From Curtobacterium citreum (GTDB lineage: Bacteria > Actinomycetota > Actinomycetes > Actinomycetales > Microbacteriaceae): a stretch of DNA of 64,000 nucleotides. Positions within the stretch are counted from its first letter, which is position 1; every line of letters begins with the position of its first letter. The stretch spans positions 2,046,001 through 2,110,000 of the forward strand of contig NZ_VFMQ01000001.1 in the NCBI RefSeq assembly GCF_006715175.1, written 5' to 3'. Made by a program: the position numbers and the translations under genes. This document shows, piece by piece, positions 1 to 64,000 of the stretch. The notes beneath the pieces were generated by a model. That model did no database searches, was not told the DNA's origin, and was given only the letters and a program-made list of their open reading frames with translations.

Positions 1-9
1 GCCGACCTG

Positions 10-1254
10 TCAGCCGAGGCGGATGCCGAGCAGGGCGTCGACGAGGTCGACGAGCTCCGGCGTGACGGCCGTGCCGCCCGCAATCGCGGTGTCCACCGCG
101 GCGACCGCTCCGGGCGTGTCGAGGTCGTCGGCGACCCGTGCGCGGATGCGCGCGGCGACGTCGGCGGCGTCGTCTGCGTGTCCGGCCGGCTCGCCGGCGG
201 CCCAGGCGTCCCAGGTCGCGAGGCGTGCCGTGGCGCTCGAGAGCTCGCCGTCGAACCACTCCCAGTCGTCGGAGTACTTGTGCGACAGCAGGGCGAGGCG
301 GATCGCGCGCGGGTCGGCGCCGTCGTCGAGCAGTCCGCGGACGGTGACGAGGTTGCCGAGCGACTTCGAGATCTTCTCGCCCTGGTAGGCGATCATCCCG
401 GTGTGCACGAACGCGTTCGCGAGGGGTTGGTGCGCGAGAGCCGCCGCGTGACCGGCGCTCATCTCGTGGTGCGGGAAGACGAGGTCGCTGCCGCCGCCCT
501 GCACGCTGATCGGCAGGCCGAGGCGGTCGCCCGCGATGACGCTGCACTCGATGTGCCAGCCCGGACGTCCCGGACCGACGACGGTGTCCCACGACGGCTC
601 CCCCGTGCGCGCGGCGCGCCAGAGCAGTGGGTCGAGCGGATCGCGCTTGCCGGCACGGTCGGGGTCGCCGCCGCGCTCGGCCGACAGGCGCGTCATCGTC
701 TCGCGGTCCAGTCGGCTCTCGTCCCCGAGCGTCCACGCCTCGGTGGGGCGGTTCACGTCGAAGTAGAGGTCGTCGCCCTCGGACTCCGCCGTCGGGACCG
801 CGTAGGCGTAGCCGGTCTCCTGCAGGAAGGCGACGGCCTCGGCGACGCGCTCGACCTCGTCCGTGACGGCGACGTACTCGTCCGGCGGCAGGACGCGGAG
901 CGCCTCCATGTCGCGACGGAACAGGTCGATCTGCGAGGCGGCGAGCTCGCGCCAGTCCACGCCGTCACGGGCGGCTCGCTCGAGCAGCGGGTCGTCGACG
1001 TCGGTCGTGTTCTGCGCGTACTCGACCAGGAGCCCGGCGTCCCGCCATGCCCGGCCGAGGGTGTCGAACGCCAGGTAGGTCGCGGCATGGCCGAGGTGCG
1101 TCGCGTCGTACGGCGTGATGCCGCAGACGTAGAGCGCGGCGCGGTCCTCGCCGCGCGTCGGGTCCACCGGGTGCCCGGACGCCGTGTCGTGCACGACGGG
1201 ACGAGGGCCCTCCCCGGGGACGTCGGGGACGGATGGGGCCTCCCAGGCCCTCAC
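10..1254 (-). CDS. mshC: MshC, cysteine:GlcN-Ins ligase (mycothiol synthesis)
   Basis: Predicted to ligate L-cysteine to 1D-myo-inositol 2-amino-2-deoxy-alpha-D-glucopyranoside with ATP, the third step of mycothiol synthesis, in the cytosol. The 414-aa protein is a class I Cys-tRNA synthetase paralogue: HLGH at residues 53-56 and KISKS at 294-298 are the HIGH and KMSKS signatures, and Cys44, Cys237 and His262/263 fit the zinc site. The length is normal for MshC. The frame stays open far upstream, but the GTG at 1254 overlaps the uppP stop as GTGA and gives the usual MRxW-type N-terminus, so translational coupling to uppP is likely. Mycothiol marks the host as an actinobacterium. Confidence 0.95.
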
Positions 1255-2081
1255 GGCTGGACCACTCCGAGCGACAGCAACACGATGAGCACGATACCGA
1301 GTGCGATCCGGTAGACCACGAAGGGCAGGAAGCTCCGCTTCGAGATGTAGTTCATGAACGCGGCGATCACGACGAAGCCGACGAGGAACGCGACCACCGT
1401 GGCGACGAGCGTGTCGACGAGTCCGAAGGGCGCGCCGGTGTCCCCGAGGCTCGTCGCGGCCTCGTAGAAGCCGGACAGGAACACCGCCGGGATCGCGAGC
1501 AGGAACGCGAACCGCGCCGCGGCCGGACGGGTGTAGCCGAGCGCGAGGCCCATCGAGACGGTCGCACCGGAGCGCGAGACACCCGGCACCAGGGCGAGCA
1601 CCTGCGCGAGACCGATGAGCAGGCCGCTCCGGAACGTCATGTGCTCGATGCGGCGCACCTTGCGACCGACGACGTCGAGCACGCCGAGCACGATGCCGAA
1701 CACGATGAGGACGATCGCGACGATCCACAGGGACCGGAAGGTGGTCTCGATCGAGTCCTTGAGCAGCAGCCCCGCGACCCCGATCGGGATCGTCCCGAGG
1801 ATCACCAGCCAGCCCAGCCGGACGTCGGGGTCGCCCTTCGGGATGTCCCGCCGGAGGACCGAGCGGAACCACCGCCCGACGATCCGCGTGATGTCCTTCC
1901 AGAAGTAGATGAGCACCGCGGTCTCGGTGCCGAGCTGCGTCACCGCCGTGAAGGCCGCGCCGGGGTCCTTCGCGTCGGGCAGGAACAGGCCCACGATGCG
2001 CAGGTGCGCGCTCGACGAGACGGGCAGGAACTCGGTGAGTCCCTGCACGAAGCCGAGGAAGATCGCCTCGAGGATGTGCAT
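1251..2081 (-). CDS. uppP: Undecaprenyl-diphosphatase UppP (BacA)
   Basis: Integral membrane phosphatase that recycles undecaprenyl pyrophosphate to the monophosphate for cell-wall precursor export; the family confers bacitracin tolerance. The 276-aa protein has the family's two active-site stretches: [14 protein letters not shown] near residue 14 and [11 protein letters not shown] near residue 163, with about eight hydrophobic segments. A GAAAGG ribosome site precedes the ATG. A TACATT box at 2137-2142, just after the upstream peptidase stop, may be its own -10, giving a 5' leader of about 50 nt. The gene overlaps mshC by 4 nt. Confidence 0.95.
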
Positions 2082-2142
2082 CGTGCGGGCCTTTCAGGGG
2101 TCAGCAGGCAGGACGGTGCCGCGGGGGCGACCCGGCAATGTA

Positions 2143-3471
2143 TCAGTACGTGGCGAGCAGGTCGCCGAGGACGCGCCGCCCGAATGCCAGGGCGTCGAGC
2201 GGGACCCGCTCGTCGACGCCGTGGAACATCGCCGGGAAGTCGACGTCGGCCGGCAGCTGCAGCGGGACGAAGCCGTAGCCGGCGATGCCGAGCGTCGAGA
2301 GTGCCTTGTTGTCGGTCCCACCCGAGAGCAGGTAGGGCAGCACCGGGGCACCCGGGTCGTGGCGGCCGAGGACGTCCCGGACCGCGTCGACGAGCGGGCC
2401 GCCGAAGTCCTGCTCGAGCCCGATGTCGCGGAAGGACGTCACGACCTCGACGTCGTCGCCCGCGAGTTCCCGGACGCGCGCGAGAACGGACTCCTCGTCG
2501 CCGGGCAGGCAGCGGATGTCGACGAGCGCCTCGGCGGTGTCCGGGATGACGTTGTGCTTGTACCCGGCCGTCAGGACCGTCGGGTTCGACGTCGTGTGCA
2601 GCGCCGCGTGGATGAACCGCGAGGCCGACCCGGTCGCGAGAGCGACCTCGTCGGGGCCGGTGACCGTCGGGTCGACGCCGAGGAACCGGGCGACCTCGGC
2701 GACCATCGCGTCGGTGGTCGCCGACAGCCGGACCGGCCACTCCTCGCTGCCGATGCGGGCGACCGCCGCCGCGAGCTTCGTGACGGCGTTGTCGCGGATG
2801 ACGTGGGACCCGTGCGCCGCGGTGCCGCGGGTGACCAGCTTGATCCACATCAGCGCCTTCTCGCCGGTCTGCAGCAGGTAGGCGCGTCGGTCGCCGAGCG
2901 TGATCGAGTACCCGCCGACTTCGCTGATGGCCGCCGACGCCCCGGCGAAGACCTCGGGGTGGTGCTCGACGACGTGGTGGGAGCCGAGCACGCCCCCGGC
3001 CTCCTCGTCGGCGAAGTACGCGATCACCAGGTCCCGCTCGGGCGCTCCCTGCCGCTCGACGACGTCGGCGAGCGACGTGAGCATCATCGCGTCCATGTTC
3101 TTCATGTCGACGGCACCGCGGCCCCAGAGCATGCCGTCCCGGACCTCGCCGCCGAACGGGTCCACCGTCCAGTTCGCGGGGTCGGCGGGGACGACGTCGA
3201 GGTGTCCGTGCACGACGAGGGCGGGCTTGCTGCGGTCACGACCGGGGACCCGGGCGACGACGCTCACGCGGTCGGGCTCCGACTCGAAGAGCTGCGGTTC
3301 CAGACCGAGGTCGCGGAGCTTCGCCTCGACGTAGTGCGCGGCCTCCGTCTCGCCGCGGGACTTCCCCTCGCCCCAGTTCGTCGTGTCGATGCGGATGAGG
3401 TCCCGCGCGATCGCGGCCGTCGCCTCGAGGTCCTGCTCGGTCGGGTCGGCGCTCGCCTGCTGGTCGCTCAT
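2143..3471 (-). CDS. M20 family metallopeptidase
   Basis: Probably a cytosolic zinc dipeptidase or deacylase of the M20/ArgE/DapE/CPG2 group. The 442-aa sequence has the metal and catalytic stations in order: HGHLDVVPAD near residue 89, DMKNMDAM near residue 121 and DEEAGG near residue 150, with a dimerisation-domain insertion around residues 190-300. The full length is intact. A TAGCGT box ends 6 nt before the ATG, so the mRNA is probably leaderless. The exact substrate cannot be read from sequence; dipeptidase is the most common activity, and DapE is less likely without a dap context. Confidence 0.85.
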   Translation of the reverse strand: MSDQQASADPTEQDLEATAAIARDLIRIDTTNWGEGKSRGETEAAHYVEAKLRDLGLEPQLFESEPDRVSVVARVPGRDRSKPALVVHGHLDVVPADPANWTVDPFGGEVRDGMLWGRGAVDMKNMDAMMLTSLADVVERQGAPERDLVIAYFADEEAGGVLGSHHVVEHHPEVFAGASAAISEVGGYSITLGDRRAYLLQTGEKALMWIKLVTRGTAAHGSHVIRDNAVTKLAAAVARIGSEEWPVRLSATTDAMVAEVARFLGVDPTVTGPDEVALATGSASRFIHAALHTTSNPTVLTAGYKHNVIPDTAEALVDIRCLPGDEESVLARVRELAGDDVEVVTSFRDIGLEQDFGGPLVDAVRDVLGRHDPGAPVLPYLLSGGTDNKALSTLGIAGYGFVPLQLPADVDFPAMFHGVDERVPLDALAFGRRVLGDLLATY

Positions 3472-3477
3472 GCCCTC

Positions 3478-3483
3478 ACGCTA
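3478..3483 (-). promoter_or_regulatory. Leaderless -10 box, M20 peptidase
   Basis: TAGCGT on the minus strand lies 6 nt before the ATG at 3471. This spacing places the transcript start at the A of the start codon, and no ribosome site is seen between. Confidence 0.6.
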
Positions 3484-3571
3484 CCGGGCCGCGTCGGCGC
3501 GTCGGTCGGTGGCGCGACCGAGGACGCGCCCGGGATGCGCGTCCGTGTTCATCGGGCGTTCAGGGCCGTGC

Positions 3572-3577
3572 TAGTGT
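3572..3577 (+). promoter_or_regulatory. Likely tRNA-Leu -10 box
   Basis: TAGTGT sits about 65 nt before the mature tRNA 5' end, with a weak TTCATC at 3548-3553 at 18-bp spacing. It is the only convincing -10 in the 170-bp gap. A 5' leader would need removal by RNase P. Confidence 0.45.
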
Positions 3578-3642
3578 CTTCTCCTGTCAGAACGGCCGGG
3601 GGAACAGCCCGGATCGGCTCTGGCACACAACTGGAAACACCT

Positions 3643-3728
3643 GTCCGGGTGGCGGAATTGGTAGACGCGCTAGCTTGAGGTGCTAGTGCCCGTATTAGGG
3701 CGTGGGGGTTCAAGTCCCCCCTCGGACA
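3643..3728 (+). tRNA. tRNA-Leu(GAG)
   Basis: Cloverleaf read by eye. The acceptor stem GTCCGGG pairs with CTCGGAC with one G-U pair. The anticodon stem CTAGC/GCTAG frames the loop TTGAGGT, giving anticodon GAG for CUC/CUU codons. A long variable arm, expected for a class II leucine tRNA, follows, and the T arm contains GGTTCAAGTCC. The discriminator is A, and CCA is not encoded. A strong hairpin terminator begins 12 nt downstream. Confidence 0.97.
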
Positions 3729-3740
3729 CAGGAACAGCGC

Positions 3741-3770
3741 AAGGCCCCCTGACTTCGGTCAGGGGGCCTT
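3741..3770 (+). terminator. Terminator after tRNA-Leu
   Basis: A perfect 13-bp stem, AAGGCCCCCTGAC, closes on a TTCG tetraloop. It sits directly behind the tRNA. The minus-strand reading ends in a CTT-rich flank, so it may also stop converging transcription from the chimeric gene at 3820. Confidence 0.85.
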
Positions 3771-3819
3771 CTGCGTTGCGCGGGCGGCGCTGCACGGGCC
3801 GCCCCGGCTCCGCCAGGGT

Positions 3820-4590
3820 TCAGCGCCGCCGCAGCCGCCGCACCACCACCACCACGCCACCGATCGCCGCGAGCCACCCCCAGTTCGCGACGACCGGGTC
3901 GAGCAGCTGGTGCCGCCAGTCCCGGCGGGACGACCCGAGTCGCGCCCGCACGGGGTGCGTCACCCGCTCCGAGCGCACCCCGGTCTCGTGCAGGAGCCGG
4001 TCCGGCCTCCCGCGGAGCGCGTCCGTCACCCGGTGCGTCGCGACGTCGATGCGGTCACCGACGACGAGCAGCATCCAGTGCGCCAGCCGACCCTCGCTGA
4101 AGCGTCGGTAGGCGTACCGCTTCACGACGCCGGCCGGACCGGCCAGCGGCTGCGCCTGCGGCCCGACGTCGGCGAACGGCACCCGCACGCGCTCGGCCTG
4201 CCCGCCGTCGTAGCCGCCCGTGGTGTGCGAGTAGCCGAAGATCCCGCCGACCGCGGTGGCGTTCGGGTTCACGTTGTGGCAGTTCGTGAACAGTCCCCTG
4301 GCGCAGAACCAGCAGCTGCCGCACGAGATGTGGAACGGCACCATCACCCGGTCGCCCACGTCGAGGCTCCGCACCGACGGTCCCACCTGCTCGACGACCC
4401 CGATGAACTCGTGCCCGAAGGTGTGGCCGACGCGGCTGTCCGGCATCATCCCGTGGTAGAGGTGCAGGTCGGACCCGCAGATCGCGGCGCGTTCGACCCG
4501 CACGATCGCGTCGTTCGGGTGCTCGATCCGCGGGTCGGGCTTCTCCTCGACGCGGACCCGGTACGGCCCGCGGTACGTCATGGCGCGCAT
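3820..4590 (-). pseudogene. Chimeric gene: N-terminal half of a zinc alcohol dehydrogenase joined to an unrelated membrane-anchored C-terminus
   Basis: Residues 1 to about 147 are a clear GroES-like domain of a zinc medium-chain dehydrogenase (COG1063-like). They include the ICGSDLH catalytic-zinc segment, the GHEF histidine, and the structural-zinc cysteine cluster CGSCWFCARGLFTNC. The family similarity stops after FADVGP: the Rossmann NAD-binding half (GxGxxG) and the rest of the catalytic domain are missing. About 105 unrelated residues follow in frame. They are Arg/His-rich and end in one transmembrane helix (WGWLAAIGGVVVVV) and a basic tail. I do not recognise this tail. AGGAG stands 5 nt before the ATG at 4590; ATG 4581 is the alternative. 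It cannot act as a dehydrogenase and looks like a deletion-born fusion. Confidence 0.75.
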
Positions 4591-4652
4591 GCGCGCTCCT
4601 CTCGCTCGTGCGCGCCACGCTCGGCCTGGTCGGGTGGGAGGCGACCCACAAA

Positions 4653-4694
4653 GGACGGGAGGCGCGGTGCCAGCCGGCACCGCGCCTCCCGTCC
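4653..4694. repeat. Perfect palindromic repeat, full copy; likely ndh terminator
   Basis: Arms GGACGGGAGGCGCGGTGCC and its exact complement flank an AGCC loop, making a 19-bp perfect stem. It lies 18 bp past the ndh stop and could end ndh transcription. An almost identical element occurs at 46703-46744, and half or degraded copies occur elsewhere in the window. Confidence 0.85.
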
Positions 4695-4711
4695 GTGGGG
4701 TGGTGACGTCC

Positions 4712-6040
4712 CTAGGACTTGGACGCCTCGACGAAGTTGCGGCGGGGGTCCGTCTCCTTGATCAGCGAGGTCGCGTCGCGACCGGACACCGCACCGGTGA
4801 CCCAACCGATGACGATGCGCGCCTTCCGGTTCAGGGTCGGCATCGCGTAGACGTGGTAGGAGCGGTGGGCGAGCCAGGCGAGCAGGTTCGTCATCTTGAC
4901 GCCCTTGATGTTCGCGGCGCCCTTGCCGACGCCGTACGAGGCGACGGTGCCGATCGACGGGTGGCGGTACTCCTCGAGCGGCTTGCCGGTGATCGTGGCG
5001 ACCACGTTGTCGGCGGCGACGACGGCCTGGCGGACGGCGTTCTGCGCGTTCGGCGGGTAGTACGCCGGCTGCTTCTCGGCGGTCAGGTCGGGGACCTGGG
5101 CGACGTCACCGAGGCCCCAGACGCCCGGGACGACCTCGTGCGTGTCCTCGGCTTCGACCTGGAGCTTCGCGTTCGCGGCGAGGTGCCCCTTCGGGCCGCG
5201 GGGCAGGTCCGAGGCGTCGAGGAGCGGGTTCGGCTTGACGCCGGCGGTCCAGACGAGCAGTCCGGTCGCGAACTCGTCGCCGTCGGAGAGCTTGACGACG
5301 CCGCCCTCGCAGCTCGGCATGGTGGTCTTCAGGCGGACGTCGATGCCGCGGGCGCGGAGCGACTCGAGGGTCCACTTCGACAGCTCCGGGCCGACCTCGG
5401 GCGCCACGCGGTCGAGCGCGTCGATGAGCACCCAGCGGGGCTGCTCGCCGGCGAGCGACGGGTAGGTCTTGATGGCGGCCTGCGACACGTCGAAGAGCTC
5501 GCCGATGGCCTCGACCCCGGTGTAGCCACCGCCGACGAAGATGCTCGTGAGCAGACGGCGGCGCTCGTCCTCGTCTCGCGTGGCAGCGGCCTTCGCGATG
5601 TTGTCGAGGAGCTTCGCGCGGACGTAGGCGGCTTCTTCGACGGTCTTGAAGCCGACCCCGTACTCCTCGAGCCCCGGCGTCGGGAACGTGCGGGTGACGG
5701 AGCCGAGCGCGACGACGAGCTGATCGTAGCCGAGGGTGCGGTCGTCACCACCGGCCGTGGCGATCGACACGGTCTTGTCCTTCGACGAGATGCCGGTGAC
5801 CTTGCCCTGGATGACGCGGGTCTTCTTGAGCGCGCGGCGCAGCTCGAAGGTGACGTCCTTCGGCGCGATGTGACCGCCGGCGACCTCCGGCAGGAACGGC
5901 AGGTACGTGTAGTACGTGTTCTGGTCCACCAGCGTGATGCGCATCGGCACGGTCGCCGCGTGCTTCTGCAGCTGCTTGACCGTGGTGTAGCCGGCGGAGC
6001 CGCCGCCGAGGACGAGGACGTGGGGGATGGAGTCTGCCAT
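4712..6040 (-). CDS. ndh: Type II NADH dehydrogenase (NDH-2)
   Basis: Predicted non-proton-pumping NADH:quinone oxidoreductase, a peripheral membrane flavoprotein of the respiratory chain. The 442-aa protein has an FAD Rossmann motif VLVLGGGSAGYTT at residues 8-20, a second nucleotide motif VGGGYTGVE in mid-protein for NADH, and the C-terminal WGLGDVAQV FAD-contact segment. The final 60 residues are amphipathic, as is usual for membrane attachment in this family. TAGACC lies 6 nt before the ATG, so the gene may be leaderless. Other FAD/NAD oxidoreductases of this fold, such as ferredoxin reductases, are less likely at this length and with this C-terminus. Confidence 0.88.
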   Translation of the reverse strand: MADSIPHVLVLGGGSAGYTTVKQLQKHAATVPMRITLVDQNTYYTYLPFLPEVAGGHIAPKDVTFELRRALKKTRVIQGKVTGISSKDKTVSIATAGGDDRTLGYDQLVVALGSVTRTFPTPGLEEYGVGFKTVEEAAYVRAKLLDNIAKAAATRDEDERRRLLTSIFVGGGYTGVEAIGELFDVSQAAIKTYPSLAGEQPRWVLIDALDRVAPEVGPELSKWTLESLRARGIDVRLKTTMPSCEGGVVKLSDGDEFATGLLVWTAGVKPNPLLDASDLPRGPKGHLAANAKLQVEAEDTHEVVPGVWGLGDVAQVPDLTAEKQPAYYPPNAQNAVRQAVVAADNVVATITGKPLEEYRHPSIGTVASYGVGKGAANIKGVKMTNLLAWLAHRSYHVYAMPTLNRKARIVIGWVTGAVSGRDATSLIKETDPRRNFVEASKS

Positions 6041-6046
6041 GCGTCC

Positions 6047-6052
6047 GGTCTA
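6047..6052 (-). promoter_or_regulatory. Possible leaderless -10 box, ndh
   Basis: TAGACC on the minus strand ends 6 nt before the ndh ATG. The last base departs from TANNNT, so support is weaker than for other leaderless genes here. Confidence 0.4.
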
Positions 6053-6138
6053 CCGGAAGAAGCCTGGTCGCGTCACCAAGCCGCGCCGCGCGATCCGGCG
6101 ACGGCACGGCGGGTGTCCGCGGTCCGTCGGTGCACCGG

Positions 6139-6348
6139 TCACCGTCCGCGTGGACGGTCCTGCAGTCGCCACCACGCGGTCTCGGCGAGCTCCGGCCCGG
6201 TGTACACACCGTGCGGGGTGCGGCGGGACTCGGTGAGCGAGAACCGGCGGAGTCGGTAGCCGCCGCCGAAGCGGTCGATGATCGCCTCGGGTGAGGACTC
6301 GGGGGTGCGTCGGACGTACCAGGTGCGGTCGTCGACCTGCTCGATCAC
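6139..6348 (-). CDS. Small conserved-looking protein, 69 aa, downstream of the helicase
   Basis: Starts with GTG only 7 nt after the helicase stop, so it is almost certainly co-transcribed. The sequence is compact and mixed in charge, with no membrane segment: MIEQVDDRTWYVRRT, then FGGGYRLRRFSL, then an aromatic AETAWWRLQ near residue 57. The pattern looks like a small beta-rich domain. I recognise no family. The tight coupling suggests a role with the helicase, but this is inference; it could also be an unrelated small protein sharing the promoter. Confidence 0.65.
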   Translation of the reverse strand: MIEQVDDRTWYVRRTPESSPEAIIDRFGGGYRLRRFSLTESRRTPHGVYTGPELAETAWWRLQDRPRGR

Positions 6349-6355
6349 GAGCGGC

Positions 6356-8257
6356 TCAGCGTCGGTTGCCGATGCGGGAGCGCAGGACGTCGATGCGCTT
6401 CTGGATCTGCTCGACGCTCGCCTGCGCGACGGCCGGGCCGCCGCTGATGCGTCGGAGCTCGGCGTGGATCGCGCCGTGCGGTTCGTTGGCGTGCCGGGAC
6501 CAGATCGACACCAGCCGGGCGAGCTCGGTCCGTTGTTCCTTGAGCGTCTGGTACATCGGGCGGTCCGCCGCGGGCTGCTGCTTCGGCAGGCCGTCCTTCA
6601 CCGCACGACCGCGGGACCGCTTGGCCTGGGTCGCCTGGCGGGCGCGGAGCAGGTCACGCACCTGGTCGGGCTCGAGCAGCCCGGGAATGCCGATGAAGTC
6701 GAGTTCCTCGAGCGAACCGACCTCGCCACCGGTGCCGAACTCGCCGCCGTCGTAGAGGACACGGTCGAACGAGGCCTGCGAGTCGAGCGCCTGGAAGGGC
6801 TGCACCTCGAGCAGGCTCTCCGACGCGCGGTCCTCCTTGTTGGCCTCGGCGACCATCGCGTCCTCGGGGTTGTACATCCCGTCGTCGGCGTCCTTCGGGC
6901 GGTCGAGCGCGTGGTCGCGTTCGAGTTCGAGGGTGGCGGCCAGGGCCATCAGGTTCGGCACGCTCGGCAGGAAGACGCTCGCGGTCTCCCCACGGCGACG
7001 GGCGCGCACGAATCGGCCGATCACCTGCGCGAAGAACAGCGGGGTGCTCGCGCTCGTGGCGTAGACGCCGACGCAGAGCCGGGGGACGTCGACGCCCTCG
7101 GACACCATGCGGACGGCGACCATCCAGCGCGAGGTGTCCTCGGAGAAGGCCTGGATGCGGCTGGACCCGGCGGCCTCGTCCGAGAGCACGACGGTCGGTC
7201 GTTCCCCCGTGATGCGCTGCAGGATGCGGGCGTAGGCACGAGCCGTCGTGGTGTCGGTGGCGATGACGAGCCCGCCGGCGTCCGGGACACCTCGGCGGAC
7301 CTCGGTCAGACGCTTGTCGGCGGCGGACAGCACGGCCGGCATCCACTCGCCCTCCGGGGAGAGCGCGGTGCGCCACGCCTGCGCCGTGATGTCCTTCGTC
7401 ACCTGCTCGCCGAGCGAGGCCGACATCTCGTCGCCCATCCGGGTCTTCCAGCGCATCTGGCCGGCGTAGGCCATGAAGAGCACCGGGCGGACGACGCCGT
7501 CCTTGAGCGCGCGGCCGTAGCCGTAGTTGTAGTCGGACACCGAGGTGCGGATGCCCTGCTCGTCGGGGGCGTACTGCACGAACGGGATCGGGGCGGTGTC
7601 CGAGCGGAACGGCGTCCCGGAGAGCGACAGTCGGCGCGTGGCCTTCGTGAACGCCTCGCGGATGCCGTCGCCCCAGGTCAGGGCGTCGCCGCCGTGGTGC
7701 ACCTCGTCGAGGATGACCAGGGTCTTCCCGCCTGCGGTGATGCGCTGGTGGACCTCAGGGTTCATGCCGACCTGGGCGTACGTGATCGCGACGCCCTGGT
7801 AGTGCCGGCCGAACATGCCGTCGCCGTTCTTGAACATCGGGTCGAGCCGGATGCCCACGCGGTCGGCGGAGTCGGCCCACTGCCGCTTGAGGTGCTCGGT
7901 CGGCGCGACGACGATGATCCGGTCGATCGTGCCGCGGGCGAGGAGCTCGGTCGCGAGCCGGAGCGCGAACGTGGTCTTGCCGGCGCCCGGGGTCGCGGCT
8001 GCGAGGAAGTCGCGCGGCTCCTTCTCGAAGTACTTCGTGAGGGCCTCGACCTGCCAGGCGCGGAGCTTGGACGCAGTGCCCCACGCGGCCCGCTCGGGGA
8101 ACGCCGGCGACAGGTGCTCGGCGGCCGCGTTGCCGGCGTTCTCGGCCTGGGCCACGGCGTCTTCGTGCGGGCGGACGGCGCCGTCCGCGACGGTCTCGGG
8201 GGTGTCGCCCCACAGTGTCGCGGGCTGCTGCTGGTCGTCGTACTCCGCTGCGCTCAC
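6356..8257 (-). CDS. DEAD/DEAH-box (superfamily 2) helicase
   Basis: A 633-aa ATP-dependent helicase or translocase. Walker A is TPGAGKTT at residues 89-96, and motif II is DEVH at 184-187, followed by HGG. SGTPFR is motif III, and the C-terminal RecA lobe has motif VI-like QVIGRFVRARRRGE. The layout resembles the SF2 family of restriction-type and RadD-like helicases rather than RNA helicases. About 170 C-terminal residues lack a motif I recognise. The GTG at 8257 lies 8 nt after TAGACT, so it is probably leaderless. A 69-aa gene follows in the same transcript. Confidence 0.85.
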   Translation of the reverse strand: MSAAEYDDQQQPATLWGDTPETVADGAVRPHEDAVAQAENAGNAAAEHLSPAFPERAAWGTASKLRAWQVEALTKYFEKEPRDFLAAATPGAGKTTFALRLATELLARGTIDRIIVVAPTEHLKRQWADSADRVGIRLDPMFKNGDGMFGRHYQGVAITYAQVGMNPEVHQRITAGGKTLVILDEVHHGGDALTWGDGIREAFTKATRRLSLSGTPFRSDTAPIPFVQYAPDEQGIRTSVSDYNYGYGRALKDGVVRPVLFMAYAGQMRWKTRMGDEMSASLGEQVTKDITAQAWRTALSPEGEWMPAVLSAADKRLTEVRRGVPDAGGLVIATDTTTARAYARILQRITGERPTVVLSDEAAGSSRIQAFSEDTSRWMVAVRMVSEGVDVPRLCVGVYATSASTPLFFAQVIGRFVRARRRGETASVFLPSVPNLMALAATLELERDHALDRPKDADDGMYNPEDAMVAEANKEDRASESLLEVQPFQALDSQASFDRVLYDGGEFGTGGEVGSLEELDFIGIPGLLEPDQVRDLLRARQATQAKRSRGRAVKDGLPKQQPAADRPMYQTLKEQRTELARLVSIWSRHANEPHGAIHAELRRISGGPAVAQASVEQIQKRIDVLRSRIGNRR

Positions 8258-8265
8258 TTCACGCG

Positions 8266-8271
8266 AGTCTA
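8266..8271 (-). promoter_or_regulatory. Leaderless -10 box, helicase
   Basis: TAGACT on the minus strand, 8 nt before the GTG at 8257, within the gap between dinB and the helicase. This suggests the helicase has its own promoter. Confidence 0.5.
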
Positions 8272-8274
8272 CCG

Positions 8275-9525
8275 TCACGCGGGGTCCTGCCGGGCGTGCG
8301 GGGGCCGCTGCTCGGGCGTGCCGCGGACGAGCGAGGCGGGCCGGAGCACGCCCGCGCCGAAGCGTGCGGCGACGGCGTCCACGGTGGTCTCGGTGTCCCG
8401 CCATGGCGCGTCGTCGTCCCACAGCGCGTTGCTCGCGGCGGCGGGCACGAGGTTCTCGCCGCGGACGCCGATGAGCCGGATCCGGTTGCCCGGCCGGTGC
8501 AGCACGTCGTAGAGCTCGACGGCCTCGTGGTGCAGCCGCTTGGCGACGTCGGTGGGTTCGGCGAGGGTGCGCGACCGGGTCAGCGTGCTGAAGTCGGTGT
8601 ACCGGACCTTGAGCGCCACGGTGCGGGCCTGCACGTCGGCGCGCCGGAGCCGGACGGCCACCTTGTCGGCCAGGCGCAGGAGCTCGCGGGCGACGTCGTC
8701 GCGTTCGGTGAGGTCGTGGCCGAACGTGGTCTCGTGCCCGATCGACTTCTCGCTGACGCCGGTATCGACGACCCGCGGGTCACGCCCCCACGACAGGTCG
8801 TGCAGGCGCTGGCCGCCAGCGGGTCCGAGTGCCGCGACGAGGGAGGGCAGCGGGGTGTGCGCGAGGTCGCCGACCGTGCGGATGCCGCGCCGCTCGAGCT
8901 TCTCCTGCGTGGTGCCGCCGACGCCCCACAGCGCGGAGACGGGCTGCGGGTGCAGGAACGCGACGGTGTGCTCGGCCGGGACGACGAGGAGCCCGTCCGG
9001 CTTCGCCCGGCTGGACGCGAGCTTCGCGACGAACTTGGTCGAGGCTGCGCCCACCGAGCAGTGCAGCCCGGTCTCGGCGAGGACCGCGGCGCGGATCGCC
9101 CGACCGATCTCCCACGGGGTGCCGGAGAGCCGGAGCGCTCCGGCGACGTCGAGGAACGCCTCGTCGATACCGAGCTTCTCGACGCGGGGCGTGAAGCTCC
9201 CGAACACGCGCATCACGGCGGCTGACTTCGCCGTGTACTTCTCGAAGTGCGGCTCGACGATGATCGCGTTCGGGCAGCGGCGCTTGGCGACGGCCATCGG
9301 CATCGCGGAGTTCACGCCGTACCTCCGGGCCTCGTACGTGGCCGCGGTGACGACGGACCGGTCGGAGTCGTGGCCGACGATCACGGGCAGGCCGCGCAGG
9401 TCGGGACGGTCGAGCAGTTCGACGGACGCGAAGAAGGCGTCCATGTCGACGTGCAGCACCGTCGCCGTCAGGTCGTCCACGGGACGGTCCGAGACGAGCC
9501 GGTTGCGTCCGTCCTGCTTGCTCAC
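8275..9525 (-). CDS. dinB: DNA polymerase IV (Y family)
   Basis: Error-prone translesion polymerase for damage tolerance. The 416-aa protein has the palm motif HVDMDAFFASVE near residue 24 and the catalytic pair in GIDEAFLDV near residue 118. The thumb has a helix-hairpin-helix region (LWGVGGTTQEKLERRGI), and a little-finger domain follows. The frame is open well upstream, but GTG at 9525 gives the normal N-terminus. No canonical beta-clamp peptide is obvious at the C-terminus, which is rich in Arg, His and Pro. No LexA box was recognised upstream. Confidence 0.93.
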   Translation of the reverse strand: MSKQDGRNRLVSDRPVDDLTATVLHVDMDAFFASVELLDRPDLRGLPVIVGHDSDRSVVTAATYEARRYGVNSAMPMAVAKRRCPNAIIVEPHFEKYTAKSAAVMRVFGSFTPRVEKLGIDEAFLDVAGALRLSGTPWEIGRAIRAAVLAETGLHCSVGAASTKFVAKLASSRAKPDGLLVVPAEHTVAFLHPQPVSALWGVGGTTQEKLERRGIRTVGDLAHTPLPSLVAALGPAGGQRLHDLSWGRDPRVVDTGVSEKSIGHETTFGHDLTERDDVARELLRLADKVAVRLRRADVQARTVALKVRYTDFSTLTRSRTLAEPTDVAKRLHHEAVELYDVLHRPGNRIRLIGVRGENLVPAAASNALWDDDAPWRDTETTVDAVAARFGAGVLRPASLVRGTPEQRPPHARQDPA

Positions 9526-9583
9526 GCGCCGATGATGCCACGCCCCACCGACACCGACGACCGGCCGCCGCGCGCCGGCGCCG

Positions 9584-10738
9584 CTACGCGAGCGGGCCGA
9601 GCTCCGCCGCCGCGATCGTCCGCGCTGCGGAGTCCCGCGTGGACGGGTGGTACTGCCCGGCCCGGACGTCCCGGGCGAGCCGCGCCAGCTCCGAGTCCGC
9701 CGCGTACGCCCGCCCGCCGACGACGCGCATCGCCTCGTCCACCACGTGCTGCGCCGCGTCGACCGTCCGCGCCTTGGTCCCGACGAGCAGGGGGAACCAC
9801 CGCGCGCCCAGGTCCTCGCCCTCGTCCGCCGACCGGGCGAGCGACCCGACCTGCAGCGCCACGGCGTCGACGGCACCGCGCAGGTCCGCGATCGTCCGAC
9901 GGACGTCCGGGTCCTGCGACCGCGGGACCCCGTCCCGCCCCGCGCGACCGGACACCGCCGTGACCGCCAGGTCCACCGCGCGCGAGGCGATCCCGACGTA
10001 CACGGACGCCACGAGCAGCTCGAACGCGGCGAAGATCCCGAACACGAGCGGGTCGTTCGTCGGGCCGACCGGCAGCGACCGCACGATGCGCTCCGCGGGC
10101 ACGTGCACGCCGAGCAGCCGGGTGGTCCGGCTCTGCGTCGCGCGCATCCCGAGCGTGTCCCAGTCGTCCAGGTGCTCGACGTCGCCGTCGGAACGGAGCA
10201 CGAAGCCGTGCACCAGCCGCGGCTCCGGCCCGCTGGTGTCCTTCCCGAACACGCTCAGCACGTCCCACGCCGGTGCGAGCGACGTCGACACCTTCGTCCC
10301 GGTGAAGCGGTAGCCCCCGTCGCCGTCCGGCTCCGCCGTCGTCGACGAGTCGAACAGGACGGCGTCGTTGCCGGGTTCGCTCACCCCGAACGCGAGCAGG
10401 TGGTCGTCCGCCGCGTGGTCGGTGACGGCCTGGAGGAACGACCCACCCTGTGCGGACACGCTGCGGGCCGCCTGCACCCAGACCTGGTGCATCCCCAGCC
10501 CGAGCGCGGTCGCCGGTGCGGCCTGCGCGAGCTCCTGCTGCAACCGCGCCGTCGCGGCGAGGCCGAGCCCAGAGCCGCCCTGCTCGACGGGCACCCCGAT
10601 CCGCAGCCATCCAGCGGCACGGAGCTCGGCCAGGTCCTCGGCGCAGAAGGCGTTGTCCGCGTCGTACCCGGGCGCCCGCGCCGCGATCCGGGCGAGCAGG
10701 TCCTCGGGCAGGCTCCAGGCGGGGTTGGCCTTCGTCAT
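9584..10738 (-). CDS. Acyl-CoA dehydrogenase family protein
   Basis: A 384-aa flavoprotein of the acyl-CoA dehydrogenase fold. The N-terminal helical domain contains IGVPVEQGGSGLGL, the middle beta domain contains GVSEPGNDA and RFTGTKVSTSLAPAWD, and a C-terminal four-helix domain follows. The catalytic Glu of true acyl-CoA dehydrogenases is not certain here. The C-terminal RVVGGRAYAADSELARLARDVRAGQYHPST resembles the flavin-dependent monooxygenase/desulfurisation (DszC/SfnB-like) branch as much as beta-oxidation enzymes. It stands alone, transcribed away from a lipase-like gene. TAGTCT ends 6 nt before the ATG, indicating leaderless expression. Confidence 0.8.
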   Translation of the reverse strand: MTKANPAWSLPEDLLARIAARAPGYDADNAFCAEDLAELRAAGWLRIGVPVEQGGSGLGLAATARLQQELAQAAPATALGLGMHQVWVQAARSVSAQGGSFLQAVTDHAADDHLLAFGVSEPGNDAVLFDSSTTAEPDGDGGYRFTGTKVSTSLAPAWDVLSVFGKDTSGPEPRLVHGFVLRSDGDVEHLDDWDTLGMRATQSRTTRLLGVHVPAERIVRSLPVGPTNDPLVFGIFAAFELLVASVYVGIASRAVDLAVTAVSGRAGRDGVPRSQDPDVRRTIADLRGAVDAVALQVGSLARSADEGEDLGARWFPLLVGTKARTVDAAQHVVDEAMRVVGGRAYAADSELARLARDVRAGQYHPSTRDSAARTIAAAELGPLA

Positions 10739-10744
10739 GGCACG

Positions 10745-10750
10745 AGACTA
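10745..10750 (-). promoter_or_regulatory. Leaderless -10 box, acyl-CoA dehydrogenase gene
   Basis: TAGTCT on the minus strand, 6 nt before the ATG at 10738. Its first two bases coincide with the first two of the plus-strand -10 for the neighbouring gene. Confidence 0.65.
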
Positions 10751-10754
10751 CGGT
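10749..10754 (+). promoter_or_regulatory. Leaderless -10 box, SGNH hydrolase gene
   Basis: TACGGT lies 7 nt before the GTG at 10762, with a TTGGCC -35 candidate at 10725-10730 and an 18-bp spacer. It overlaps the divergent minus-strand -10 by two base pairs. Confidence 0.65.
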
Positions 10755-10761
10755 TCGGGAC

Positions 10762-11556
10762 GTGTCAGATCGTCATCCGTGGTCCAGGTACGTCGCGATC
10801 GGTGACTCGTTCACCGAGGGCATCGGGGACCCCGACCCGACCGTGCCCGGCGGCAACCGCGGCTGGGCCGACCGGGTCGCCGAGGTCCTCGCGCACCGCA
10901 CCGACGACTTCGCGTACGCGAACATCGCGATCCGCGGTCGGCTCCTCGGCCAGATCGTCGACGAGCAGGTCGAGCCTGCCCTGGCGCTCCGCCCGGACCT
11001 CGTCACGGTCTCGGCCGGCGGCAACGACATCATCCGACCGGGGTCGGACCCCGACGAGCTCGCCGAGCGGTTCGACGGCATGGTCGAGCGGCTCCGGAGC
11101 GACGGTGCGACGGTCCTGCTGTTCACCGGCCCGGACGTCGGCATGACCCCGGTGCTCGGGATGGTCCGCGGCAAGACGGCGATCTACAACGAGAACCTGC
11201 ACGCCATCGCGCTGAAGCACGGGGCGCTCGTCGCCGACATGTGGGCGCTCCGGGTGCTGCGGGACCCGCGGATGTGGGCACCCGACCGGCTGCACCACTC
11301 CCCCACGGGCCACGCCACGGTCGCCGCGGCCGTGCTCGACACCCTGGGCGTCGACCACGGGCTGGAGCCGTTCGTGCCGGAGCCGCTCGAGGCCCGACCG
11401 TGGCGCGAGGCCCGGGTCGAGGACCTCGGCTGGGCGCGGGAGTACCTCGTGCCGTGGGTGGTGCGCCGGATCCGGCACACGTCCTCCGGCGACGGCGTCT
11501 CCCCGAAGCGCCCGGAGCTGCAGGACGTCGTCGAGCACCGCTCCGACACGCCCTAG
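10762..11556 (+). CDS. SGNH/GDSL hydrolase family protein
   Basis: A 264-aa esterase or lipase-like enzyme. Block I is AIGDSFTEG at about residues 12-20 (nucleophile Ser), block III is SAGGNDI near residue 92, and block V is APDRLHHSPTGH near residue 175, giving the Asp-His pair. No signal peptide is visible, so it is probably cytosolic. The GTG start fits a leaderless mRNA. The substrate is unknown; acyl esters or acetylated sugars are typical for the family. Confidence 0.88.
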   Translation: MSDRHPWSRYVAIGDSFTEGIGDPDPTVPGGNRGWADRVAEVLAHRTDDFAYANIAIRGRLLGQIVDEQVEPALALRPDLVTVSAGGNDIIRPGSDPDELAERFDGMVERLRSDGATVLLFTGPDVGMTPVLGMVRGKTAIYNENLHAIALKHGALVADMWALRVLRDPRMWAPDRLHHSPTGHATVAAAVLDTLGVDHGLEPFVPEPLEARPWREARVEDLGWAREYLVPWVVRRIRHTSSGDGVSPKRPELQDVVEHRSDTP

Positions 11557-11581
11557 TGCCCCCGTCGCACCCCCGCACGCG

Positions 11582-11611
11582 CGTCGCACCCCGCTGTGGC
11601 AGGGTGCGACG
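11582..11611. terminator. Bidirectional hairpin between convergent genes
   Basis: CGTCGCACCC and its exact complement flank a 10-nt loop. The hairpin lies between the converging SGNH hydrolase and beta-lactamase-like genes. The following 40 bp repeat GGGTGCGACC twice more. Confidence 0.55.
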
Positions 11612-11661
11612 CCGGAGACGGGGTGCGACCGGGTGGCCGGGTGCGACCGGGCGACGGCCGA

Positions 11662-13032
11662 TCAGTCGGCCGGGCGCCGGAGCGTCAGCGGTCCGTCGTG
11701 CAACGGCTGCGTCGCCCACGACGAGGTCGCCGTGCCCGTGCCGGTGTCGAGCCGGAGGCGGAGCCGGTGCGGGCTCTCGACGAAGCGGACGTCGACGGCG
11801 ACGACCCCCTCGCGTCGGCGGGCCCCGCTCGCGGCGAGCGGACCCTCGACGGCCCACGTGCCCTGACCGACCGGGCACGTCAGCGTGCCGCCGTCGACGT
11901 CCACCGTGACGCGCCAGCCGTCGCCCGAACGGGCGAGACGCACCCCGTCGGCGACGCCGGTCGCCGCGTAGGACCCGTCCGCGTCGTCGTGCAGCTCCAC
12001 CCCCTCGACGGGAGGCAGCCCCAGGGAGGCGAGCCGTGCCTCCAGGGCGGTGTCGGCTGCCACGTCGACGTCCGCAGCGTCGACGGCGGGCAGCAGGTGC
12101 TGCCAGGCCGCGTCGAGGACGGCCTGCATGTCGGTGCTCTGTCCGGTCATGGCGAGGACGACGTCCTGCTCGGGCAGGACGACGCAGAACTGGCCGTAGG
12201 CGCCGTCGCCGCGGAAGCCGTGCCGGGCCATCCAGAACTGGAAGCCGTAGCCCTGTCGCCAGTCGACGTTCTCCTCGTCCGGATTCGCGACCTGCGTGCT
12301 CGTCGCGGCGGCGACCCAGTCCTCGTCGAGGATGCGCTGGCCGTCCCACACGCCCCGCTGCAGGTACAGCTGCCCGAGTGCGGCGACGGCCGAGGTCGGG
12401 GCGTAGCAGCCACTGAAGCCGAGCTCGGCGCCGGTCTCGTCGGTCTTCCAGACGAGGTCGTCGATCCCGAGGGGTTCGAGGACGTGCGGGCGGAGCCAGT
12501 CGACCAGGGAACCGCCGGTCACGCGTCGGACGATCGCCGCGAGCGTGTAGGTGCAGGGCTGGTTGTAGGCGAAGACGCTGCCGGGCTCCTCGTCCGGGGG
12601 CGTCAGGAGGAACCCGCGGACGAGGTTCGTCGGGTCGGCGGCGCGGGCGCGCTCGAGGGCCTCCTCGCGGTGCCCGGACGCCATCGCGAGCAGGTGCCGC
12701 ACGCGGATGCGCCGGCTGCGCTCGTCGGTGACGTCGGCGTCGAGCTCGGGGAAGTACGAGAGGACCGTGGCGTCGAGGTCGACCAGGCCGGCCCGGACCG
12801 CGGTGCCGACGGCGGCGGCGGTGAAGCTCTTGCTCAGCGAGTAGAGCAGGTGCACCCGGTCGGGGGCGTACGGCGCCCACCAGCCCTCGGCGGCGAGCTG
12901 CCCGTGCCGGAGCAGCTGGAACGAGTGGGGTTCCACACCCGGCGTGGACTCGAGGGCGTCGAGGAACGCGGACACCCCGCGTGCGTCGATGCCGAGGGCG
13001 GACGGGGTGGACCGGGGGAACGTCGTCGTCAC
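11662..13032 (-). CDS. Serine hydrolase, beta-lactamase class C / EstB family
   Basis: A 456-aa serine hydrolase of the class C beta-lactamase-like fold. The nucleophile motif SxxK is SLSK at residues 65-68, and FAYNQPCTY near residue 165 supplies the Tyr station. No signal peptide is seen, which argues for a cytosolic esterase or peptidase rather than a secreted beta-lactamase. An all-beta region of about 120 residues closes the C-terminus. GTG at 13032 follows TAGTGT by 7 nt, so the transcript is probably leaderless. Confidence 0.85.
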   Translation of the reverse strand: MTTTFPRSTPSALGIDARGVSAFLDALESTPGVEPHSFQLLRHGQLAAEGWWAPYAPDRVHLLYSLSKSFTAAAVGTAVRAGLVDLDATVLSYFPELDADVTDERSRRIRVRHLLAMASGHREEALERARAADPTNLVRGFLLTPPDEEPGSVFAYNQPCTYTLAAIVRRVTGGSLVDWLRPHVLEPLGIDDLVWKTDETGAELGFSGCYAPTSAVAALGQLYLQRGVWDGQRILDEDWVAAATSTQVANPDEENVDWRQGYGFQFWMARHGFRGDGAYGQFCVVLPEQDVVLAMTGQSTDMQAVLDAAWQHLLPAVDAADVDVAADTALEARLASLGLPPVEGVELHDDADGSYAATGVADGVRLARSGDGWRVTVDVDGGTLTCPVGQGTWAVEGPLAASGARRREGVVAVDVRFVESPHRLRLRLDTGTGTATSSWATQPLHDGPLTLRRPAD

Positions 13033-13039
13033 CCCGCCG

Positions 13040-13045
13040 ACACTA
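13040..13045 (-). promoter_or_regulatory. Leaderless -10 box, serine hydrolase
   Basis: TAGTGT on the minus strand, 7 nt before the GTG at 13032. Confidence 0.6.
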
Positions 13046-13059
13046 CGCGGTGCTCGGGG

Positions 13060-14298
13060 TCAGGCGGCGGTGCCCTGGAACGGGTTCGTCCAGCGCCACC
13101 AGACGCCGGGGTCCTCGATCCCGCGCTCGAGGACGAGCGGCACGGTCACCGGGTCGTGGTCGGAGATCGTGAAGCGCACACGCCCGACCCGATCCCCCGC
13201 AGCGCCGAAGGTGAGCTGCTCGAGCGTGGTCTTCGCGGTCACGGTGGTCCGTCCCCAGACCAGGACCTCGGCCGCCTTCGCCGAGACGGCGTCGGCCTCG
13301 TCCCGCCACGGCGTCGAGAACGTCCCGAACGTCTGCCCGGCGTGCGTCAGGGTGACGACCTGGAAGTTGTCGGCGACCGAGCGCAGAAGCCGCTGCACGT
13401 CGACGTCGAGCGAGTCGTGGTCGACCCCGCCGAGCATCGCCCCGACGACCGTGACGGTCCGGCCGCCCCGCTCGTAGGTGGCGGCGAACAGCAGGCAGGC
13501 GCCGGCCTGGTCGAGCGTTCCGGTCTTGATGCCCTCGACGCCGTCCATCCCGAGCAGCTTGTTCGAGTTCTCGATCTGCCCGGCGCCAGGGACCGTGGCC
13601 TGCGCGGTGCCGACGATCTCCTTGACCACGGGGTCCGCGAGTGCGAGCTGCCCGAGGTCGACGAGGTCGGTCGCGGTCGAGGTGTTGCCCGCGTCCAGGC
13701 CCGTCGGCTCGTGGATCGTGGTGTCGTCGAGCCCGTGCGCGTGCAGCCAGGTCGTCGCGGCGCGCTGGTAGGCGTCCATCGAGCCGAACGCCCAGAGTGC
13801 GAGCGCGCCGGCGTAGTTGTTCGCGGACTTCATGAGCATGACCTGCATGGTCTGGTACTGCGACAGCTGCAGCCCCGCGGGCATCGGGGCGACCTCGCCG
13901 TTCTGCGCAGCGTAGGTCGCGTAGAGCCCCTGCATCTGCGCGTCGAACGTGATCGTCGGTCCCGCCTGGCCCTGTCGGAGCGGCTTCGCGTCGAGGACGA
14001 CGAGCGCGGTCACGACCTTCGAGATGCTCGCGATCGACCGGGCCTTCCGGTCCCCGCTCGTCCGCAGGCTCTCCGGGAAGTCGGTGGCCTCGACCGCGGT
14101 CGCGCCGTAGCCCGGGAAGGACAGCGCCGGCAGCGTCGAGGTCGGGGCGGCGTACGTCGTGGTCCGCGCGCTCGCCGGGGCGAACGGCACGACGGCCGCC
14201 GCGACGAGGAACCCGACGACGAGCACGAGGACGGCGACGACGGTGATCGTCACGGGCCTCCTGATGGCGGAGCGGGGGCGACGGACGACTGCTGGCAC
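13060..14298 (-). CDS. D-alanyl-D-alanine carboxypeptidase (low-mass PBP, S11 family)
   Basis: Predicted to trim the terminal D-Ala from peptidoglycan stem peptides outside the membrane. The 412-aa protein has a basic N-terminus, one membrane anchor or signal segment at about residues 17-40, then the penicillin-binding triad: SISK at residues 91-94, SAN in MKSANNYAG, and KTG in GIKTGTLDQ. The C-terminal beta domain typical of DacA-like proteins is present. GTG at 14298 was chosen because TACGCT stands 8 nt upstream and it gives a short basic n-region. It may be partly secreted, but no clear signal-peptidase site stands out. Confidence 0.87.
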   Translation of the reverse strand: MPAVVRRPRSAIRRPVTITVVAVLVLVVGFLVAAAVVPFAPASARTTTYAAPTSTLPALSFPGYGATAVEATDFPESLRTSGDRKARSIASISKVVTALVVLDAKPLRQGQAGPTITFDAQMQGLYATYAAQNGEVAPMPAGLQLSQYQTMQVMLMKSANNYAGALALWAFGSMDAYQRAATTWLHAHGLDDTTIHEPTGLDAGNTSTATDLVDLGQLALADPVVKEIVGTAQATVPGAGQIENSNKLLGMDGVEGIKTGTLDQAGACLLFAATYERGGRTVTVVGAMLGGVDHDSLDVDVQRLLRSVADNFQVVTLTHAGQTFGTFSTPWRDEADAVSAKAAEVLVWGRTTVTAKTTLEQLTFGAAGDRVGRVRFTISDHDPVTVPLVLERGIEDPGVWWRWTNPFQGTAA

Positions 14299-14306
14299 GG
14301 CACAGG

Positions 14307-14312
14307 AGCGTA
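14307..14312 (-). promoter_or_regulatory. Leaderless -10 box, carboxypeptidase gene
   Basis: TACGCT on the minus strand, 8 nt before the GTG at 14298. It supports that start among several open upstream codons. Confidence 0.5.
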
Positions 14313-14391
14313 CCGGGGCGTGACCGGGTGCCGCGTGTGACGAACGTGTAAAACATCGGCGGGACGGCCCGGTGCGGCCCCGGACGCCCCC

Positions 14392-14397
14392 TACCGT
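14392..14397 (+). promoter_or_regulatory. Leaderless -10 box, acetamidase gene
   Basis: TACCGT lies 7 nt before the ATG at 14405. This supports that ATG over the in-frame GTGs at 14372 and 14396. Confidence 0.6.
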
Positions 14398-14404
14398 GAC
14401 GGAC

Positions 14405-15541
14405 ATGCTCCACGGATCCACCCCGGGCACCGCGCCCGTGCCGCCGCCGTCGTCCGCCCCCGCCGTCCCTGTCCTGCAACCGGGCACGGGTCCGGTCCGC
14501 TCCGACCGGTACCTGCCGGTCAACCCGGAGCAGGCGCTGTGGGGACGCCTGCCGAGCGACGCCGACCGCCCGGTGATGACGGTGCCGTCCGCTGCCGAGG
14601 TGACGATCGACACGCTCAGCCACGAGGGGCTCCTGCCCGACCAGGGCAGCGACCCGGTGGCGTTCTTCGCCCGGCACGGCGTGCCCCGCGAGCACGTCCT
14701 CGACGACGCGGTCGCCGTGGCCCGTGCCGCTCGCCGCGACCCGGAGCACGACGGACCGCACGTGGTCACCGGCCCGATCGCGGTCGAGGGCGCAGAGCCC
14801 GGGGACGTCCTGACCGTCACGGTGCTCGAGACGCTGCCCCGGGTCCCGTACGGGGTCGTGTCGAACCGGCACGGCCGCGGCGCGCTGCACGGCGAGTACC
14901 CGGTCGACGGCACGACCGTGAGCGTCTTCGCGGACGTCGTCCCCGGACCGGACGGGCTGCTCGGCCGCATCCCGCTCACCGAGTCCCGCGACCGGTACGC
15001 CCGCTTCCCGCTCGCCCCGTTCCTCGGCATCACCGGTGTCGCGACCCCGGGCGAACGGCTCCACTCGGTCCCACCGGGGCGGCACGGCGGGAACGTCGAC
15101 GTCAACCTGCTGCAGGCCGGAGCCCAGCTGCACCTGCCCGTGCTCGTGCCGGGCGCGTCGGTGTACGTCGGCGACCCGCACTTCGCGCAGGGGGACGGCG
15201 AGGTCGCGCTCACCGCGATGGAGGCCTCGCTCCGGGCGACGCTGCGCTTCGACCTGACGCCCGCTGCCGAGGCAGTCCAGCGGTTCGGCGACCTCGTGTG
15301 GCCGCTCGTCGAGACGCACGAGTTCCTCGTCCCGACCGGCATGGACCCCGACCTCGACGAGGCCGTCCGGGCCTGCGTCCGGCACGCGATCGCGATCCTC
15401 GGCGCCCGCTACGGCATGGAGCCGCACCTGGCGTACGCGTACCTCAGCGCCGCGACCGACTTCAACGTCTCGCAGGTGGTCGACCTCGTCACGGGGGCGC
15501 ACGCCCGCATCCGCAAGGCCGACTTCGAGGACCTCCGGTGA
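14405..15541 (+). CDS. Acetamidase/formamidase family protein
   Basis: A 378-aa hydrolase predicted to release ammonia from small amides such as formamide or acetamide. Family traits are the conserved beta-helix core with GPIAVEGAEPGDVLTV, GRHGGNVDVNLLQAGAQLHLPV, and GDPHFAQGDGEV, where His and Asp/Glu form the metal or catalytic centre, and the late YLSAATDFNVSQVVD segment. A Pro-rich 20-residue N-terminus is extra. The gene overlaps the next by GTGA. The pair suggests a small nitrogen-scavenging amide pathway; the true substrate is unknown. Confidence 0.85.
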   Translation: MLHGSTPGTAPVPPPSSAPAVPVLQPGTGPVRSDRYLPVNPEQALWGRLPSDADRPVMTVPSAAEVTIDTLSHEGLLPDQGSDPVAFFARHGVPREHVLDDAVAVARAARRDPEHDGPHVVTGPIAVEGAEPGDVLTVTVLETLPRVPYGVVSNRHGRGALHGEYPVDGTTVSVFADVVPGPDGLLGRIPLTESRDRYARFPLAPFLGITGVATPGERLHSVPPGRHGGNVDVNLLQAGAQLHLPVLVPGASVYVGDPHFAQGDGEVALTAMEASLRATLRFDLTPAAEAVQRFGDLVWPLVETHEFLVPTGMDPDLDEAVRACVRHAIAILGARYGMEPHLAYAYLSAATDFNVSQVVDLVTGAHARIRKADFEDLR

Positions 15542-17058
15542 GCGGGCCGGACGCCCCTGCCGGGCTCCTCGAGGCCCTGGACGCCTACGAGCGCGCCCTC
15601 GCCGCCGACGACCTCGCCGCGCTCGACGACGCCTTCGTCCGCTCCCCCACGACCCTGCGCGGCGACGACCGCGGTCTGCTCGTCGGCCACGACGCGATCA
15701 GCGCCTTCCGCGGCGCGCGCGGTGGGGTCGCGAGCCGGACCCTGACCCGGGTCGAGGTCCGACCGCTCGCTGACGACCTCGCCCTGGTCGTCGCCGTGTC
15801 CACCTTCGACGCGGGCGGCTCCGGCCTGCAGACCCAGCTGTGGCGCCGCCAGGACGGCACGTGGCGGATCGAGGCGGCGCACGTCACCGGACGCCCGCGG
15901 GCGTTCGACACCACGGTCTGGCGCGTGCTCGGCGACCCGCTCGTCGCCCCGACCGGGACCGGCCCGCTCGACGGCGAGACCGTCGCCGTGAAGGACCTCT
16001 ACGCCGTCCCCGGGCACCCCGTCGGTGCCGGGAACCCCACGTACCTGCGGGAGTCGGTCCCCGCCGCGACGGCAGCGGCCGCCGTCGCGGCGCTCCTCGC
16101 CGCCGGCGCGTCGATCCGCGGCATCGCGCGGACCGACGAGTTCGCCTACGCGCTCACGGGACGCAACGAACACCACGGCACCCCACCCAACGGGGCGGTC
16201 CCGACCGCCGTGCCGGGAGGATCGTCCAGCGGCTCAGCGTCGGCCGTCCGTTCCGGGACGGCCGGCATCGGACTGGGCACCGACACGGCCGGCTCGATCC
16301 GGGTCCCGGCGTCCTACCAGGGGCTGTGGGGCCTCCGCACGACGCACGGGCTCGTCGACCGGGCCGGACTCCTGCCTCTCGCGCCGTCGTTCGACACCGT
16401 CGGATGGCTGACGCGGGACGCCGACACGCTCCTCCGCGCGCTCGACGCCTCGGTGCCGGACGACATCGCCCGACAGCCGGTCGGCGACCCGGTGGTCCTG
16501 ACGGACCTGCTCGACGCCGCGGACCCGGCGACGCGGGAGGCCTTCCGCGCCGCGGTCGGGCCCGACGTGCCGGAGACCTCCCTCGCCGCGCTCGGACTCC
16601 CCGGACTCGACGAGCTGCGCGAGCTGCTCCGGCTGGTGCAGGGCGCCGAGGCCACGGCCGTGCACGGCGACTGGATCGCCGCACACCCGGGAGCGCTCGG
16701 CGCCGTCGTCGGTGGACGGTTCGCCGCGGCCGCCGCCGCTCCGGCCGACCAGGTGGCGGCGGCGCGCGAGCGGTTCCCCGTCGTCCGGGCCGCGATCCGC
16801 GAGGCGCTGCACTACCGCGTGTTCCTGGCGCCGACCGTGCCCGGCCCGGCTCCCGCGCTCGCCGCCGACGCGGTCGAGCTCGAGCGGGTCCGGACGGCGA
16901 CGACCGCGATGACCGCGCTCGCGAGCGTCGGCGGCCTCCCGTCGGTGAGCGCGCCGGTGCTCACCGTGGACGGCGCGCCCGTCGGGGGGTGCCTGACCGG
17001 CGGGCCGGACACGGACCGCGCCCTGGTGACCGCCGTCGGACGGTGGCTGCCCGCCTGA
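15538..17058 (+). CDS. AtzH-like domain fused to an amidase
   Basis: A 506-aa fusion. Residues 1 to about 125 form an NTF2/SnoaL-like module of the AtzH type (DUF3225), with ALDAYERALAADDLAALDDAF and a closing RIEAAHVTGRP. The rest is an amidase-signature enzyme: the Lys of AVKDLYAV near residue 150, the Ser of PGGSSSGSASAV near residue 228, and the nucleophile region GTDTAGSIRVPAS near residue 250. AtzH proteins partner with AtzE-like amidases in cyanuric-acid and ureido-compound breakdown, so fusion of the two parts is logical. It starts by GTGA overlap with the acetamidase. The exact amide is not deducible. Confidence 0.85.
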   Translation: MSGPDAPAGLLEALDAYERALAADDLAALDDAFVRSPTTLRGDDRGLLVGHDAISAFRGARGGVASRTLTRVEVRPLADDLALVVAVSTFDAGGSGLQTQLWRRQDGTWRIEAAHVTGRPRAFDTTVWRVLGDPLVAPTGTGPLDGETVAVKDLYAVPGHPVGAGNPTYLRESVPAATAAAAVAALLAAGASIRGIARTDEFAYALTGRNEHHGTPPNGAVPTAVPGGSSSGSASAVRSGTAGIGLGTDTAGSIRVPASYQGLWGLRTTHGLVDRAGLLPLAPSFDTVGWLTRDADTLLRALDASVPDDIARQPVGDPVVLTDLLDAADPATREAFRAAVGPDVPETSLAALGLPGLDELRELLRLVQGAEATAVHGDWIAAHPGALGAVVGGRFAAAAAAPADQVAAARERFPVVRAAIREALHYRVFLAPTVPGPAPALAADAVELERVRTATTAMTALASVGGLPSVSAPVLTVDGAPVGGCLTGGPDTDRALVTAVGRWLPA

Positions 17059-17109
17059 CCCGCCACGATCCTCCCGGCCGGTGCTGCTGCCCGCCGACCG
17101 GATCGGTGC

Positions 17110-17928
17110 CTAGCGGGCCGCCCGCTGCGCGTGGGCGACCGCCCACAGGCCGACGGCGCTCGCCGCAGCCACGTTGAGCGAGTCGACGCCGTGCGCCATC
17201 GGGATCCGGACGGTCGTGTCGGCTGCGGCGATCGCGGCGGGCGTGAGGCCCTGGCCCTCGGTGCCCATCACGAGCGCGATCCGCTCGGGGATGTCCTGCA
17301 CGAAGGCGTCCAGGTCCACCGAGCGGTCGGTGAGCGCCATCGCGGCGAGGTGGAACCCCTGCGCGCGGAGGTCGTCGCCCGCCGCGGGCCAGTCGCCGAT
17401 GCGGGTCCACGGCACCTGCAGGACGGTGCCCATGCTGACCCGGACGCTCCGTCGGTAGAGCGGGTCGGCGCAGCGCGGGCTGACGAGCACCGCGTCGGCG
17501 CCGAGTCCGGCGACGCTCCGGAAGACGGCACCGACGTTCGTGTGGTCGACGATGTCCTCGAGCACGACCACGAGCCGGGCGTCCCGCACGACGTCCGCGA
17601 CGCTCGGCAGCTCCGGACGGTGCATCGCGGCGAGGGCGCCCCGGTGCATGGCGAACCCGGTCAGCTGCTCGAGCAGGGCGTCGGGCCCGACGAAGACCGG
17701 GCCCTCGTGGTCCGCCACCAGGGGCAGCACGCTGTCGAGCCACTTCTCCTGCACGAGGACGCTCCGGGGCACGTGCCCGGCCCGGACCGAGCGCTCGATC
17801 ACCGTGTTCGACTCCGCGATGTACAGCCCGCCCTCCGGCTCGGAGACCCGTCGGAGCGCCACGTCGGTCAGTCGGGCGAAGTCGTCGAGGCGCGGGTCGT
17901 CGAGGGTGTCGATGCGGACGGGGTGCAC
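17110..17928 (-). CDS. TrmH/SpoU family RNA methyltransferase
   Basis: A 272-aa SPOUT-fold enzyme predicted to transfer methyl from S-adenosylmethionine to a ribose 2'-OH of tRNA or rRNA. The N-terminal substrate-binding domain (about 110 residues) is followed by motif 1 DHTNVGAVFRSVAGLGAD, motif 2 IALVMGTEGQGL and motif 3 VRIPMAHGVDSLNVAAAS, which make the knotted cofactor site. The C-terminus ends at the knot, as in family members. The GTG at 17928 is the best start by length, but no clear ribosome site precedes it, so the start is uncertain. The target nucleotide is unknown. Confidence 0.88.
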   Translation of the reverse strand: MHPVRIDTLDDPRLDDFARLTDVALRRVSEPEGGLYIAESNTVIERSVRAGHVPRSVLVQEKWLDSVLPLVADHEGPVFVGPDALLEQLTGFAMHRGALAAMHRPELPSVADVVRDARLVVVLEDIVDHTNVGAVFRSVAGLGADAVLVSPRCADPLYRRSVRVSMGTVLQVPWTRIGDWPAAGDDLRAQGFHLAAMALTDRSVDLDAFVQDIPERIALVMGTEGQGLTPAAIAAADTTVRIPMAHGVDSLNVAAASAVGLWAVAHAQRAAR

Positions 17929-17974
17929 GGGGCTCGTTTCGTGGGAAGGCGGCTGGGCGGTCGGCTGTTGAGGG

Positions 17975-17980
17975 TACCGT
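17975..17980 (+). promoter_or_regulatory. Leaderless -10 box, sirtuin gene
   Basis: TACCGT lies 7 nt before GTG 17988. The earlier in-frame GTG at 17979 overlaps this box and is therefore unlikely to be the start. Confidence 0.55.
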
Positions 17981-17987
17981 GGACGAC

Positions 17988-18836
17988 GTGCTGACCGACC
18001 CGATGCAGGCCGAGCTGGACCGCGTGGTCGAGCTCCTCGCGGGCAAGCGGATCGCGGTGCTGTCCGGGGCGGGGCTGAGCACCGACTCCGGGATCCCCGA
18101 CTACCGCGGCGACGGCCGGGTGGTCCGCAAGCCGATGACCTTCCAGGAGTTCCGGTCCGACGCCGCGAAGCGACAGCGGTACTGGGCCGGCTCGCACCTG
18201 GGGTGGCGTTCGTTCGCCGCGGCACGTCCGAACGCCGGGCACCGCGCCCTCGCCGCGCTCGAGCGAGCGGGGCTCGTCACCGGGGTCGTCACGCAGAACG
18301 TCGACGGGCTGCACCTGCGGTCCGGGTCGCGCCGGGTGGTCGAGATCCACGGGTCGATGGACCGCGCGGTGTGCCTGACGTGCGGGCAGGTCTTCTCGCG
18401 CGCTGACCTCGCCGCCGTGCTCGATCGCGAGAACCCCTGGATCGACGAACCGGGCAACGTCGAGCTGCAGCCGGACGGTGACGTCGAGATCACCGACGTC
18501 GAGCGCTTCCGCGTGCCCGACTGCTCGGTGTGCGGCGGGGTGCTGAAGCCCGACGTGGTGTTCTTCGGCGAGTTCGTGCCGGCCGAGAAGTTCCGCGAGG
18601 CCGTGTCGATCGTGGCCGACGCGGACGCGCTCCTGGTCGTCGGGTCGTCCCTCACCGTGAACTCCGGCGTCCGCCTGGTCGACCACGCCACGCGCCGCAA
18701 GCACCCGGTCGTCATCGTGAACCGCGGCACCACCCGCAGCGACCGGCGAGCAGCGGTGAAGATCGACGGCGGGACCACCGAGACGCTCGAGGCCCTGGCG
18801 GCGCGTCTGCTGCCGTCTGCGATGATCGACGGGTGA
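17988..18836 (+). CDS. NAD-dependent protein deacylase (sirtuin)
   Basis: A 282-aa SIR2-family enzyme that removes acyl groups from lysines using NAD. GAGLSTDSGIPDYRG starts at residue 27 (NAD binding), TQNVDGLH at 102-109, catalytic His121 in IHGSMD, and zinc ligands Cys129/Cys132 and Cys179/Cys182. The tail carries the GSSLTVNS motif. The zinc-ribbon insert is long, fitting the class II-like actinobacterial type. It overlaps the phosphatase gene by 4 nt, implying co-expression. Possible targets such as acetyl-CoA synthetase are not in this window. Confidence 0.92.
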   Translation: MLTDPMQAELDRVVELLAGKRIAVLSGAGLSTDSGIPDYRGDGRVVRKPMTFQEFRSDAAKRQRYWAGSHLGWRSFAAARPNAGHRALAALERAGLVTGVVTQNVDGLHLRSGSRRVVEIHGSMDRAVCLTCGQVFSRADLAAVLDRENPWIDEPGNVELQPDGDVEITDVERFRVPDCSVCGGVLKPDVVFFGEFVPAEKFREAVSIVADADALLVVGSSLTVNSGVRLVDHATRRKHPVVIVNRGTTRSDRRAAVKIDGGTTETLEALAARLLPSAMIDG

Positions 18837-19471
18837 CGACGCTCCTCACCCTGGTCCGGCACGGCGAGACCGACTGGAACGCGCAGCGCCGCATCCAGGG
18901 CTCCACCGACATCCCGCTCAACGACACCGGCCGTTCCCAGGCGGCCGCGGCCGCAGCACTCCTCGCGCGTTGGTCCTTCGACGCCGTCGTCGCGTCGCCG
19001 CTCTCGCGCGCGTACGAGACCGGGTCGATCATCGCCGCCCACCTCGGGCTCGACGTCCCGTCGACCTACCCGGGCCTGGCCGAGCGGTCCTACGGCGAAG
19101 CCGAGGGCCTCACCGACTCCGAGGTCGTCGAGCGCTACGCGGACGACGTCGTCCCCGGACGTGAGTCGCGGAGCGCCCTCCTCGCCCGCGCCACCGAGAC
19201 CCTCGGCGAGATCGCGGTCCGGTTCGACGCGGGGTCGGTCGTCGTCGCGACCCACGGCGCGGTGATCCGTGCACTCGTCAACGCCGCCGCTCCCGGCACC
19301 GCGGACCGCTGGTCGACGCCGATCCGCAACGGGTCGGTGCACTCGTTCCGCTGGGACCCCGAGCGCTTCCGAGCCGAGCTCGTCCGGTTCGACGACCCGC
19401 TGGACGAGGTCTCCGAGCAGACCGGCGACGAATCGTTCGCGGAGCAGAACCCGCTGGAGCGCCGCGGCTGA
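18833..19471 (+). CDS. Histidine phosphatase family protein
   Basis: A 212-aa member of the phosphoglycerate-mutase-like branch. The catalytic RHG is in LVRHGETDWN at residues 7-16 (phospho-His acceptor), and the second His is in VVVATHGAVIRA near residue 145. SPLSRAYET and LAERSYGEAEG carry the expected Arg and Glu. The order favours a small-molecule or glucosyl-3-phosphoglycerate phosphatase over true glycolytic mutase. GTG overlaps the sirtuin stop, so it is translated from the same message. Confidence 0.88.
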   Translation: MTTLLTLVRHGETDWNAQRRIQGSTDIPLNDTGRSQAAAAAALLARWSFDAVVASPLSRAYETGSIIAAHLGLDVPSTYPGLAERSYGEAEGLTDSEVVERYADDVVPGRESRSALLARATETLGEIAVRFDAGSVVVATHGAVIRALVNAAAPGTADRWSTPIRNGSVHSFRWDPERFRAELVRFDDPLDEVSEQTGDESFAEQNPLERRG

Positions 19472-19585
19472 CCCACGACGGCGTCCCGCGGAACCCGCAA
19501 CCCCCTGACCGTCGCCGGACTACGCTCCGCTGCACGGACGGCCGGCTCCCGGGCCGCCCGACCCGGACGGTGTGAGGGGGACGGC

Positions 19586-20413
19586 ATGGACGCCAGGCGG
19601 ACCGACGACGACCCACCGTGGTCCGAACGCCCCCTGCCCGACGGTGGGCGCGCCGCCGCGGTCCCGGGTCGGCACGCCGCCGCTGCCTCGGGTCGGCTCG
19701 CCGCCGCTGACTCGGGTCGGCACGCGTCCGACGACGACCTGGACCGTGTGTTCGGACCGGACACCGCCGCGGTCCGCACGGTCACCGGCGCGCAGCGCCT
19801 GCGACGGGGATCCCTCGTGCTGCTCGGGTTCGCGGTCGCCGGCGTCGTGATCGCGGTCGTGCTGTCGACCATCGTCGGCAGCGTGCAGAACGGCGTCGGC
19901 GGGGTCTTCCCGCAGCCGCAGGCGGCCCTCGACCGGTTCCGCGCCGACGCCAGCGCGGTCCCGGGCGTGCAGACGGTCAAGGACCCGACCGCCGACAAGC
20001 AGGCGTTCGCGGCGTACGACGTGGCCGCGGTCGTCGTGGTCGACACCGCGCTCTCCCCCGGTCAGCAGGTCGACGTGGTCACGCGGCTGAGCGCCGCCGC
20101 TGCCGACGCCGGCGGCAACGGCGTGCGGGTGACGGCGGTCGCGCGGATCGGGACGCTCGACGTCGGGGTGTCCGCGGACGCGGCCGTCAGCCGGCAGCGG
20201 TTCGAGGTCGCCCGCTCCGTCGCGGACGTCGGCGGGGTGGTGGCGGTGCGCTGCTCCTCCGGGCCGGAACGCACGGCGGACGACCCGGCGCTCCAGCGGG
20301 TCGTCGTGGTGACCGGCGGCACCGGAGCAGCGCTCGACGCCGTGGTCGCGACCGCGTCGGAGCGGACGCACGCCGTCTTCCCGGGAGCGACGGTCACCGC
20401 AGCTGACCGCTGA
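19586..20413 (+). CDS. Membrane protein with repeat-bearing cytosolic N-terminus, unknown function
   Basis: A 275-aa protein I do not recognise. Residues 1-50 are polar and include three near-repeats of eight residues (GRHAAAA/SGRLAAAD/SGRHASDD), encoded by a 24-bp tandem repeat. One strong transmembrane helix spans about residues 74-97 (LVLLGFAVAGVVIAVVL). About 175 residues follow, presumably outside, with alternating hydrophobic strands and VVVVTGG near the end. A GGGGG ribosome site is 5 nt before the ATG. TACGCT at 19522-19527 is a possible -10. The layout fits a bitopic envelope protein. Confidence 0.7.
   Translation: MDARRTDDDPPWSERPLPDGGRAAAVPGRHAAAASGRLAAADSGRHASDDDLDRVFGPDTAAVRTVTGAQRLRRGSLVLLGFAVAGVVIAVVLSTIVGSVQNGVGGVFPQPQAALDRFRADASAVPGVQTVKDPTADKQAFAAYDVAAVVVVDTALSPGQQVDVVTRLSAAAADAGGNGVRVTAVARIGTLDVGVSADAAVSRQRFEVARSVADVGGVVAVRCSSGPERTADDPALQRVVVVTGGTGAALDAVVATASERTHAVFPGATVTAADR
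19661..19726 (+). repeat. 24-bp tandem repeat inside a coding region
   Basis: About 2.75 copies of a 24-bp unit, core CTCGGGTCGGCACGCCGCCG. The period is a multiple of three, so the frame is kept and the protein gains eight-residue repeats near its N-terminus. Confidence 0.75.
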
Positions 20414-20525
20414 CGAGGCGGGCCACACGGGACACGGTGCGCGGCGGACCGCACCGGGCACGGTGGTCGGCGGACCACGCCGGGCGCGATGACGCGGCGT
20501 GCCCGCCACCTGGCGCAGGCGTCCG

Positions 20526-21614
20526 TCAGCCGCGGCGTCGCGCCCGATCGGCCACCGCACGTTCGACGGCCTGCACGACCTGCTCGGCGGAGTCCGCCCA
20601 GCGGAACCGGGCGGCCCGCTCCCGCGATGCCGCCGACGCCGTGTCCCAGCGGTCCTCGAGCCGACGGACCGCGGCGGCGACGGCCGCGGGCGACGACGGG
20701 TCGAAGTACTCCGCGGCGTCGCCGCCGATCTCACGGAAGATGGGGATGTCGCTCACCGCGACCGGTGTGCCGACACCCATCGCCTCGACGAGCGGGATGC
20801 CGAAGCCCTCGTCGCGGGACGCCGTGACGAGTGCCGTCGCGGACCGCAGCGTCGCGAGGTACTCCTCGTCGGACGCACCGTCGTGCCACACGATCGAACC
20901 CGCCGGTGCGAGCCGCTCGAGCCGCCGGCGGTCGGCGTCGGACACCCGGGACATGCAGTGCAGCGTCCAGTCCGGTCCGAGCAGCGGCAGCGCGGCGGCC
21001 AGGGTCTCGACGTTCTTGTACGGCATGTACGAGCCCATGTAGACGAGGGAGCGCTGCCGCCCGGCCGCCGGGTCGCGCGGTTCCGCCGGGTCCGCCGCGT
21101 TGTACGCGACCGTGACCGCGCGCTTCGTGAGCCGGTGCTCCGCGATCAGGCCGGCGGTCGTGCGCGAGACCGTGACCACGCCGTCGGCGCCGTCGAGCAG
21201 GAAGCGCTGCGGCGCCCAGCTGAGGTGGAACAGCCGCCAGCCGAGCCGGATCGGCCACGAGAACTCCCGCGGCGGCGTGCGGTTCCGGTAGTAGATGAGG
21301 TCGTGCAGGGTCAGCACGAGGGCGTACCGCCGCCCACGCGACCCCATGGTCTGCATGGGCGAGAACACCGCGTCCAGGCCGAGCCGGTTGACGACCCGGG
21401 CGACGAACGGCTCCCCCACGTCGGTCGGCGCCGGGACGAGCTCCCACGGCAGTCCGGACGGCAGCGACTCGAGCTGCCGTTCGTCGTGCACGAGCAGCAC
21501 GGCGTCGTGCCGGTCGGGCAGGTGCGCCGCGATGCCGGCGGTGAACCGGCTGATGCCGTCGTGCCGCCCGATGCGGACGTACCGGCAGTCGATGCCGATC
21601 CGCAGGCACGTCAC
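20526..21614 (-). CDS. Glycosyltransferase family 4 (group 1)
   Basis: A 362-aa GT-B fold transferase. The N-terminal lobe starts LRIGIDCRYVRIGRHDGISRF, resembling mannosyltransferases with the G-I-S-R acceptor loop. The C-terminal lobe has LVYMGSYMPYKNVETL and the donor-site EGFGIPLVEAMGVGTPVAVS with the E-x7-E pattern. It starts by GTGA overlap at the end of an alpha/beta hydrolase gene, so the two are one transcript. A sugar nucleotide donor such as GDP-mannose is typical, but neither acceptor nor donor can be fixed. Confidence 0.87.
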   Translation of the reverse strand: MTCLRIGIDCRYVRIGRHDGISRFTAGIAAHLPDRHDAVLLVHDERQLESLPSGLPWELVPAPTDVGEPFVARVVNRLGLDAVFSPMQTMGSRGRRYALVLTLHDLIYYRNRTPPREFSWPIRLGWRLFHLSWAPQRFLLDGADGVVTVSRTTAGLIAEHRLTKRAVTVAYNAADPAEPRDPAAGRQRSLVYMGSYMPYKNVETLAAALPLLGPDWTLHCMSRVSDADRRRLERLAPAGSIVWHDGASDEEYLATLRSATALVTASRDEGFGIPLVEAMGVGTPVAVSDIPIFREIGGDAAEYFDPSSPAAVAAAVRRLEDRWDTASAASRERAARFRWADSAEQVVQAVERAVADRARRRG

Positions 21615-22561
21615 GAGGTCGCCCCGTCCACCCTGCCGGACCCGGTCCGCCGCGGGTGCCCCGCGCGACGCGGTCGGTCGGCCATCCGACGGAGCACGGC
21701 TTCTGAGGCCGCGCCCGGGGTCTCGTAGTGCACGAGGTGCCCGACGCCCGGGACCACCACGAGCTCGGCGTCCCGCAGCCGCGCCGCGAGCGCCTGCTGC
21801 TCGGGGACCGCGGTGATGTCGTCGTGCTCCGCGGCGACGAGGAGGACGGGCACGTCGATGCGGTCGGCGTACTCCGACACGTCGTGGGTGACCGAGGTGC
21901 GGAACGCCTCGAGCACGCTCGTGCGGTCCGCGAACGCCGAGAAGTACCGGTCGTGCTGCTCGTGCACCCAGCGGCGGAGGTCGCGGTCGTGGCTCTTGAG
22001 CATCGCGACGCTCATCGCCCGGACGATCGCACGGTTCCGGAGCAGCCCGAGCCCGAGCGGCCGCGGCAGCAGGGCCCCCGCGCGGTAGTACCCGATCGCG
22101 ATGCCGGTGGCGACGGCACGCGGCCCCTGGAGCGCCGGCGCGGCGATGGGGTTCACGAGGACGAGCAGCCGCGTGCCGAGCCCGGCGGCGACGGCAGCCG
22201 CGGTGACGATCGAGCCGAAGGAGTGGCCGAGCACGACGGTGTCCCGCGTCAGCCCGAGGGCTCGGTGGAAGCCGGTGAGCCAACCGACGTAGCCGTCGAT
22301 GTCCGACACGGGCAGCGGGTCCGAGATCCCGAAGCCGGGCAGGTCCGGCACGAGCACCCGCTTGCCGACCAGGTGGGCGGCGATCGTCTCGAGGCCGTGG
22401 TGGTCGCCGCGGAACCCGTGGACGGCCAGGACCGTCTCCTGCGCGTCGGCCGGCCCGTACTCCCAGTAGTGCGTGGTGCGGCCGTCGACCACGACGGAGC
22501 GGTGCACGACGGGCGTCGACGCCGTCAGCGACTGGTACGGGGAGATCACGGGCGCTCGCAT
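21611..22561 (-). CDS. Alpha/beta-fold hydrolase
   Basis: A 316-aa hydrolase. The oxyanion region is AVHGFRGDHHG near residue 46, the nucleophile elbow is LGHSFGSIV near residue 105 (Ser), the acid is in VAAEHDD and the catalytic His in GVGHLVHYE. A long lid is inserted between residues 140 and 215. No signal peptide is visible. The ATG at 22561 follows TAGACT by 7 nt, making it leaderless. It heads a two-gene unit with the glycosyltransferase; a lipid or glycolipid ester substrate is possible but unproven. Confidence 0.85.
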   Translation of the reverse strand: MRAPVISPYQSLTASTPVVHRSVVVDGRTTHYWEYGPADAQETVLAVHGFRGDHHGLETIAAHLVGKRVLVPDLPGFGISDPLPVSDIDGYVGWLTGFHRALGLTRDTVVLGHSFGSIVTAAAVAAGLGTRLLVLVNPIAAPALQGPRAVATGIAIGYYRAGALLPRPLGLGLLRNRAIVRAMSVAMLKSHDRDLRRWVHEQHDRYFSAFADRTSVLEAFRTSVTHDVSEYADRIDVPVLLVAAEHDDITAVPEQQALAARLRDAELVVVPGVGHLVHYETPGAASEAVLRRMADRPRRAGHPRRTGSGRVDGATS

Positions 22562-22568
22562 CCCGGCC

Positions 22569-22574
22569 AGTCTA
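22569..22574 (-). promoter_or_regulatory. Leaderless -10 box, alpha/beta hydrolase
   Basis: TAGACT on the minus strand, 7 nt before the ATG at 22561. A tandem repeat begins exactly here and extends into the -35 region. Confidence 0.6.
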
Positions 22575-22671
22575 CGAACCGGACCACGCACCGGACCGCA
22601 GCCCACCCCGACGAACCGGACCGCAGCCCACCCAGACGAACCGGACCACGCACCGGACCGCAGCCCGCCCC
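22574..22671. repeat. Three-copy imperfect tandem repeat between divergent genes
   Basis: Unit start ACGAACCGGACC, unit end CGGACCGCAGCCCACCCC. Copies are 22574-22609 (36 bp), 22611-22635 (about 12 bp shorter in the middle) and 22636-22671. They lie in the 266-bp gap between the hydrolase and treS. The rest of this gap holds a half copy of the dispersed repeat at 22681-22700. Confidence 0.8.
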
Positions 22672-22827
22672 GGCGACGCGCCCCGTGCCTCCAGGCCGGC
22701 GGACCGCACGGGACGGAACGCGACCGAACGCGACCCGCGCAACCCGCGGACAGTCGCAGGGCCGCGCGCCTACTGTGGCGGGGACGGGCCACGCCGCCGG
22801 CCCGCCGACCTTCGACGAGGAGCACGG

Positions 22828-24540
<1,713 letters not shown>

Positions 24541-24612
24541 CGAGCGGACCGGCCTGGAGGCACGGGTCGGGTCCGGCGGGCGGGTCGCGTCGGTCGTGTC
24601 GGTGCGTCCGGC

Positions 24613-24618
24613 TAGCCT
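24613..24618 (+). promoter_or_regulatory. Leaderless -10 box, exonuclease gene
   Basis: TAGCCT lies 6 nt before the GTG at 24625. Confidence 0.55.
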
Positions 24619-24624
24619 CCTGAC

Positions 24625-25389
24625 GTGACGTACTCCGCAGCAGTGACCGACACGTCCGCTCCGGACGCCCCGGTGCAGGACCTCTCCGGTCGCCCCTGGT
24701 GGCACGCACTCGGCGTGTTCGACCTCGAGACAACGGGCGTCGACGTCGAGACCGCCCGCATCGTCACCGCGCACGTCGGGCTCATCGACATGACCGGGCG
24801 GTCCATCGTCGAGGGCGCCTGGGTGGCTGACCCGGGCATCGCGATCCCCGAGGGCGCCGCCGCGGTGCACGGCTACACCACCGAGCGGGCGCAGGCCGAG
24901 GGCCGCCCCGCCGGCGAGGTGGTGGCCGAGGTCATCGCCGCGGTCGAGGCCGTGTTCGCCCGCGGCATCCCGCTCGTCATCTACAACGCCCCGTACGACC
25001 TCACGGTGCTCGACCGCGAGGCCCGACGGCACGGCCTGCCCTCCCCCGTTGTCGGCAACGTCGTCGACCCGCTCGTGATCGACAAGGCGCTCGACACGTA
25101 CCGCAAGGGCAAGCGCACGCTCGAGGCCGCGTCGGCGCTCTACGGCGTGCAGCTCGACGACGCGCACGACGCCGGGGCCGACGCCGTCGCCGCGGGTCGG
25201 GTCGCGCAGGCCATCGCCGCGAAGTACCCGGAGGAGCTCGGCGTCTCGGCCGAGGAGCTCCACCGCAAGCAGGTCGGCTGGTGCGCCGATCAGGCGTCCT
25301 CGTTCCAGGAGTACATGCGGAAGCAGCGCGATCCGGCGTTCACCGCAGACGGCCGCTGGCCCCACCGCGGGACGGCGCCGAGCATGTAG
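24625..25389 (+). CDS. 3'-5' exonuclease, DnaQ/Pol III epsilon type
   Basis: A 254-aa DEDDh exonuclease. ExoI is in GVFDLETTGVD near residue 32 (Asp, Glu), ExoII is in LVIYNAPYDLTVL near residue 118, and ExoIII is HDAGADA near residue 175 with the His. It lacks any polymerase or UvrC-like fusion. It may serve in proofreading or RNA/DNA end processing; the stand-alone form is common in actinobacteria. GTG start, leaderless. Its TAG stop forms the first half of the likely -10 of the Ter cluster. Confidence 0.87.
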   Translation: MTYSAAVTDTSAPDAPVQDLSGRPWWHALGVFDLETTGVDVETARIVTAHVGLIDMTGRSIVEGAWVADPGIAIPEGAAAVHGYTTERAQAEGRPAGEVVAEVIAAVEAVFARGIPLVIYNAPYDLTVLDREARRHGLPSPVVGNVVDPLVIDKALDTYRKGKRTLEAASALYGVQLDDAHDAGADAVAAGRVAQAIAAKYPEELGVSAEELHRKQVGWCADQASSFQEYMRKQRDPAFTADGRWPHRGTAPSM

Positions 25390-25392
25390 CAT
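25387..25392 (+). promoter_or_regulatory. Candidate -10 box of the Ter cluster
   Basis: TAGCAT, preceded by TG, forms an extended-type -10. Its first three bases are the stop codon of the exonuclease gene. The start would leave a 5' leader of about 70 nt before the GTG at 25468. Confidence 0.5.
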
Positions 25393-25399
25393 CGCCGCG

Positions 25400-25432
25400 G
25401 GGGCTCGTTCGACTGCGAACGTCCTCAGCCCC
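25400..25432 (+). promoter_or_regulatory. 5' leader stem-loop before the Ter cluster
   Basis: GGGGCT pairs with AGCCCC, and inside it CGTTCG pairs with CGAACG around ACTG, leaving a one-sided TCCTC bulge. It lies between the likely promoter and the first Ter gene. It may be a regulatory or stabilising structure. It does not match the yybP-ykoY riboswitch consensus that I know. Confidence 0.45.
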
Positions 25433-25467
25433 TGCTCGACGACGCACCGACCGGGAGACCGCCGCAC

Positions 25468-26595
25468 GTGTTCCTGAAGACCTTCGGGTGGTCCCTCGTG
25501 ATCACCGTCCTCGCCCTCGCCACGGCGCTGATCTACGGCAGCTGGACCGCCGTCGTGATCACGCTCATCCTCGGTGTGCTCGAGATCAGCCTGAGCTTCG
25601 ACAACGCCGTCGTGAACGCGCGCATCCTCGAGCGGATGAGCCCGTTCTGGCAGAAGATGTTCCTCACCGTGGGCATCGTCATCGCGGTGTTCGGCATGCG
25701 TGTGCTCTTCCCGCTCCTCATCGTCGGCATCACCGCGCAGCTGAACCCGGTCGAGGCCGTCCAGCTCGCGCTCGAGAAGGGCCCGATCGACGAGCCCGGC
25801 ACGTACGCCTACCTGCTGCACGAGGCGCACCCGCAGATCGCGGCCTTCGGCGGGATGTTCCTGCTGATGATCTTCCTCGACTTCATGTTCGAGGACCGCG
25901 ACATCCTGTGGCTCAAGTGGCTCGAGCGCCCGCTGCACGTGATCGGCAAGCTCCCGATGGTCAACGTCGTCGTCGCCCTCGTGCTGCTCGCCGTCTTCGC
26001 GGTGTCCTCGGGCGACCACCAGAGCGTCGTGCTCATCGCCGGCATCGCCGGACTCGTGACCTACTTCCTCGTCACCGGACTCGGCGGGCTCTTCGACGTC
26101 GACGACCCGGAGGACGAGGGCGATGCGCTCGAGAGCACCGACCACATGGTGGCCGAGGCCGACCGCATCACGAAGAAGCGCCGCCTCGGGCACGTCGCCG
26201 GCCGTGCGGCGTTCCTGCTGTTCCTGTACCTCGAGGTGATCGACGCGTCGTTCTCGTTCGACGGCGTAATCGGCGCGTTCGCGATCACCGCGGACCCGAT
26301 CATCATCGCCCTGGGCCTCGGCCTCATCGGCGCGATGTTCGTCCGCTCGCTCACGGTGTTCCTCGTCCGCCAGGGCACGCTCGACGAGTTCGAGTACCTC
26401 GACCACGGCGCGCACTGGGCGATCGGCGCCCTCGCCGTGATCCTGCTCGTCACGATCACGACCGAGGTCAACGAGGTGGTCACGGGCCTGATCGGCGTCG
26501 TCTTCATCCTCGCCGCCTTCATCTCCTCCGTCGTCCGGAACCGCCGCAAGGCCGCGGCCGAGCAGCCGGCGGAACCCGCCCAGCTCGTCCACTGA
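25468..26595 (+). CDS. DUF475 / TerC-like integral membrane protein
   Basis: A 375-aa polytopic membrane protein of the TerC superfamily. About nine hydrophobic helices are seen in two halves. Each half bears the family's acidic intramembrane signature: SLSFDNAVVN at residues 41-50 and ASFSFDGVIG at 260-269, proposed in TerC proteins to bind or move metal ions (Mn or Ca). A soluble acidic loop lies at residues 209-240. It heads the Ter gene cluster, consistent with membrane metal handling beside TerD proteins. GTG start with GGGAG about 11 nt upstream. Confidence 0.88.
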   Translation: MFLKTFGWSLVITVLALATALIYGSWTAVVITLILGVLEISLSFDNAVVNARILERMSPFWQKMFLTVGIVIAVFGMRVLFPLLIVGITAQLNPVEAVQLALEKGPIDEPGTYAYLLHEAHPQIAAFGGMFLLMIFLDFMFEDRDILWLKWLERPLHVIGKLPMVNVVVALVLLAVFAVSSGDHQSVVLIAGIAGLVTYFLVTGLGGLFDVDDPEDEGDALESTDHMVAEADRITKKRRLGHVAGRAAFLLFLYLEVIDASFSFDGVIGAFAITADPIIIALGLGLIGAMFVRSLTVFLVRQGTLDEFEYLDHGAHWAIGALAVILLVTITTEVNEVVTGLIGVVFILAAFISSVVRNRRKAAAEQPAEPAQLVH

Positions 26596-26657
26596 TCCGC
26601 GCGACGCCACTGGTCCCGCGCGGACGACACCGAACTGCTCCAACGAAAGGTCACACC

Positions 26658-27245
26658 ATGGGACTCAGCCTCCAGAAGGGCCAGTCGCTCTCCCTCACGA
26701 AACAGGACGGCAGCGCACTGACGCGCGTGCGCCTCGGCCTCGGGTGGGACGCCGTCGCCGCGAAGCGCGGGCTGTTCGGCGGCCGCAAGGAGGCCGAGGT
26801 CGACCTCGACGCCTCGGCGATCTTCTTCGACGCCCAGGGCACGCCGATCGACTACGTCTGGTTCAACCAGCTCCGCAGCAAGGACGGCTCCGCCCAGCAC
26901 ACCGGCGACAACCTCACCGGCGCCGGTGAGGGCGACGACGAGACGATCCGCATCGACCTGAGCGCCGTGCACCCCGCCGTCGCGCAGATCGTGTTCGTGA
27001 TCAGCAGCTACAGCCGCCAGACCTTCGACAGCGTCAAGAACGCGTTCTGCCGGGTCGTCGACGACTCCACCGCCGGTGCCCCCGAGGTCGTGCGCTACGA
27101 GCTCACCGAGTCCGGTCCGCACACCGCCATGGTGATGGCGAAGGTGGCCCGCGGCTCGGCTGGCTGGTCGTTCAGCGCGATCGGCGAGCGGGCGAACGGC
27201 CGCACCGTCCAGGACCTGGTCGCCCCCGCGGCCGCGGCCCTCTGA
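26658..27245 (+). CDS. TerD family protein (variant 1)
   Basis: A 195-aa TerD-fold beta-sandwich protein. It starts MGLSLQKGQSLSLTKQDG as in TerD. VDLDASAIFFDAQG, then DNLTGAGEGDDETIRIDL near residue 87 gives the acidic calcium-binding stretch. Unlike its neighbours, it has a KRGLFGGRKEAE insert and ends in GWSFSAIGERANGRTVQDLV, lacking the [10 protein letters not shown] of canonical TerD. GAAAGG precedes the ATG. It is 62 bp after the membrane gene. TerD proteins are implicated in tellurite, phage and membrane stress resistance. Confidence 0.9.
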   Translation: MGLSLQKGQSLSLTKQDGSALTRVRLGLGWDAVAAKRGLFGGRKEAEVDLDASAIFFDAQGTPIDYVWFNQLRSKDGSAQHTGDNLTGAGEGDDETIRIDLSAVHPAVAQIVFVISSYSRQTFDSVKNAFCRVVDDSTAGAPEVVRYELTESGPHTAMVMAKVARGSAGWSFSAIGERANGRTVQDLVAPAAAAL

Positions 27246-27265
27246 TCAAGGAACAGGAGTCCTCC

Positions 27266-27847
27266 GTGGCGACCCTCTCGCTGTCCAAGGGCAACAACCT
27301 CTCGCTCACCAAGACCGACCCGGGTCTCCGGCGCGCGATGATCGGTCTCGGCTGGGACCCGCGCACGACCGCCGGTGAGCAGTTCGACCTCGACGCCTCC
27401 GCGCTGCTCGTCGGCGCGAACGGCCGGGTGCGCTCGAACGACGACTTCATCTTCTACAACCAGCTGCAGTCGAACGACGGCTCGGTCGTCCACCAGGGCG
27501 ACAACCGCACCGGCGAGGGCGAGGGCGACGACGAGCAGATCCTCGTCGACCTCGACGCCGTCGCCGCCGACGTCGAGCGGGTCGTCATCGTCGTGACGAT
27601 CGACCAGGCGGACGCCCGTCGGCAGAACTTCGGGCAGGTCCGCGGCGCCTTCTGCCGGGTCGTGAACGACGAGACCGGCAACGAGGTCGTGCGCTTCGAC
27701 CTCACCGAGGACGCCGCGTCGGAGACCGGCATGATCTTCGCGGAGATCTACCGGTACAACGGTGAGTGGAAGTTCCGCGCCGTCGGCCAGGGCTACGCCA
27801 CCGGACTCCGGGGCGTCGCCACCGACTTCGGCGTCGTCCTCGACTGA
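27266..27847 (+). CDS. terD: TerD family protein (canonical, copy A)
   Basis: A 193-aa canonical Ter[17 protein letters not shown] starts the domain, [18 protein letters not shown] is the paired acidic calcium site, and [15 protein letters not shown] near residue 168 is the family end motif. GTG start with AGGAG about 9 nt upstream, 20 bp after the previous gene. It is much closer to the next gene than to the variants, suggesting a local duplication. Known TerD binds two calcium ions and is cytosolic and membrane-associated. Confidence 0.95.
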
Positions 27848-27890
27848 CCTCCGCACCCGCACCGACCGCACCACCTGGAAGGACCCGATC

Positions 27891-28469
27891 ATGGCTGGAC
27901 TCTCCCTCGCCAAGGGCAACAACCTCTCCCTCACGAAGACGAGCCCCGGGCTGACCGTCGCGACGGTCGGCCTCGGCTGGGACCCGCGCACGACCTCGGG
28001 CGAGCAGTTCGACCTCGACGCGTCGGCGCTGCTGCTCGGCGAGTCGGGCAAGGTCCGCTCGGACGCCGACTTCATCTTCTACAACCAGCCGCGCAGCGTC
28101 GACGGTGCCGTGGCGCACCAGGGCGACAACCGCACCGGTCAGGGCGACGGAGACGACGAGCAGATCACCGTCGACCTGCAGGCGCTCCCCGCCGACGTCG
28201 TCCGCGTGGTCATCGCGGTGTCGATCGACCAGGGCGAGGCCCGGCGGCAGAACTTCGGCCAGGTCCGGAGTGCGTACTCCCGCGTGCTCGACCAGGACGG
28301 CAACGAGATCGTCCGCTACGACCTGTCCGAGGAGGCGGCGCCCGAGACGGCGATGATCTTCTCCGAGCTGTACCGCAACGGTGCCGAGTGGAAGTTCCGC
28401 GCCGTCGGCCAGGGCTACACGACCGGCCTCGCCGGCATCGCCACCGACTTCGGCGTCCAGCTCGGCTGA
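27891..28469 (+). CDS. terD: TerD family protein (canonical, copy B)
   Basis: A 192-aa canonical TerD, closely similar along its length to the gene just upstream. [34 protein letters not shown] and [17 protein letters not shown] are all present. GGAAGG precedes the ATG. The pair most likely arose by tandem duplication, and keeping both suggests heteromeric or dosage use. Follows copy A by 43 bp. Confidence 0.95.
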
Positions 28470-28525
28470 GCCGCTCCCCTCGACCCGCGACCCCGCGACC
28501 CCTTCGAACGACCCAGGAGACACCG

Positions 28526-29746
28526 ATGCCCGGACCCCTCGCACCGCCGGAGCCCGCTGACTCGTCCGAGGACGCCCTCGTCCTGCGGCCGGCCGACGCG
28601 GCGGAGACGATCACGCCAGACGACGCCCCCGGCATGGTTCCGGTCGACGCCGAGCGGCAGGCGCAGATCGCGGCGCAGGCGCGCGAGTTCGTCGACGAGG
28701 TCGCCGCGCTCGACCCGCGCTCCCCGGCCTTCGGCGAGAAGGTCGACGGCATCAACCAGATCGCGGGCAGCGAGATCGCCCGGTCCGGCGGGTTCTCGTC
28801 GCGGATGCTCGAGCGGTCGCAGTCCTCGGTCGCGGGGGCCCGCCGGACGGGCGACAGCGCACAGGTGAAGGTCGCGACGACCCTCGGCGACCTTCGCTCG
28901 ACCGTCGAGGACCTGACCCCGAACCAGGCCGACCTCAGCACCGGCCGGAAGATCCTCGGGATGATCCCCGGCGGCAACAAGCTCGCGAAGTACTTCCAGC
29001 GCTACGAGTCCGCGCAGACGCAGCTCGACCGCATCATCAAGTCGCTCATGGCCGGCCAGGACGAGCTCCGCAAGGACAACGCGACGCTCGCCGACGAGAA
29101 GGTCCAGCTGTGGGAGACCATGCAGCAGCTGAGCGAGTACGCCGTCTTCGCGAAGGCGCTCGACCAGGCGGCCGTCACGAAGGTCGAGTCGCTGCGGAAC
29201 GCCGGCCGCGTGGACGAGGCGCAGAAGCTCGAGTCCGACGTGCTGTTCCCGGTGCGCCAGCGGCACCAGGACATCCTCACGCAGCTCGCGGTCTCGGTGC
29301 AGGGGTACCTCGCCATGGACCTCGTCCGCAAGAACAACACCGAGCTCATCAAGGGTGTCGAGCGAGCGCGCACCACGACCGTCGCGGCCCTCCGCACCGC
29401 GGTCGTCGTCGCCCAGGCGCTCGCGAACCAGCGCATGGTGCTCGACCAGATCGACGCCGTGAACAACACCACGAACGCGATGATCCTGCAGACGAGCGAG
29501 ATGCTCCGCGACCAGACCACGCGGATCCACCAGCAGGCGACGAACTCCGGCGTCAGCGTGGAGACCCTGCAGCGCGCGTTCGACAACGTGTTCCAGACGA
29601 TGGACGCCATCGACTCGTTCCGCTCCGAGGCGGCGAAGAACATGTCATCGACCGTGAGCGCGCTCGAGGCGGGCATCCAGCGGGCGAAGCCCTACCTGGA
29701 GCGTGCGCGGCAGAGCGACGACGACCCCCGGTCGGTCGCCCGATGA
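28526..29746 (+). CDS. telA: Toxic anion resistance protein TelA
   Basis: A 406-aa soluble, almost wholly helical protein of the TelA/KlaA family found with Ter genes. Family blocks include LTPNQADLSTGRKILGMIPGG near residue 140, YFQRYESAQTQLDRIIKSL, and the C-terminal TMDAIDSFRSEA. Long coiled-coil-forming stretches run through residues 160-390. Its biochemical role is not established; tellurite resistance is linked to the family. AGGAG precedes the ATG by about 7 nt, and the gene follows terD copy B by 56 bp. Confidence 0.92.
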   Translation: MPGPLAPPEPADSSEDALVLRPADAAETITPDDAPGMVPVDAERQAQIAAQAREFVDEVAALDPRSPAFGEKVDGINQIAGSEIARSGGFSSRMLERSQSSVAGARRTGDSAQVKVATTLGDLRSTVEDLTPNQADLSTGRKILGMIPGGNKLAKYFQRYESAQTQLDRIIKSLMAGQDELRKDNATLADEKVQLWETMQQLSEYAVFAKALDQAAVTKVESLRNAGRVDEAQKLESDVLFPVRQRHQDILTQLAVSVQGYLAMDLVRKNNTELIKGVERARTTTVAALRTAVVVAQALANQRMVLDQIDAVNNTTNAMILQTSEMLRDQTTRIHQQATNSGVSVETLQRAFDNVFQTMDAIDSFRSEAAKNMSSTVSALEAGIQRAKPYLERARQSDDDPRSVAR

Positions 29747-29764
29747 CCTCCACTGCCCGGCGCC

Positions 29765-30340
29765 GTGCGTGACCGCTTCCGGGCGCTCTTCGGCCGGGAC
29801 GACGACCGTGCCGACCACCGGCACGACGAGGGGCATCGGACGCCGACGCCCGAGGAAGCGGCTGCGGCCGCCGCGGCCCGGATCGACGTCCGCGGTGCCG
29901 GCGGCTCGGCGGACTACCGTGCCGTCGCCGCCGGGCTCGACGACCTGCGCGCGTTCGTCCGGGCCGCGGGAGCCGACCTGCCGACGGTGATCGCCTCGCG
30001 GATCCGCCACGTCGAGGACCTCCTGCGCGAGGCCGCCGACACGACCGTCGCCCGCGGCGCCTCGACGGAGCAGCGCTACCTGTTCCAAGCCGTCGTCGAC
30101 GACTACCTGCCCACACCCGTCCGCACGTACCGCTCGCTGCCCGCGGCGGACCGGCGCGACGACAGCGACGCCACCCGGACGCTCGCCGACCAGCTCGACG
30201 TCGTCGCGGAGACGGTGGAGGACATGCACGAACAGATCCGGAGCGGCGCCATCGCCGAGCTCTCCACCCACGGCCGCTTCCTACGGGAGCGTCTCGGTGA
30301 CGGCGATCCGGGGTTGCGACTCCGCGGAGCGGACTCGTGA
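29765..30340 (+). CDS. Ter-linked helical protein, unknown family
   Basis: A 191-aa protein I do not recognise. The first 50 residues are acidic and His/Arg-rich with an alanine run (EEAAAAAAARI). Residues 50-180 are predicted helical with charged heptads (VAAGLDDLRAFVRAAG, QLDVVAETVEDMHEQIRSG, STHGRFLRERLG). No transmembrane helix or cysteine is present. It starts with GTG 18 bp after telA and overlaps the next TerD gene by GTGA, so it is translationally tied to the Ter system. A TelA- or TerD-binding helical partner is a reasonable guess only. Confidence 0.75.
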   Translation: MRDRFRALFGRDDDRADHRHDEGHRTPTPEEAAAAAAARIDVRGAGGSADYRAVAAGLDDLRAFVRAAGADLPTVIASRIRHVEDLLREAADTTVARGASTEQRYLFQAVVDDYLPTPVRTYRSLPAADRRDDSDATRTLADQLDVVAETVEDMHEQIRSGAIAELSTHGRFLRERLGDGDPGLRLRGADS

Positions 30341-30897
30341 GCGGGCGGCTCGTCCCCGGGGCGAACGCCGCGCTGACGGCCGAGAACCCCGGCCTGACGG
30401 CGGTCGTCGTCGGCATCGCATGGGACCAGATCGTCAGCCGTGGTCCGTCGGCCGAGCTCGTGCCCGTCGCCCTGGTGTGCGGCGCGGACGGACTCGTGCT
30501 CTCCGACGAGGACCTCGTCTTCTTCAACCAGCTCGAGAGCGCCGACGCCTCCGTCGCGTACCTCGACGAGTCCGACGACGAGGAGATCGACGTCGACCTC
30601 GTGTCGGTGCCGGACGTCGTCGACAAGATCGTCTTCGCGGTCTACCTCGACCCGGACCGCCGCTCCCCCGGCGACCTCGGCTCGGTGCGCTCGATGTCGA
30701 TCCGCGTCAGCGCGCCGGACGGCCGCGAACTGGTGTCCTTCGCGCTGCCGTCGGACCGCAACCACACCATCGACGCCGTGATCCTCGGCGAGCTGTACCG
30801 GCACCGGACGGACTGGAAGTTCCGCGCGGTGGGCCAGGGCTACACGACGGGGCTCACCGGGCTCCGGAACGACCACGGCATCGGTCGGCGGCGATGA
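30337..30897 (+). CDS. TerD family protein (variant 2)
   Basis: A 186-aa diverged TerD. It has NAALTAENPGLTAVVVGIAWD instead of the usual KGNNLSLTK start, an acidic ESDDEEIDVDLVSVPD replacing the [12 protein letters not shown] site, and a retained [18 protein letters not shown] end motif. The weakened calcium site suggests altered metal binding. It overlaps both neighbours (GTGA upstream, ATGA downstream), so its production is coupled to them. Confidence 0.88.
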   Translation: MSGRLVPGANAALTAENPGLTAVVVGIAWDQIVSRGPSAELVPVALVCGADGLVLSDEDLVFFNQLESADASVAYLDESDDEEIDVDLVSVPDVVDKIVFAVYLDPDRRSPGDLGSVRSMSIRVSAPDGRELVSFALPSDRNHTIDAVILGELYRHRTDWKFRAVGQGYTTGLTGLRNDHGIGRRR

Positions 30898-31676
30898 CCT
30901 CGGCGCACCCGTACCTCCGGCGGCGGGTCCCACCGGTGCCGCGGGACACGGCCGGCACGCAGCGCGCTGCGGCGACGCCACCGATCGCAGGACCGACGGA
31001 CGGTGGCGCCCCGACCCGGGGGACCGGGCTGACCCTGTCCGGCCCCACGGCGCGGACGACGCCCTCCGTCCCCCGCACGCCGTCCGTGCCGAGTCCGGGG
31101 TCCACCCCCACACCGACGTCGACCGGCCCGTCGGCGCGCGTCGCCTCCAGGCTCGCTGCCCGCGCTCGACGGGTCCGTCCGTTCCCGGCTGCCGACCCCC
31201 GCGACGTGCAGGTCCTCGACGCCGGGACGCCCGTCGTCCGCGTCGACCGTCGACGCTCCGCCGTCGGGAGCCTCGTCGTCGCCGGTTGCACGAGCACGGT
31301 CTGGGAGAGCACCGACCACGTCGTCGGCGCGGCGACCGTCGACGGCGCCACCGCCGGGCGAGCCGTCCAGACCCCGGGCAACCGGCCGCTCGTCGGGTTC
31401 GACGACGGTGTCGCCCTCGTCGCGCTCCGGTACGTCCGCAGTCTGCGCCGTGCGCTGTTCATCGCGAGGGGCGCCGAGCGGATGACCGTCGCACTGCACG
31501 ACGGCACCACCCTCGCGGTCGACCCCGGCACCGGTGACACGACGACGATCCTCGCGCTGTCGGTCGTCGACGGGGAGCTCGAACTCCGCGCCGAACCGTT
31601 CCCCCGGGCCCCGCACGACGGCGAGGTCTTCGCCGCCTTCGGGTTCACCCTCTCCGCCCCGTCGATCGGAGCCTGA
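30894..31676 (+). CDS. Ter-linked protein with disordered N-terminus, possible degenerate TerD fold
   Basis: A 260-aa protein. Residues 1-100 are low-complexity and rich in Pro, Thr, Ser and Arg, probably disordered. Residues 103-257 alternate short strands: VALVALRYVRSLRRALFI at 173-190, ALSVVDGELELRAEPFPR at 221-238 and GEVFAAFGF at 243-251. The last segment sits where TerD proteins have the [10 protein letters not shown] motif, so a decayed TerD-like beta-sandwich is possible. No calcium-site acidic cluster is visible. ATGA overlap with variant TerD. Family assignment is inference only. Confidence 0.7.
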   Translation: MTSAHPYLRRRVPPVPRDTAGTQRAAATPPIAGPTDGGAPTRGTGLTLSGPTARTTPSVPRTPSVPSPGSTPTPTSTGPSARVASRLAARARRVRPFPAADPRDVQVLDAGTPVVRVDRRRSAVGSLVVAGCTSTVWESTDHVVGAATVDGATAGRAVQTPGNRPLVGFDDGVALVALRYVRSLRRALFIARGAERMTVALHDGTTLAVDPGTGDTTTILALSVVDGELELRAEPFPRAPHDGEVFAAFGFTLSAPSIGA

Positions 31677-31679
31677 CCC

Positions 31680-32861
31680 GTGCGCCACTTCGCCGAGCTC
31701 GAACGGAGCGATCCGGACGGGCACCGGGCGTTCTTCCGGCAACCGCCCGAGGACGTCACCCGGAGCAGCGGGACCGCCCTCCGCGCGGTCGCCCTCGGCG
31801 CGACGCTCTACACACCGGGGATCCGTCCGGACCTGGTCCGTGACGTCCGCCGGCAGCGGGAGCTCGGGGCCGCCTCCATCGTGCTCTGCCTCGAGGACTC
31901 GGTCGCCGACGCGGACCTGCCCCGCGCCGAGGACAACGTCGACGCCGCGCTCCGCGAGCTCGCGCGGTCGGAGGACCCCGACACGCTCCCGCAGCTGTTC
32001 GTCCGCGTCCGTGACGCCGAGCACCTGGCGCGCTTCGCCGACCGGGTCGGACCAGAGGCGCTCGACGTCCTGACCGGCATCGTGCTGCCGAAGTTCGAGG
32101 CGCAGGACGGCGTCGGGGACCGCTGGTTCCGGGTCCTGGACGACTGCAACGCCGGGCGCCCGGACGACCACCGGCTCGTGGTGATGCCCATCCTGGAGTC
32201 GCCGTCGATCATCCACCGCGAGACCCGCACCGACGCCCTCACCGCGATCCGCGACGTGCTGGTCGACAGGCGGCGCGACGTCCTCGCGGTGCGCATCGGC
32301 GCGACCGACCTGTCGAGCGTCTACGGGCTCCGGCGGCCGTCGCACCTCACGGTGTACGACGTGCAGGTGCTGGCGTCCGTGATCGGCGAGGTCGTGAACG
32401 TCCTCGGTCGCTCGGGCGACGGGTTCGTGGTCGCCGGCCCGGTGTGGGAGCACTACCCCGACTCGGACCGGGTCTTCCGGACGCAACTCCGGTCGACGCC
32501 GTTCGAGCAGGCGGGCGACCTCGCCCTCCGCCGGCAGCTGCTGCTCGAGGGCTTCGACGGGCTGCTGCGCGAGGTCACGCTCGACCGCGCGAACGGCCTG
32601 ACCGGCAAGACGGTGATCCACCCCCGGCACGTGCCCCTCGTGCACGCGATGTCGGTCGTCAGCGACGAAGAGTTCTCCGACGCCGAGGACGTGCTCGCGA
32701 ACACCTCGGGCGGCGCCGCGGCCTCGCGCTACGGCAACAAGATGAACGAGATGAAGCCCCACCACGAGTGGGCCGAGCGGACGCTGCTCCGGGCCCGTGC
32801 GTTCGGGGTGGCCGCACCCGACGTGACCTTCGTCGACCTGCTGGAACGGAGCCTGCCGTGA
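31680..32861 (+). CDS. HpcH/HpaI aldolase / citrate-lyase-beta (CitE)-like enzyme of the Ter module
   Basis: A 393-aa TIM-barrel lyase-like protein. ASIVLCLEDSVADADLP near residue 62 carries the Glu/Asp metal-site residues. VMPILESPSIIH near residue 167 and VRIGATDLSSVYGLRR near residue 204 follow, and GKTVIHPRHVPLVHAMS is the CitE-like closing motif. Ter clusters often carry such a lyase in a predicted pathway making a nucleoside-like metabolite together with phosphoribosyltransferases and a HAD phosphatase, which are the next genes here. GTG start 3 bp after the previous stop. Confidence 0.88.
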   Translation: MRHFAELERSDPDGHRAFFRQPPEDVTRSSGTALRAVALGATLYTPGIRPDLVRDVRRQRELGAASIVLCLEDSVADADLPRAEDNVDAALRELARSEDPDTLPQLFVRVRDAEHLARFADRVGPEALDVLTGIVLPKFEAQDGVGDRWFRVLDDCNAGRPDDHRLVVMPILESPSIIHRETRTDALTAIRDVLVDRRRDVLAVRIGATDLSSVYGLRRPSHLTVYDVQVLASVIGEVVNVLGRSGDGFVVAGPVWEHYPDSDRVFRTQLRSTPFEQAGDLALRRQLLLEGFDGLLREVTLDRANGLTGKTVIHPRHVPLVHAMSVVSDEEFSDAEDVLANTSGGAAASRYGNKMNEMKPHHEWAERTLLRARAFGVAAPDVTFVDLLERSLP

Positions 32862-35494
32862 CCCTGCCCACGCCCGCCGACCTCGGGGTCGTGCTCAGCG
32901 ACGCGCCGAAGGACACCGACGCCCCCGACAGGACCGCAACCGTCCCGCTCGGCGAGCTCGTGCGCGTCGCCCTCCGACGGAACCCGAAGCGCGCGCACCT
33001 GCTCGTCTCGACCGTCCTCGCCAAGCACGTCCCCACGGTGCCGGCCGTGGCCCTCGCCGCCGGCGAGGTCCTGGGCGCCCGCGTCGCCGACGTCCTCGAC
33101 GACGGACACCGGGTCGACGACGCGACGATCGGTCGCCTCACGGCCCTGCTGCCGACGGCCACCACGGACGGGGAACGGGACCGCGCCGACCGGCACCGCG
33201 CCGCGACCACGCTCCGCACCGACCTCGCCGTCCACCGCCCGGACCACCCGGACGTCCTCGTTCTCGGCTTCGCGGAGACCGCCACCGCCCTCGGCGCGAT
33301 GGTCGCCGAGACCCTCGGCGCGCGGTCCCTCCACTCGACGCGGCACGACCCCGAGGGTGCCGTCGCCGCGGCGGGCTTCGACGAGGCCCACTCGCACGCG
33401 ACCGCCCACCGACTGCTGCCGGAGGACCCGGACTGGCTCCCCGGCGACGGCACGGTCGTCCTCGTGGACGACGAGCTGAGCACGGGCGCGACCGCCCGAG
33501 CGACCATCCGCGCGCTCCACGCCCTCGCACCGCAGCGACGCTGGGTGGTGGCGACCCTGGTCGACCTCCGGACCCCGGCGGACGTCGCGGCCACCGACTC
33601 CCTCGGTGACGAGCTCGGCGCGCCCGTGACGGTCGTCTCGCTCGGGCGGGGCGCGGTCTCGCTACCCGACGGCCTGCCGCAGGCGGCCGCCGACCTCATC
33701 GCGGCCCACGCCGTCGACCTCAGCCCCGGCGCCGTCAGCGCCGACAGCGCCAGCCACGTCGGGACAGGGGACGACCCGTCGGACGCACCCCGTGCCTCCC
33801 GGCCGGCCGCCGAGGTGACCACCCTGCGCGCCGCGCCGACCGCGACGGACCGCACCGGCGTCCCCGCGAGCCGCACCCGCCTGCCGCGCACCGACGTCGA
33901 GGGCACCGCCGCCGACCTCCGGCCCCTGCTCGGGGCCGCCCCCGGACGCGTGCTCGTGCTCGGCGCCGAGGAGCACATGCACACGCCGCTCGTCGTGGCG
34001 GACGCGCTCCGGCGCACCGGGCTGGACGTGACGTCCTCGACCACCACCCGCTCCCCCGTCGCCGTGCTCGACGACCCCGCGTGGCCGGTGCGGTCCGGGA
34101 TCCGGTTCCGGTCGCGCGAACGGACCGTCGACGGTCCGGGTGAGCGGTACGCCTACAACGTCCGCGGCTTCGACGCGATCGTCGTGCTGCCCGAGCCGGG
34201 GACGGACCGCGCGCTGCTCGACGGCGACGACGGCCTCCTCTCCGCCCTGGCCGCGGTGACGCCCCGGGTGGTCCTCGTCGAGTCGGCGCTCGACCGGTCC
34301 GGCGGCTCCCCCGCCGACACCGGGCCGCGTCCGCTGACCGGGCCGTCGTTCGGGTCGTACGAGCCCGACGACGTCACGTGGCTGCTGCAGGACCTGGCCG
34401 ACGTCGCACTCGAGGCCGACACCGCCGACCGGGAGCGCGCGATCCAGCTCGAGGGCGCCAACTACGCCGAGTCGCTGCCCGTCGAGTACGTGCCGTCGCC
34501 CGCCTACGAGCGGCTCTACGAGGACGCGCTGCACCGCTCGGCCGACCGCGTGGCCGAGGCGGTCGGCACCGTGACCGAGCTCGTCCTGCACGACCGGGAG
34601 CGTCCGGTGCTCGTGTCCCTCGCCCGGGCCGGGACCCCGATCGGGATCCTCGTCCGCCGCTGGGCTGCCCGGTACCACGGCGTGCTGCTCCCCCACGTCA
34701 CAGCGAGCATCGTCCGCGGCGTCGGCATCGACGAGACCGCGCTCCGGTGGCTCGCCGCCCACCACGACCCCGACCAGGTCGTCTTCGTCGACGGCTGGAC
34801 CGGCAAGGGCGCGATCACCCGGGAGCTCACGGCCGCGCTCGACCGGTTCGCGGAGACCGACGGCGTCCGGTTCCGGGACGACCTCGCCGTCCTGGCCGAC
34901 CCGGCGGGGTGCACGCCGTTGCACGGCACCCGGGACGACTACCTCGTGCCGTCGGCGTGCCTCAACTCGACAGTGTCCGGCCTGGTCTCGCGCACGGTGT
35001 TCAACCGGTCGGTGACGCCGCTCGGCACGCTGCACGGTGCGAAGCAGTACCGGCACCTGGGCGACCGCGACCACTCGCGGGCGTTCGTGGCCGCGATCGA
35101 GGACCGGTTCGACGCCGTCCGACCCCGGGTGACCGCCGCGCTGGCGACCGCCGCGGCGCAGGCCCCCGCCGCAGCCGCGGCCGCCGCCGACCGCGCGGTG
35201 GACTGGCGCGGCATGCGCACCGTCGAGGCGATCGGCGCCGAGTACGGCATCGAGGACCTGCACCTCGTCAAGCCCGGTGTCGGCGAGACGACCCGCGTGC
35301 TGCTCCGCCGCGTCCCGTGGCAGGTGCTCGTCCGCGACCCCGAGGACGTCGACGTCGCACACGTCGTCGCCCTCGCTCGCGAACGCGGCGTGCCCGTCGT
35401 GACCCGGCCGGACCTGGCGTACAGCTGCGTGGGCCTCATCCACCCGCTCGGCAGCCGGGTCGTCGAGCAGCCCGTCACGGCGGCCACACCGTGA
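32858..35494 (+). CDS. PRTase_2-TRSP fused to StiP-like and PELOTA domains
   Basis: An 878-aa fusion of what are usually two Ter-module proteins. Residues 1 to about 285 form a phosphoribosyltransferase: NPKRAHLLVSTVLAKHVP at 42-59 and the PRPP loop VLVDDELSTGATA at 201-213. A variable linker (about 286-350) precedes the TRSP domain, whose signature Thr-Arg-Ser-Pro is at 397-400. From about 535 a second unit begins, YAESLPVEYVPSPAY, with VVFVDGWTGKGA at 641-652, matching the StiP family (called a cysteine protease; PRTase-like by fold). An alanine-rich hinge at 761-779 leads to a C-terminal PELOTA-type RNA-binding segment. GTGA overlaps on both sides. Confidence 0.85.
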   Translation: MTLPTPADLGVVLSDAPKDTDAPDRTATVPLGELVRVALRRNPKRAHLLVSTVLAKHVPTVPAVALAAGEVLGARVADVLDDGHRVDDATIGRLTALLPTATTDGERDRADRHRAATTLRTDLAVHRPDHPDVLVLGFAETATALGAMVAETLGARSLHSTRHDPEGAVAAAGFDEAHSHATAHRLLPEDPDWLPGDGTVVLVDDELSTGATARATIRALHALAPQRRWVVATLVDLRTPADVAATDSLGDELGAPVTVVSLGRGAVSLPDGLPQAAADLIAAHAVDLSPGAVSADSASHVGTGDDPSDAPRASRPAAEVTTLRAAPTATDRTGVPASRTRLPRTDVEGTAADLRPLLGAAPGRVLVLGAEEHMHTPLVVADALRRTGLDVTSSTTTRSPVAVLDDPAWPVRSGIRFRSRERTVDGPGERYAYNVRGFDAIVVLPEPGTDRALLDGDDGLLSALAAVTPRVVLVESALDRSGGSPADTGPRPLTGPSFGSYEPDDVTWLLQDLADVALEADTADRERAIQLEGANYAESLPVEYVPSPAYERLYEDALHRSADRVAEAVGTVTELVLHDRERPVLVSLARAGTPIGILVRRWAARYHGVLLPHVTASIVRGVGIDETALRWLAAHHDPDQVVFVDGWTGKGAITRELTAALDRFAETDGVRFRDDLAVLADPAGCTPLHGTRDDYLVPSACLNSTVSGLVSRTVFNRSVTPLGTLHGAKQYRHLGDRDHSRAFVAAIEDRFDAVRPRVTAALATAAAQAPAAAAAAADRAVDWRGMRTVEAIGAEYGIEDLHLVKPGVGETTRVLLRRVPWQVLVRDPEDVDVAHVVALARERGVPVVTRPDLAYSCVGLIHPLGSRVVEQPVTAATP
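33788..33807 (+). repeat. Half copy of the dispersed repeat inside a coding linker
   Basis: CCCGTGCCTCCCGGCCGGCC matches the right half of the dispersed palindromic repeat. It encodes part of the variable linker after the first phosphoribosyltransferase domain, about residues 311-317, so insertion there would be tolerated. Confidence 0.5.
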
Positions 35495-36300
35495 GCGCCG
35501 TCGTCGGGTTCGACCTCGACCGCACGCTCGTCTACTCCGCGGCCGCCCTGCTGCTCGAGGGCCCGGACGACCAGGCACCACCGCTCGTCGTCGCCGAGGT
35601 GTACCAGGGCGCGCCCCTGTCCTTCATGACTCGTCCCGCCGAGGACGCCCTCGCCGCCCTCGCCGCGCGCGCGACCGTGGTGCCGGTCACGACCCGGACC
35701 GTGGCGCAGTACCGGCGGATCCGCCTGCCCCTGCCCACGGACGGCTGGGCGGTCACCACGAACGGGGCCGTCATCCTGCACGGCGGCACGCCGGACGCCG
35801 ACTGGGCGGAGTCCCTCCGGTCGGACATCGCGTCCTCGTCGGCGCCGCTCCCCGAGGCCGAGGAACGCTTCCTGGGCCTCCTGCCCACCGGCGCCCTGCT
35901 CCGGAACCACCGCGCCGAGGAGCTGTTCGTCTACGCCGTCGTCGACCGGGCGGCGCTTCCCGACGCCGCGCTGCAGGACCTCGTCGCCGCGCTCGACCTG
36001 CTCGGGTGGGTCGTGTCGCTCCAGGGCCGCAAGCTGTACGCGGTGCCCCGAGCGATCCGGAAGGAACGTGCCCTCGCCGAGGTCGCCGCGCGTGTCGGCG
36101 CCACGACCACCGTCGCCGCGGGCGACTCGCTGCTCGACCGGGACATGCTCGCGTGGGCGGACGTCGCGCTCCGGCCGGCGCACGGCGAGCTCCACGCCGT
36201 CGGGTGGACCGCGCCGCACTGCACCGTGACGCACGCCGCGGGCGTGCGCGCCGGCGAGGAGATCGTGGCGCTGGCCGCGGCGGCGGTCGCGCGCGCCTGA
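35491..36300 (+). CDS. HAD-family hydrolase of the Ter module
   Basis: A 269-aa HAD-superfamily phosphatase of the Cof/sucrose-phosphatase-like type. Motif I is GFDLDRTLVYS at residues 6-16 (nucleophile Asp), motif II is VTTRT near 69, a Lys is present in AIRKERA near residue 191, and motif IV is AAGDSLLDRDML near residue 209. A cap domain lies between motifs II and III. Predicted to dephosphorylate the product of the preceding phosphoribosyltransferase and lyase. It starts by GTGA overlap and is the last gene of the cluster. Confidence 0.87.
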   Translation: MSAVVGFDLDRTLVYSAAALLLEGPDDQAPPLVVAEVYQGAPLSFMTRPAEDALAALAARATVVPVTTRTVAQYRRIRLPLPTDGWAVTTNGAVILHGGTPDADWAESLRSDIASSSAPLPEAEERFLGLLPTGALLRNHRAEELFVYAVVDRAALPDAALQDLVAALDLLGWVVSLQGRKLYAVPRAIRKERALAEVAARVGATTTVAAGDSLLDRDMLAWADVALRPAHGELHAVGWTAPHCTVTHAAGVRAGEEIVALAAAAVARA

Positions 36301-36379
36301 CCGCGCCGGGCCGCGCAGCCGGGACGCGCGCCGGCCGGGCCGCGCCGCCTGTCCGCCCGCGTCCGCCACGCGGCCACCC

Positions 36380-36424
36380 ACCGGCCTGGAGGCACGGTGC
36401 CGCCCCGCCCCGCGCCTCCCGTCC
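36380..36424. repeat. Dispersed repeat, imperfect inverted copy
   Basis: CCTGGAGGCACGG on the left faces CCGCGCCTCCCGTCC on the right with a longer unpaired centre. It has the same arms as the perfect copies at 4653 and 46703. Confidence 0.65.
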
Positions 36425-36555
36425 GTCCTCACGCGCTGAGCGACAGCTCGCGCGCTCGCGACCCCGTGACGTGTCGCTGGGCCCGAAACGTGCCCAGCCC
36501 TCCCATCGCTCGCCCTCCCGTCGCGCGCCCGCGAGCGCCCGCCCGCACACGCAGA

Positions 36556-36587
36556 ACGGGCGGCCCTCCCGGAGGAGGACCGCCCGT
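36556..36587 (-). terminator. Terminator of rpmE2
   Basis: ACGGGCGG pairs with CCGCCCGT, and an inner CCTCC/GGAGG pair closes the loop. Located 15 bp after the rpmE2 stop on the minus strand. Confidence 0.75.
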
Positions 36588-36601
36588 CAGGCGTTCGGGA
36601 C

Positions 36602-36850
36602 CTACTTGCTGAAGCCCTTGAAGCGCTGGTTGAACTTCTCGACGCGACCGGCCGAGTCGAGGATGCGCTGCTTGCCCGTGTAGAACGGGTGCGACGCGGA
36701 CGAGATCTCGACGTCGATGACCGGGTAGGTCGCACCGTCGAGCTCGATGGTCTTGTCGCTGGTCGCGGTCGAACGCGTCAGGAACGTCTCACCGGAGGCC
36801 AGGTCGCGGAAGACGATGGCGTTGTACTCGGGGTGGATGTCGGTCTTCAT
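36602..36850 (-). CDS. rpmE2: 50S ribosomal protein L31 type B
   Basis: An 82-aa ribosomal protein, starting [20 protein letters not shown]. It has no Cys at all, so it is the zinc-independent (C-minus) type B form, which lacks the CxxC ribbon of type A. In many bacteria this paralogue is made under zinc limitation; in Microbacteriaceae it may be the main form. AGGAA is about 5 nt before the ATG, and a TATCGT -10 candidate at 36937-36942 gives an 85-nt leader. I recognise no Zur-type palindrome. Confidence 0.95.
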
Positions 36851-36970
36851 GGAGATTCCTCGGTTGGAGATGGTGGGAATGTGCGGGCACTCGAGTGAGC
36901 ACCGCACGGGAAGTCTGCGGCGTGCGCCAGCCGTCCACGATACCAGAAGACGGGCCGGAACAGGAGCAGG

Positions 36971-37753
36971 TCAGGCCGCGCGTGCCGTCCAGCGGCCGGC
37001 GTCCTCGGTCACGGTGAGCGCGACGCCGAACGCCTCGGTCAGGGTGGCGTCGGTGAGCACCTCGTCGATCGCGCCGGACGCCTGGACGTGGCCGTCCGCG
37101 AGCACCAGGGCGTGGGTGAAGCCCGCGGGGATCTCCTCGACGTGGTGGGTGACCACGACGATGGCGGGCGAGTCGCTGCTCTGCGCGTAGCCGCCGAGCG
37201 TCCGGACCAGGCTCTCGCGGGCACCGAGGTCGAGCGACGCGGCCGGCTCGTCCAGGAACAGGACCTCGGGGTCGGTCATGACGGCACGGGCGATCTGCAC
37301 GCGCTTCTGCTCGCCGTCGCTCAGCTCGCCGAACGTGCGCTCGGTGAAGGCGCCGAGACCCCACTCCTCGAGCACACGCTGGGCGCGGCGGACGTCGAGC
37401 TCCTCGTACTCCTCGTTCCAGCGCCCCGTGACCGAGTACGCCGCGGTGAGCACGACGTCGACGACCTTCTCGGTCACCGGGATGCGCCGGGCGAGCGCGG
37501 TGGACGCGAAGCCGATGCGCGGACGGAGCTCGAAGAGGTCGGCGCCGCCCAGGTCGGTCCCGAGCACCTCGACGGACCCCGACGTGGGGAACGTCTGCGC
37601 GCCCGCGACCTGCAGCAGCGTGGTCTTGCCGGCACCGTTCGCGCCGAGCACCACCCAGCGTTCGTCGTCCTGCACCTCCCACGAGATCCCGTCGAGGATG
37701 GTGGCCCCGTTGCGGACCACGGAGACGTCTGACAAGCGCACGACCGAGGGCAT
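36971..37753 (-). CDS. ABC transporter ATP-binding protein (stand-alone)
   Basis: A 260-aa ATPase. Walker A is LGANGAGKTT near residue 38, the Q-loop region follows, the signature is variant LSDGEQKR near residue 146, Walker B is EVLFLDEPAASLD near residue 165, and the switch His is in VVTHHVEEI. It resembles YlmA/ModF-type single ATPases without a nearby permease, so the partner or role (transport or otherwise) is unknown. The ATG lies 10 bp after the glgA stop, and TAGGCT 7 nt upstream could drive it leaderless. Confidence 0.85.
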   Translation of the reverse strand: MPSVVRLSDVSVVRNGATILDGISWEVQDDERWVVLGANGAGKTTLLQVAGAQTFPTSGSVEVLGTDLGGADLFELRPRIGFASTALARRIPVTEKVVDVVLTAAYSVTGRWNEEYEELDVRRAQRVLEEWGLGAFTERTFGELSDGEQKRVQIARAVMTDPEVLFLDEPAASLDLGARESLVRTLGGYAQSSDSPAIVVVTHHVEEIPAGFTHALVLADGHVQASGAIDEVLTDATLTEAFGVALTVTEDAGRWTARAA

Positions 37754-37760
37754 GTGCTCC

Positions 37761-37766
37761 AGCCTA
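37761..37766 (-). promoter_or_regulatory. Leaderless -10 box, ABC ATPase; contains the glgA stop codon
   Basis: TAGGCT on the minus strand, 7 nt before the ATG at 37753. Its first three bases are the glgA TAG stop. Confidence 0.5.
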
Positions 37767-38963
37767 CGGGTTCTGCGCGAGCACCTCGTCGTAGACCTGC
37801 CGTGTCCGGTGGGCGATCGCGTCCCACGTGAACTCGGACTCCACGCGGAGGCGTCCGGCGCGGCCCATGAGCTTCGCCAGGCCCTCGTCGGCGAGCACCT
37901 CGTCCAGGGTCGCGGCGAGGTCGGCGACGAAGCGGTCGGGGTCGTTCGGGGTGCCCGTGCCGTCCTGCGCCTGGTCGATCGGCACGATGCGCCCGGTCAG
38001 GCCGTCCGCGACGACCTCGGGGATGCCGCCGGTCTTCGTGCCGACGACCGGGATGCCGCACGCCATCGCCTCGAGGTTCACGATGCCGAGCGGCTCGTAG
38101 ATCGAGGGGCAGACGAACACGGTGCCGGACGACAGCACGTTCACGACCTCGCGGTGGGACAGCATCCGGTCGATCCAGACCACGCCCTGCCGCGTCTCGC
38201 GGAGCGACTCGACGAGCCCGGTGACCTCGGCCATGATCTCGGGGGTGTCCGGGGCGCCGGCGCACAGGACGATCTGGACGTCCTCGGGGAGCGCGGCCAC
38301 CGCGCGGAGCAGGTACGGCAGGCCCTTCTGCCGCGTGATCCGGCCGACGAACACCACGGAGCGCTTCGACGGGTCGATGCCGAGCGCGCGGACGGCGTCC
38401 TCGTCGACGGTCGGCTTCCACTCCTCGATGTCGATGCCGTTGTAGACGACCCGTACCGTCGCCGGGTCGATCGACGGGTACGAGCGCAGGATGTCGGCCC
38501 GCATGGCCTTCGACACGGCGATCACGCCGTCGGCGTTCTCGAACGCCTCGCGCTCCATCCAGCTCGAGAGCCGGTAGCCGCCGCCGAGCTGCTCGGCCTT
38601 CCACGGGCGGAGCGGCTCGAGGCTGTGGGCGGTGACCACGTGCGGGATGGCGTGGGTGAGCTGCGCGATCCGTCCGGCGGCGTTCGCGTACCAGGTGTGC
38701 GAGTGCACGAGGTCCGCACCGGCGACGTCGGCCGCGATCGCGACGTCCGTGCCGAGGGCCTGCAGTGCGCCGTTCGCCTGCTCCAGGCCGGCGGGCGTGC
38801 GGTACGCCCAGACATCGGTCTCGTCGCGGAAGGCCCCGAAGGCCCGCACGCGGACGTCCGTGTCCGTCCCCGACCGCAGGGCTGCGGTGAGTTCGGCAAC
38901 GTGGACACCCGCTCCGCCGTAGACCTCCGGCGGATACTCCCTGGTCAGCAGATCGACTCGCAC
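37764..38963 (-). CDS. glgA: Glycogen synthase (GT4, actinobacterial GlgA)
   Basis: A 399-aa GT-B glycosyltransferase predicted to use ADP-glucose for alpha-1,4-glucan (or maltose-1-phosphate) synthesis. It starts [22 protein letters not shown], the actinobacterial GlgA signature with the donor-loop glycines. [15 protein letters not shown] lies in mid-protein, and [20 protein letters not shown] carries the E-x7-E donor site. It is divergent from glgC with a 47-bp gap between starts. TACGTT is 6 nt before the GTG, so it is leaderless. The related mycobacterial enzyme can make maltose-1-phosphate (GlgM activity), which sequence alone cannot separate. Confidence 0.93.
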
Positions 38964-38969
38964 TGGTTC

Positions 38970-38975
38970 AACGTA
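38970..38975 (-). promoter_or_regulatory. Leaderless -10 box, glgA
   Basis: TACGTT on the minus strand, 6 nt before the GTG at 38963. It faces away from the glgC -10, 22 bp apart. Confidence 0.6.
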
Positions 38976-38997
38976 ACGGGTTCGCTGTCCGGACGCC

Positions 38998-39003
38998 TAC
39001 TGT
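38998..39003 (+). promoter_or_regulatory. Leaderless -10 box, glgC
   Basis: TACTGT, 7 nt before the ATG at 39011. An in-frame GTG at 39002 lies inside the box and is unlikely to be the start. Confidence 0.65.
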
Positions 39004-39010
39004 GAACCAC

Positions 39011-40252
39011 ATGGCACCAAAGAAGGTATTCGGCATCGTCCTCGCCGGTGGCGAGGGCAAGCGGCTCATGCCGCTCACCGCCGACCGCGCGAAGCCCGCA
39101 GTCCCGTTCGGCGGGAACTTCCGACTCATCGACTTCGCGCTCTCCAACCTGGTCAACTCCGGGTTGCAGAAGATCGTCGTCCTGACGCAGTACAAGTCGC
39201 ACAGCCTCGACCGCCACGTCGCGGAGACCTGGCGCATGGAGGGCCTCCTCGGCTCGTACGTCGCCTCGGTGCCCGCGCAGCAGCGACTCGGCAAGCGCTG
39301 GTTCGCCGGGTCCGCCGACGCGATCCTGCAGTCGCTCAACCTGCTCCGCGACGAGCGCCCGGACATCGTCGTGGTGGTCGGTGCCGACCACGTGTACCGC
39401 ATGGACTTCTCGCAGATGATCGAGGCCCACATCAATTCCGGCCGCAGTGCCACGGTCGCGGCGATCCGCCAGCCGATCGGCCTCGCCGACCAGTTCGGCG
39501 TGATCCAGGTCGCCGAGGACGACCCGACGAAGATCGACGCGTTCCTCGAGAAGCCCAAGGACGCCGTCGGGCTGGCCGACTCCCCCGGCGAGATCCTCGC
39601 GTCGATGGGCAACTACGTCTTCACCGCCGACGCCCTCGTCGACGCGGTGCTCCGCGACGGGCAGATCGAGACGAGCGCGCACGACATGGGCGGCGACATC
39701 GTCCCGGACTTCGTGTCCCGCGGCGACGCCGGCGTCTACGACCTGCAGCGCAACGACGTGCCCGGCTCGAACGAGCGCGACCGCTTCTACTGGCGCGACG
39801 TGGGGACGATCGACTCGTTCTTCGACGCGCACATGGACCTCATCGCGCCCGTCCCGGTCTTCAACCTGTACAACCAGGACTGGCCGATCTTCAACCAGCA
39901 GACGAACCTGCCGCCGGCGAAGTTCGTCCGTGACGGCAACGGCAACACCGGCTCCACGGTCGACTCGATCGTCTCGCTCGGCTGCCTGCTCTCCGGCGCG
40001 CAGGTCGAGCGCAGCGTCATCGGTCCCTGGTGCGGGATCGACTCCGGCGCGAAGGTCCTCGACTCGATCGTCTTCGAGCGTGCATCCATCGGCGCCGGCG
40101 CGATCGTCAACCACGCGATCCTGGACAAGGACGTCGTCATCGCGCCGGGCGCGCAGGTCGGCGTGGACCGCGAGACCGACGAGGCCCGCGGCTTCACGGT
40201 GACGGAGTCCGGGATCACGGTCGTCGGCAAGGGCGTCCGCGTCGAGGCGTAG
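39011..40252 (+). CDS. glgC: Glucose-1-phosphate adenylyltransferase
   Basis: A 413-aa ADP-glucose pyrophosphorylase, the committing step to glycogen. [23 protein letters not shown] at 13-35 is the pyrophosphorylase signature (read in two parts), GADHVYRMD carries the catalytic Asp, and FLEKPK the sugar-binding Glu-Lys. A left-handed beta-helix closes the C-terminus. The last nine codons and stop are the first part of a 68-bp tandem array that continues past the gene; the protein end itself appears normal for the family. Leaderless from TACTGT. Confidence 0.96.
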
Positions 40253-40730
40253 CGCGAAACGGCGTCCGAGTCCGGACTGCACCCGCCGACGTCGGCAAGG
40301 GCGTCCGCGTCGAGGCGTAGCGCGAAACGGCGTCCGAGTCCGGACTGCACCCGCCGACGTCGGCAAGGGCGTCCGCGTCGAGGCGTAGCGCGAAACGGCG
40401 TCCGAGTCCGGACTGCACCCGCCGACGTCGGCAAGGGCGTCCGCGTCGAGGCGTAGCGCGAAACGGCGTCCGAGTCCGGACTGCACCCGCCGACGTCGGC
40501 AAGGGCGTCCGCGTCGAGGCGTAGCGCGAAACGGCGTCCGAGTCCGGACTGCACCCGCCGACGTCGGCAAGGGCGTCCGCGTCGAGGCGTAGCGCGAAAC
40601 GGCGTCCGAGTCCGGACTGCACCCGCCGACGTCGGCAAGGGCGTCCGCGTCGAGGCGTAGCGCGAAACGGCGTCCGAGTCCGGACTGCACCCGCCGACGT
40701 CGGCAAGGGCGTCCGCGTCGAGGCGTAGCG
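40223..40730. repeat. 68-bp perfect tandem array copied from the glgC 3' end
   Basis: Seven full 68-bp units start at 40223, 40291, 40359, 40427, 40495, 40563 and 40631, plus a 32-bp partial unit at 40699-40730. All are identical by eye. Unit 1 begins inside glgC and contains its last nine codons and TAG; each later unit repeats them. Every unit carries the palindrome AGTCCGGACT, and each unit junction makes GCCGACGTCGGC. Since 68 is not a multiple of 3, no frame repeats unit by unit, which argues against a coding role. Confidence 0.95.
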
Positions 40731-40775
40731 GGGACCCGGCAGGTCACGTCGCCGACGTGGCACCACCGGCCTGGA

Positions 40776-40808
40776 GGCGCGGCTGACGTCACGGACGTCG
40801 GCCGCGCC
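40776..40808 (+). terminator. Hairpin after the glgC array
   Basis: GGCGCGGC pairs with GCCGCGCC, and an inner GACGTC/GACGTC pair closes on ACG, with one T/G mismatch. A likely terminator ahead of serB. Confidence 0.6.
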
Positions 40809-40820
40809 CCCGGCAGTCGG

Positions 40821-40826
40821 TACCGT
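40821..40826 (+). promoter_or_regulatory. Leaderless -10 box, serB
   Basis: TACCGT, 6 nt before the GTG at 40833. Confidence 0.6.
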
Positions 40827-40832
40827 TGGTCC

Positions 40833-41471
40833 GTGCCCCGCTTCCTCGTCGTCCTCGATGCCGATTCCACCCTCCTCGAGGACGAGGTCATCGAGCTCCT
40901 CGCCGACCACGCCGGGACCCGGCCACAGGTGCAGGCGGTGACGGAGCGCGCCATGCGCGGGGAGATCGACTTCGCCGCGAGCCTCCGGGAGCGGGTCGCG
41001 ACCCTGGCGGGCCTCCCGGCCGACGTCTGCACGCGCGCGCAGCAGGCGGTCCGCGTGACGCGGGGCGCCGACGAGCTCGTCCGCGGCGTGCACGCCGCCG
41101 GCGGGACCGTGGGCGTCGTGTCCGGCGGGTTCCACGAGGTCCTCGACCCGTTCGCCGCACGGCTCGGGCTGGACCACTGCCGGGCCAACCGGCTCGAGGT
41201 CGTCGACGGCGCCCTGACCGGCCGGGTGTCCGGCGACGTCGTGGACGCGGCGGCGAAGGCCGAGACCCTGCGGGCGTGGGCCGCCGAGGACGACGTGCCC
41301 CTCTCGCGGACCGTGGCGGTCGGCGACGGCGCGAACGACCTCGTCATGCTCGGCGTCGCGGCGCTGGGCGTGGCGTTCGACGCGAAGCCGCTCGTGCGCG
41401 CACGGGCGGACGTGGCGGTCGTGGACCGCGACCTGTCCGCCGTGCTCGCCACGCTGGGTCTGCGGGGCTGA
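40833..41471 (+). CDS. serB: Phosphoserine phosphatase
   Basis: A 212-aa HAD-family enzyme predicted to release serine from phosphoserine, the last step of serine synthesis. Motif I is VLDADSTLLEDE at 7-18 (nucleophile Asp9 and acid Asp11), motif II is VVSGGF near residue 95, the Lys is in AAAKAETL, and motif IV is GDGANDLVML near residue 164. It lacks the N-terminal ACT domain of larger actinobacterial SerB proteins, which is within family variation. Leaderless GTG. Confidence 0.92.
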   Translation: MPRFLVVLDADSTLLEDEVIELLADHAGTRPQVQAVTERAMRGEIDFAASLRERVATLAGLPADVCTRAQQAVRVTRGADELVRGVHAAGGTVGVVSGGFHEVLDPFAARLGLDHCRANRLEVVDGALTGRVSGDVVDAAAKAETLRAWAAEDDVPLSRTVAVGDGANDLVMLGVAALGVAFDAKPLVRARADVAVVDRDLSAVLATLGLRG

Positions 41472-41489
41472 CCCGGCCCGCGGGACGGC

Positions 41490-42203
41490 CTAGTGGCCCA
41501 TCCCGAGACCGCCGTCGACCGGGATGACCGCTCCGGAGACGTACCCGGCGCCGTCGCCGGCGAGGAACAGCGTGGCCGCCGCGACGTCCTCGACGGTGCC
41601 GTAGCGCGCCGCCGGGATCTGCTTCTTGAACTCGGCCTGCAGCTCCTCGGGGAGCGCGGCCGTCATGTCCGTCTGGATGAACCCGGGAGCGACGACGTTC
41701 GCCGTGATGCCGCGGGACCCGAGCTCGCGGGTGATCGACCGCGCCATGCCGACGAGCGCGGCCTTCGACGATGCGTAGTTGACCTGACCGACCTGGCCGT
41801 ACGCACCGACGACGCTCGACATGAGCACGATGCGGCCGAACTTCGCCTTCATCATCCCCTTCGTGGCGCGCTTGACGACGCGGAAGGTACCCGTCAGGTT
41901 CGTGTCGACGACGCTCGTGAAGTCCTCCTCCGACATGCGGAGCAGGAGCTGGTCGTTCGTGATCCCGGCGTTCGCGACGAGGACCTCGACCGGGCCGAGC
42001 TCGGCCTCGACCTGCGTGAACGCGGCGTCGACCGAGGCGGAGTCCGTGATGTCCGCGGCGACGGTGAGCGCGCCCTCGGGTCCGCCCGTGCCGCTCCGGG
42101 AGGTCACGGCGACGCGGTGGCCCTCTGCGACGAAACGCTCCGCCAGCGCGTGGCCGATGCCGCGGTTGCCGCCGGTGATCAGGACGGTTCGGGGGGTGCT
42201 CAT
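41490..42203 (-). CDS. fabG: 3-oxoacyl-ACP reductase (SDR family)
   Basis: A 237-aa classical short-chain dehydrogenase. The NADP site is TGGNRGIG near residue 11, NAG in LVANAGITND, catalytic Ser in MSSVVGAYGQVG, YASSK for Tyr and Lys, and APGFIQTDM. Predicted to reduce 3-oxoacyl-ACP in fatty acid synthesis. GGAG lies 5 nt before the ATG, and TACGCT about 70 bp upstream is a candidate -10. Mycobacterial MabA-like proteins have the same fold. Alone here, so a side pathway cannot be excluded. Confidence 0.9.
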   Translation of the reverse strand: MSTPRTVLITGGNRGIGHALAERFVAEGHRVAVTSRSGTGGPEGALTVAADITDSASVDAAFTQVEAELGPVEVLVANAGITNDQLLLRMSEEDFTSVVDTNLTGTFRVVKRATKGMMKAKFGRIVLMSSVVGAYGQVGQVNYASSKAALVGMARSITRELGSRGITANVVAPGFIQTDMTAALPEELQAEFKKQIPAARYGTVEDVAAATLFLAGDGAGYVSGAVIPVDGGLGMGH

Positions 42204-42368
42204 GGTCGCTCCGTTCGTGTGGTGGTACCGGGCGTCCGGTCGGTCGGACCCGCCGGACACGCCCGGACGAGCGTACCGGAGCCGGTACCCGCAGTTGTCC
42301 CCCGCGCGGCTGGCCCACTGTCGGTGGTGCGGGCTTAGGCTGGTCACCGGGAAGAGGAAGAACACCGT

Positions 42369-42830
42369 ATGAAGTCGCAGCGCACGAAGTCGCGTACCAC
42401 CGCGATGCAGAGCATCACGACGCTCCCGGACTCCCCGGAGCTGGACCGGGCGCACCGCCTGTCCAAGTACGTCTGGCAGATGGCGTTCCGCGTGGTGTGC
42501 TTCGTCGGCGCCGTCCTCATCTGGTCCGCGTGGCACACGTGGCTCGCGGTCATCCCGATCGTCGCCGCGGCCGTCATCCCCTGGGTCGCCGTGATCCTGG
42601 CGAACGCCGGCAGCCAGGCAGAGAGCGACATCGTGACGCCCGCCGGTGCCATCGAGCTCTACGACGCCGTCGACCCCCGCCTCCGCGAGCAACAGGAGGA
42701 CGCCCGGGCCGAGGCCTACCGCGCCGAGCAGGAGCGCCTGCGCGAACAGGCGCAGCACGCCCAGGAAGAGTGGCAGCGGAACGGCGACCGCTCCCGCGTC
42801 TGGACCGCGCGGTCGAAGGCCCGGCGCTGA
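42369..42830 (+). CDS. DUF3099 membrane protein
   Basis: A 153-aa protein with the DUF3099 core: SITTLPDSPELDRAHRLSKY, then two close transmembrane helices (about residues 42-56 and 60-79). A cytosolic charged helical tail rich in Glu, Gln and Arg follows (residues 99-140). Function unknown. AGAGGAAG precedes the ATG, and TAGGCT near 42336 is a probable -10. It shares a translationally overlapping operon with a 102-aa protein and SURF1, a context common in actinobacteria and suggestive of respiratory membrane assembly. Confidence 0.87.
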   Translation: MKSQRTKSRTTAMQSITTLPDSPELDRAHRLSKYVWQMAFRVVCFVGAVLIWSAWHTWLAVIPIVAAAVIPWVAVILANAGSQAESDIVTPAGAIELYDAVDPRLREQQEDARAEAYRAEQERLREQAQHAQEEWQRNGDRSRVWTARSKARR

Positions 42831-43138
42831 TGGGCGCGACCTTCGACCTCTTCACCGAGCCGGGCTCGACCCCGGTGTGCTCACGGGCCGGCTGCAGTGA
42901 GACCGCCGAGTGGCGCATCAACTGGCGGAACCCGCGCATCCACGCCACCGACCGGGTCAAGATCTGGGCCGCGTGCGACGAGCACTGCGACTTCCTCGCC
43001 GACTACCTCCGTTCGCGGTCCTTTCCCGTGCGCGTCACGGGCATGCAGGAAGAGGTCGAGCGGCTCGAGGACGTCCGGACGCGTGAGGACGCGCCGAAGA
43101 ACGACGTCGGGGTGCGCTCCACCGGCACCGGACGATGA
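42830..43138 (+). CDS. Small Cys/His-bearing protein in the SURF1 operon
   Basis: A 102-aa soluble protein. Cys17/Cys22 in CSRAGC and a later CDEHCDFLADYL form a possible four-ligand metal site of zinc-ribbon kind. EWRINWRNPRIH between them is conserved-looking. The C-terminal 30 residues are polar. It begins in TGATG overlap with DUF3099 and ends in ATGA overlap with SURF1, so all three are translated together. Some databases label relatives as acetone carboxylase, which this sequence does not support. Role unknown; metal delivery to cytochrome oxidase assembly is one guess. Confidence 0.8.
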   Translation: MGATFDLFTEPGSTPVCSRAGCSETAEWRINWRNPRIHATDRVKIWAACDEHCDFLADYLRSRSFPVRVTGMQEEVERLEDVRTREDAPKNDVGVRSTGTGR

Positions 43139-44139
43139 CCGACCCGTTCGACCCGAGCAGCCGGTACGGCCGGAAGCACGCTGCCAAGCTGCAGCGTCAG
43201 GCAGAACAACACCGTGCAGGCTCGTCCGACAACACCGACACCGTCCCCGACGGCGTAGCTGCCGACAGCACTGCTGCCGACGGGCCGACCGTCGGCTGGC
43301 GATTCGTCCGCAGCCGTCGGTGGCTCGGCTACTTCGCGATCGCCGTCGCGTTCGCGATCGTCTGCACCCTGTTCGGCATGTGGCAGTGGGACCGGCGGAA
43401 CGAGGCGGTCCGGCAGAACGAGCAGATCGCCGCGAACTACGACCACACCCCCGTCCCCCTGACCGAAGCGCTCCCGCAGGCGAGCAGCTGGGACGACGGC
43501 GACACCTGGCTCCGGGTGCAGGTCACGGGCCGGTACGACGTCGACGAGCAGCTCCTCGTCCGCAACCGCGTGCACAACGGGCAGCCCGGGTTCGAGGTGC
43601 TGACGCCGCTCGTCACCGCCGACGGACGCGCCTTCGTGGTCGACCGGGGGTGGGTCCCGACCGGCAACCGGCAGGACGCCCCGGATCACGTCCCCGCTCC
43701 CCCGGGCGGCGAGGTGACCGTGACCGCACGGCTGCAGCAGAGCGAACCGCGCATCCCCGGCCGGTCGGACCCGTCCCACACCGACCAGGTGCAGTCGGTC
43801 ACGCTGCCCGACGTCGCCGACAAGGTGGACGTGCCGATCTGGACCGGTGCGTACGGGCAGCTCGCGTCCGAGTCCCCCGCGCCGACCCAGGCGGCTCCGC
43901 TCGGCTGGGACCGCCCTTCTGCCGACACCGGGCTGCACCTCAGCTACTTCATCCAGTGGTTCCTGTTCGCCGCCGGTGGCTTCGGGTTCCTGGCCTACGT
44001 GATGGTGCAGGAGTACCGGAACCTCAACCAGGACGACCCCGACGAGCGCGAGCGCGCGCTCGAGCGGCAGCGGCGGAAGGACGCCAAGCCGAAGTCCGAC
44101 GACGAGGTCGAGGACCAGCTGCTCGGCGCCGGCCGCTGA
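43135..44139 (+). CDS. SURF1 family protein (cytochrome oxidase assembly)
   Basis: A 334-aa protein predicted to help haem a insertion or assembly of aa3 cytochrome oxidase at the membrane. A polar N-terminus of about 60 residues leads to transmembrane helix 1 near residues 66-83 (LGYFAIAVAFAIVCTLFGMWQW). The outside domain has VDRGWVPTG and typical SURF1 strands, and helix 2 follows near 265-287 (LSYFIQWFLFAAGGFGFLAYV). A charged tail ends the protein. ATGA overlap with the small Cys protein. ctaA and ctaB lie 7 kb away. Confidence 0.9.
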   Translation: MTDPFDPSSRYGRKHAAKLQRQAEQHRAGSSDNTDTVPDGVAADSTAADGPTVGWRFVRSRRWLGYFAIAVAFAIVCTLFGMWQWDRRNEAVRQNEQIAANYDHTPVPLTEALPQASSWDDGDTWLRVQVTGRYDVDEQLLVRNRVHNGQPGFEVLTPLVTADGRAFVVDRGWVPTGNRQDAPDHVPAPPGGEVTVTARLQQSEPRIPGRSDPSHTDQVQSVTLPDVADKVDVPIWTGAYGQLASESPAPTQAAPLGWDRPSADTGLHLSYFIQWFLFAAGGFGFLAYVMVQEYRNLNQDDPDERERALERQRRKDAKPKSDDEVEDQLLGAGR

Positions 44140-44151
44140 CGCCCGGCGGTC

Positions 44152-45750
44152 CTACGCCAGCTCGATGAGCTCCGCGTAGTCCTTGTTCCAGTGGTCCTCG
44201 GTGCCGTCCGGCAGCAGCAGGACCCGCTCGGGGTTCAGCGCCTCGACCGCACCGGCGTCGTGCGACACCAGGACGACGGCACCCTCGTACCCGGCCAGCG
44301 CACCGAGGATCTCCTCGCGGGACGCCGGGTCGAGGTTGTTCGTGGGCTCGTCGAGCAGCAGCACGTTCGCACCGGACACGACGATCATCGCGAGCGACAG
44401 GCGGGTCTTCTCGCCACCGGACAGGACCCCGGCCTTCTTGTAGCCGTCGTCGCCGGTGAACAGGAACGAGCCGAGGACCCGGCGCGCCTCGGTCTCGGTC
44501 AGGTTCGGCGACGCCGACACCATGTTCTCGATCACCGTGCGGTTCACGTCGATGTTCTCGTGCTCCTGGGCGTAGTACCCGATGCGCAGGCCGTGACCGG
44601 GCAGGATCTCCCCCGTGTCCGGCTGGTCCGCGCCGGCCAGGATGCGCAGCAGCGTCGTCTTGCCCGCGCCGTTGAAGCCGAGGATGACGACCCGCGAGCC
44701 CCGGTCGATCGCCAGGTCGAGGCCGGCGAAGATCTCGAGCGAGCCGTACGACTTCGAGAGCCCCTCGGCCATGAGCGGCGTCCGTCCGCAGGCGGCGGGC
44801 GTCGGGAAACGGAGCTTCGCCACGCGGTCGACGGCGCGCTCGTCCTCGAGTCCGGCCAGGAGCTTCTCGGCGCGGGCGACCATCTGGTGCGCCGCCGCGG
44901 CCTTCGTGGCCTTCGCACCGAACCGGGCGGCCTGGTCCTTGAGGGTGGCGGCCTTCTTCTCGGCGTTCGCGCGCTCCTTGCGGCGGCGCTCCTCGTCCGC
45001 GGCGCGCTGCCGCTGGTAGAGCTTCCACCCCATGTTGTAGACGTCGATGCACTGCCGGTTGGCGTCGAGGTAGAAGACGCGGTTGACGACCTCGTCAACG
45101 AGCTCGACGTCGTGCGAGATCACGATGACGCCGCCCGGGTAGGTCTTCAGGTGCTCGCGGAGCCAGACGATCGAGTCCGCGTCGAGGTGGTTCGTCGGCT
45201 CGTCGAGGATCATCGTGTCCGCGTCCGAGAACAGGATGCGGGCGAGCTCGATGCGGCGGCGCTGACCACCGGAGAGCGTCTTGAGCGGCTGGTCGAGGAT
45301 GCGGTCCGGCAGCTTGAGGTTCGACGCGATGGACGCCGCCTCGGCCTCGGCCGCGTAGCCGCCGAGAGCGTTGAACTCGTCGTCGAGCCGGCTGTAGCGA
45401 CGCATGGCCTTCTCGGCGACGTCCGGGTCCTCGCTCGCCATGTCGAGCGTCGCCTGGCGGATCCCCTCCACGAGCTCGCCGAGCCCGCGGGCGTCGAGGA
45501 TGCGCTTGCGCGCGGTGTCCTCGGGGTTGCCGGAACGAGGGTCCTGCGGCAGGTAGCCGATCTCGCCCGAGCGGTCGATCTTGCCGCCGGTGGGCTGCGT
45601 CTCCCCCGCGAGGGCCTTGGTCATCGTGGTCTTGCCCGCGCCGTTCCGGCCGACGAGACCGATCTTGTCGCCCTTCTCGACGCGGAAGGACACGTCCTGC
45701 ATGAGGAGGCGGGCCCCGACGCGGATCTCGAGTTCGTGCACGGCAAGCAC
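44152..45750 (-). CDS. ABC-F family ATPase (translation factor type)
   Basis: A 532-aa duplicated ATPase without transmembrane segments. First cassette: Walker A GRNGAGKTT near 34, LSGGQRRRIELARIL, and MILDEPTNHLD. A charged linker of about 80 residues lies near residues 235-310. Second cassette: GFNGAGKTT, LSGGEKTRLSLA and LLLDEPTNNLD. ABC-F proteins act on ribosomes in translation or antibiotic protection. With a housekeeping setting and the Uup/EttA-like LPQDPRSG segment, it is more likely a general factor than a resistance gene. GTG start; no clear ribosome site. Confidence 0.9.
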   Translation of the reverse strand: MLAVHELEIRVGARLLMQDVSFRVEKGDKIGLVGRNGAGKTTMTKALAGETQPTGGKIDRSGEIGYLPQDPRSGNPEDTARKRILDARGLGELVEGIRQATLDMASEDPDVAEKAMRRYSRLDDEFNALGGYAAEAEAASIASNLKLPDRILDQPLKTLSGGQRRRIELARILFSDADTMILDEPTNHLDADSIVWLREHLKTYPGGVIVISHDVELVDEVVNRVFYLDANRQCIDVYNMGWKLYQRQRAADEERRRKERANAEKKAATLKDQAARFGAKATKAAAAHQMVARAEKLLAGLEDERAVDRVAKLRFPTPAACGRTPLMAEGLSKSYGSLEIFAGLDLAIDRGSRVVILGFNGAGKTTLLRILAGADQPDTGEILPGHGLRIGYYAQEHENIDVNRTVIENMVSASPNLTETEARRVLGSFLFTGDDGYKKAGVLSGGEKTRLSLAMIVVSGANVLLLDEPTNNLDPASREEILGALAGYEGAVVLVSHDAGAVEALNPERVLLLPDGTEDHWNKDYAELIELA

Positions 45751-45865
45751 AGAGGACGTCCAATCAGTTGGTGGATGTGCACAACGGTGTGTGCGGGAGG
45801 TGCACCGCTACGCTGACGGGACCGATGGTCCCGAACGGGACCAGCAGTCCATTCTAGGAGAATCC

Positions 45866-46465
45866 ATGACGAACGCCACCGGGTTCGCTCGCCGCGCAGT
45901 CCTCGCCGACCGCCTCCGCACGCACGGCCTCGCCACCAACGTCGCCCTCGTGGCCGGCGGTGCCCTGTTCACCGCCGCGATGGCGCAGGTCCAGGTCCCG
46001 ATGTGGCCGGTGCCGATCACCGGGCAGACGCTCGCGGTCGTCCTGGTCGGCGCGACCCTCGGCGCCCGTCGCGGCATGCTCTCGCTGCTCGCCTACGCCG
46101 TCGCCGGGCTCGCCGGTGCGCCGTTCTTCGCCGAGGCCACGGGCGGGCTCGCCGCGCTGACCTCGCCGAGCTTCGGCTACGTGATCGGGTTCATCCCGGC
46201 CGCCGGCGTGATCGGCTGGCTCGCGCGTCGCGACTGGGACCGCAAGGTCGGCCGCGCCACCGTCGCGATGCTCCTCGCGAGCGCGATCCCCTTCGTCACC
46301 GGGCTGCCGTGGCTCGCGGTCGTCCTCGGCCAGCTCGGCGCGCCGAACGACCTGCAGTCGGTGCTGGCCGCCGGCCTGTACCCGTTCATCGTCGGCGGTG
46401 TCGCCAAGGCCCTGATCGCCGCGGGCGTGCTGCCCCTGGCGTGGAAGCTGGCCGGCCGCCGCTGA
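45866..46465 (+). CDS. bioY: Biotin transporter BioY
   Basis: A 199-aa substrate-binding membrane component of energy-coupling-factor biotin uptake. Five to six helices, with the family motif VPMWPVPITGQTLAVVLVGATLG near residues 44-66 (read in two parts) and later FGYVIGFIPAAGVIGWL. BioMN partners are not in this window; BioY alone can act. TAGGAG precedes the ATG and TACGCT near 45811 is a plausible -10. GTGCAC occurs on both sides of the upstream -35 area, but no known biotin operator was recognised. Confidence 0.9.
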   Translation: MTNATGFARRAVLADRLRTHGLATNVALVAGGALFTAAMAQVQVPMWPVPITGQTLAVVLVGATLGARRGMLSLLAYAVAGLAGAPFFAEATGGLAALTSPSFGYVIGFIPAAGVIGWLARRDWDRKVGRATVAMLLASAIPFVTGLPWLAVVLGQLGAPNDLQSVLAAGLYPFIVGGVAKALIAAGVLPLAWKLAGRR

Positions 46466-46474
46466 CCTCCGGCT

Positions 46475-46532
46475 CCCCCACACGCAGCAGGGCCCCGCAC
46501 CGGACGGTGCGGGGCCCTGCTGCGTGTGGGGG
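46475..46532 (+). terminator. 27-bp perfect hairpin, bioY terminator
   Basis: The two 27-nt arms (46475-46501 and 46506-46532) are exact complements around a GGAC tetraloop. The left arm starts CCCCCACACGCAGCAGGG. It lies 10 bp past the bioY stop. This is one of the longest perfect stems in the window. No T-run follows. Confidence 0.85.
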
Positions 46533-46641
46533 TCGGAGACGCTCGCGTCCGCGCGCTCGCGAATCAGCGACCGCACCCCGCGAGCGGGCACGACACGCCG
46601 CGTGCACAACGCCGGACGGGCACTTCCGGTCGGCCGAGGGC

Positions 46642-46671
46642 GCCGAGTAGGCCACATGTGGCCCGCTCGGC
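46642..46671. repeat. 30-nt near-perfect palindrome
   Basis: GCCGAG-TA-GGCCACATGTGGCC-CG-CTCGGC. The central 14 bp are a perfect palindrome without a loop, and the outer 6-bp arms pair across TA/CG mismatches. It lies between convergent bioY and suf operon ends. A loopless centre fits a dimeric-protein site better than a terminator. Confidence 0.65.
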
Positions 46672-46702
46672 GGGACGGGCCGACGCGCGACGCCGAGACG
46701 AC

Positions 46703-46744
46703 GGACGGGAGGCACGGTGCCAGCTGGCACCGTGCCTCCCGTCC
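46703..46744. repeat. Perfect palindromic repeat, full copy; likely suf operon terminator
   Basis: Arms GGACGGGAGGCACGGTGCC and its exact complement around AGCT. It differs from the copy at 4653 by one paired, compensating base change per arm and one loop base. It lies 16 bp past the last suf-operon gene on the minus strand. Confidence 0.85.
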
Positions 46745-46759
46745 TGCAGGTGGTCGCGA

Positions 46760-47089
46760 CTAGATCGAGAAGCCGAGCGCGCGCATCATCTCGCGCCCGT
46801 CGTCGGTGATCCGCTCCGGACCCCACGGCGGCATCCACACCCAGTTGATGCGGAACGCGTCGACGATGCCGTCGAGCGCGTTGGCCGTGTCACCCTCGAT
46901 GACGTCGGTCAGCGGGCAGCCCGCGCTCGTCAGCGTCATGCTGATCACGAGCGCGTTCGCCTCGTCGTCCATGGCGAGGTCGTAGATCAGACCGAGGTCG
47001 ACGATGTTCACGCCGAGCTCCGGGTCCTGGACCTCCTTGAGGCCCTCGACGACCTCGTCGAACTTCTCCGGGGAGAGTGCGGTGATCAT
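46760..47089 (-). CDS. SufT-like metal-sulfur cluster assembly factor (DUF59/MIP18)
   Basis: A 109-aa DUF59-family protein. VEGLKEVQDPELGVNIVDLGLIYDL opens the domain (read in two parts), and LTSAGCPLTDVIEGD carries the single conserved Cys near residue 54 that can hold or pass an Fe-S cluster. It is the last gene of the suf operon, overlapping sufC by 1 nt. In actinobacteria it is the SufT partner that helps Fe-S maturation. Confidence 0.92.
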   Translation of the reverse strand: MITALSPEKFDEVVEGLKEVQDPELGVNIVDLGLIYDLAMDDEANALVISMTLTSAGCPLTDVIEGDTANALDGIVDAFRINWVWMPPWGPERITDDGREMMRALGFSI

Positions 47090-47856
47090 CAGTTGCCCGC
47101 CGCAGCTGCCTGGACGTAGCGGTCGTAGCCCTCGTTCTCGAGGCGCTCGGCGAGCTCGGGGCCGCCCTGCTCCGCGACCTTGCCCGCGACGAACACGTGC
47201 ACGAAGTCCGGCTTGATGTAGCGGAGGATGCGCGTGTAGTGCGTGATGAGCAGCACGCCGAGGCCGGTCGCGGCCTTCGCGCGGTTGACGCCCTCCGAGA
47301 CGATCTTCAGCGCGTCGACGTCGAGGCCGGAGTCGGTCTCGTCGAGCACCGCGAACTTCGGCTTGAGGAGCTCGAGCTGCATGATCTCGTGGCGCTTCTT
47401 CTCGCCGCCCGAGAAGCCCTCGTTGACGTTGCGCTCGGCGAACGAGCTGTCCATCTTGAGGTCGGCCATCGACTGACGCAGGTCCTTGACCCAGCCGCGC
47501 AGGGCCGGGGCCTCGCCGTCGATCGCGGTCTTGGCGGTGCGCAGGAAGTTCGACACCGTGACGCCCGGGATCTCGACCGGGTACTGCATCGCGAGGAACA
47601 TGCCGGCGCGGGCGCGCTCGTCGACGCTCATCGACAGGACGTCCTCGCCGTCGAGCGTGATCGAGCCACCCGTGACGTTGTAGCGCGGGTGCCCGGCGAT
47701 CGTGTACGCCAGGGTCGACTTGCCGGAGCCGTTCGGCCCCATGATCGCGTGGATCTCGCCCTCGTTGATGGTGAGGTCGACACCCTTCAGGATCTCCTTG
47801 GTGCCCTGGTCGGTGTCGATCGAGACCTGCAGGTCGCGGATTTCCAGAGTGGACAT
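47089..47856 (-). CDS. sufC: SufC, Fe-S assembly ATPase
   Basis: A 255-aa cytosolic ABC-type ATPase that drives SufBCD scaffold opening. Walker A is IMGPNGSGKST near residue 36, the signature is FSGGEKKRHEI near residue 148, Walker B with D-loop is FAVLDETDSGLD near residue 168, and the switch His is in LLITHYTRIL. AAGGA precedes the ATG, and a 70-bp gap without a gene separates it from the ferredoxin gene upstream. Confidence 0.95.
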   Translation of the reverse strand: MSTLEIRDLQVSIDTDQGTKEILKGVDLTINEGEIHAIMGPNGSGKSTLAYTIAGHPRYNVTGGSITLDGEDVLSMSVDERARAGMFLAMQYPVEIPGVTVSNFLRTAKTAIDGEAPALRGWVKDLRQSMADLKMDSSFAERNVNEGFSGGEKKRHEIMQLELLKPKFAVLDETDSGLDVDALKIVSEGVNRAKAATGLGVLLITHYTRILRYIKPDFVHVFVAGKVAEQGGPELAERLENEGYDRYVQAAAAGN

Positions 47857-47926
47857 TGCGTGTGTTCCTTCGGTTGCAGCTGGGGTGCGGCGTCAGCCGC
47901 GCGGGAAGAGTGGGAGGAGCCGGGGC

Positions 47927-48253
47927 TCAGTCGACGGGCACGGGGTCGTGGACGTCGACGTACACGTCGCCGTCCCGGACCTCGACCCGGAAGACCGGGA
48001 CGGGCTCGTAGGCCGGGAAGTTCTGCGGCTTCCCCGTCGCGAGCGAGAACCGGGAGCCGTGCGCCCAGCACTCGAGCGTGTCGCCCTCGACGAAGCCCTC
48101 GGCCAGGGAGATGTCCCCGTGCGTGCAGGTGTCGCCGATCGCGTGCACGGTGCCCGCGGAGTCCTTCACGATCGCGACGGCCGTCCCGTCGACGACGACC
48201 CGCATCGGGCTGTCGACGGCGATCTCCGACTCGGCGCAGACCTTCTCGGCCAT
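47927..48253 (-). CDS. Rieske-type ferredoxin subunit in the suf operon
   Basis: A 108-aa single-domain Rieske [2Fe-2S] protein, resembling oxygenase ferredoxins. Ligands are Cys43-x-His45 in DTCTHGDI and Cys62-x2-His65 in ECWAHGSRF. No signal or membrane helix. It starts in ATGA overlap with sufD. This position is common in actinobacterial suf operons; it may supply electrons for cluster assembly or repair, but its role is not settled. No oxygenase alpha subunit is nearby. Confidence 0.9.
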   Translation of the reverse strand: MAEKVCAESEIAVDSPMRVVVDGTAVAIVKDSAGTVHAIGDTCTHGDISLAEGFVEGDTLECWAHGSRFSLATGKPQNFPAYEPVPVFRVEVRDGDVYVDVHDPVPVD

Positions 48254-49527
48254 CAGGCGTCTGCCTGCTCGTCGGCGGGCGCGGCCACCGCGGTGCGGCC
48301 CTCGGCGAGCTCCTGCTCCACCGCGGCGATCAGGCGCTCCTCGAGCTCGGGTGAGCCGATCTTCTGGATGACCTCCACCAGGAAGCCCAGGACGACGAGG
48401 CGACGGGCCTCTTCCTCGGGGATGCCGCGGGCCTGCAGGTAGAACAGCTGCTCGTCGTCGAACCGACCGGTGGCGCTGGCGTGGCCGGCGCCCTCGATGT
48501 TGCCGGTCTCGATCTCGAGGTTCGGGATGCTGTCCGCGCGCGTGCCGTCGGTGAGCACGAGGTTGCGGTTCTGCTCGTACGAGTCGGTGCCGTCGCCGGC
48601 GCGGCCGATGAGCACGTCGCCGATCCAGACCGTGTGCGCGCCCTCGCCCTGCAGCGCGCCCTTGTAGTTGACCCGGCCGCGCGTGTTCGGCGCGTCGTGG
48701 TTCACGTAGACCTGTTGCTCGATGTACTGCCCGGCGTCGGCGAAGTACACGCCGTACATCTCGGTGTCCGCGCCCTGCGCGCCGAGGTGCGTGGACGGGT
48801 TGACCCGGACGACGTCGCCGCCGAGCGAGACCACGACGTGCTTGAGGAAGGCGTCCCGCCCCACCTCGGCGAACTGCGTCGACACGTGCACCGCGTCGTC
48901 GTCCCAGTCCTGCAGGCTGACGACGGTCAGGCGCGCACCGTCGCGGACGACGATCTCGACGTTCTCGCTGAGCAGCGCCGAGCCACGGTTGTCGATGACG
49001 ACGATGCCCTGCGCGTGCTGCTCGGCCGTGATGACCGTGTGCGCCGCGCGGGCCTGCGTGCCGAAGTCCGAGCGGGTGATCGAGATGGACTCGTGTGCCT
49101 CGGTCGCCTTGACGGTGACCTTGAGCACCGCGTCGCGCGCGGTCCACGCGGCGGCCGCGGCGCGGTCCTCGGGCAGACCCGCGGTCCCGACGGCCGGGTC
49201 GTCGCTGCGACCCCACTCGACGTCCGCGCCCTCGGTCTGACGGGCGAGGAACGGGTAGGCGGAGCCGTCGAGTCCGCCGTCGAGCAGCGGCTGGAGCTTG
49301 GCGATCGGCGCGAACTTCCAGTTGACCTCGCGACCGGTGACCGGGGCGAACGCGTCGAGGTCACCCGACTGCGGGCGCTCCGAGCGGGTCTGGACGGGGA
49401 CCTTCTTCGCGGCGGCGTCCGGGGCGTCCCAGCCGCCGTCCGAGTGGGCCTTCGCACCGTGCTGCTCCGAGCCGGGCGCGGGGGCGACCGGCTGGTCGAT
49501 GCGGGGGGTGGGCGTGGAGCTGCTCAC
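48253..49527 (-). CDS. sufD: SufD, Fe-S scaffold subunit
   Basis: A 424-aa beta-helix protein paired with SufB. A variable N-terminal 60 residues precede the core. The family end region has GHASATGRFDDEQLFYLQARGIPEEEARRL (read in two parts), with the conserved His near residue 343. The GTG start overlaps the sufB TAG by 1 nt. Part of the SufBC2D complex in the cytosol. Confidence 0.94.
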   Translation of the reverse strand: MSSSTPTPRIDQPVAPAPGSEQHGAKAHSDGGWDAPDAAAKKVPVQTRSERPQSGDLDAFAPVTGREVNWKFAPIAKLQPLLDGGLDGSAYPFLARQTEGADVEWGRSDDPAVGTAGLPEDRAAAAAWTARDAVLKVTVKATEAHESISITRSDFGTQARAAHTVITAEQHAQGIVVIDNRGSALLSENVEIVVRDGARLTVVSLQDWDDDAVHVSTQFAEVGRDAFLKHVVVSLGGDVVRVNPSTHLGAQGADTEMYGVYFADAGQYIEQQVYVNHDAPNTRGRVNYKGALQGEGAHTVWIGDVLIGRAGDGTDSYEQNRNLVLTDGTRADSIPNLEIETGNIEGAGHASATGRFDDEQLFYLQARGIPEEEARRLVVLGFLVEVIQKIGSPELEERLIAAVEQELAEGRTAVAAPADEQADA

Positions 49528-50945
49528 TAGCCGACGGATCCTTCCATGCTCATCTCGATGAGCTTGTTGAGTTCGAGCGCGTACTCCATCGGGAGCTCGC
49601 GGGCGATCGGCTCGATGAAGCCGCGGACGATCATCGCCATCGCCTCGTCCTCGGGCATGCCGCGGGACATCAGGTAGAAGAGCTGCTCCTCGCTGACACG
49701 GGACACCGTGGCCTCGTGCCCGAGCTGCACGTCGTCGACGCGGATGTCGATGGCCGGGTAGGTGTCGCTCCGACTGACGGTGTCGACGAGGAGCGCGTCA
49801 CAGCGCACGGTGTTCGCCGCGTGGTGGGCCGCCGGGTCCACCCGGACCTCGCCGCGGTAGCCCGCACGACCGCCGCCACGGGCGATCGACTTCGAGACGA
49901 TCGACGACGTCGTGTAGGGCGCCATGTGGATCATCTTCGCGCCGGCGTCCTGGTGCTGCCCGGGACCCGCGAAGGCCACCGACAGGGTCTCGCCCTTGGC
50001 GTGCTCGCCCGCGAGGTAGATCGACGGGTACTTCATCGTGACCTTGGAGCCGATGTTGCCGTCGATCCACTCCATCGTGGCGCCCTCGTGCGCGATCGCA
50101 CGCTTGGTGACGAGGTTGTAGACGTTGCTCGACCAGTTCTGGATGGTCGTGTACCGGACGCGGGCGTTCTTCTTGACGATGATCTCGACCACGGCGGAGT
50201 GCAGCGAGTCCGACTTGTAGATCGGCGCCGTGCAGCCCTCGATGTAGTGGACGTAGGAGTCCTCGTCCGCGATGATCAGCGTCCGCTCGAACTGCCCCAT
50301 GTTCTCGGTGTTGATCCGGAAGTAGGCCTGCAGCGGGATCTCGACGTGCACGCCCTTCGGGACGTAGACGAACGAGCCGCCGGACCAGACCGCCGTGTTG
50401 AGCGCGGCGAACTTGTTGTCGCCGGCGGGGATCACGGAGCCGAAGTACTCCTCGAAGAACTCCGGGTGCTCGCGGAGCGCCGTGTCGGTGTCCATGAAGA
50501 TGACGCCCTGCTGCTCCAGGTCCTCGCGGATCTGGTGGTAGACGACCTCGGACTCGTACTGCGCGGCGACGCCGGCGACCAGGCGCTGGCGCTCGGCCTC
50601 GGGGATGCCCAGGCGCTCGTAGGTGTTGCGGATGTCCTCGGGCAGCTCTTCCCAGGTCTGGGCCTGCTTCTCCGTGGACTTGACGAAGTACTTGATGTTG
50701 TCGAAGTCGATGTCCGACAGGTCGGCGCCCCACGAGGGCATCGGCTTGCGGTCGAAGAGCGTCAGGGCCTTGAGGCGGAGCTTCTGCATCCACTCGGGCT
50801 CGCCCTTGCGGGTGGAGATGTCGGTGACGACCTCCTCGGAGAGGCCACGGCGCGCGGACGCACCGGCGGTGTCGGAGTCGGACCAGCCGAACTCGTATTG
50901 GCCGAGCCCTTCGAGCTCGGGACGGTCGATGAGCACGTCGGACAT
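49527..50945 (-). CDS. sufB: SufB, Fe-S scaffold subunit
   Basis: A 472-aa core scaffold on which clusters are built. [16 protein letters not shown], the conserved EGCTAPIY Cys segment in mid-protein, [15 protein letters not shown], and the end motif [22 protein letters not shown] (read in two parts) are all family marks. GAGGAG lies 4 nt before the ATG. First gene of sufB-sufD-ferredoxin-sufC-sufT; the desulfurase SufS and SufU are not in this operon or window. It is divergent from ctaA across 266 bp. Confidence 0.95.
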
Positions 50946-51057
50946 GGTCTCCTCGTTTCCTTCTCGCACGGCAGCGTCTCCGGGTGAACCCGTGGCGTCC
51001 GGACGCCATTCCACCGCAGACCTCCGACACGCTCGTCACGTGCAGGTCGGCCACGCT

Positions 51058-51073
51058 GTTGCTGCCTCGCAAC
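51058..51073. promoter_or_regulatory. Inverted repeat between sufB and ctaA
   Basis: GTTGC and GCAAC flank TGCCTC in the 266-bp divergent gap. It could be an operator for either gene, for example for a SufR- or haem-related regulator. The match to any known site is not established. The rest of the gap holds a TAGACT near 51142, a probable ctaA -10. Confidence 0.3.
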
Positions 51074-51211
51074 GACAATGGTTCCACGCAGTCGTCCGAC
51101 CGATCCGCGATCACGGCCCATTCGGAGCCGGCGCCTGCCTAGACTTGACTGCTGCTGAACCCTCGAATCCTACAGGTTCGCCGCACCGAACAACAGGAAG
51201 GCACCACCCTC

Positions 51212-52198
51212 GTGACTCGCGTCGGACCCACCGTCGAGCAGAGCGTCGCACCGGACGGCGGCACCGCACGGTGGTGGTCCCTCCCCCGGTCGGTCGACCG
51301 CCGCGTGATCTGGCTGGCCTGGGCCTCCTTCGTCGTCGAGGTGGTGCTCATCGGCACCGGTGGGCTCGTGCGCCTGACCGCCTCCGGCCTCGGGTGCCCC
51401 ACGTGGCCGAAGTGCACCGCCGAGTCGCTCGTGTCGACGCCCGAGATGGGCATCCACGGCGTCATCGAGTTCGGGAACCGGCTCCTCACCTTCGTGCTCG
51501 TCGTCGTCGCGATCGCCGCGTTCCTGGCGGTCGTCCGGATGCGCCGTACCCGCCCGGAGCTGTTCTGGCTCGCGTTCGCACAGGGTGTGGCCATCCCGGT
51601 CCAGGCCGTGATCGGCGGCCTCAGCGTCCTGACGAACCTCAACCCCTTCGTCGTCGGCCTGCACTTCGTCGTCTCCGCGACCCTCGTGGCGATCACCGCG
51701 ACGATGGTCTACCGCGCGATGCGGGGGCCCCGTACCGCCGACCGACTCGTCCCGGGCTGGTACCGCGGTGTCGTCAGCGGCACCGTCGCGGCGGTCGCCG
51801 TGACCGTGCTCGTCGGGATCCTGACCACCGGCTCCGGCCCGCACGCCGGCGCGGACGAGGCCGTGGACGGCGGCCGTCTGCACCGCACGGGGTTCGACCC
51901 CGCCCTCATGGAGCACCTGCACGCGATCCCGGCCTACGCCCTGTTCGCCCTGACGCTCGTGCTCGTCGTCGGCGCGGTCCGCCTGCGCCTGCCGAGCACC
52001 TGGGCGCTCCTGCTCCTCGTGGTCGAGTTCGTCCAGATCGCGGTCGGCCTCACCCAGGCCCGCACGGGCCTGCCGGTCGGGCTCGTCGGGACGCACATGG
52101 TCCTCGCCGGACTCCTGGTCGGTGCGGTGACCGTCGTGGTCCTGTCGACGCGGGGCACCGCCGGACGCCAGGCCGCGCGGGAACCGCTGCACGCCTGA
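51212..52198 (+). CDS. ctaA: Haem A synthase (CtaA/COX15)
   Basis: A 328-aa membrane enzyme that oxidises haem O to haem A for aa3 oxidase. Eight helices in two four-helix halves. GGLVRLTASGLGCPTWPKC near residue 49 carries the conserved Arg and Cys pair, and ESLVSTPEMGIHGVIEFGNR and MEHLHAIPAY supply haem-ligand His residues. GGAAGG lies about 9 nt before the GTG. The N-terminus has about 25 extra polar residues. Confidence 0.93.
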   Translation: MTRVGPTVEQSVAPDGGTARWWSLPRSVDRRVIWLAWASFVVEVVLIGTGGLVRLTASGLGCPTWPKCTAESLVSTPEMGIHGVIEFGNRLLTFVLVVVAIAAFLAVVRMRRTRPELFWLAFAQGVAIPVQAVIGGLSVLTNLNPFVVGLHFVVSATLVAITATMVYRAMRGPRTADRLVPGWYRGVVSGTVAAVAVTVLVGILTTGSGPHAGADEAVDGGRLHRTGFDPALMEHLHAIPAYALFALTLVLVVGAVRLRLPSTWALLLLVVEFVQIAVGLTQARTGLPVGLVGTHMVLAGLLVGAVTVVVLSTRGTAGRQAAREPLHA

Positions 52199-52432
52199 CC
52201 CGGCCCACCACCGGAACCCCGCGGGCCCTCGGTCCGCGGGATTCCGTCGTCCCGGGCGCGTCGCGGCTGCGTCGCTGCCGCCGGACGACCGGGATCGCCA
52301 CCGCGCCGACCGACGGAGCGTCACGTCCGCGGTCGGACGACAGCGGCGGTGACCCACGACGGCGACGATCGACCGTCACGCCGTCACGCCGTCACCCCGG
52401 CGCGTGCCGCCGGACCGACGCACCCACCCACC

Positions 52433-52474
52433 GGACGGGAGGCACGGCACCGGCCCGCCCCGTGCCTCCAGTCC
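52433..52474. repeat. Dispersed repeat, near-full inverted copy
   Basis: GGACGGGAGGCACGG faces CCGTGCCTCCAGTCC with one mismatch (G/A) and a 12-nt centre. Same total length and arms as the perfect copies at 4653 and 46703. Confidence 0.75.
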
Positions 52475-52494
52475 GTCGCCGCGCACCGCCGACG

Positions 52495-52581
52495 CGAGAC
52501 GCCCCCGAACGCACGAGACGCCGCCGGAACCGGCGGCGTCTCGTGCACAGGAGGGCGTCTCGGGCGCAGGCGGGCGTCTCG
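52495..52581. repeat. Cluster of five CGAGACGCC / GGCGTCTCG motifs
   Basis: CGAGACGCC at 52495 and 52514, and its complement GGCGTCTCG at 52535, 52554 and 52573. The middle pair forms the terminator stem; others allow alternative pairings. Spacing of the three last copies is 19 bp. Confidence 0.7.
52511..52546. terminator. Bidirectional terminator between ctaA and ctaB
   Basis: A perfect 17-bp stem, GCACGAGACGCCGCCGG and its complement, around AA. It lies 78 bp after ctaB's end on the minus strand and serves both converging genes. Confidence 0.75.
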
Positions 52582-52624
52582 CGGAACGCGACGACCGTCT
52601 CCGGGGAGCCCCGGGCGCCCGCCG

Positions 52625-53572
52625 CTACAGCGAGAAGGTGAAGACCTGCGGCAGCAGGGGGTCGATGCCCACCGCGATGAACAGCAGCGTCAGGTAGGTG
52701 ATCGAGCTGTGGAAGACGCGCATCGGCTGCACGTGCTCGACGTGCTGGATCGCCCGCGAGTACAGGCGGTGCGACTCGACGACGAACCAGGTGCCGCCGG
52801 CCAGCGCGACGACCGTGTAGAGCGGCCCCATGCCGGCGACCGGGATCAGCAGCAGCGAGCAGACGAGCGTCGCCCAGGCGTACAGGACGACCTGCAGGCC
52901 GACGACCGTGCGGCCCCGGACCACCGCGAGCATCGGCACGGCGGCCGCGTCGTAGTCGTCGCGGTACTTCATCGACAGCGGCCAGTAGTGCGGCGGCGTC
53001 CAGAGGAAGATCACCATGAAGAGGATGATCGGCGTCCACGTCAGCGAGCCGGTGACCCCGGCCCAGCCGATGAGCACGGGCATGCAGCCGGCGGACCCGC
53101 CCCAGACGATGTTCTGCGGCGTGCGGCGCTTGAGCCACAGCGTGTAGACGCAGACGTAGATGAGGATCGCTACGACGCTGAGGGCGGCCGCGAGCCAGTT
53201 CACGAGGAAGCCGAGGACCGCCGTCGACAGCACGGCGAGCACCCACGAGAACACGAGCGCTTCGCGGTCCGACAGCTCGCCGGTGACGAGCGGACGGGAG
53301 CTCGTGCGCTTCATCAGCCGGTCGATGTCGCGGTCGATGTAGCAGTTGAAGGCCGACGCGGACCCGGCGGACATCGCCCCGCCGAGCATCGTCCAGAACA
53401 CGAGCCACAGGTCGGGGACGCCGCGCTCGGCGAGGAACATCGTCGGCGCGGTCGTGACGAGCAGGAGCTCCATGACGCGCGGCTTGGTCAGCGAGACGTA
53501 CGCACGGACCTTGCGGGACAGCGTCGAGCGGGGTCGATCGGTGTCGGGCCGGGTCACGGTGGCAGTCGGCAA
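52625..53572 (-). CDS. ctaB: Protoheme IX farnesyltransferase (haem O synthase)
   Basis: A 315-aa UbiA-type prenyltransferase with about nine helices. The first Asp-rich motif is [17 protein letters not shown] near residue 79 (N-x3-D-x-x-x-D), and the second region is [13 protein letters not shown] near residue 205. It adds farnesyl to haem B, the step before CtaA. The start is uncertain: TTG at 53572 has only a weak AGG upstream, and GTG at 53557 is the alternative. TAAACT at 53670-53675 is a possible minus-strand -10. Confidence 0.92.
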
Positions 53573-53952
53573 GGGAACCTCAGTCTGTTCGCGTCAGCTC
53601 GCACACTCGGTGGACGGCTCCGTCGTCGTCGGGGCGTGCGTCGACCCGGAATGCACACGGGTCCTGCTTAGTTTAGGCCATCACGGCGCCGCGATGATGC
53701 CCCGCCCCGCCGGACCGCCAGAGCCACTGCGGCGCACCGACACGGTGGCCGTGTCACCTGGACACCTTCTGAGTGCGTGGTCACTATGCTGGAGGGGCCT
53801 CCCGTAGTGCGCGCCCCGAAGACGTCGGCCGTACCGAGCCGGTCGGCCGCCGTTCGGACGGCAGCACGACACCCGGCCCCGGGACGGCGATCATGTCCGT
53901 GCGATGGCACGAGCCCTCGCACATGTCGCAACAACGAAGGGTCAACATCCAA
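53573..53952. other. Divergent non-coding region between ctaB and tkt
   Basis: 380 bp. It carries a minus-strand TAAACT (53670-53675) for ctaB and a plus-strand TATGCT (53785-53790) for tkt, leaving a long tkt leader of about 160 nt. The leader includes an in-frame ATG at 53923 that could extend tkt by ten codons. I see no RNA gene or riboswitch. Confidence 0.6.
53785..53790 (+). promoter_or_regulatory. Candidate -10 box of the tkt operon
   Basis: TATGCT, the best -10 in the divergent gap. It would give a leader of about 160 nt ahead of tkt. Confidence 0.45.
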
Positions 53953-56046
53953 GTGGCTGAATTCACCTGGGACGCCATCGACAAGAAGGCCGTCGACACG
54001 GCGCGCGTCCTCGCCGCCGACTCGGTCGAGGCCGCCGGCAACGGTCACCCCGGCACCGCGATGAGCCTCGCGCCCGTCGCCCACCTGCTCTTCCAGAAGG
54101 TGATGCGTCGCGACCCCAGCGACTCCACCTGGATCGGCCGCGACCGCTTCATCCTGTCGGCGGGCCACGCGTCGATCCTGCAGTACGTGCAGTTCTACCT
54201 GCACGGCTACGGCCTCGAGCTCGAGGACCTGCAGCACCTGCGCAAGTGGGGCTCGAAGACCCCGGGTCACCCGGAGTACGGCCACACCGACGGCGTCGAG
54301 ATCACCACCGGCCCGCTCGGCCAGGGTCTCGCCTCGGCCGTGGGCTTCGGCTACGCGCAGCGCTTCGAGCGCGGCCTGTTCGACCCGGAGACCGCCGACG
54401 GCGAGTCGCCGTTCGACCACTTCACCTACGTGATCGCCGGTGACGGTGACATGCAGGAGGGCGTCACGAACGAGGCCGCGAGCCTCGCCGGCCGCCAGCA
54501 GCTCGGTCGCCTGGTCGTGTTCTACGACTCGAACCAGATCTCGATCGAGGACGACACCGACATCGCGTTCTCCGAGGACGTCGCCGCCCGCTACGAGTCG
54601 CTCGGCTGGCACGTCCAGCACGTCGACTGGAAGAAGACCGGCGAGTACTCCGAGGACGTCGAGGAGCTCTACCGCGCCGTCGAGGCCGCCAAGGCCGAGA
54701 CGACCAAGCCGTCGCTCATCGTCCTCAAGACGATCATCGGTTGGCCGTCGCCGACCAAGCAGAACTCCGGCAAGATCCACGGCTCCGCCCTGGGTGGCGA
54801 GGAGCTGAAGGGCCTCAAGGAGGTCCTCGGCTTCGACCCCGAGCAGACCTTCCACGTCGACCCCGAGGTCCTCGAGTACACGCGCGGCGCCGTCGCCAAG
54901 GGCCAGGCCGAGCACGCCGAGTGGACCAAGACCTTCGACGCGTGGGCCGCGGCCAACCCGGAGAAGAAGGCGATGCTCGACCGCATCAACGCCGGCGAGC
55001 TCCCCGAGGGCCTCGAGGAGGCCCTGCCGGTCTTCTCCACCGAGAAGGACGTCTCGACCCGCGCCGCCTCCGGCAAGGTCATCAACGCCATCGCGCCGCT
55101 CATGCCCGAGTTCTGGGGCGGTTCGGCGGACCTCGCCGAGTCGAACCTCACCACGATCGAGGGCGCGAAGTCCTTCGGTCCGGCCGAGGCGAGCACGAAG
55201 ACCTGGAGCACCGACCCGTACGGCCGCGTGCTGCACTTCGGCATCCGCGAGCACGCGATGGGCTCGATCCTGTCCGGCATCGTCCTGCACGGGAACACCC
55301 GCCCCTTCGGCGGCACCTTCCTGATCTTCAGCGACTACATGCGTCCGGCGGTCCGTCTCGCCGCGCTCATGGGCGCACCGGCGATCTACGTCTGGACGCA
55401 CGACTCCATCGCCCTCGGCGAGGACGGCCCGACGCACCAGCCGATCGAGCAGCTCACCGCCCTCCGTGCGATCCCGGGTCTCGACGTCGTCCGCCCGGCC
55501 GACGCGAACGAGGTCTCCTACGCCTGGCTCGAGATGCTCAAGCACAAGGACCGCCCGGCCGGCATCGCGCTGAGCCGTCAGAACCTCCCCGTGTTCGAGC
55601 GCGGTGAGGGCGAGGCCTCCGGCGACACCTTCGCCTCGGCGAAGAACGTCGGCAAGGGCGCGTACGTCCTGGCCGAGGCGCCGAACGGCACCCCGGACGT
55701 GATCCTCATCGCGACCGGCTCCGAGGTCCAGATCGCCGTCGACGCGCGTGAGCAGCTCAAGGGCGAGGGCATCAACGCCCGCGTCGTGAGCGCGCCGTCC
55801 CTCGAGTGGTTCTTCGAGCAGTCGGAGAACTACCGCGAGCAGGTCCTGCCGAAGGCCGTCACCGCGCGCGTCTCGGTCGAGGCCGGCATCGCGATGAGCT
55901 GGCGGGACATCGTCGGCGACAAGGGCCGCAGCGTCTCGATCGAGCACTTCGGTGCGTCGGCCGACTACCAGCGGCTCTTCGCGGAGTTCGGCTTCACGAC
56001 GGAGCACGTCGTGGCCGCCGCCAAGGAATCGATCGCAGCTTCCTGA
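53953..56046 (+). CDS. tkt: Transketolase
   Basis: A 697-aa thiamine-diphosphate enzyme that moves two-carbon units in the pentose phosphate pathway. [13 protein letters not shown] at 29-41 and GDGDMQEG at 163-170 (cofactor/metal motif) lie in the first domain, and the transketolase motif region [13 protein letters not shown] lies in the pyrimidine domain. Complete length. GTG at 53953 has GAAGGG 11 nt upstream; ATG at 53923 without a ribosome site is less likely. First gene of tkt-tal-zwf-opcA-pgl. Confidence 0.96.
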
Positions 56047-56051
56047 CCCTC

Positions 56052-56085
56052 CAGGGCCGGGTCCGGTACGCCGGATCCGGCCCTG
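56052..56085 (+). terminator. Hairpin after tkt
   Basis: CAGGGCCGGGTCCGG and CCGGATCCGGCCCTG pair around TACG with one mismatch. It lies 5 bp after the tkt stop and may give partial termination before tal. Confidence 0.6.
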
Positions 56086-56090
56086 CTGCC

Positions 56091-56130
56091 GGGAGGCTCA
56101 TGGCGGGTCCCGCCCCGCGCCTCCCGGCCC
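56091..56130. repeat. Dispersed repeat, degraded copy between tkt and tal
   Basis: GGGAGGC on the left faces GCGCCTCCC on the right with a 19-nt centre. It keeps only the inner part of the family arms. Confidence 0.5.
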
Positions 56131-56174
56131 ACAGTCCACGGCCTCCGGGCCGACGAAAGAAGAAGTGGAACACC

Positions 56175-57287
56175 ATGGCTGAGAACACCCCCACCGCCGC
56201 CCTCTCCGAGGTCGGCGTCAGCATCTGGCTCGACGACCTCTCGCGGGAGCTCCTCGAGACCGGCAAGCTCTCCGAGCTGATCGAGCAGAAGAACGTCGTC
56301 GGCGTCACGACGAACCCGACGATCTTCGCGTCAGCCCTCGCCAAGGGCGAGCGCTACGACGCGCAGGTCAAGGAGCTCGCCGCCGCGGGCACCGACGTGA
56401 CCGACGCGATCTTCGAGATCACCACCCAGGACGTCGCGAACGCGTCCGACGTCTTCAAGCCGATCTACGACGAGACCAAGGGCTTCGACGGCCGCGTCTC
56501 GATCGAGGTCGAGCCGGGCCTCGCGCACGAGACCGCGAAGACCATCGAGCAGGCGAAGTTCCTGTTCGAGAAGGTCGGCCGCGAGAACGTCCTCATCAAG
56601 ATCCCCGCGACCGTCGAGGGCCTCGAGGCCATCACCGAGGTCATCGGTGCCGGCATCTCGGTGAACGTCACCCTGATCTTCTCGCTCGAGCGCTACCGCG
56701 CCGTCATCGACGCCTACCTCGGTGGCCTCGAGAAGGCCAAGGCCGCCGGCCACGACCTCTCGAAGATCCACTCGGTCGCGTCGTTCTTCGTGTCGCGCGT
56801 CGACTCCGAGATCGACAAGCGCCTGGACGCCGTCGGCACCGACGAGGCGAAGGCCCTCAAGTCGAAGGCCGGCATCGCCAACGCGCAGCTCGCCTACCAG
56901 GTCTGGACCGAGGCCTTCGCCACCGAGCGTGCCCTGGGCCTGCTCGAGGCCGGCGCGAACACGCAGCGTCCGCTCTGGGCCTCGACCGGTGTCAAGGACC
57001 CGTCGCTGCCCGACACCCTGTACGTGACCGAGCTCGCCGCGCCGAACACGGTCAACACCATGCCGGGCAAGACGCTCGACGCCACGTTCGACCACGGCGA
57101 GATCCACGGCGACGCGATCGCCGGCTCGTACGACGACGCCCAGCAGGTCATGGACCAGATCGCCGCCGCGGGCGTCGACTACGACGACGTCGTGGCGCTG
57201 CTCGAGAAGGAGGGCGTCGACAAGTTCAACGTCTCCTGGGGCGAGCTGGTCGACACGGTGAAGACCGCGCTCGAGAACAGCAAGTAG
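56175..57287 (+). CDS. tal: Transaldolase
   Basis: A 370-aa TIM-barrel enzyme that transfers dihydroxyacetone units in the pentose phosphate pathway. [15 protein letters not shown] at 42-56 is signature 1, and the Schiff-base Lys142 lies in [30 protein letters not shown] follows near residue 270. Length fits the longer actinobacterial type. GAAAGAAG lies upstream of the ATG. Confidence 0.96.
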
Positions 57288-57298
57288 GCACCACCGGA

Positions 57299-57339
57299 GC
57301 CCGCGTCCGGTGACGGCACCATCGTCGCCGGACGCGGGC
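57299..57339 (+). terminator. Hairpin after tal
   Basis: GCCCGCGTCCGG and CCGGACGCGGGC form a 12-bp perfect stem, with an inner GACG/CGTC pair. It lies 11 bp past the tal stop. A half copy of the dispersed repeat follows at 57374-57390. Confidence 0.75.
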
Positions 57340-57479
57340 ACCCACCGGTCAGGACCTGCCCGCCGGAGCCGCCAGGCGCCTCCCGGCCGGCCCAGACCAC
57401 CACGACGGCGGAGTCGCCGCTGCCCCCGCAGCGTTGCGCTCCGCCGTCTCCGTTCGACTCACAAGGAGTTCACCGACTC

Positions 57480-59018
57480 ATGTCACCGGTGGCTGTCACC
57501 CCGGAGCACAACCCGCTCCGGTTGCCGACCGATCGTCGTCTGAACCGGATCGCGGGACCCAGCACCCTCATCATCTTCGGCGTGACGGGCGACCTGTCCC
57601 GCAAGAAGCTGATGCCCGCGGTCTACGACCTGGCGAACCGGGGGCTCCTGCCGCCCGGGTTCGCGCTGGTCGGGTTCGCCCGCCGCGACTGGGAGGACCA
57701 AGACTTCTCCCAGCTCGTCCACGACGCGGTCAAGGAACACTCCCGCACCCCGTTCGACGAGGACGTGTGGCGCCAGCTCGAGCAGGGCATCCGCTTCGTC
57801 CAGGGATCGTTCGACGACCCCGAGGCGTTCCGGGAGCTCAAGCGCACCGTCGACACGCTCGACGAGGAGCGCGGCACCCTCGGGAACCACGCGTTCTACC
57901 TCTCCATCCCGCCGAAGATGTTCCCGGTCGTCACCGAGCAGCTGAAGCTGTCCGGGCTGACCGAGCAGCGCGAGGGCTCCTGGAGCCGGGTCGTCGTCGA
58001 GAAGCCGTTCGGTTCGGACCTCCGCACCGCACGCGAGCTCAACGCGATCGTCGAGAGCGTGTTCGCGCCAGACGACGTGTTCCGCATCGACCACTACCTC
58101 GGCAAGGAGACCGTCCAGAACCTGCTGACGCTCCGGTTCGCGAACCAGATGTACGAACCCATCTGGAACTCGAACTACGTCGACCACGTGCAGATCACGA
58201 TGGCCGAGGACATCGGTGTCGCCGGTCGTGCCGCGTACTACGACGGCATCGGCGCGGCGCGCGACGTCATCCAGAACCACCTGCTGCAGCTCCTCGCCCT
58301 CACGGCGATGGAGGAGCCCGTCTCGTTCAAGGCCGGTCACCTCCGCGCCGAGAAGGAGAAGGTGCTCTCCGCGGTGCGCCTGCCGGAGGACCTCGCCACC
58401 GCGACGGCCCGCGGGCAGTACGCCGGCGGCTGGCAGGGCGGCGAGAAGGTGCTCGGGTTCCTCGAGGAAGCGGGCATGAACCCCGAGTCCACGACCGAGA
58501 CCTTCGCGGCGATCAAGCTCGACATCGCGACCCGTCGCTGGCAGGGCGTCCCGTTCTACCTGCGCGCGGGCAAGCGTCTCGGCCGCCGCGTCACCGAGAT
58601 CGCGATCGTGTTCAAGCGCGTCCCCGAGGACGTCTTCGGCATCCCGCAGTCCCCCCTCGGCCAGAACGCACTCGTCATCCGCGTGCAGCCGGACGAGGGC
58701 GTCACGCTCCGCTTCGGTTCGAAGGTCCCCGGCGTCGGCACGCAGGTGCGCGACGTGACGATGGACTTCGGCTACGGCCACGCGTTCACCGAGGCGTCCC
58801 CCGAGGCGTACGAGCGACTCATCCTCGACGTGCTCCTCGGCGACCCGCCCCTGTTCCCCCGGCACCAGGAGGTCGAGCTCTCCTGGAAGATCCTCGACCC
58901 GATCGAGGAGTTCTGGGCCACGCAGGGCCAGCCCGAGCAGTACCGTCCCGGCACGTGGGGTCCGGCCTCGGCCGACGACCTGCTCGCCCGCGACGGCCGG
59001 ACCTGGAGGCGTCCATGA
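57480..59018 (+). CDS. zwf: Glucose-6-phosphate 1-dehydrogenase
   Basis: A 512-aa enzyme that makes NADPH by oxidising glucose-6-phosphate, the entry to the oxidative pentose phosphate branch. The nucleotide site is IIFGVTGDLSRKKL at 31-44, and the active-site peptide RIDHYLGKE lies near residue 200. AAGGAG stands about 11 nt before the ATG. It overlaps opcA by 4 nt, fitting formation of a Zwf-OpcA complex. Confidence 0.96.
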   Translation: MSPVAVTPEHNPLRLPTDRRLNRIAGPSTLIIFGVTGDLSRKKLMPAVYDLANRGLLPPGFALVGFARRDWEDQDFSQLVHDAVKEHSRTPFDEDVWRQLEQGIRFVQGSFDDPEAFRELKRTVDTLDEERGTLGNHAFYLSIPPKMFPVVTEQLKLSGLTEQREGSWSRVVVEKPFGSDLRTARELNAIVESVFAPDDVFRIDHYLGKETVQNLLTLRFANQMYEPIWNSNYVDHVQITMAEDIGVAGRAAYYDGIGAARDVIQNHLLQLLALTAMEEPVSFKAGHLRAEKEKVLSAVRLPEDLATATARGQYAGGWQGGEKVLGFLEEAGMNPESTTETFAAIKLDIATRRWQGVPFYLRAGKRLGRRVTEIAIVFKRVPEDVFGIPQSPLGQNALVIRVQPDEGVTLRFGSKVPGVGTQVRDVTMDFGYGHAFTEASPEAYERLILDVLLGDPPLFPRHQEVELSWKILDPIEEFWATQGQPEQYRPGTWGPASADDLLARDGRTWRRP

Positions 59019-59959
59019 AGATCGACCTGCCCGACACCACGGTCTCGAAGATCCAGAAGACCCTGGTGCACATCCGTGAGGAGGGCGGCGCCGTCGCCCT
59101 CGGCCGCGTGCTGACCCTCATCGTCTCGACCGCCCTCGGGCACGAGGAAGAGGCGATCTCGGCCGCGAACGAGGCGTCGCGCGAGCACCCGATGCGCGTC
59201 ATCATCGTGTCGAAGAACGCCGGGGACACGAAGTCCCCCGGTCGCCTCGACGCGCAGATCCGCGTCGGGAGCGACGCGGGCGCCAGCGAGGTCATCGTCC
59301 TGCGCGCGTACGGCGAGACCGCGACCGACGAGGAGAGCCTGGTCACCGGGCTGCTCCTGCCGGACGCCCCCGTCGTCGCCTGGTGGCCCGACGCCGCACC
59401 GTCGAAGCCGTCCGAGTCCGCACTCGGTCGGATCGCGCAGCGCCGCATCACCGACGCCGCCGCCCAGAAGGACCCGAACGAGGCGATCGCCGCGCTCGGA
59501 GAGTCCTACGTCCCCGGTGACACCGACTTCGCGTGGACCCGGCTGACGCTCTGGCGGAACCAGCTCGCCGCGGCGCTCGACCAGCCGCCGTACGAGCCCA
59601 TCACCGGCGTCGAGGTCTCCGGCGCGAGCGACAGCCCGTCGACGATCATGCTCGCCGCCTGGCTGCAGCTGCGCCTCGAGGTGCCCGTCCGAGTCGTCAC
59701 GTCGCCCCGCGCGACCGGCTCGAGCGGCATCCACGGCGTGAAGCTCGAGCGCGAGTCCGGCACCATCGACCTCGAGCGCTCCCTGGTGGACGTCGCGACC
59801 CTGTCGATGCCCGGACAGCCGACGCACGACCTGTCGCTGCCGCGCCGCAACCTGCGCGACTGCCTGGCCGAGGAACTCCGTAGACTCGACCCGGACGTCC
59901 TCTTCGGGGACGTCGTCAAGCACGGGGTGCCGCAACTCCGCGAGTCGATCGCGGGCTAG
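59015..59959 (+). CDS. opcA: OpcA, G6PDH assembly/activation protein
   Basis: A 314-aa partner of Zwf in actinobacteria and cyanobacteria, needed for full G6PDH activity. Family marks are TLIVSTALGHEEEAI near residue 32, a central AWWPDAAPSKPSESALG near residue 122, and SWLxL-like AAWLQLRLEVPV near residue 212. Starts in ATGA overlap with zwf, with GGAGG upstream. No catalytic motif is expected. Confidence 0.94.
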   Translation: MKIDLPDTTVSKIQKTLVHIREEGGAVALGRVLTLIVSTALGHEEEAISAANEASREHPMRVIIVSKNAGDTKSPGRLDAQIRVGSDAGASEVIVLRAYGETATDEESLVTGLLLPDAPVVAWWPDAAPSKPSESALGRIAQRRITDAAAQKDPNEAIAALGESYVPGDTDFAWTRLTLWRNQLAAALDQPPYEPITGVEVSGASDSPSTIMLAAWLQLRLEVPVRVVTSPRATGSSGIHGVKLERESGTIDLERSLVDVATLSMPGQPTHDLSLPRRNLRDCLAEELRRLDPDVLFGDVVKHGVPQLRESIAG

Positions 59960-59968
59960 CTCCACCCG

Positions 59969-60000
59969 GGCCGGACCGTCACCCCGGTGGCGGTCCGGCC
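59969..60000 (+). terminator. Hairpin between opcA and pgl
   Basis: GGCCGGACCG and CGGTCCGGCC pair, with an inner CACC/GGTG. It sits 10 bp after opcA and may attenuate pgl. Confidence 0.6.
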
Positions 60001-60047
60001 GACCCGGTCCTGCTCGCGCGCCGGGCCGCCACGAACACGGGAGTCAC

Positions 60048-60818
60048 GTGACCAACGAACGACGGGTGCTGGTGCACCCGGACAAGCAGGCCCTCGGCGC
60101 ATCCGTCGCCGCTCGCTTCCTCACGAAGATCATCGACGTGCTCGACGAGCAGGAGCGCGCGGACATCGCGATCAGCGGTGGCTCCGTGTCCTCCCTGGTC
60201 CTCGCCGCGATCAGCCAGTCGCCGGCGCGCGAGAGCGTCGACTGGTCGAAGGTGCACGTCTGGTGGGTCGACGAGCGCTGGGTCCCCGAGGGCGACGCCG
60301 ACCGCAACGTCACCGGCACACAGACCGACTTCCTCGACCACGTCGGGATCCCCACCGAGAACGTCCACCCGATGGGCGCCTCGGACGCCGGGCTCTCCAT
60401 CGACGAGGCAGCCTCCCAGTACGAGCGCGAGCTGCAGGACGCCGCACCCGAGGGCGCCGTCGCACCCCGGTTCGACATCACGCTGCTCGGCGTCGGCCCC
60501 GACGGCCACACCGCCTCGCTCTTCCCGGAGTTCCCGCAGCTCGCCGTCACCGACCGTGCCGTGCTGACCGTGGACGACTCCCCCAAGCCGCCGCCGCGGC
60601 GTCTGACGCTGTCCTTCCCGGTGATCAACGCCTCGCAGCGTGTGTGGGTCATCCTGTCCGGCGCCGAGAAGGCCTCGGTCCTGGGGCTCGCCCTCGCCGG
60701 CGCCGCGGTGGACGAGGTCCCGGTCGGCGGCGTGCAGGGTCGGAAGCGCACGGTGTTCTTCGTCGACCAGGACGCCGCGCGCGACGTGCCCGAGAACCTC
60801 ATCGCGTCGACGTACTAG
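60048..60818 (+). CDS. pgl: 6-Phosphogluconolactonase
   Basis: A 256-aa NagB-like hydrolase that opens the lactone made by Zwf. ISGGSVSSLVL near residue 44 holds the phosphate loop, VWWVDERWVPEGDADRN near residue 68, and the catalytic region LLGVGPDGHTASLFPE near residue 148 with its His. GGGAG precedes the GTG. Last gene of the pentose phosphate operon, closed by a strong hairpin. Confidence 0.95.
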   Translation: MTNERRVLVHPDKQALGASVAARFLTKIIDVLDEQERADIAISGGSVSSLVLAAISQSPARESVDWSKVHVWWVDERWVPEGDADRNVTGTQTDFLDHVGIPTENVHPMGASDAGLSIDEAASQYERELQDAAPEGAVAPRFDITLLGVGPDGHTASLFPEFPQLAVTDRAVLTVDDSPKPPPRRLTLSFPVINASQRVWVILSGAEKASVLGLALAGAAVDEVPVGGVQGRKRTVFFVDQDAARDVPENLIASTY

Positions 60819-60831
60819 GCGCACCCCCGGA

Positions 60832-60865
60832 AGAGGCCCGCTCGCGACCCCGCGAGCGGGTCTCT
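60832..60865 (+). terminator. Terminator after pgl
   Basis: A 15-bp stem, AGAGGCCCGCTCGCG pairing with CGCGAGCGGGTCTCT (one G-T wobble) around ACCC, followed by TCTGT. Confidence 0.8.
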
Positions 60866-60995
60866 TCTGTCACGCTCGGCACCGCGCGGCGACGACTCCT
60901 GCCCGGTCGACGAGCGACCGGCGGCATGTCGTGCACATTCGCGAACGACGAGGGCCCCACGCGAGTCCTGCGGCACGAACAGCGACGGGAACGAC

Positions 60996-61030
60996 GAAGG
61001 CCCCCGTACCGGATCGGTACGGGGGCCTTC
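60996..61030 (-). terminator. Terminator after rbpA
   Basis: A 15-bp perfect stem, GAAGGCCCCCGTACC and its complement, around GGATC. It lies 14 bp past the rbpA stop on the minus strand. Between this and the pgl terminator is 130 bp in which I see no gene. Confidence 0.85.
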
Positions 61031-61044
61031 GGACGACCGTGGGG

Positions 61045-61404
61045 CTACTTCGCGGTGCCGCGACGCTGCCGGAGCTGCTGCAGCGCGTCTTCGAGGAGCT
61101 GCGCTGCCTCTTCCTCGGTGCGACGTTCCTTGACGTACGCAAGGTGGGTCTTGTACGGCTCGGTCTTCGCGACGACCGGAGGGTTCTCCTTGTCGCGACC
61201 GGCCGGGAGCCCGGTGGACGGCGAGTCGACCGTCTCGGGGATCTCCTCGTCGGGGAGGGTCGCCGAGAAGTACCGGACGACCTCGTTCCCGAGGGCGTCC
61301 CAGTACGAGACGGCCACCCGCTCGGCCTGGACCCCGCGGTCCTGCTCCCCCATGGGCCCGGCTCCGACGCGCGAGCCCCGGATTGCACTGCCTCCGCTTG
61401 CCAT
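61045..61404 (-). CDS. rbpA: RNA polymerase-binding protein RbpA
   Basis: A 119-aa actinobacterial transcription activator that binds RNA polymerase and the principal sigma factor. The N-terminal part GSAIRGSRVGAGPMGEQDRG and the central VAVSYWDALGNEVVRYFSATLPDEEIPE (read in two parts) are diagnostic; the C-terminal sigma-binding helix region is rich in Glu, Gln and Arg. It starts 2 bp after secG, so it is in the same transcript. Confidence 0.94.
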   Translation of the reverse strand: MASGGSAIRGSRVGAGPMGEQDRGVQAERVAVSYWDALGNEVVRYFSATLPDEEIPETVDSPSTGLPAGRDKENPPVVAKTEPYKTHLAYVKERRTEEEAAQLLEDALQQLRQRRGTAK

Positions 61405-61406
61405 GT

Positions 61407-61658
61407 TCAGCTCCCCGCTGTGAACTTGTTGATGAGACCGAGCACGATGATCGACACGATCCAGATCAGACCGAGGATCACCGTGATGCGGTTGAGGTTG
61501 CGCTCGGCGACGCCGGACGCCCCGAGGTTGCTCGTCACGCCGCCGCCGAACATGTCGGAGAGGCCGCCACCGCGGCCTTTGTGCAGCAGGATGAGGAGCG
61601 TGAGCAGGAGGCTCGTGATCGCGAGCAGGACCTGCAGCACGACGGAGAGAATCGCCAC
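61407..61658 (-). CDS. secG: SecG preprotein translocase subunit
   Basis: An 83-aa component of SecYEG. Two transmembrane helices at about residues 3-24 and 58-77 flank the conserved HKGRGGGLSDMFGGG loop. GAAAGG precedes the GTG. TACACT at 61689-61694 gives it a nearby promoter separate from the glycolytic genes upstream. Confidence 0.95.
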   Translation of the reverse strand: MAILSVVLQVLLAITSLLLTLLILLHKGRGGGLSDMFGGGVTSNLGASGVAERNLNRITVILGLIWIVSIIVLGLINKFTAGS

Positions 61659-61688
61659 GACGTACCTTTCGTGTCAGTCAGCCATGCA

Positions 61689-61694
61689 AGTGTA
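61689..61694 (-). promoter_or_regulatory. Candidate -10 box of secG-rbpA
   Basis: TACACT on the minus strand, about 30 nt before the secG start, downstream of the hairpin that follows tpiA. Confidence 0.5.
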
Positions 61695-61754
61695 CCGGGC
61701 TGCCGGAGTGACCGGGGCCACCGGCACCGGTGTGGCCCGGCGCCGGAGCCGACA

Positions 61755-61776
61755 GGCACCGGTCTGGCCCGGTGCC
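61755..61776 (-). terminator. Hairpin after tpiA
   Basis: GGCACCGG and CCGGTGCC flank TCTGGC. It lies in the 172-bp gap between tpiA and secG and may partly end the gap-pgk-tpiA transcript. Confidence 0.55.
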
Positions 61777-61830
61777 GGACGCTGGCCAGGCCGGCCACGC
61801 GGACGTGACCGGCCTGGGAGCGAAGTGGGA

Positions 61831-62610
61831 CTAGAGCCCGACGTGCTGACGGAAGCGCGCGATCGCCGCGAACTCCTGCACGTCGAGCGACGCGCCGCCG
61901 ACGAGCGCACCGTCGATGTCGGGCTCGCGGAGGAACCCCGCGATGTTGCCCGACTTCACCGAACCGCCGTAGAGCACGCGCGTGGCCGCAGCGGCCTCGT
62001 CGCCCCACGCCGCAGCGATGGCCCGACGGAGCGCGGCGCAGTCGTCCTGCGCCTGCTCGGGCGTGGCGGCCTGGCCGGAGCCGATGGCCCAGACCGGCTC
62101 GTACGCCACGACGATCTCGGACGGCTGCACCGCGCCGAGGACCACGTTCAGCTGCTCGACCGGGACGACGCCCGCGCCGCGCTGCTCGCGCTCCTCGCCG
62201 GTCTCGCCGACGCAGACGACCGGGACGATGCCGTGCTTGACGGCGGCGGCGGTCTTGGCGGCGACGACCTCGTCGGTCTCCCCGTGCATCGTACGACGCT
62301 CGGAGTGCCCGACGATGACGTACTGCGCGTCGAGTGCCTTGAGGAACGCCCCCGAGACGTCACCGGTGTAGGCACCGGAGTCGTACTGGGACAGGTCCTG
62401 GGCACCGAAGCGGATCTCGAGCTTGTCGGCCGAGATCAGCGTCTGCACGCTGCGCAGGTCGGTGAAGGGCGGGAACACCGCGACCTCGACGTCGTCGTGG
62501 TCGTGGCGCGCGTCCTTCAGCGTCCAGGCGAGCTTCTGCACCGTGGCGATGGCTTGGAGGTGGTCCAGGTTCATCTTCCAGTTGCCGGCGATGAAGGGGG
62601 TGCGGTTCAT
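61831..62610 (-). CDS. tpiA: Triosephosphate isomerase
   Basis: A 259-aa glycolytic enzyme. [12 protein letters not shown] at 3-14 carries Asn and Lys, the catalytic His is in IVGHSERR near residue 101, the catalytic Glu is in [12 protein letters not shown] near residue 173, and the flexible loop follows. ATG at 62610 has GGAAGG about 7 nt upstream. A 30-nt near-copy of its 5' end lies 47 bp upstream and forms a short overlapping frame. Confidence 0.96.
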
Positions 62611-62653
62611 GCTGCGTCCTTCCCAGCGTTGCCGGCGATGAAGGGCGTACGGC

Positions 62654-62657
<4 letters not shown>
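62607..62657 (-). CDS. 16-aa leader frame made from a duplicated tpiA start
   Basis: ATG at 62657 overlaps the pgk stop (ATGA), and its own TGA overlaps the tpiA start (ATGA). It encodes [16 protein letters not shown]. The first ten codons match the tpiA start [10 protein letters not shown] in 27 of 30 bases. It may couple pgk and tpiA translation, or simply be a scar of a 47-bp tandem duplication. Peptide function is not claimed. Confidence 0.55.
62628..62657 (-). repeat. Partial duplicate of the tpiA 5' end
   Basis: 30 bp matching 62581-62610 with three third-position or silent-like changes (AAC/AGC, CGC/CGT, ACC/ACG). The two copies are 47 bp apart, so they are out of frame with each other. 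Confidence 0.85.

Positions 62658-64000
<1,343 letters not shown>

Follow-up and report, generated by a model that had tools for sequence, protein, structure and literature searches.

The window, i.e., the whole 64,000-nucleotide stretch of Curtobacterium citreum DNA analyzed here, carries on its plus strand glgC (39011..40252) and serB, encoding phosphoserine phosphatase (40833..41471), which is the next gene after glgC in 64 of 64 genomes. GlgC is a glucose-1-phosphate adenylyltransferase (NF002023, 632 bits vs. a cut-off of 458) with up to 97% identity to Curtobacterium records. The end of glgC opens a tandem array at 40223-40730, consisting of seven identical 68-bp units (40223..40698, plus strand) and the first 32 bp of an eighth. 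When divided in register starting at 40223, units 1-4 (40223-40290, 40291-40358, 40359-40426, 40427-40494) and units 5-7 (40495-40562, 40563-40630, 40631-40698) are one string, and Tandem Repeats Finder places the array at 40222-40730 with a period of 68, 7.5 copies, 100% matches, no indels, and a score of 1018; the runner-up among the 17 rows for the window scores 117. The preliminary description of this DNA, which counted seven identical 68-bp units plus a 32-bp partial copy starting in glgC, is therefore exact. The array starts at a GTC codon, nine codons 5' of the glgC stop, and each unit comprises a 30-bp core (the last nine glgC codons and the stop) and a 38-bp spacer. In unit 1, the core (40223..40252, plus strand) is the final 30 bp of glgC, with codons V G K G V R V E A and stop TAG, and the spacer (40253..40290, plus strand) contains CCGAGTCCGG; the partial eighth copy (40699..40730, plus strand) is a core plus CG, and unique flank follows 40730. 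Because the first stop in the array (40250-40252, within unit 1) is glgC's own, the GlgC protein is unchanged, as had been stated. The glgC-serB spacer with its array measures 580 bp, the maximum among the 64 genomes.

Between the array and serB lies a single-copy hairpin with a 15-bp stem and a 3-nt loop (40776..40808, plus strand); many relatives show, by eye, a similar inverted repeat, and it is a possible candidate for a glgC 3' end signal. An 835-codon antisense ORF on the minus strand (window 38945-41452) spans glgC, the array, and most of serB and is probably an effect of high G+C.

Whole-assembly searches find the full unit at the glgC locus only, with next-best places of 25-30 bp at 83-88%, and the spacer motif occurs elsewhere in this genome only with 2-3 mismatches. 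The glgC array is the strongest repeat in 464 kb of its own genome examined; in the 400 kb sampled from other regions, the top array with a period of at least 20 scores 230. The window also holds tandem repeats at 22586-22647 (25 bp × 2.5, 94%) and 19643-19725 (24 bp × 3.5, 86%). A separate locus of the same genome (L262, 100001-120000) carries, at 16108-16242 and six bases past a predicted stop, a 62-bp unit repeated 2.2 times (89%); by eye, this unit resembles the glgC-serB hairpin.

Bacterial minisatellites, or VNTR loci, are tandem units of tens of bases that are perfect within a genome and differ in number between relatives. The glgC array behaves likewise: its head-to-tail units fall in the 10-100 bp range (68 bp, 7.5 copies), it is perfect within its genome, and unit numbers differ between related genomes (1 to 8 gene-end copies among 64 species-level genomes). 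Unlike minisatellites in general, it repeats the 3' end of a gene, stop codon included, and several species retain this unit along with a drifted but similar spacer. We regard the array as VNTR-like, the gene-end origin of a unit shared by several species being a small twist. The senX3-regX3 spacer of M. tuberculosis, according to the accessible text of PMC4213456, holds three identical 77-bp MIRU units in H37Rv and two 77-bp units plus one of 53 bp in CDC1551; its unit number differs between strains and promoter activity is stated for it, and in these excerpts it is like the glgC array in being actinobacterial, intergenic, tandem, and of similar unit size. However, the MIRU family occupies 41 places in H37Rv (quoted in the accessible part of PMC2734929), whereas the glgC unit is built from the upstream gene's own end and occurs at one place; since own-genome searches for the full unit, which in a MIRU-like family has copies at many places, gave no second place besides glgC, the array is not a dispersed family of that type. 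VNTR3239/ETR-F, in the rnc-fpg1 spacer of M. tuberculosis, has 55 and 79 bp units, against spacers of 6-54 bp in the other mycobacteria shown, and strains differ in its copy number, which is reported to track fpg1 expression (PMC2734929, accessible part); it is restricted to one clade, and the glgC units are similar in that they lengthen a spacer and were seen in one clade. Likeness to a CRISPR array is limited to superficial spacing (30-bp repeats, 38-bp spacers), and we rejected this class, given that all spacers are identical rather than unique and the repeat is a gene end. A literature search on Curtobacterium repeats and glgC, with most subscription papers outside its reach, returned no description naming the array.

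The comparison base comprised 66 Curtobacterium genomes, one per species, with the window's genome as G000; G078 has no glgC match and G022 a 27% match only, so that 64 were counted. Nine of these carry a 58-71 bp tandem duplication with a common start codon, and 55 do not. A gapped pattern of two gene ends found six carriers among the 66 genomes and missed G000, the spacer of which is longer than the pattern allowed; further searches added G074 and G052. The left boundary lies at the same place, the GTSGGCAAGGG codons, in all nine carriers, while unit length is 58 bp in G076, 59 bp in G044 and G079, 60 bp in G006 and G047, 62 bp in G061, 68 bp in G000 and G052, and 71 bp in G074. The 30-bp core is the part repeated in the other carriers too, with small differences between species. 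Outside the genus, no exact repeat of at least 14 bp starts at the glgC end among 80 loci, 18 of them from Curtobacterium or its nearest kin; one locus (L095) shows a repeat of 17-bp period 47 bp past the glgC end. Among 398 genomes of the family, 10 of them Curtobacterium, an exact pattern hit two, both from this genus; the pattern would miss genera using other codons.

Gene-end copies number eight in G000, the longest array seen, four in G006, three in G074 and G052, two in the five other carriers, and one in the 55 non-carriers. Unit number therefore varies between genomes, as had been anticipated, and the uniform number in all relatives that the preliminary description named as evidence against recent slippage is not what the 64 genomes show. 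Its view of a recent expansion also holds: there are 0 differences among the seven units, vs. 86 differences at 1248 glgC sites between G000 and its sister on the tree, G056. This anatomy of perfect units suggests that slippage or unequal recombination expanded the array recently. What must be given up is the idea that the array grew out of the stop region first in this isolate; the duplication is present in other species, so this isolate is not where it began.

Part of the spacer resembles coding sequence of glgC itself. In other Curtobacterium genomes, CCGAGTCCGG recurs among the glgC codons that precede the core, and it is also present in spacers of other carriers; taking the best of 64 genomes, the between-core stretch (28-41 bp) shares 10-17 bp with upstream glgC codons in six of nine carriers. 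The G047 spacer shares 17 bp with the G076 glgC and 16 bp with its own glgC, the G074 spacer shares 16 bp with the G056 glgC, and those of G000, G052, G061, and G006 share 10-11 bp with the best glgC of 64 genomes; on the same basis G044, G079, and G076 reach 7-9 bp, which is the control level. Among 504 control 38-mers, 9 reach 10 bp and 0 reach 16, and in the 55 non-carriers the genome's own spacer reaches 11 bp once and otherwise stays below 10. The longest match to the carrier's own glgC is 8 bp in G000 (GAGTCCGG), G074, and G052, 7 bp in G061, and 4-5 bp in G006, G044, G079, and G076; it is long in G047 only and fails p 0.05 in six of nine carriers. Right-anchored comparison of the spacer with the carrier's own upstream codons is clear for G074 and G047, gives p ~0.01 for G061 and G006, and is not significant for the other five, and local alignment to the same codons gives p 0.025-0.052 in G000, G074, G052, G061, and G047 and no signal in the other four. 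In the six better carriers, the glgC match lies 3-5 bases farther from the core than in the gene. In G047, Tandem Repeats Finder independently calls a 60-bp period with 1.9 copies at 85% and places its start 55 bp ahead of the last base of the stop codon. The two spacers of G052 differ at three positions; thus, decay is also seen.

Across clades, the spacers share a motif of the form CCGAGTCCGG[AG]CT[GC]C[AG]CCC[AG]-like, which with at most one mismatch occurs at 22 places in 11 of 66 genomes (3 control matches). Sixteen of these places are at the glgC arrays of six carriers and six are single places elsewhere; the pattern misses carriers G044, G079, and G076. Based on these comparisons, we infer that the first duplicated segment comprised ~19 codons and the stop, and that the noncoding copies drifted in their first half, leaving nine codons still identical. 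The earlier statement that the array repeats the last nine codons thus describes what is identical now, while the original duplicated part was probably longer. Decayed remnants of the array in non-carriers are not convincing: of the 55 spacers, 4 reach p ≤ 0.02 in a match to the glgC end of the same genome, and a reversed control scored equal or better in 26 of the 55. An inserted mobile motif was rejected after the spacer motif was searched for in the window's own genome, the 66 genus genomes, phages, plasmids, and IMG/VR; six weak places inspected in the own genome are matches of 17-31 bp only, with no glgC end.

On a tree of 64 rows built from glgC without its end plus serB, the carriers are scattered and require at least seven changes; the alternative of a single gain entails 20 losses with the root that we chose at G039. 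The carriers' last common ancestor covers 51 of the 64 rows. Clustering of carriers on this tree is weak (7 changes vs. a shuffled mean of 8.6, with 25 of 500 shuffles as low), and we do not rely on it.

Homologous recombination may have brought the array from other carriers into those of a TAG-ending clade of 24 rows, a serious but tentative possibility that is compatible with our preferred reading of an old, unstable minisatellite. G061, G006, and G047 all have GCC TGA at the end of the first copy; their last copy closes with GCG TAG in G061 and G006 and with GCA TAA in G047, and by eye it adjoins the flank of non-carrier neighbors in all three; 20 of 21 non-carriers in the clade end GCG TAG. 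An array-bearing ancestor followed by clean deletion in the neighbors would give the same pattern as import into the carriers. G060, which lacks the array, and G061, which has it, form the closest pair; 14 of their 19 glgC differences are concentrated in a single stretch of 250 bp that ends 75 bp short of the stop codon (0 of 20,000 permutations). This cluster near the array, in a pair picked from eight looked at, probably reflects recombination in one of the two genomes; however, G006/G002 and G047/G001 show no apparent cluster of glgC differences by eye, no donor was found, and G061 is nearest to G060 in every segment tested, with one tie. Spacer types also cut across the tree, G061 being closer to G000 and G074 (20/21) than to G006 (17/21) and G047 (15/21) of its own clade, which hints at transfer between species. 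Since deletion and import both fit and spacer types depart from the tree, a single origin with many losses is likely, and transfer is a serious addition to it.

We do not claim stop-codon swapping as a speciality of glgC, as other neighbor genes vary too. TAG is the stop of glgC in 35 of 64 genomes and of serB in 8 of 63 (13 vs. 6 tree changes); across a control set of up to 18 loci, TAG ends glgA in 12/17, an SDR gene in 12/16, an ABC gene in 6/17, glgC in 10/18, serB in 1/18, and the gene at 42369 in 0/16. Carrier state and TGA are not significantly associated in a paired test (median p 0.25).

Separate new duplications in each species, at a place prone to breakage or slippage, are a doubtful alternative to one old duplication. 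Repeats near predicted stops are not rare in the window's genome (21 of 158 tandem-repeat rows, glgC array included), and other short repeats occur at or near the glgC stop in G001, G050, G064, G077, and G023. Yet new duplications should carry each species' own upstream codons, whereas changed bases are common to spacers across clades, as are the 3-5 extra bases of the six carriers; in addition, repeats at serB ends are nearly as frequent (9 genomes vs. 10 for glgC), so glgC does not stand out as a special hot spot for short repeats. The non-array repeats at or just past the glgC stop measure 16 bp in G050 (L208), 25 bp in G064 (L230), 13 bp in G001 (L222), 7 bp in G023 (L239), and 21 bp in G077 (L238), unlike the 58-71 bp unit. 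At the serB stop region, 9 of 64 Curtobacterium loci have tandem repeats of 5-33 bp (e.g., 33 bp × 2.5 in G067), and gene-end repeats seem common in Curtobacterium. The glgC match of G044 (L256) is split in two, with a short 16/24 bp tandem repeat inside the gene near the break, reflecting either an assembly error or a disrupted gene.

A function of the array is not supported, and we consider it improbable that the array is regulatory, with repeated RNA structures or protein sites tuning glgC or serB. Similar spacers do occur in distant species, and a hand-aligned 21-base spacer motif has a mean identity of 0.74 vs. 0.65 at glgC four-fold sites, a small difference in a motif that partly mirrors coding sequence. 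Folding is strong in G044 (z −3.7) and G079 (z −2.8); however, the window's 54-nt stretch of spacer plus core folds no better than shuffles (z −0.66), G061 is as ordinary (−0.77), and G076 is worse than the shuffle mean (+0.98). The earlier suggestion that the array multiplies an RNA hairpin therefore does not stand, the strong hairpin being single-copy and beyond the array. A conserved hairpin per unit is likewise rejected as a general property: spacer-core pairing is found in G044 (p 0.001) and G079 (p 0.0075) only, with shuffle p of 0.06-0.91 in the other seven carriers. Searches of 40100-40900 for sigma-70-type promoters and T-tailed terminators gave no match, and 55 of 64 genomes do without the array, although the accessible text of PMC2734929 reports an intergenic repeat length that tracks downstream expression in M. 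tuberculosis.

Two explanations fare worst. It is very unlikely that an integrative element targeting and regenerating the glgC 3' end left the array as a scar or uses it as an attachment site: such elements generally leave a repeated gene end on both sides, and the first-copy stop differs in some carriers, but serB adjoins glgC in every one of the 64 genomes with a spacer of at most 580 bp, no element or integrase lies between the repeated ends in these spacers, and several spacers resemble glgC. Phage (15) and plasmid (35; 20 among the matches listed) records gave short matches, none covering 80% of the query, and the core pattern has no exact match in IMG/VR. An assembly error in unit number is equally remote: perfect repeats are generally hard to count without long reads, but the window's genome is a single contig of 3.61 Mb and other assemblies contain arrays of this sort, including five that consist of 1 or 2 contigs (G006, G047, G052, G061, and G079).

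We therefore favor, with good though not full confidence, a variable-copy minisatellite derived from the glgC 3' end that is old, unstable, lost, and re-expanded. Early in the genus, ~56-60 bp (~19 terminal codons, the stop, and a few bases beyond it) would have been tandemly duplicated. The first half of the later copies would have drifted by substitution and a small insertion because copies after the first are noncoding, while the last nine codons and stop would have been kept alike within a genome by replication slippage or unequal recombination, the copies being exchanged or re-copied with one of them under coding selection. Exchanges between copies would also produce clean deletions of the array in which a single intact gene end is left, and most species would for this reason lack it; in the window's species, recent growth would have led to seven full units. 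Slippage or unequal recombination as the mechanism and a single origin are parts of this scheme that are inferred rather than observed, as is near-neutrality, which is most likely.

Several points weigh against this scheme: spacer matches to the carrier's own glgC are long in G047 only, those of G044, G079, and G076 stay at control level even with the best of 64 genomes, 20 losses for one gain are costly, and spacer types depart from the gene tree. Plain neutrality sits uneasily with an unstable repeat that several clades have retained and with a motif whose identity slightly exceeds that of four-fold sites. Short, close direct repeats are expected to be lost quickly if neutral; thus, long persistence of the array is poorly explained. 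The duplicated glgC end could be a tiny element with its own stop codon, kept or passed between Curtobacterium species by recombination at gene-end repeats, in which copy number would tune the glgC 3' end or the glgC-serB junction and so prevent rapid loss; we think this unlikely.

With the variable-copy minisatellite as the preferred reading, the genus presents at one place the stages of a single copy, two drifted copies, and a perfect long array, through which gain, drift, loss, and re-expansion can be traced. The array is a candidate strain-typing marker for Curtobacterium, and it would serve as a simple adjustable switch if its copy number altered glycogen synthesis.
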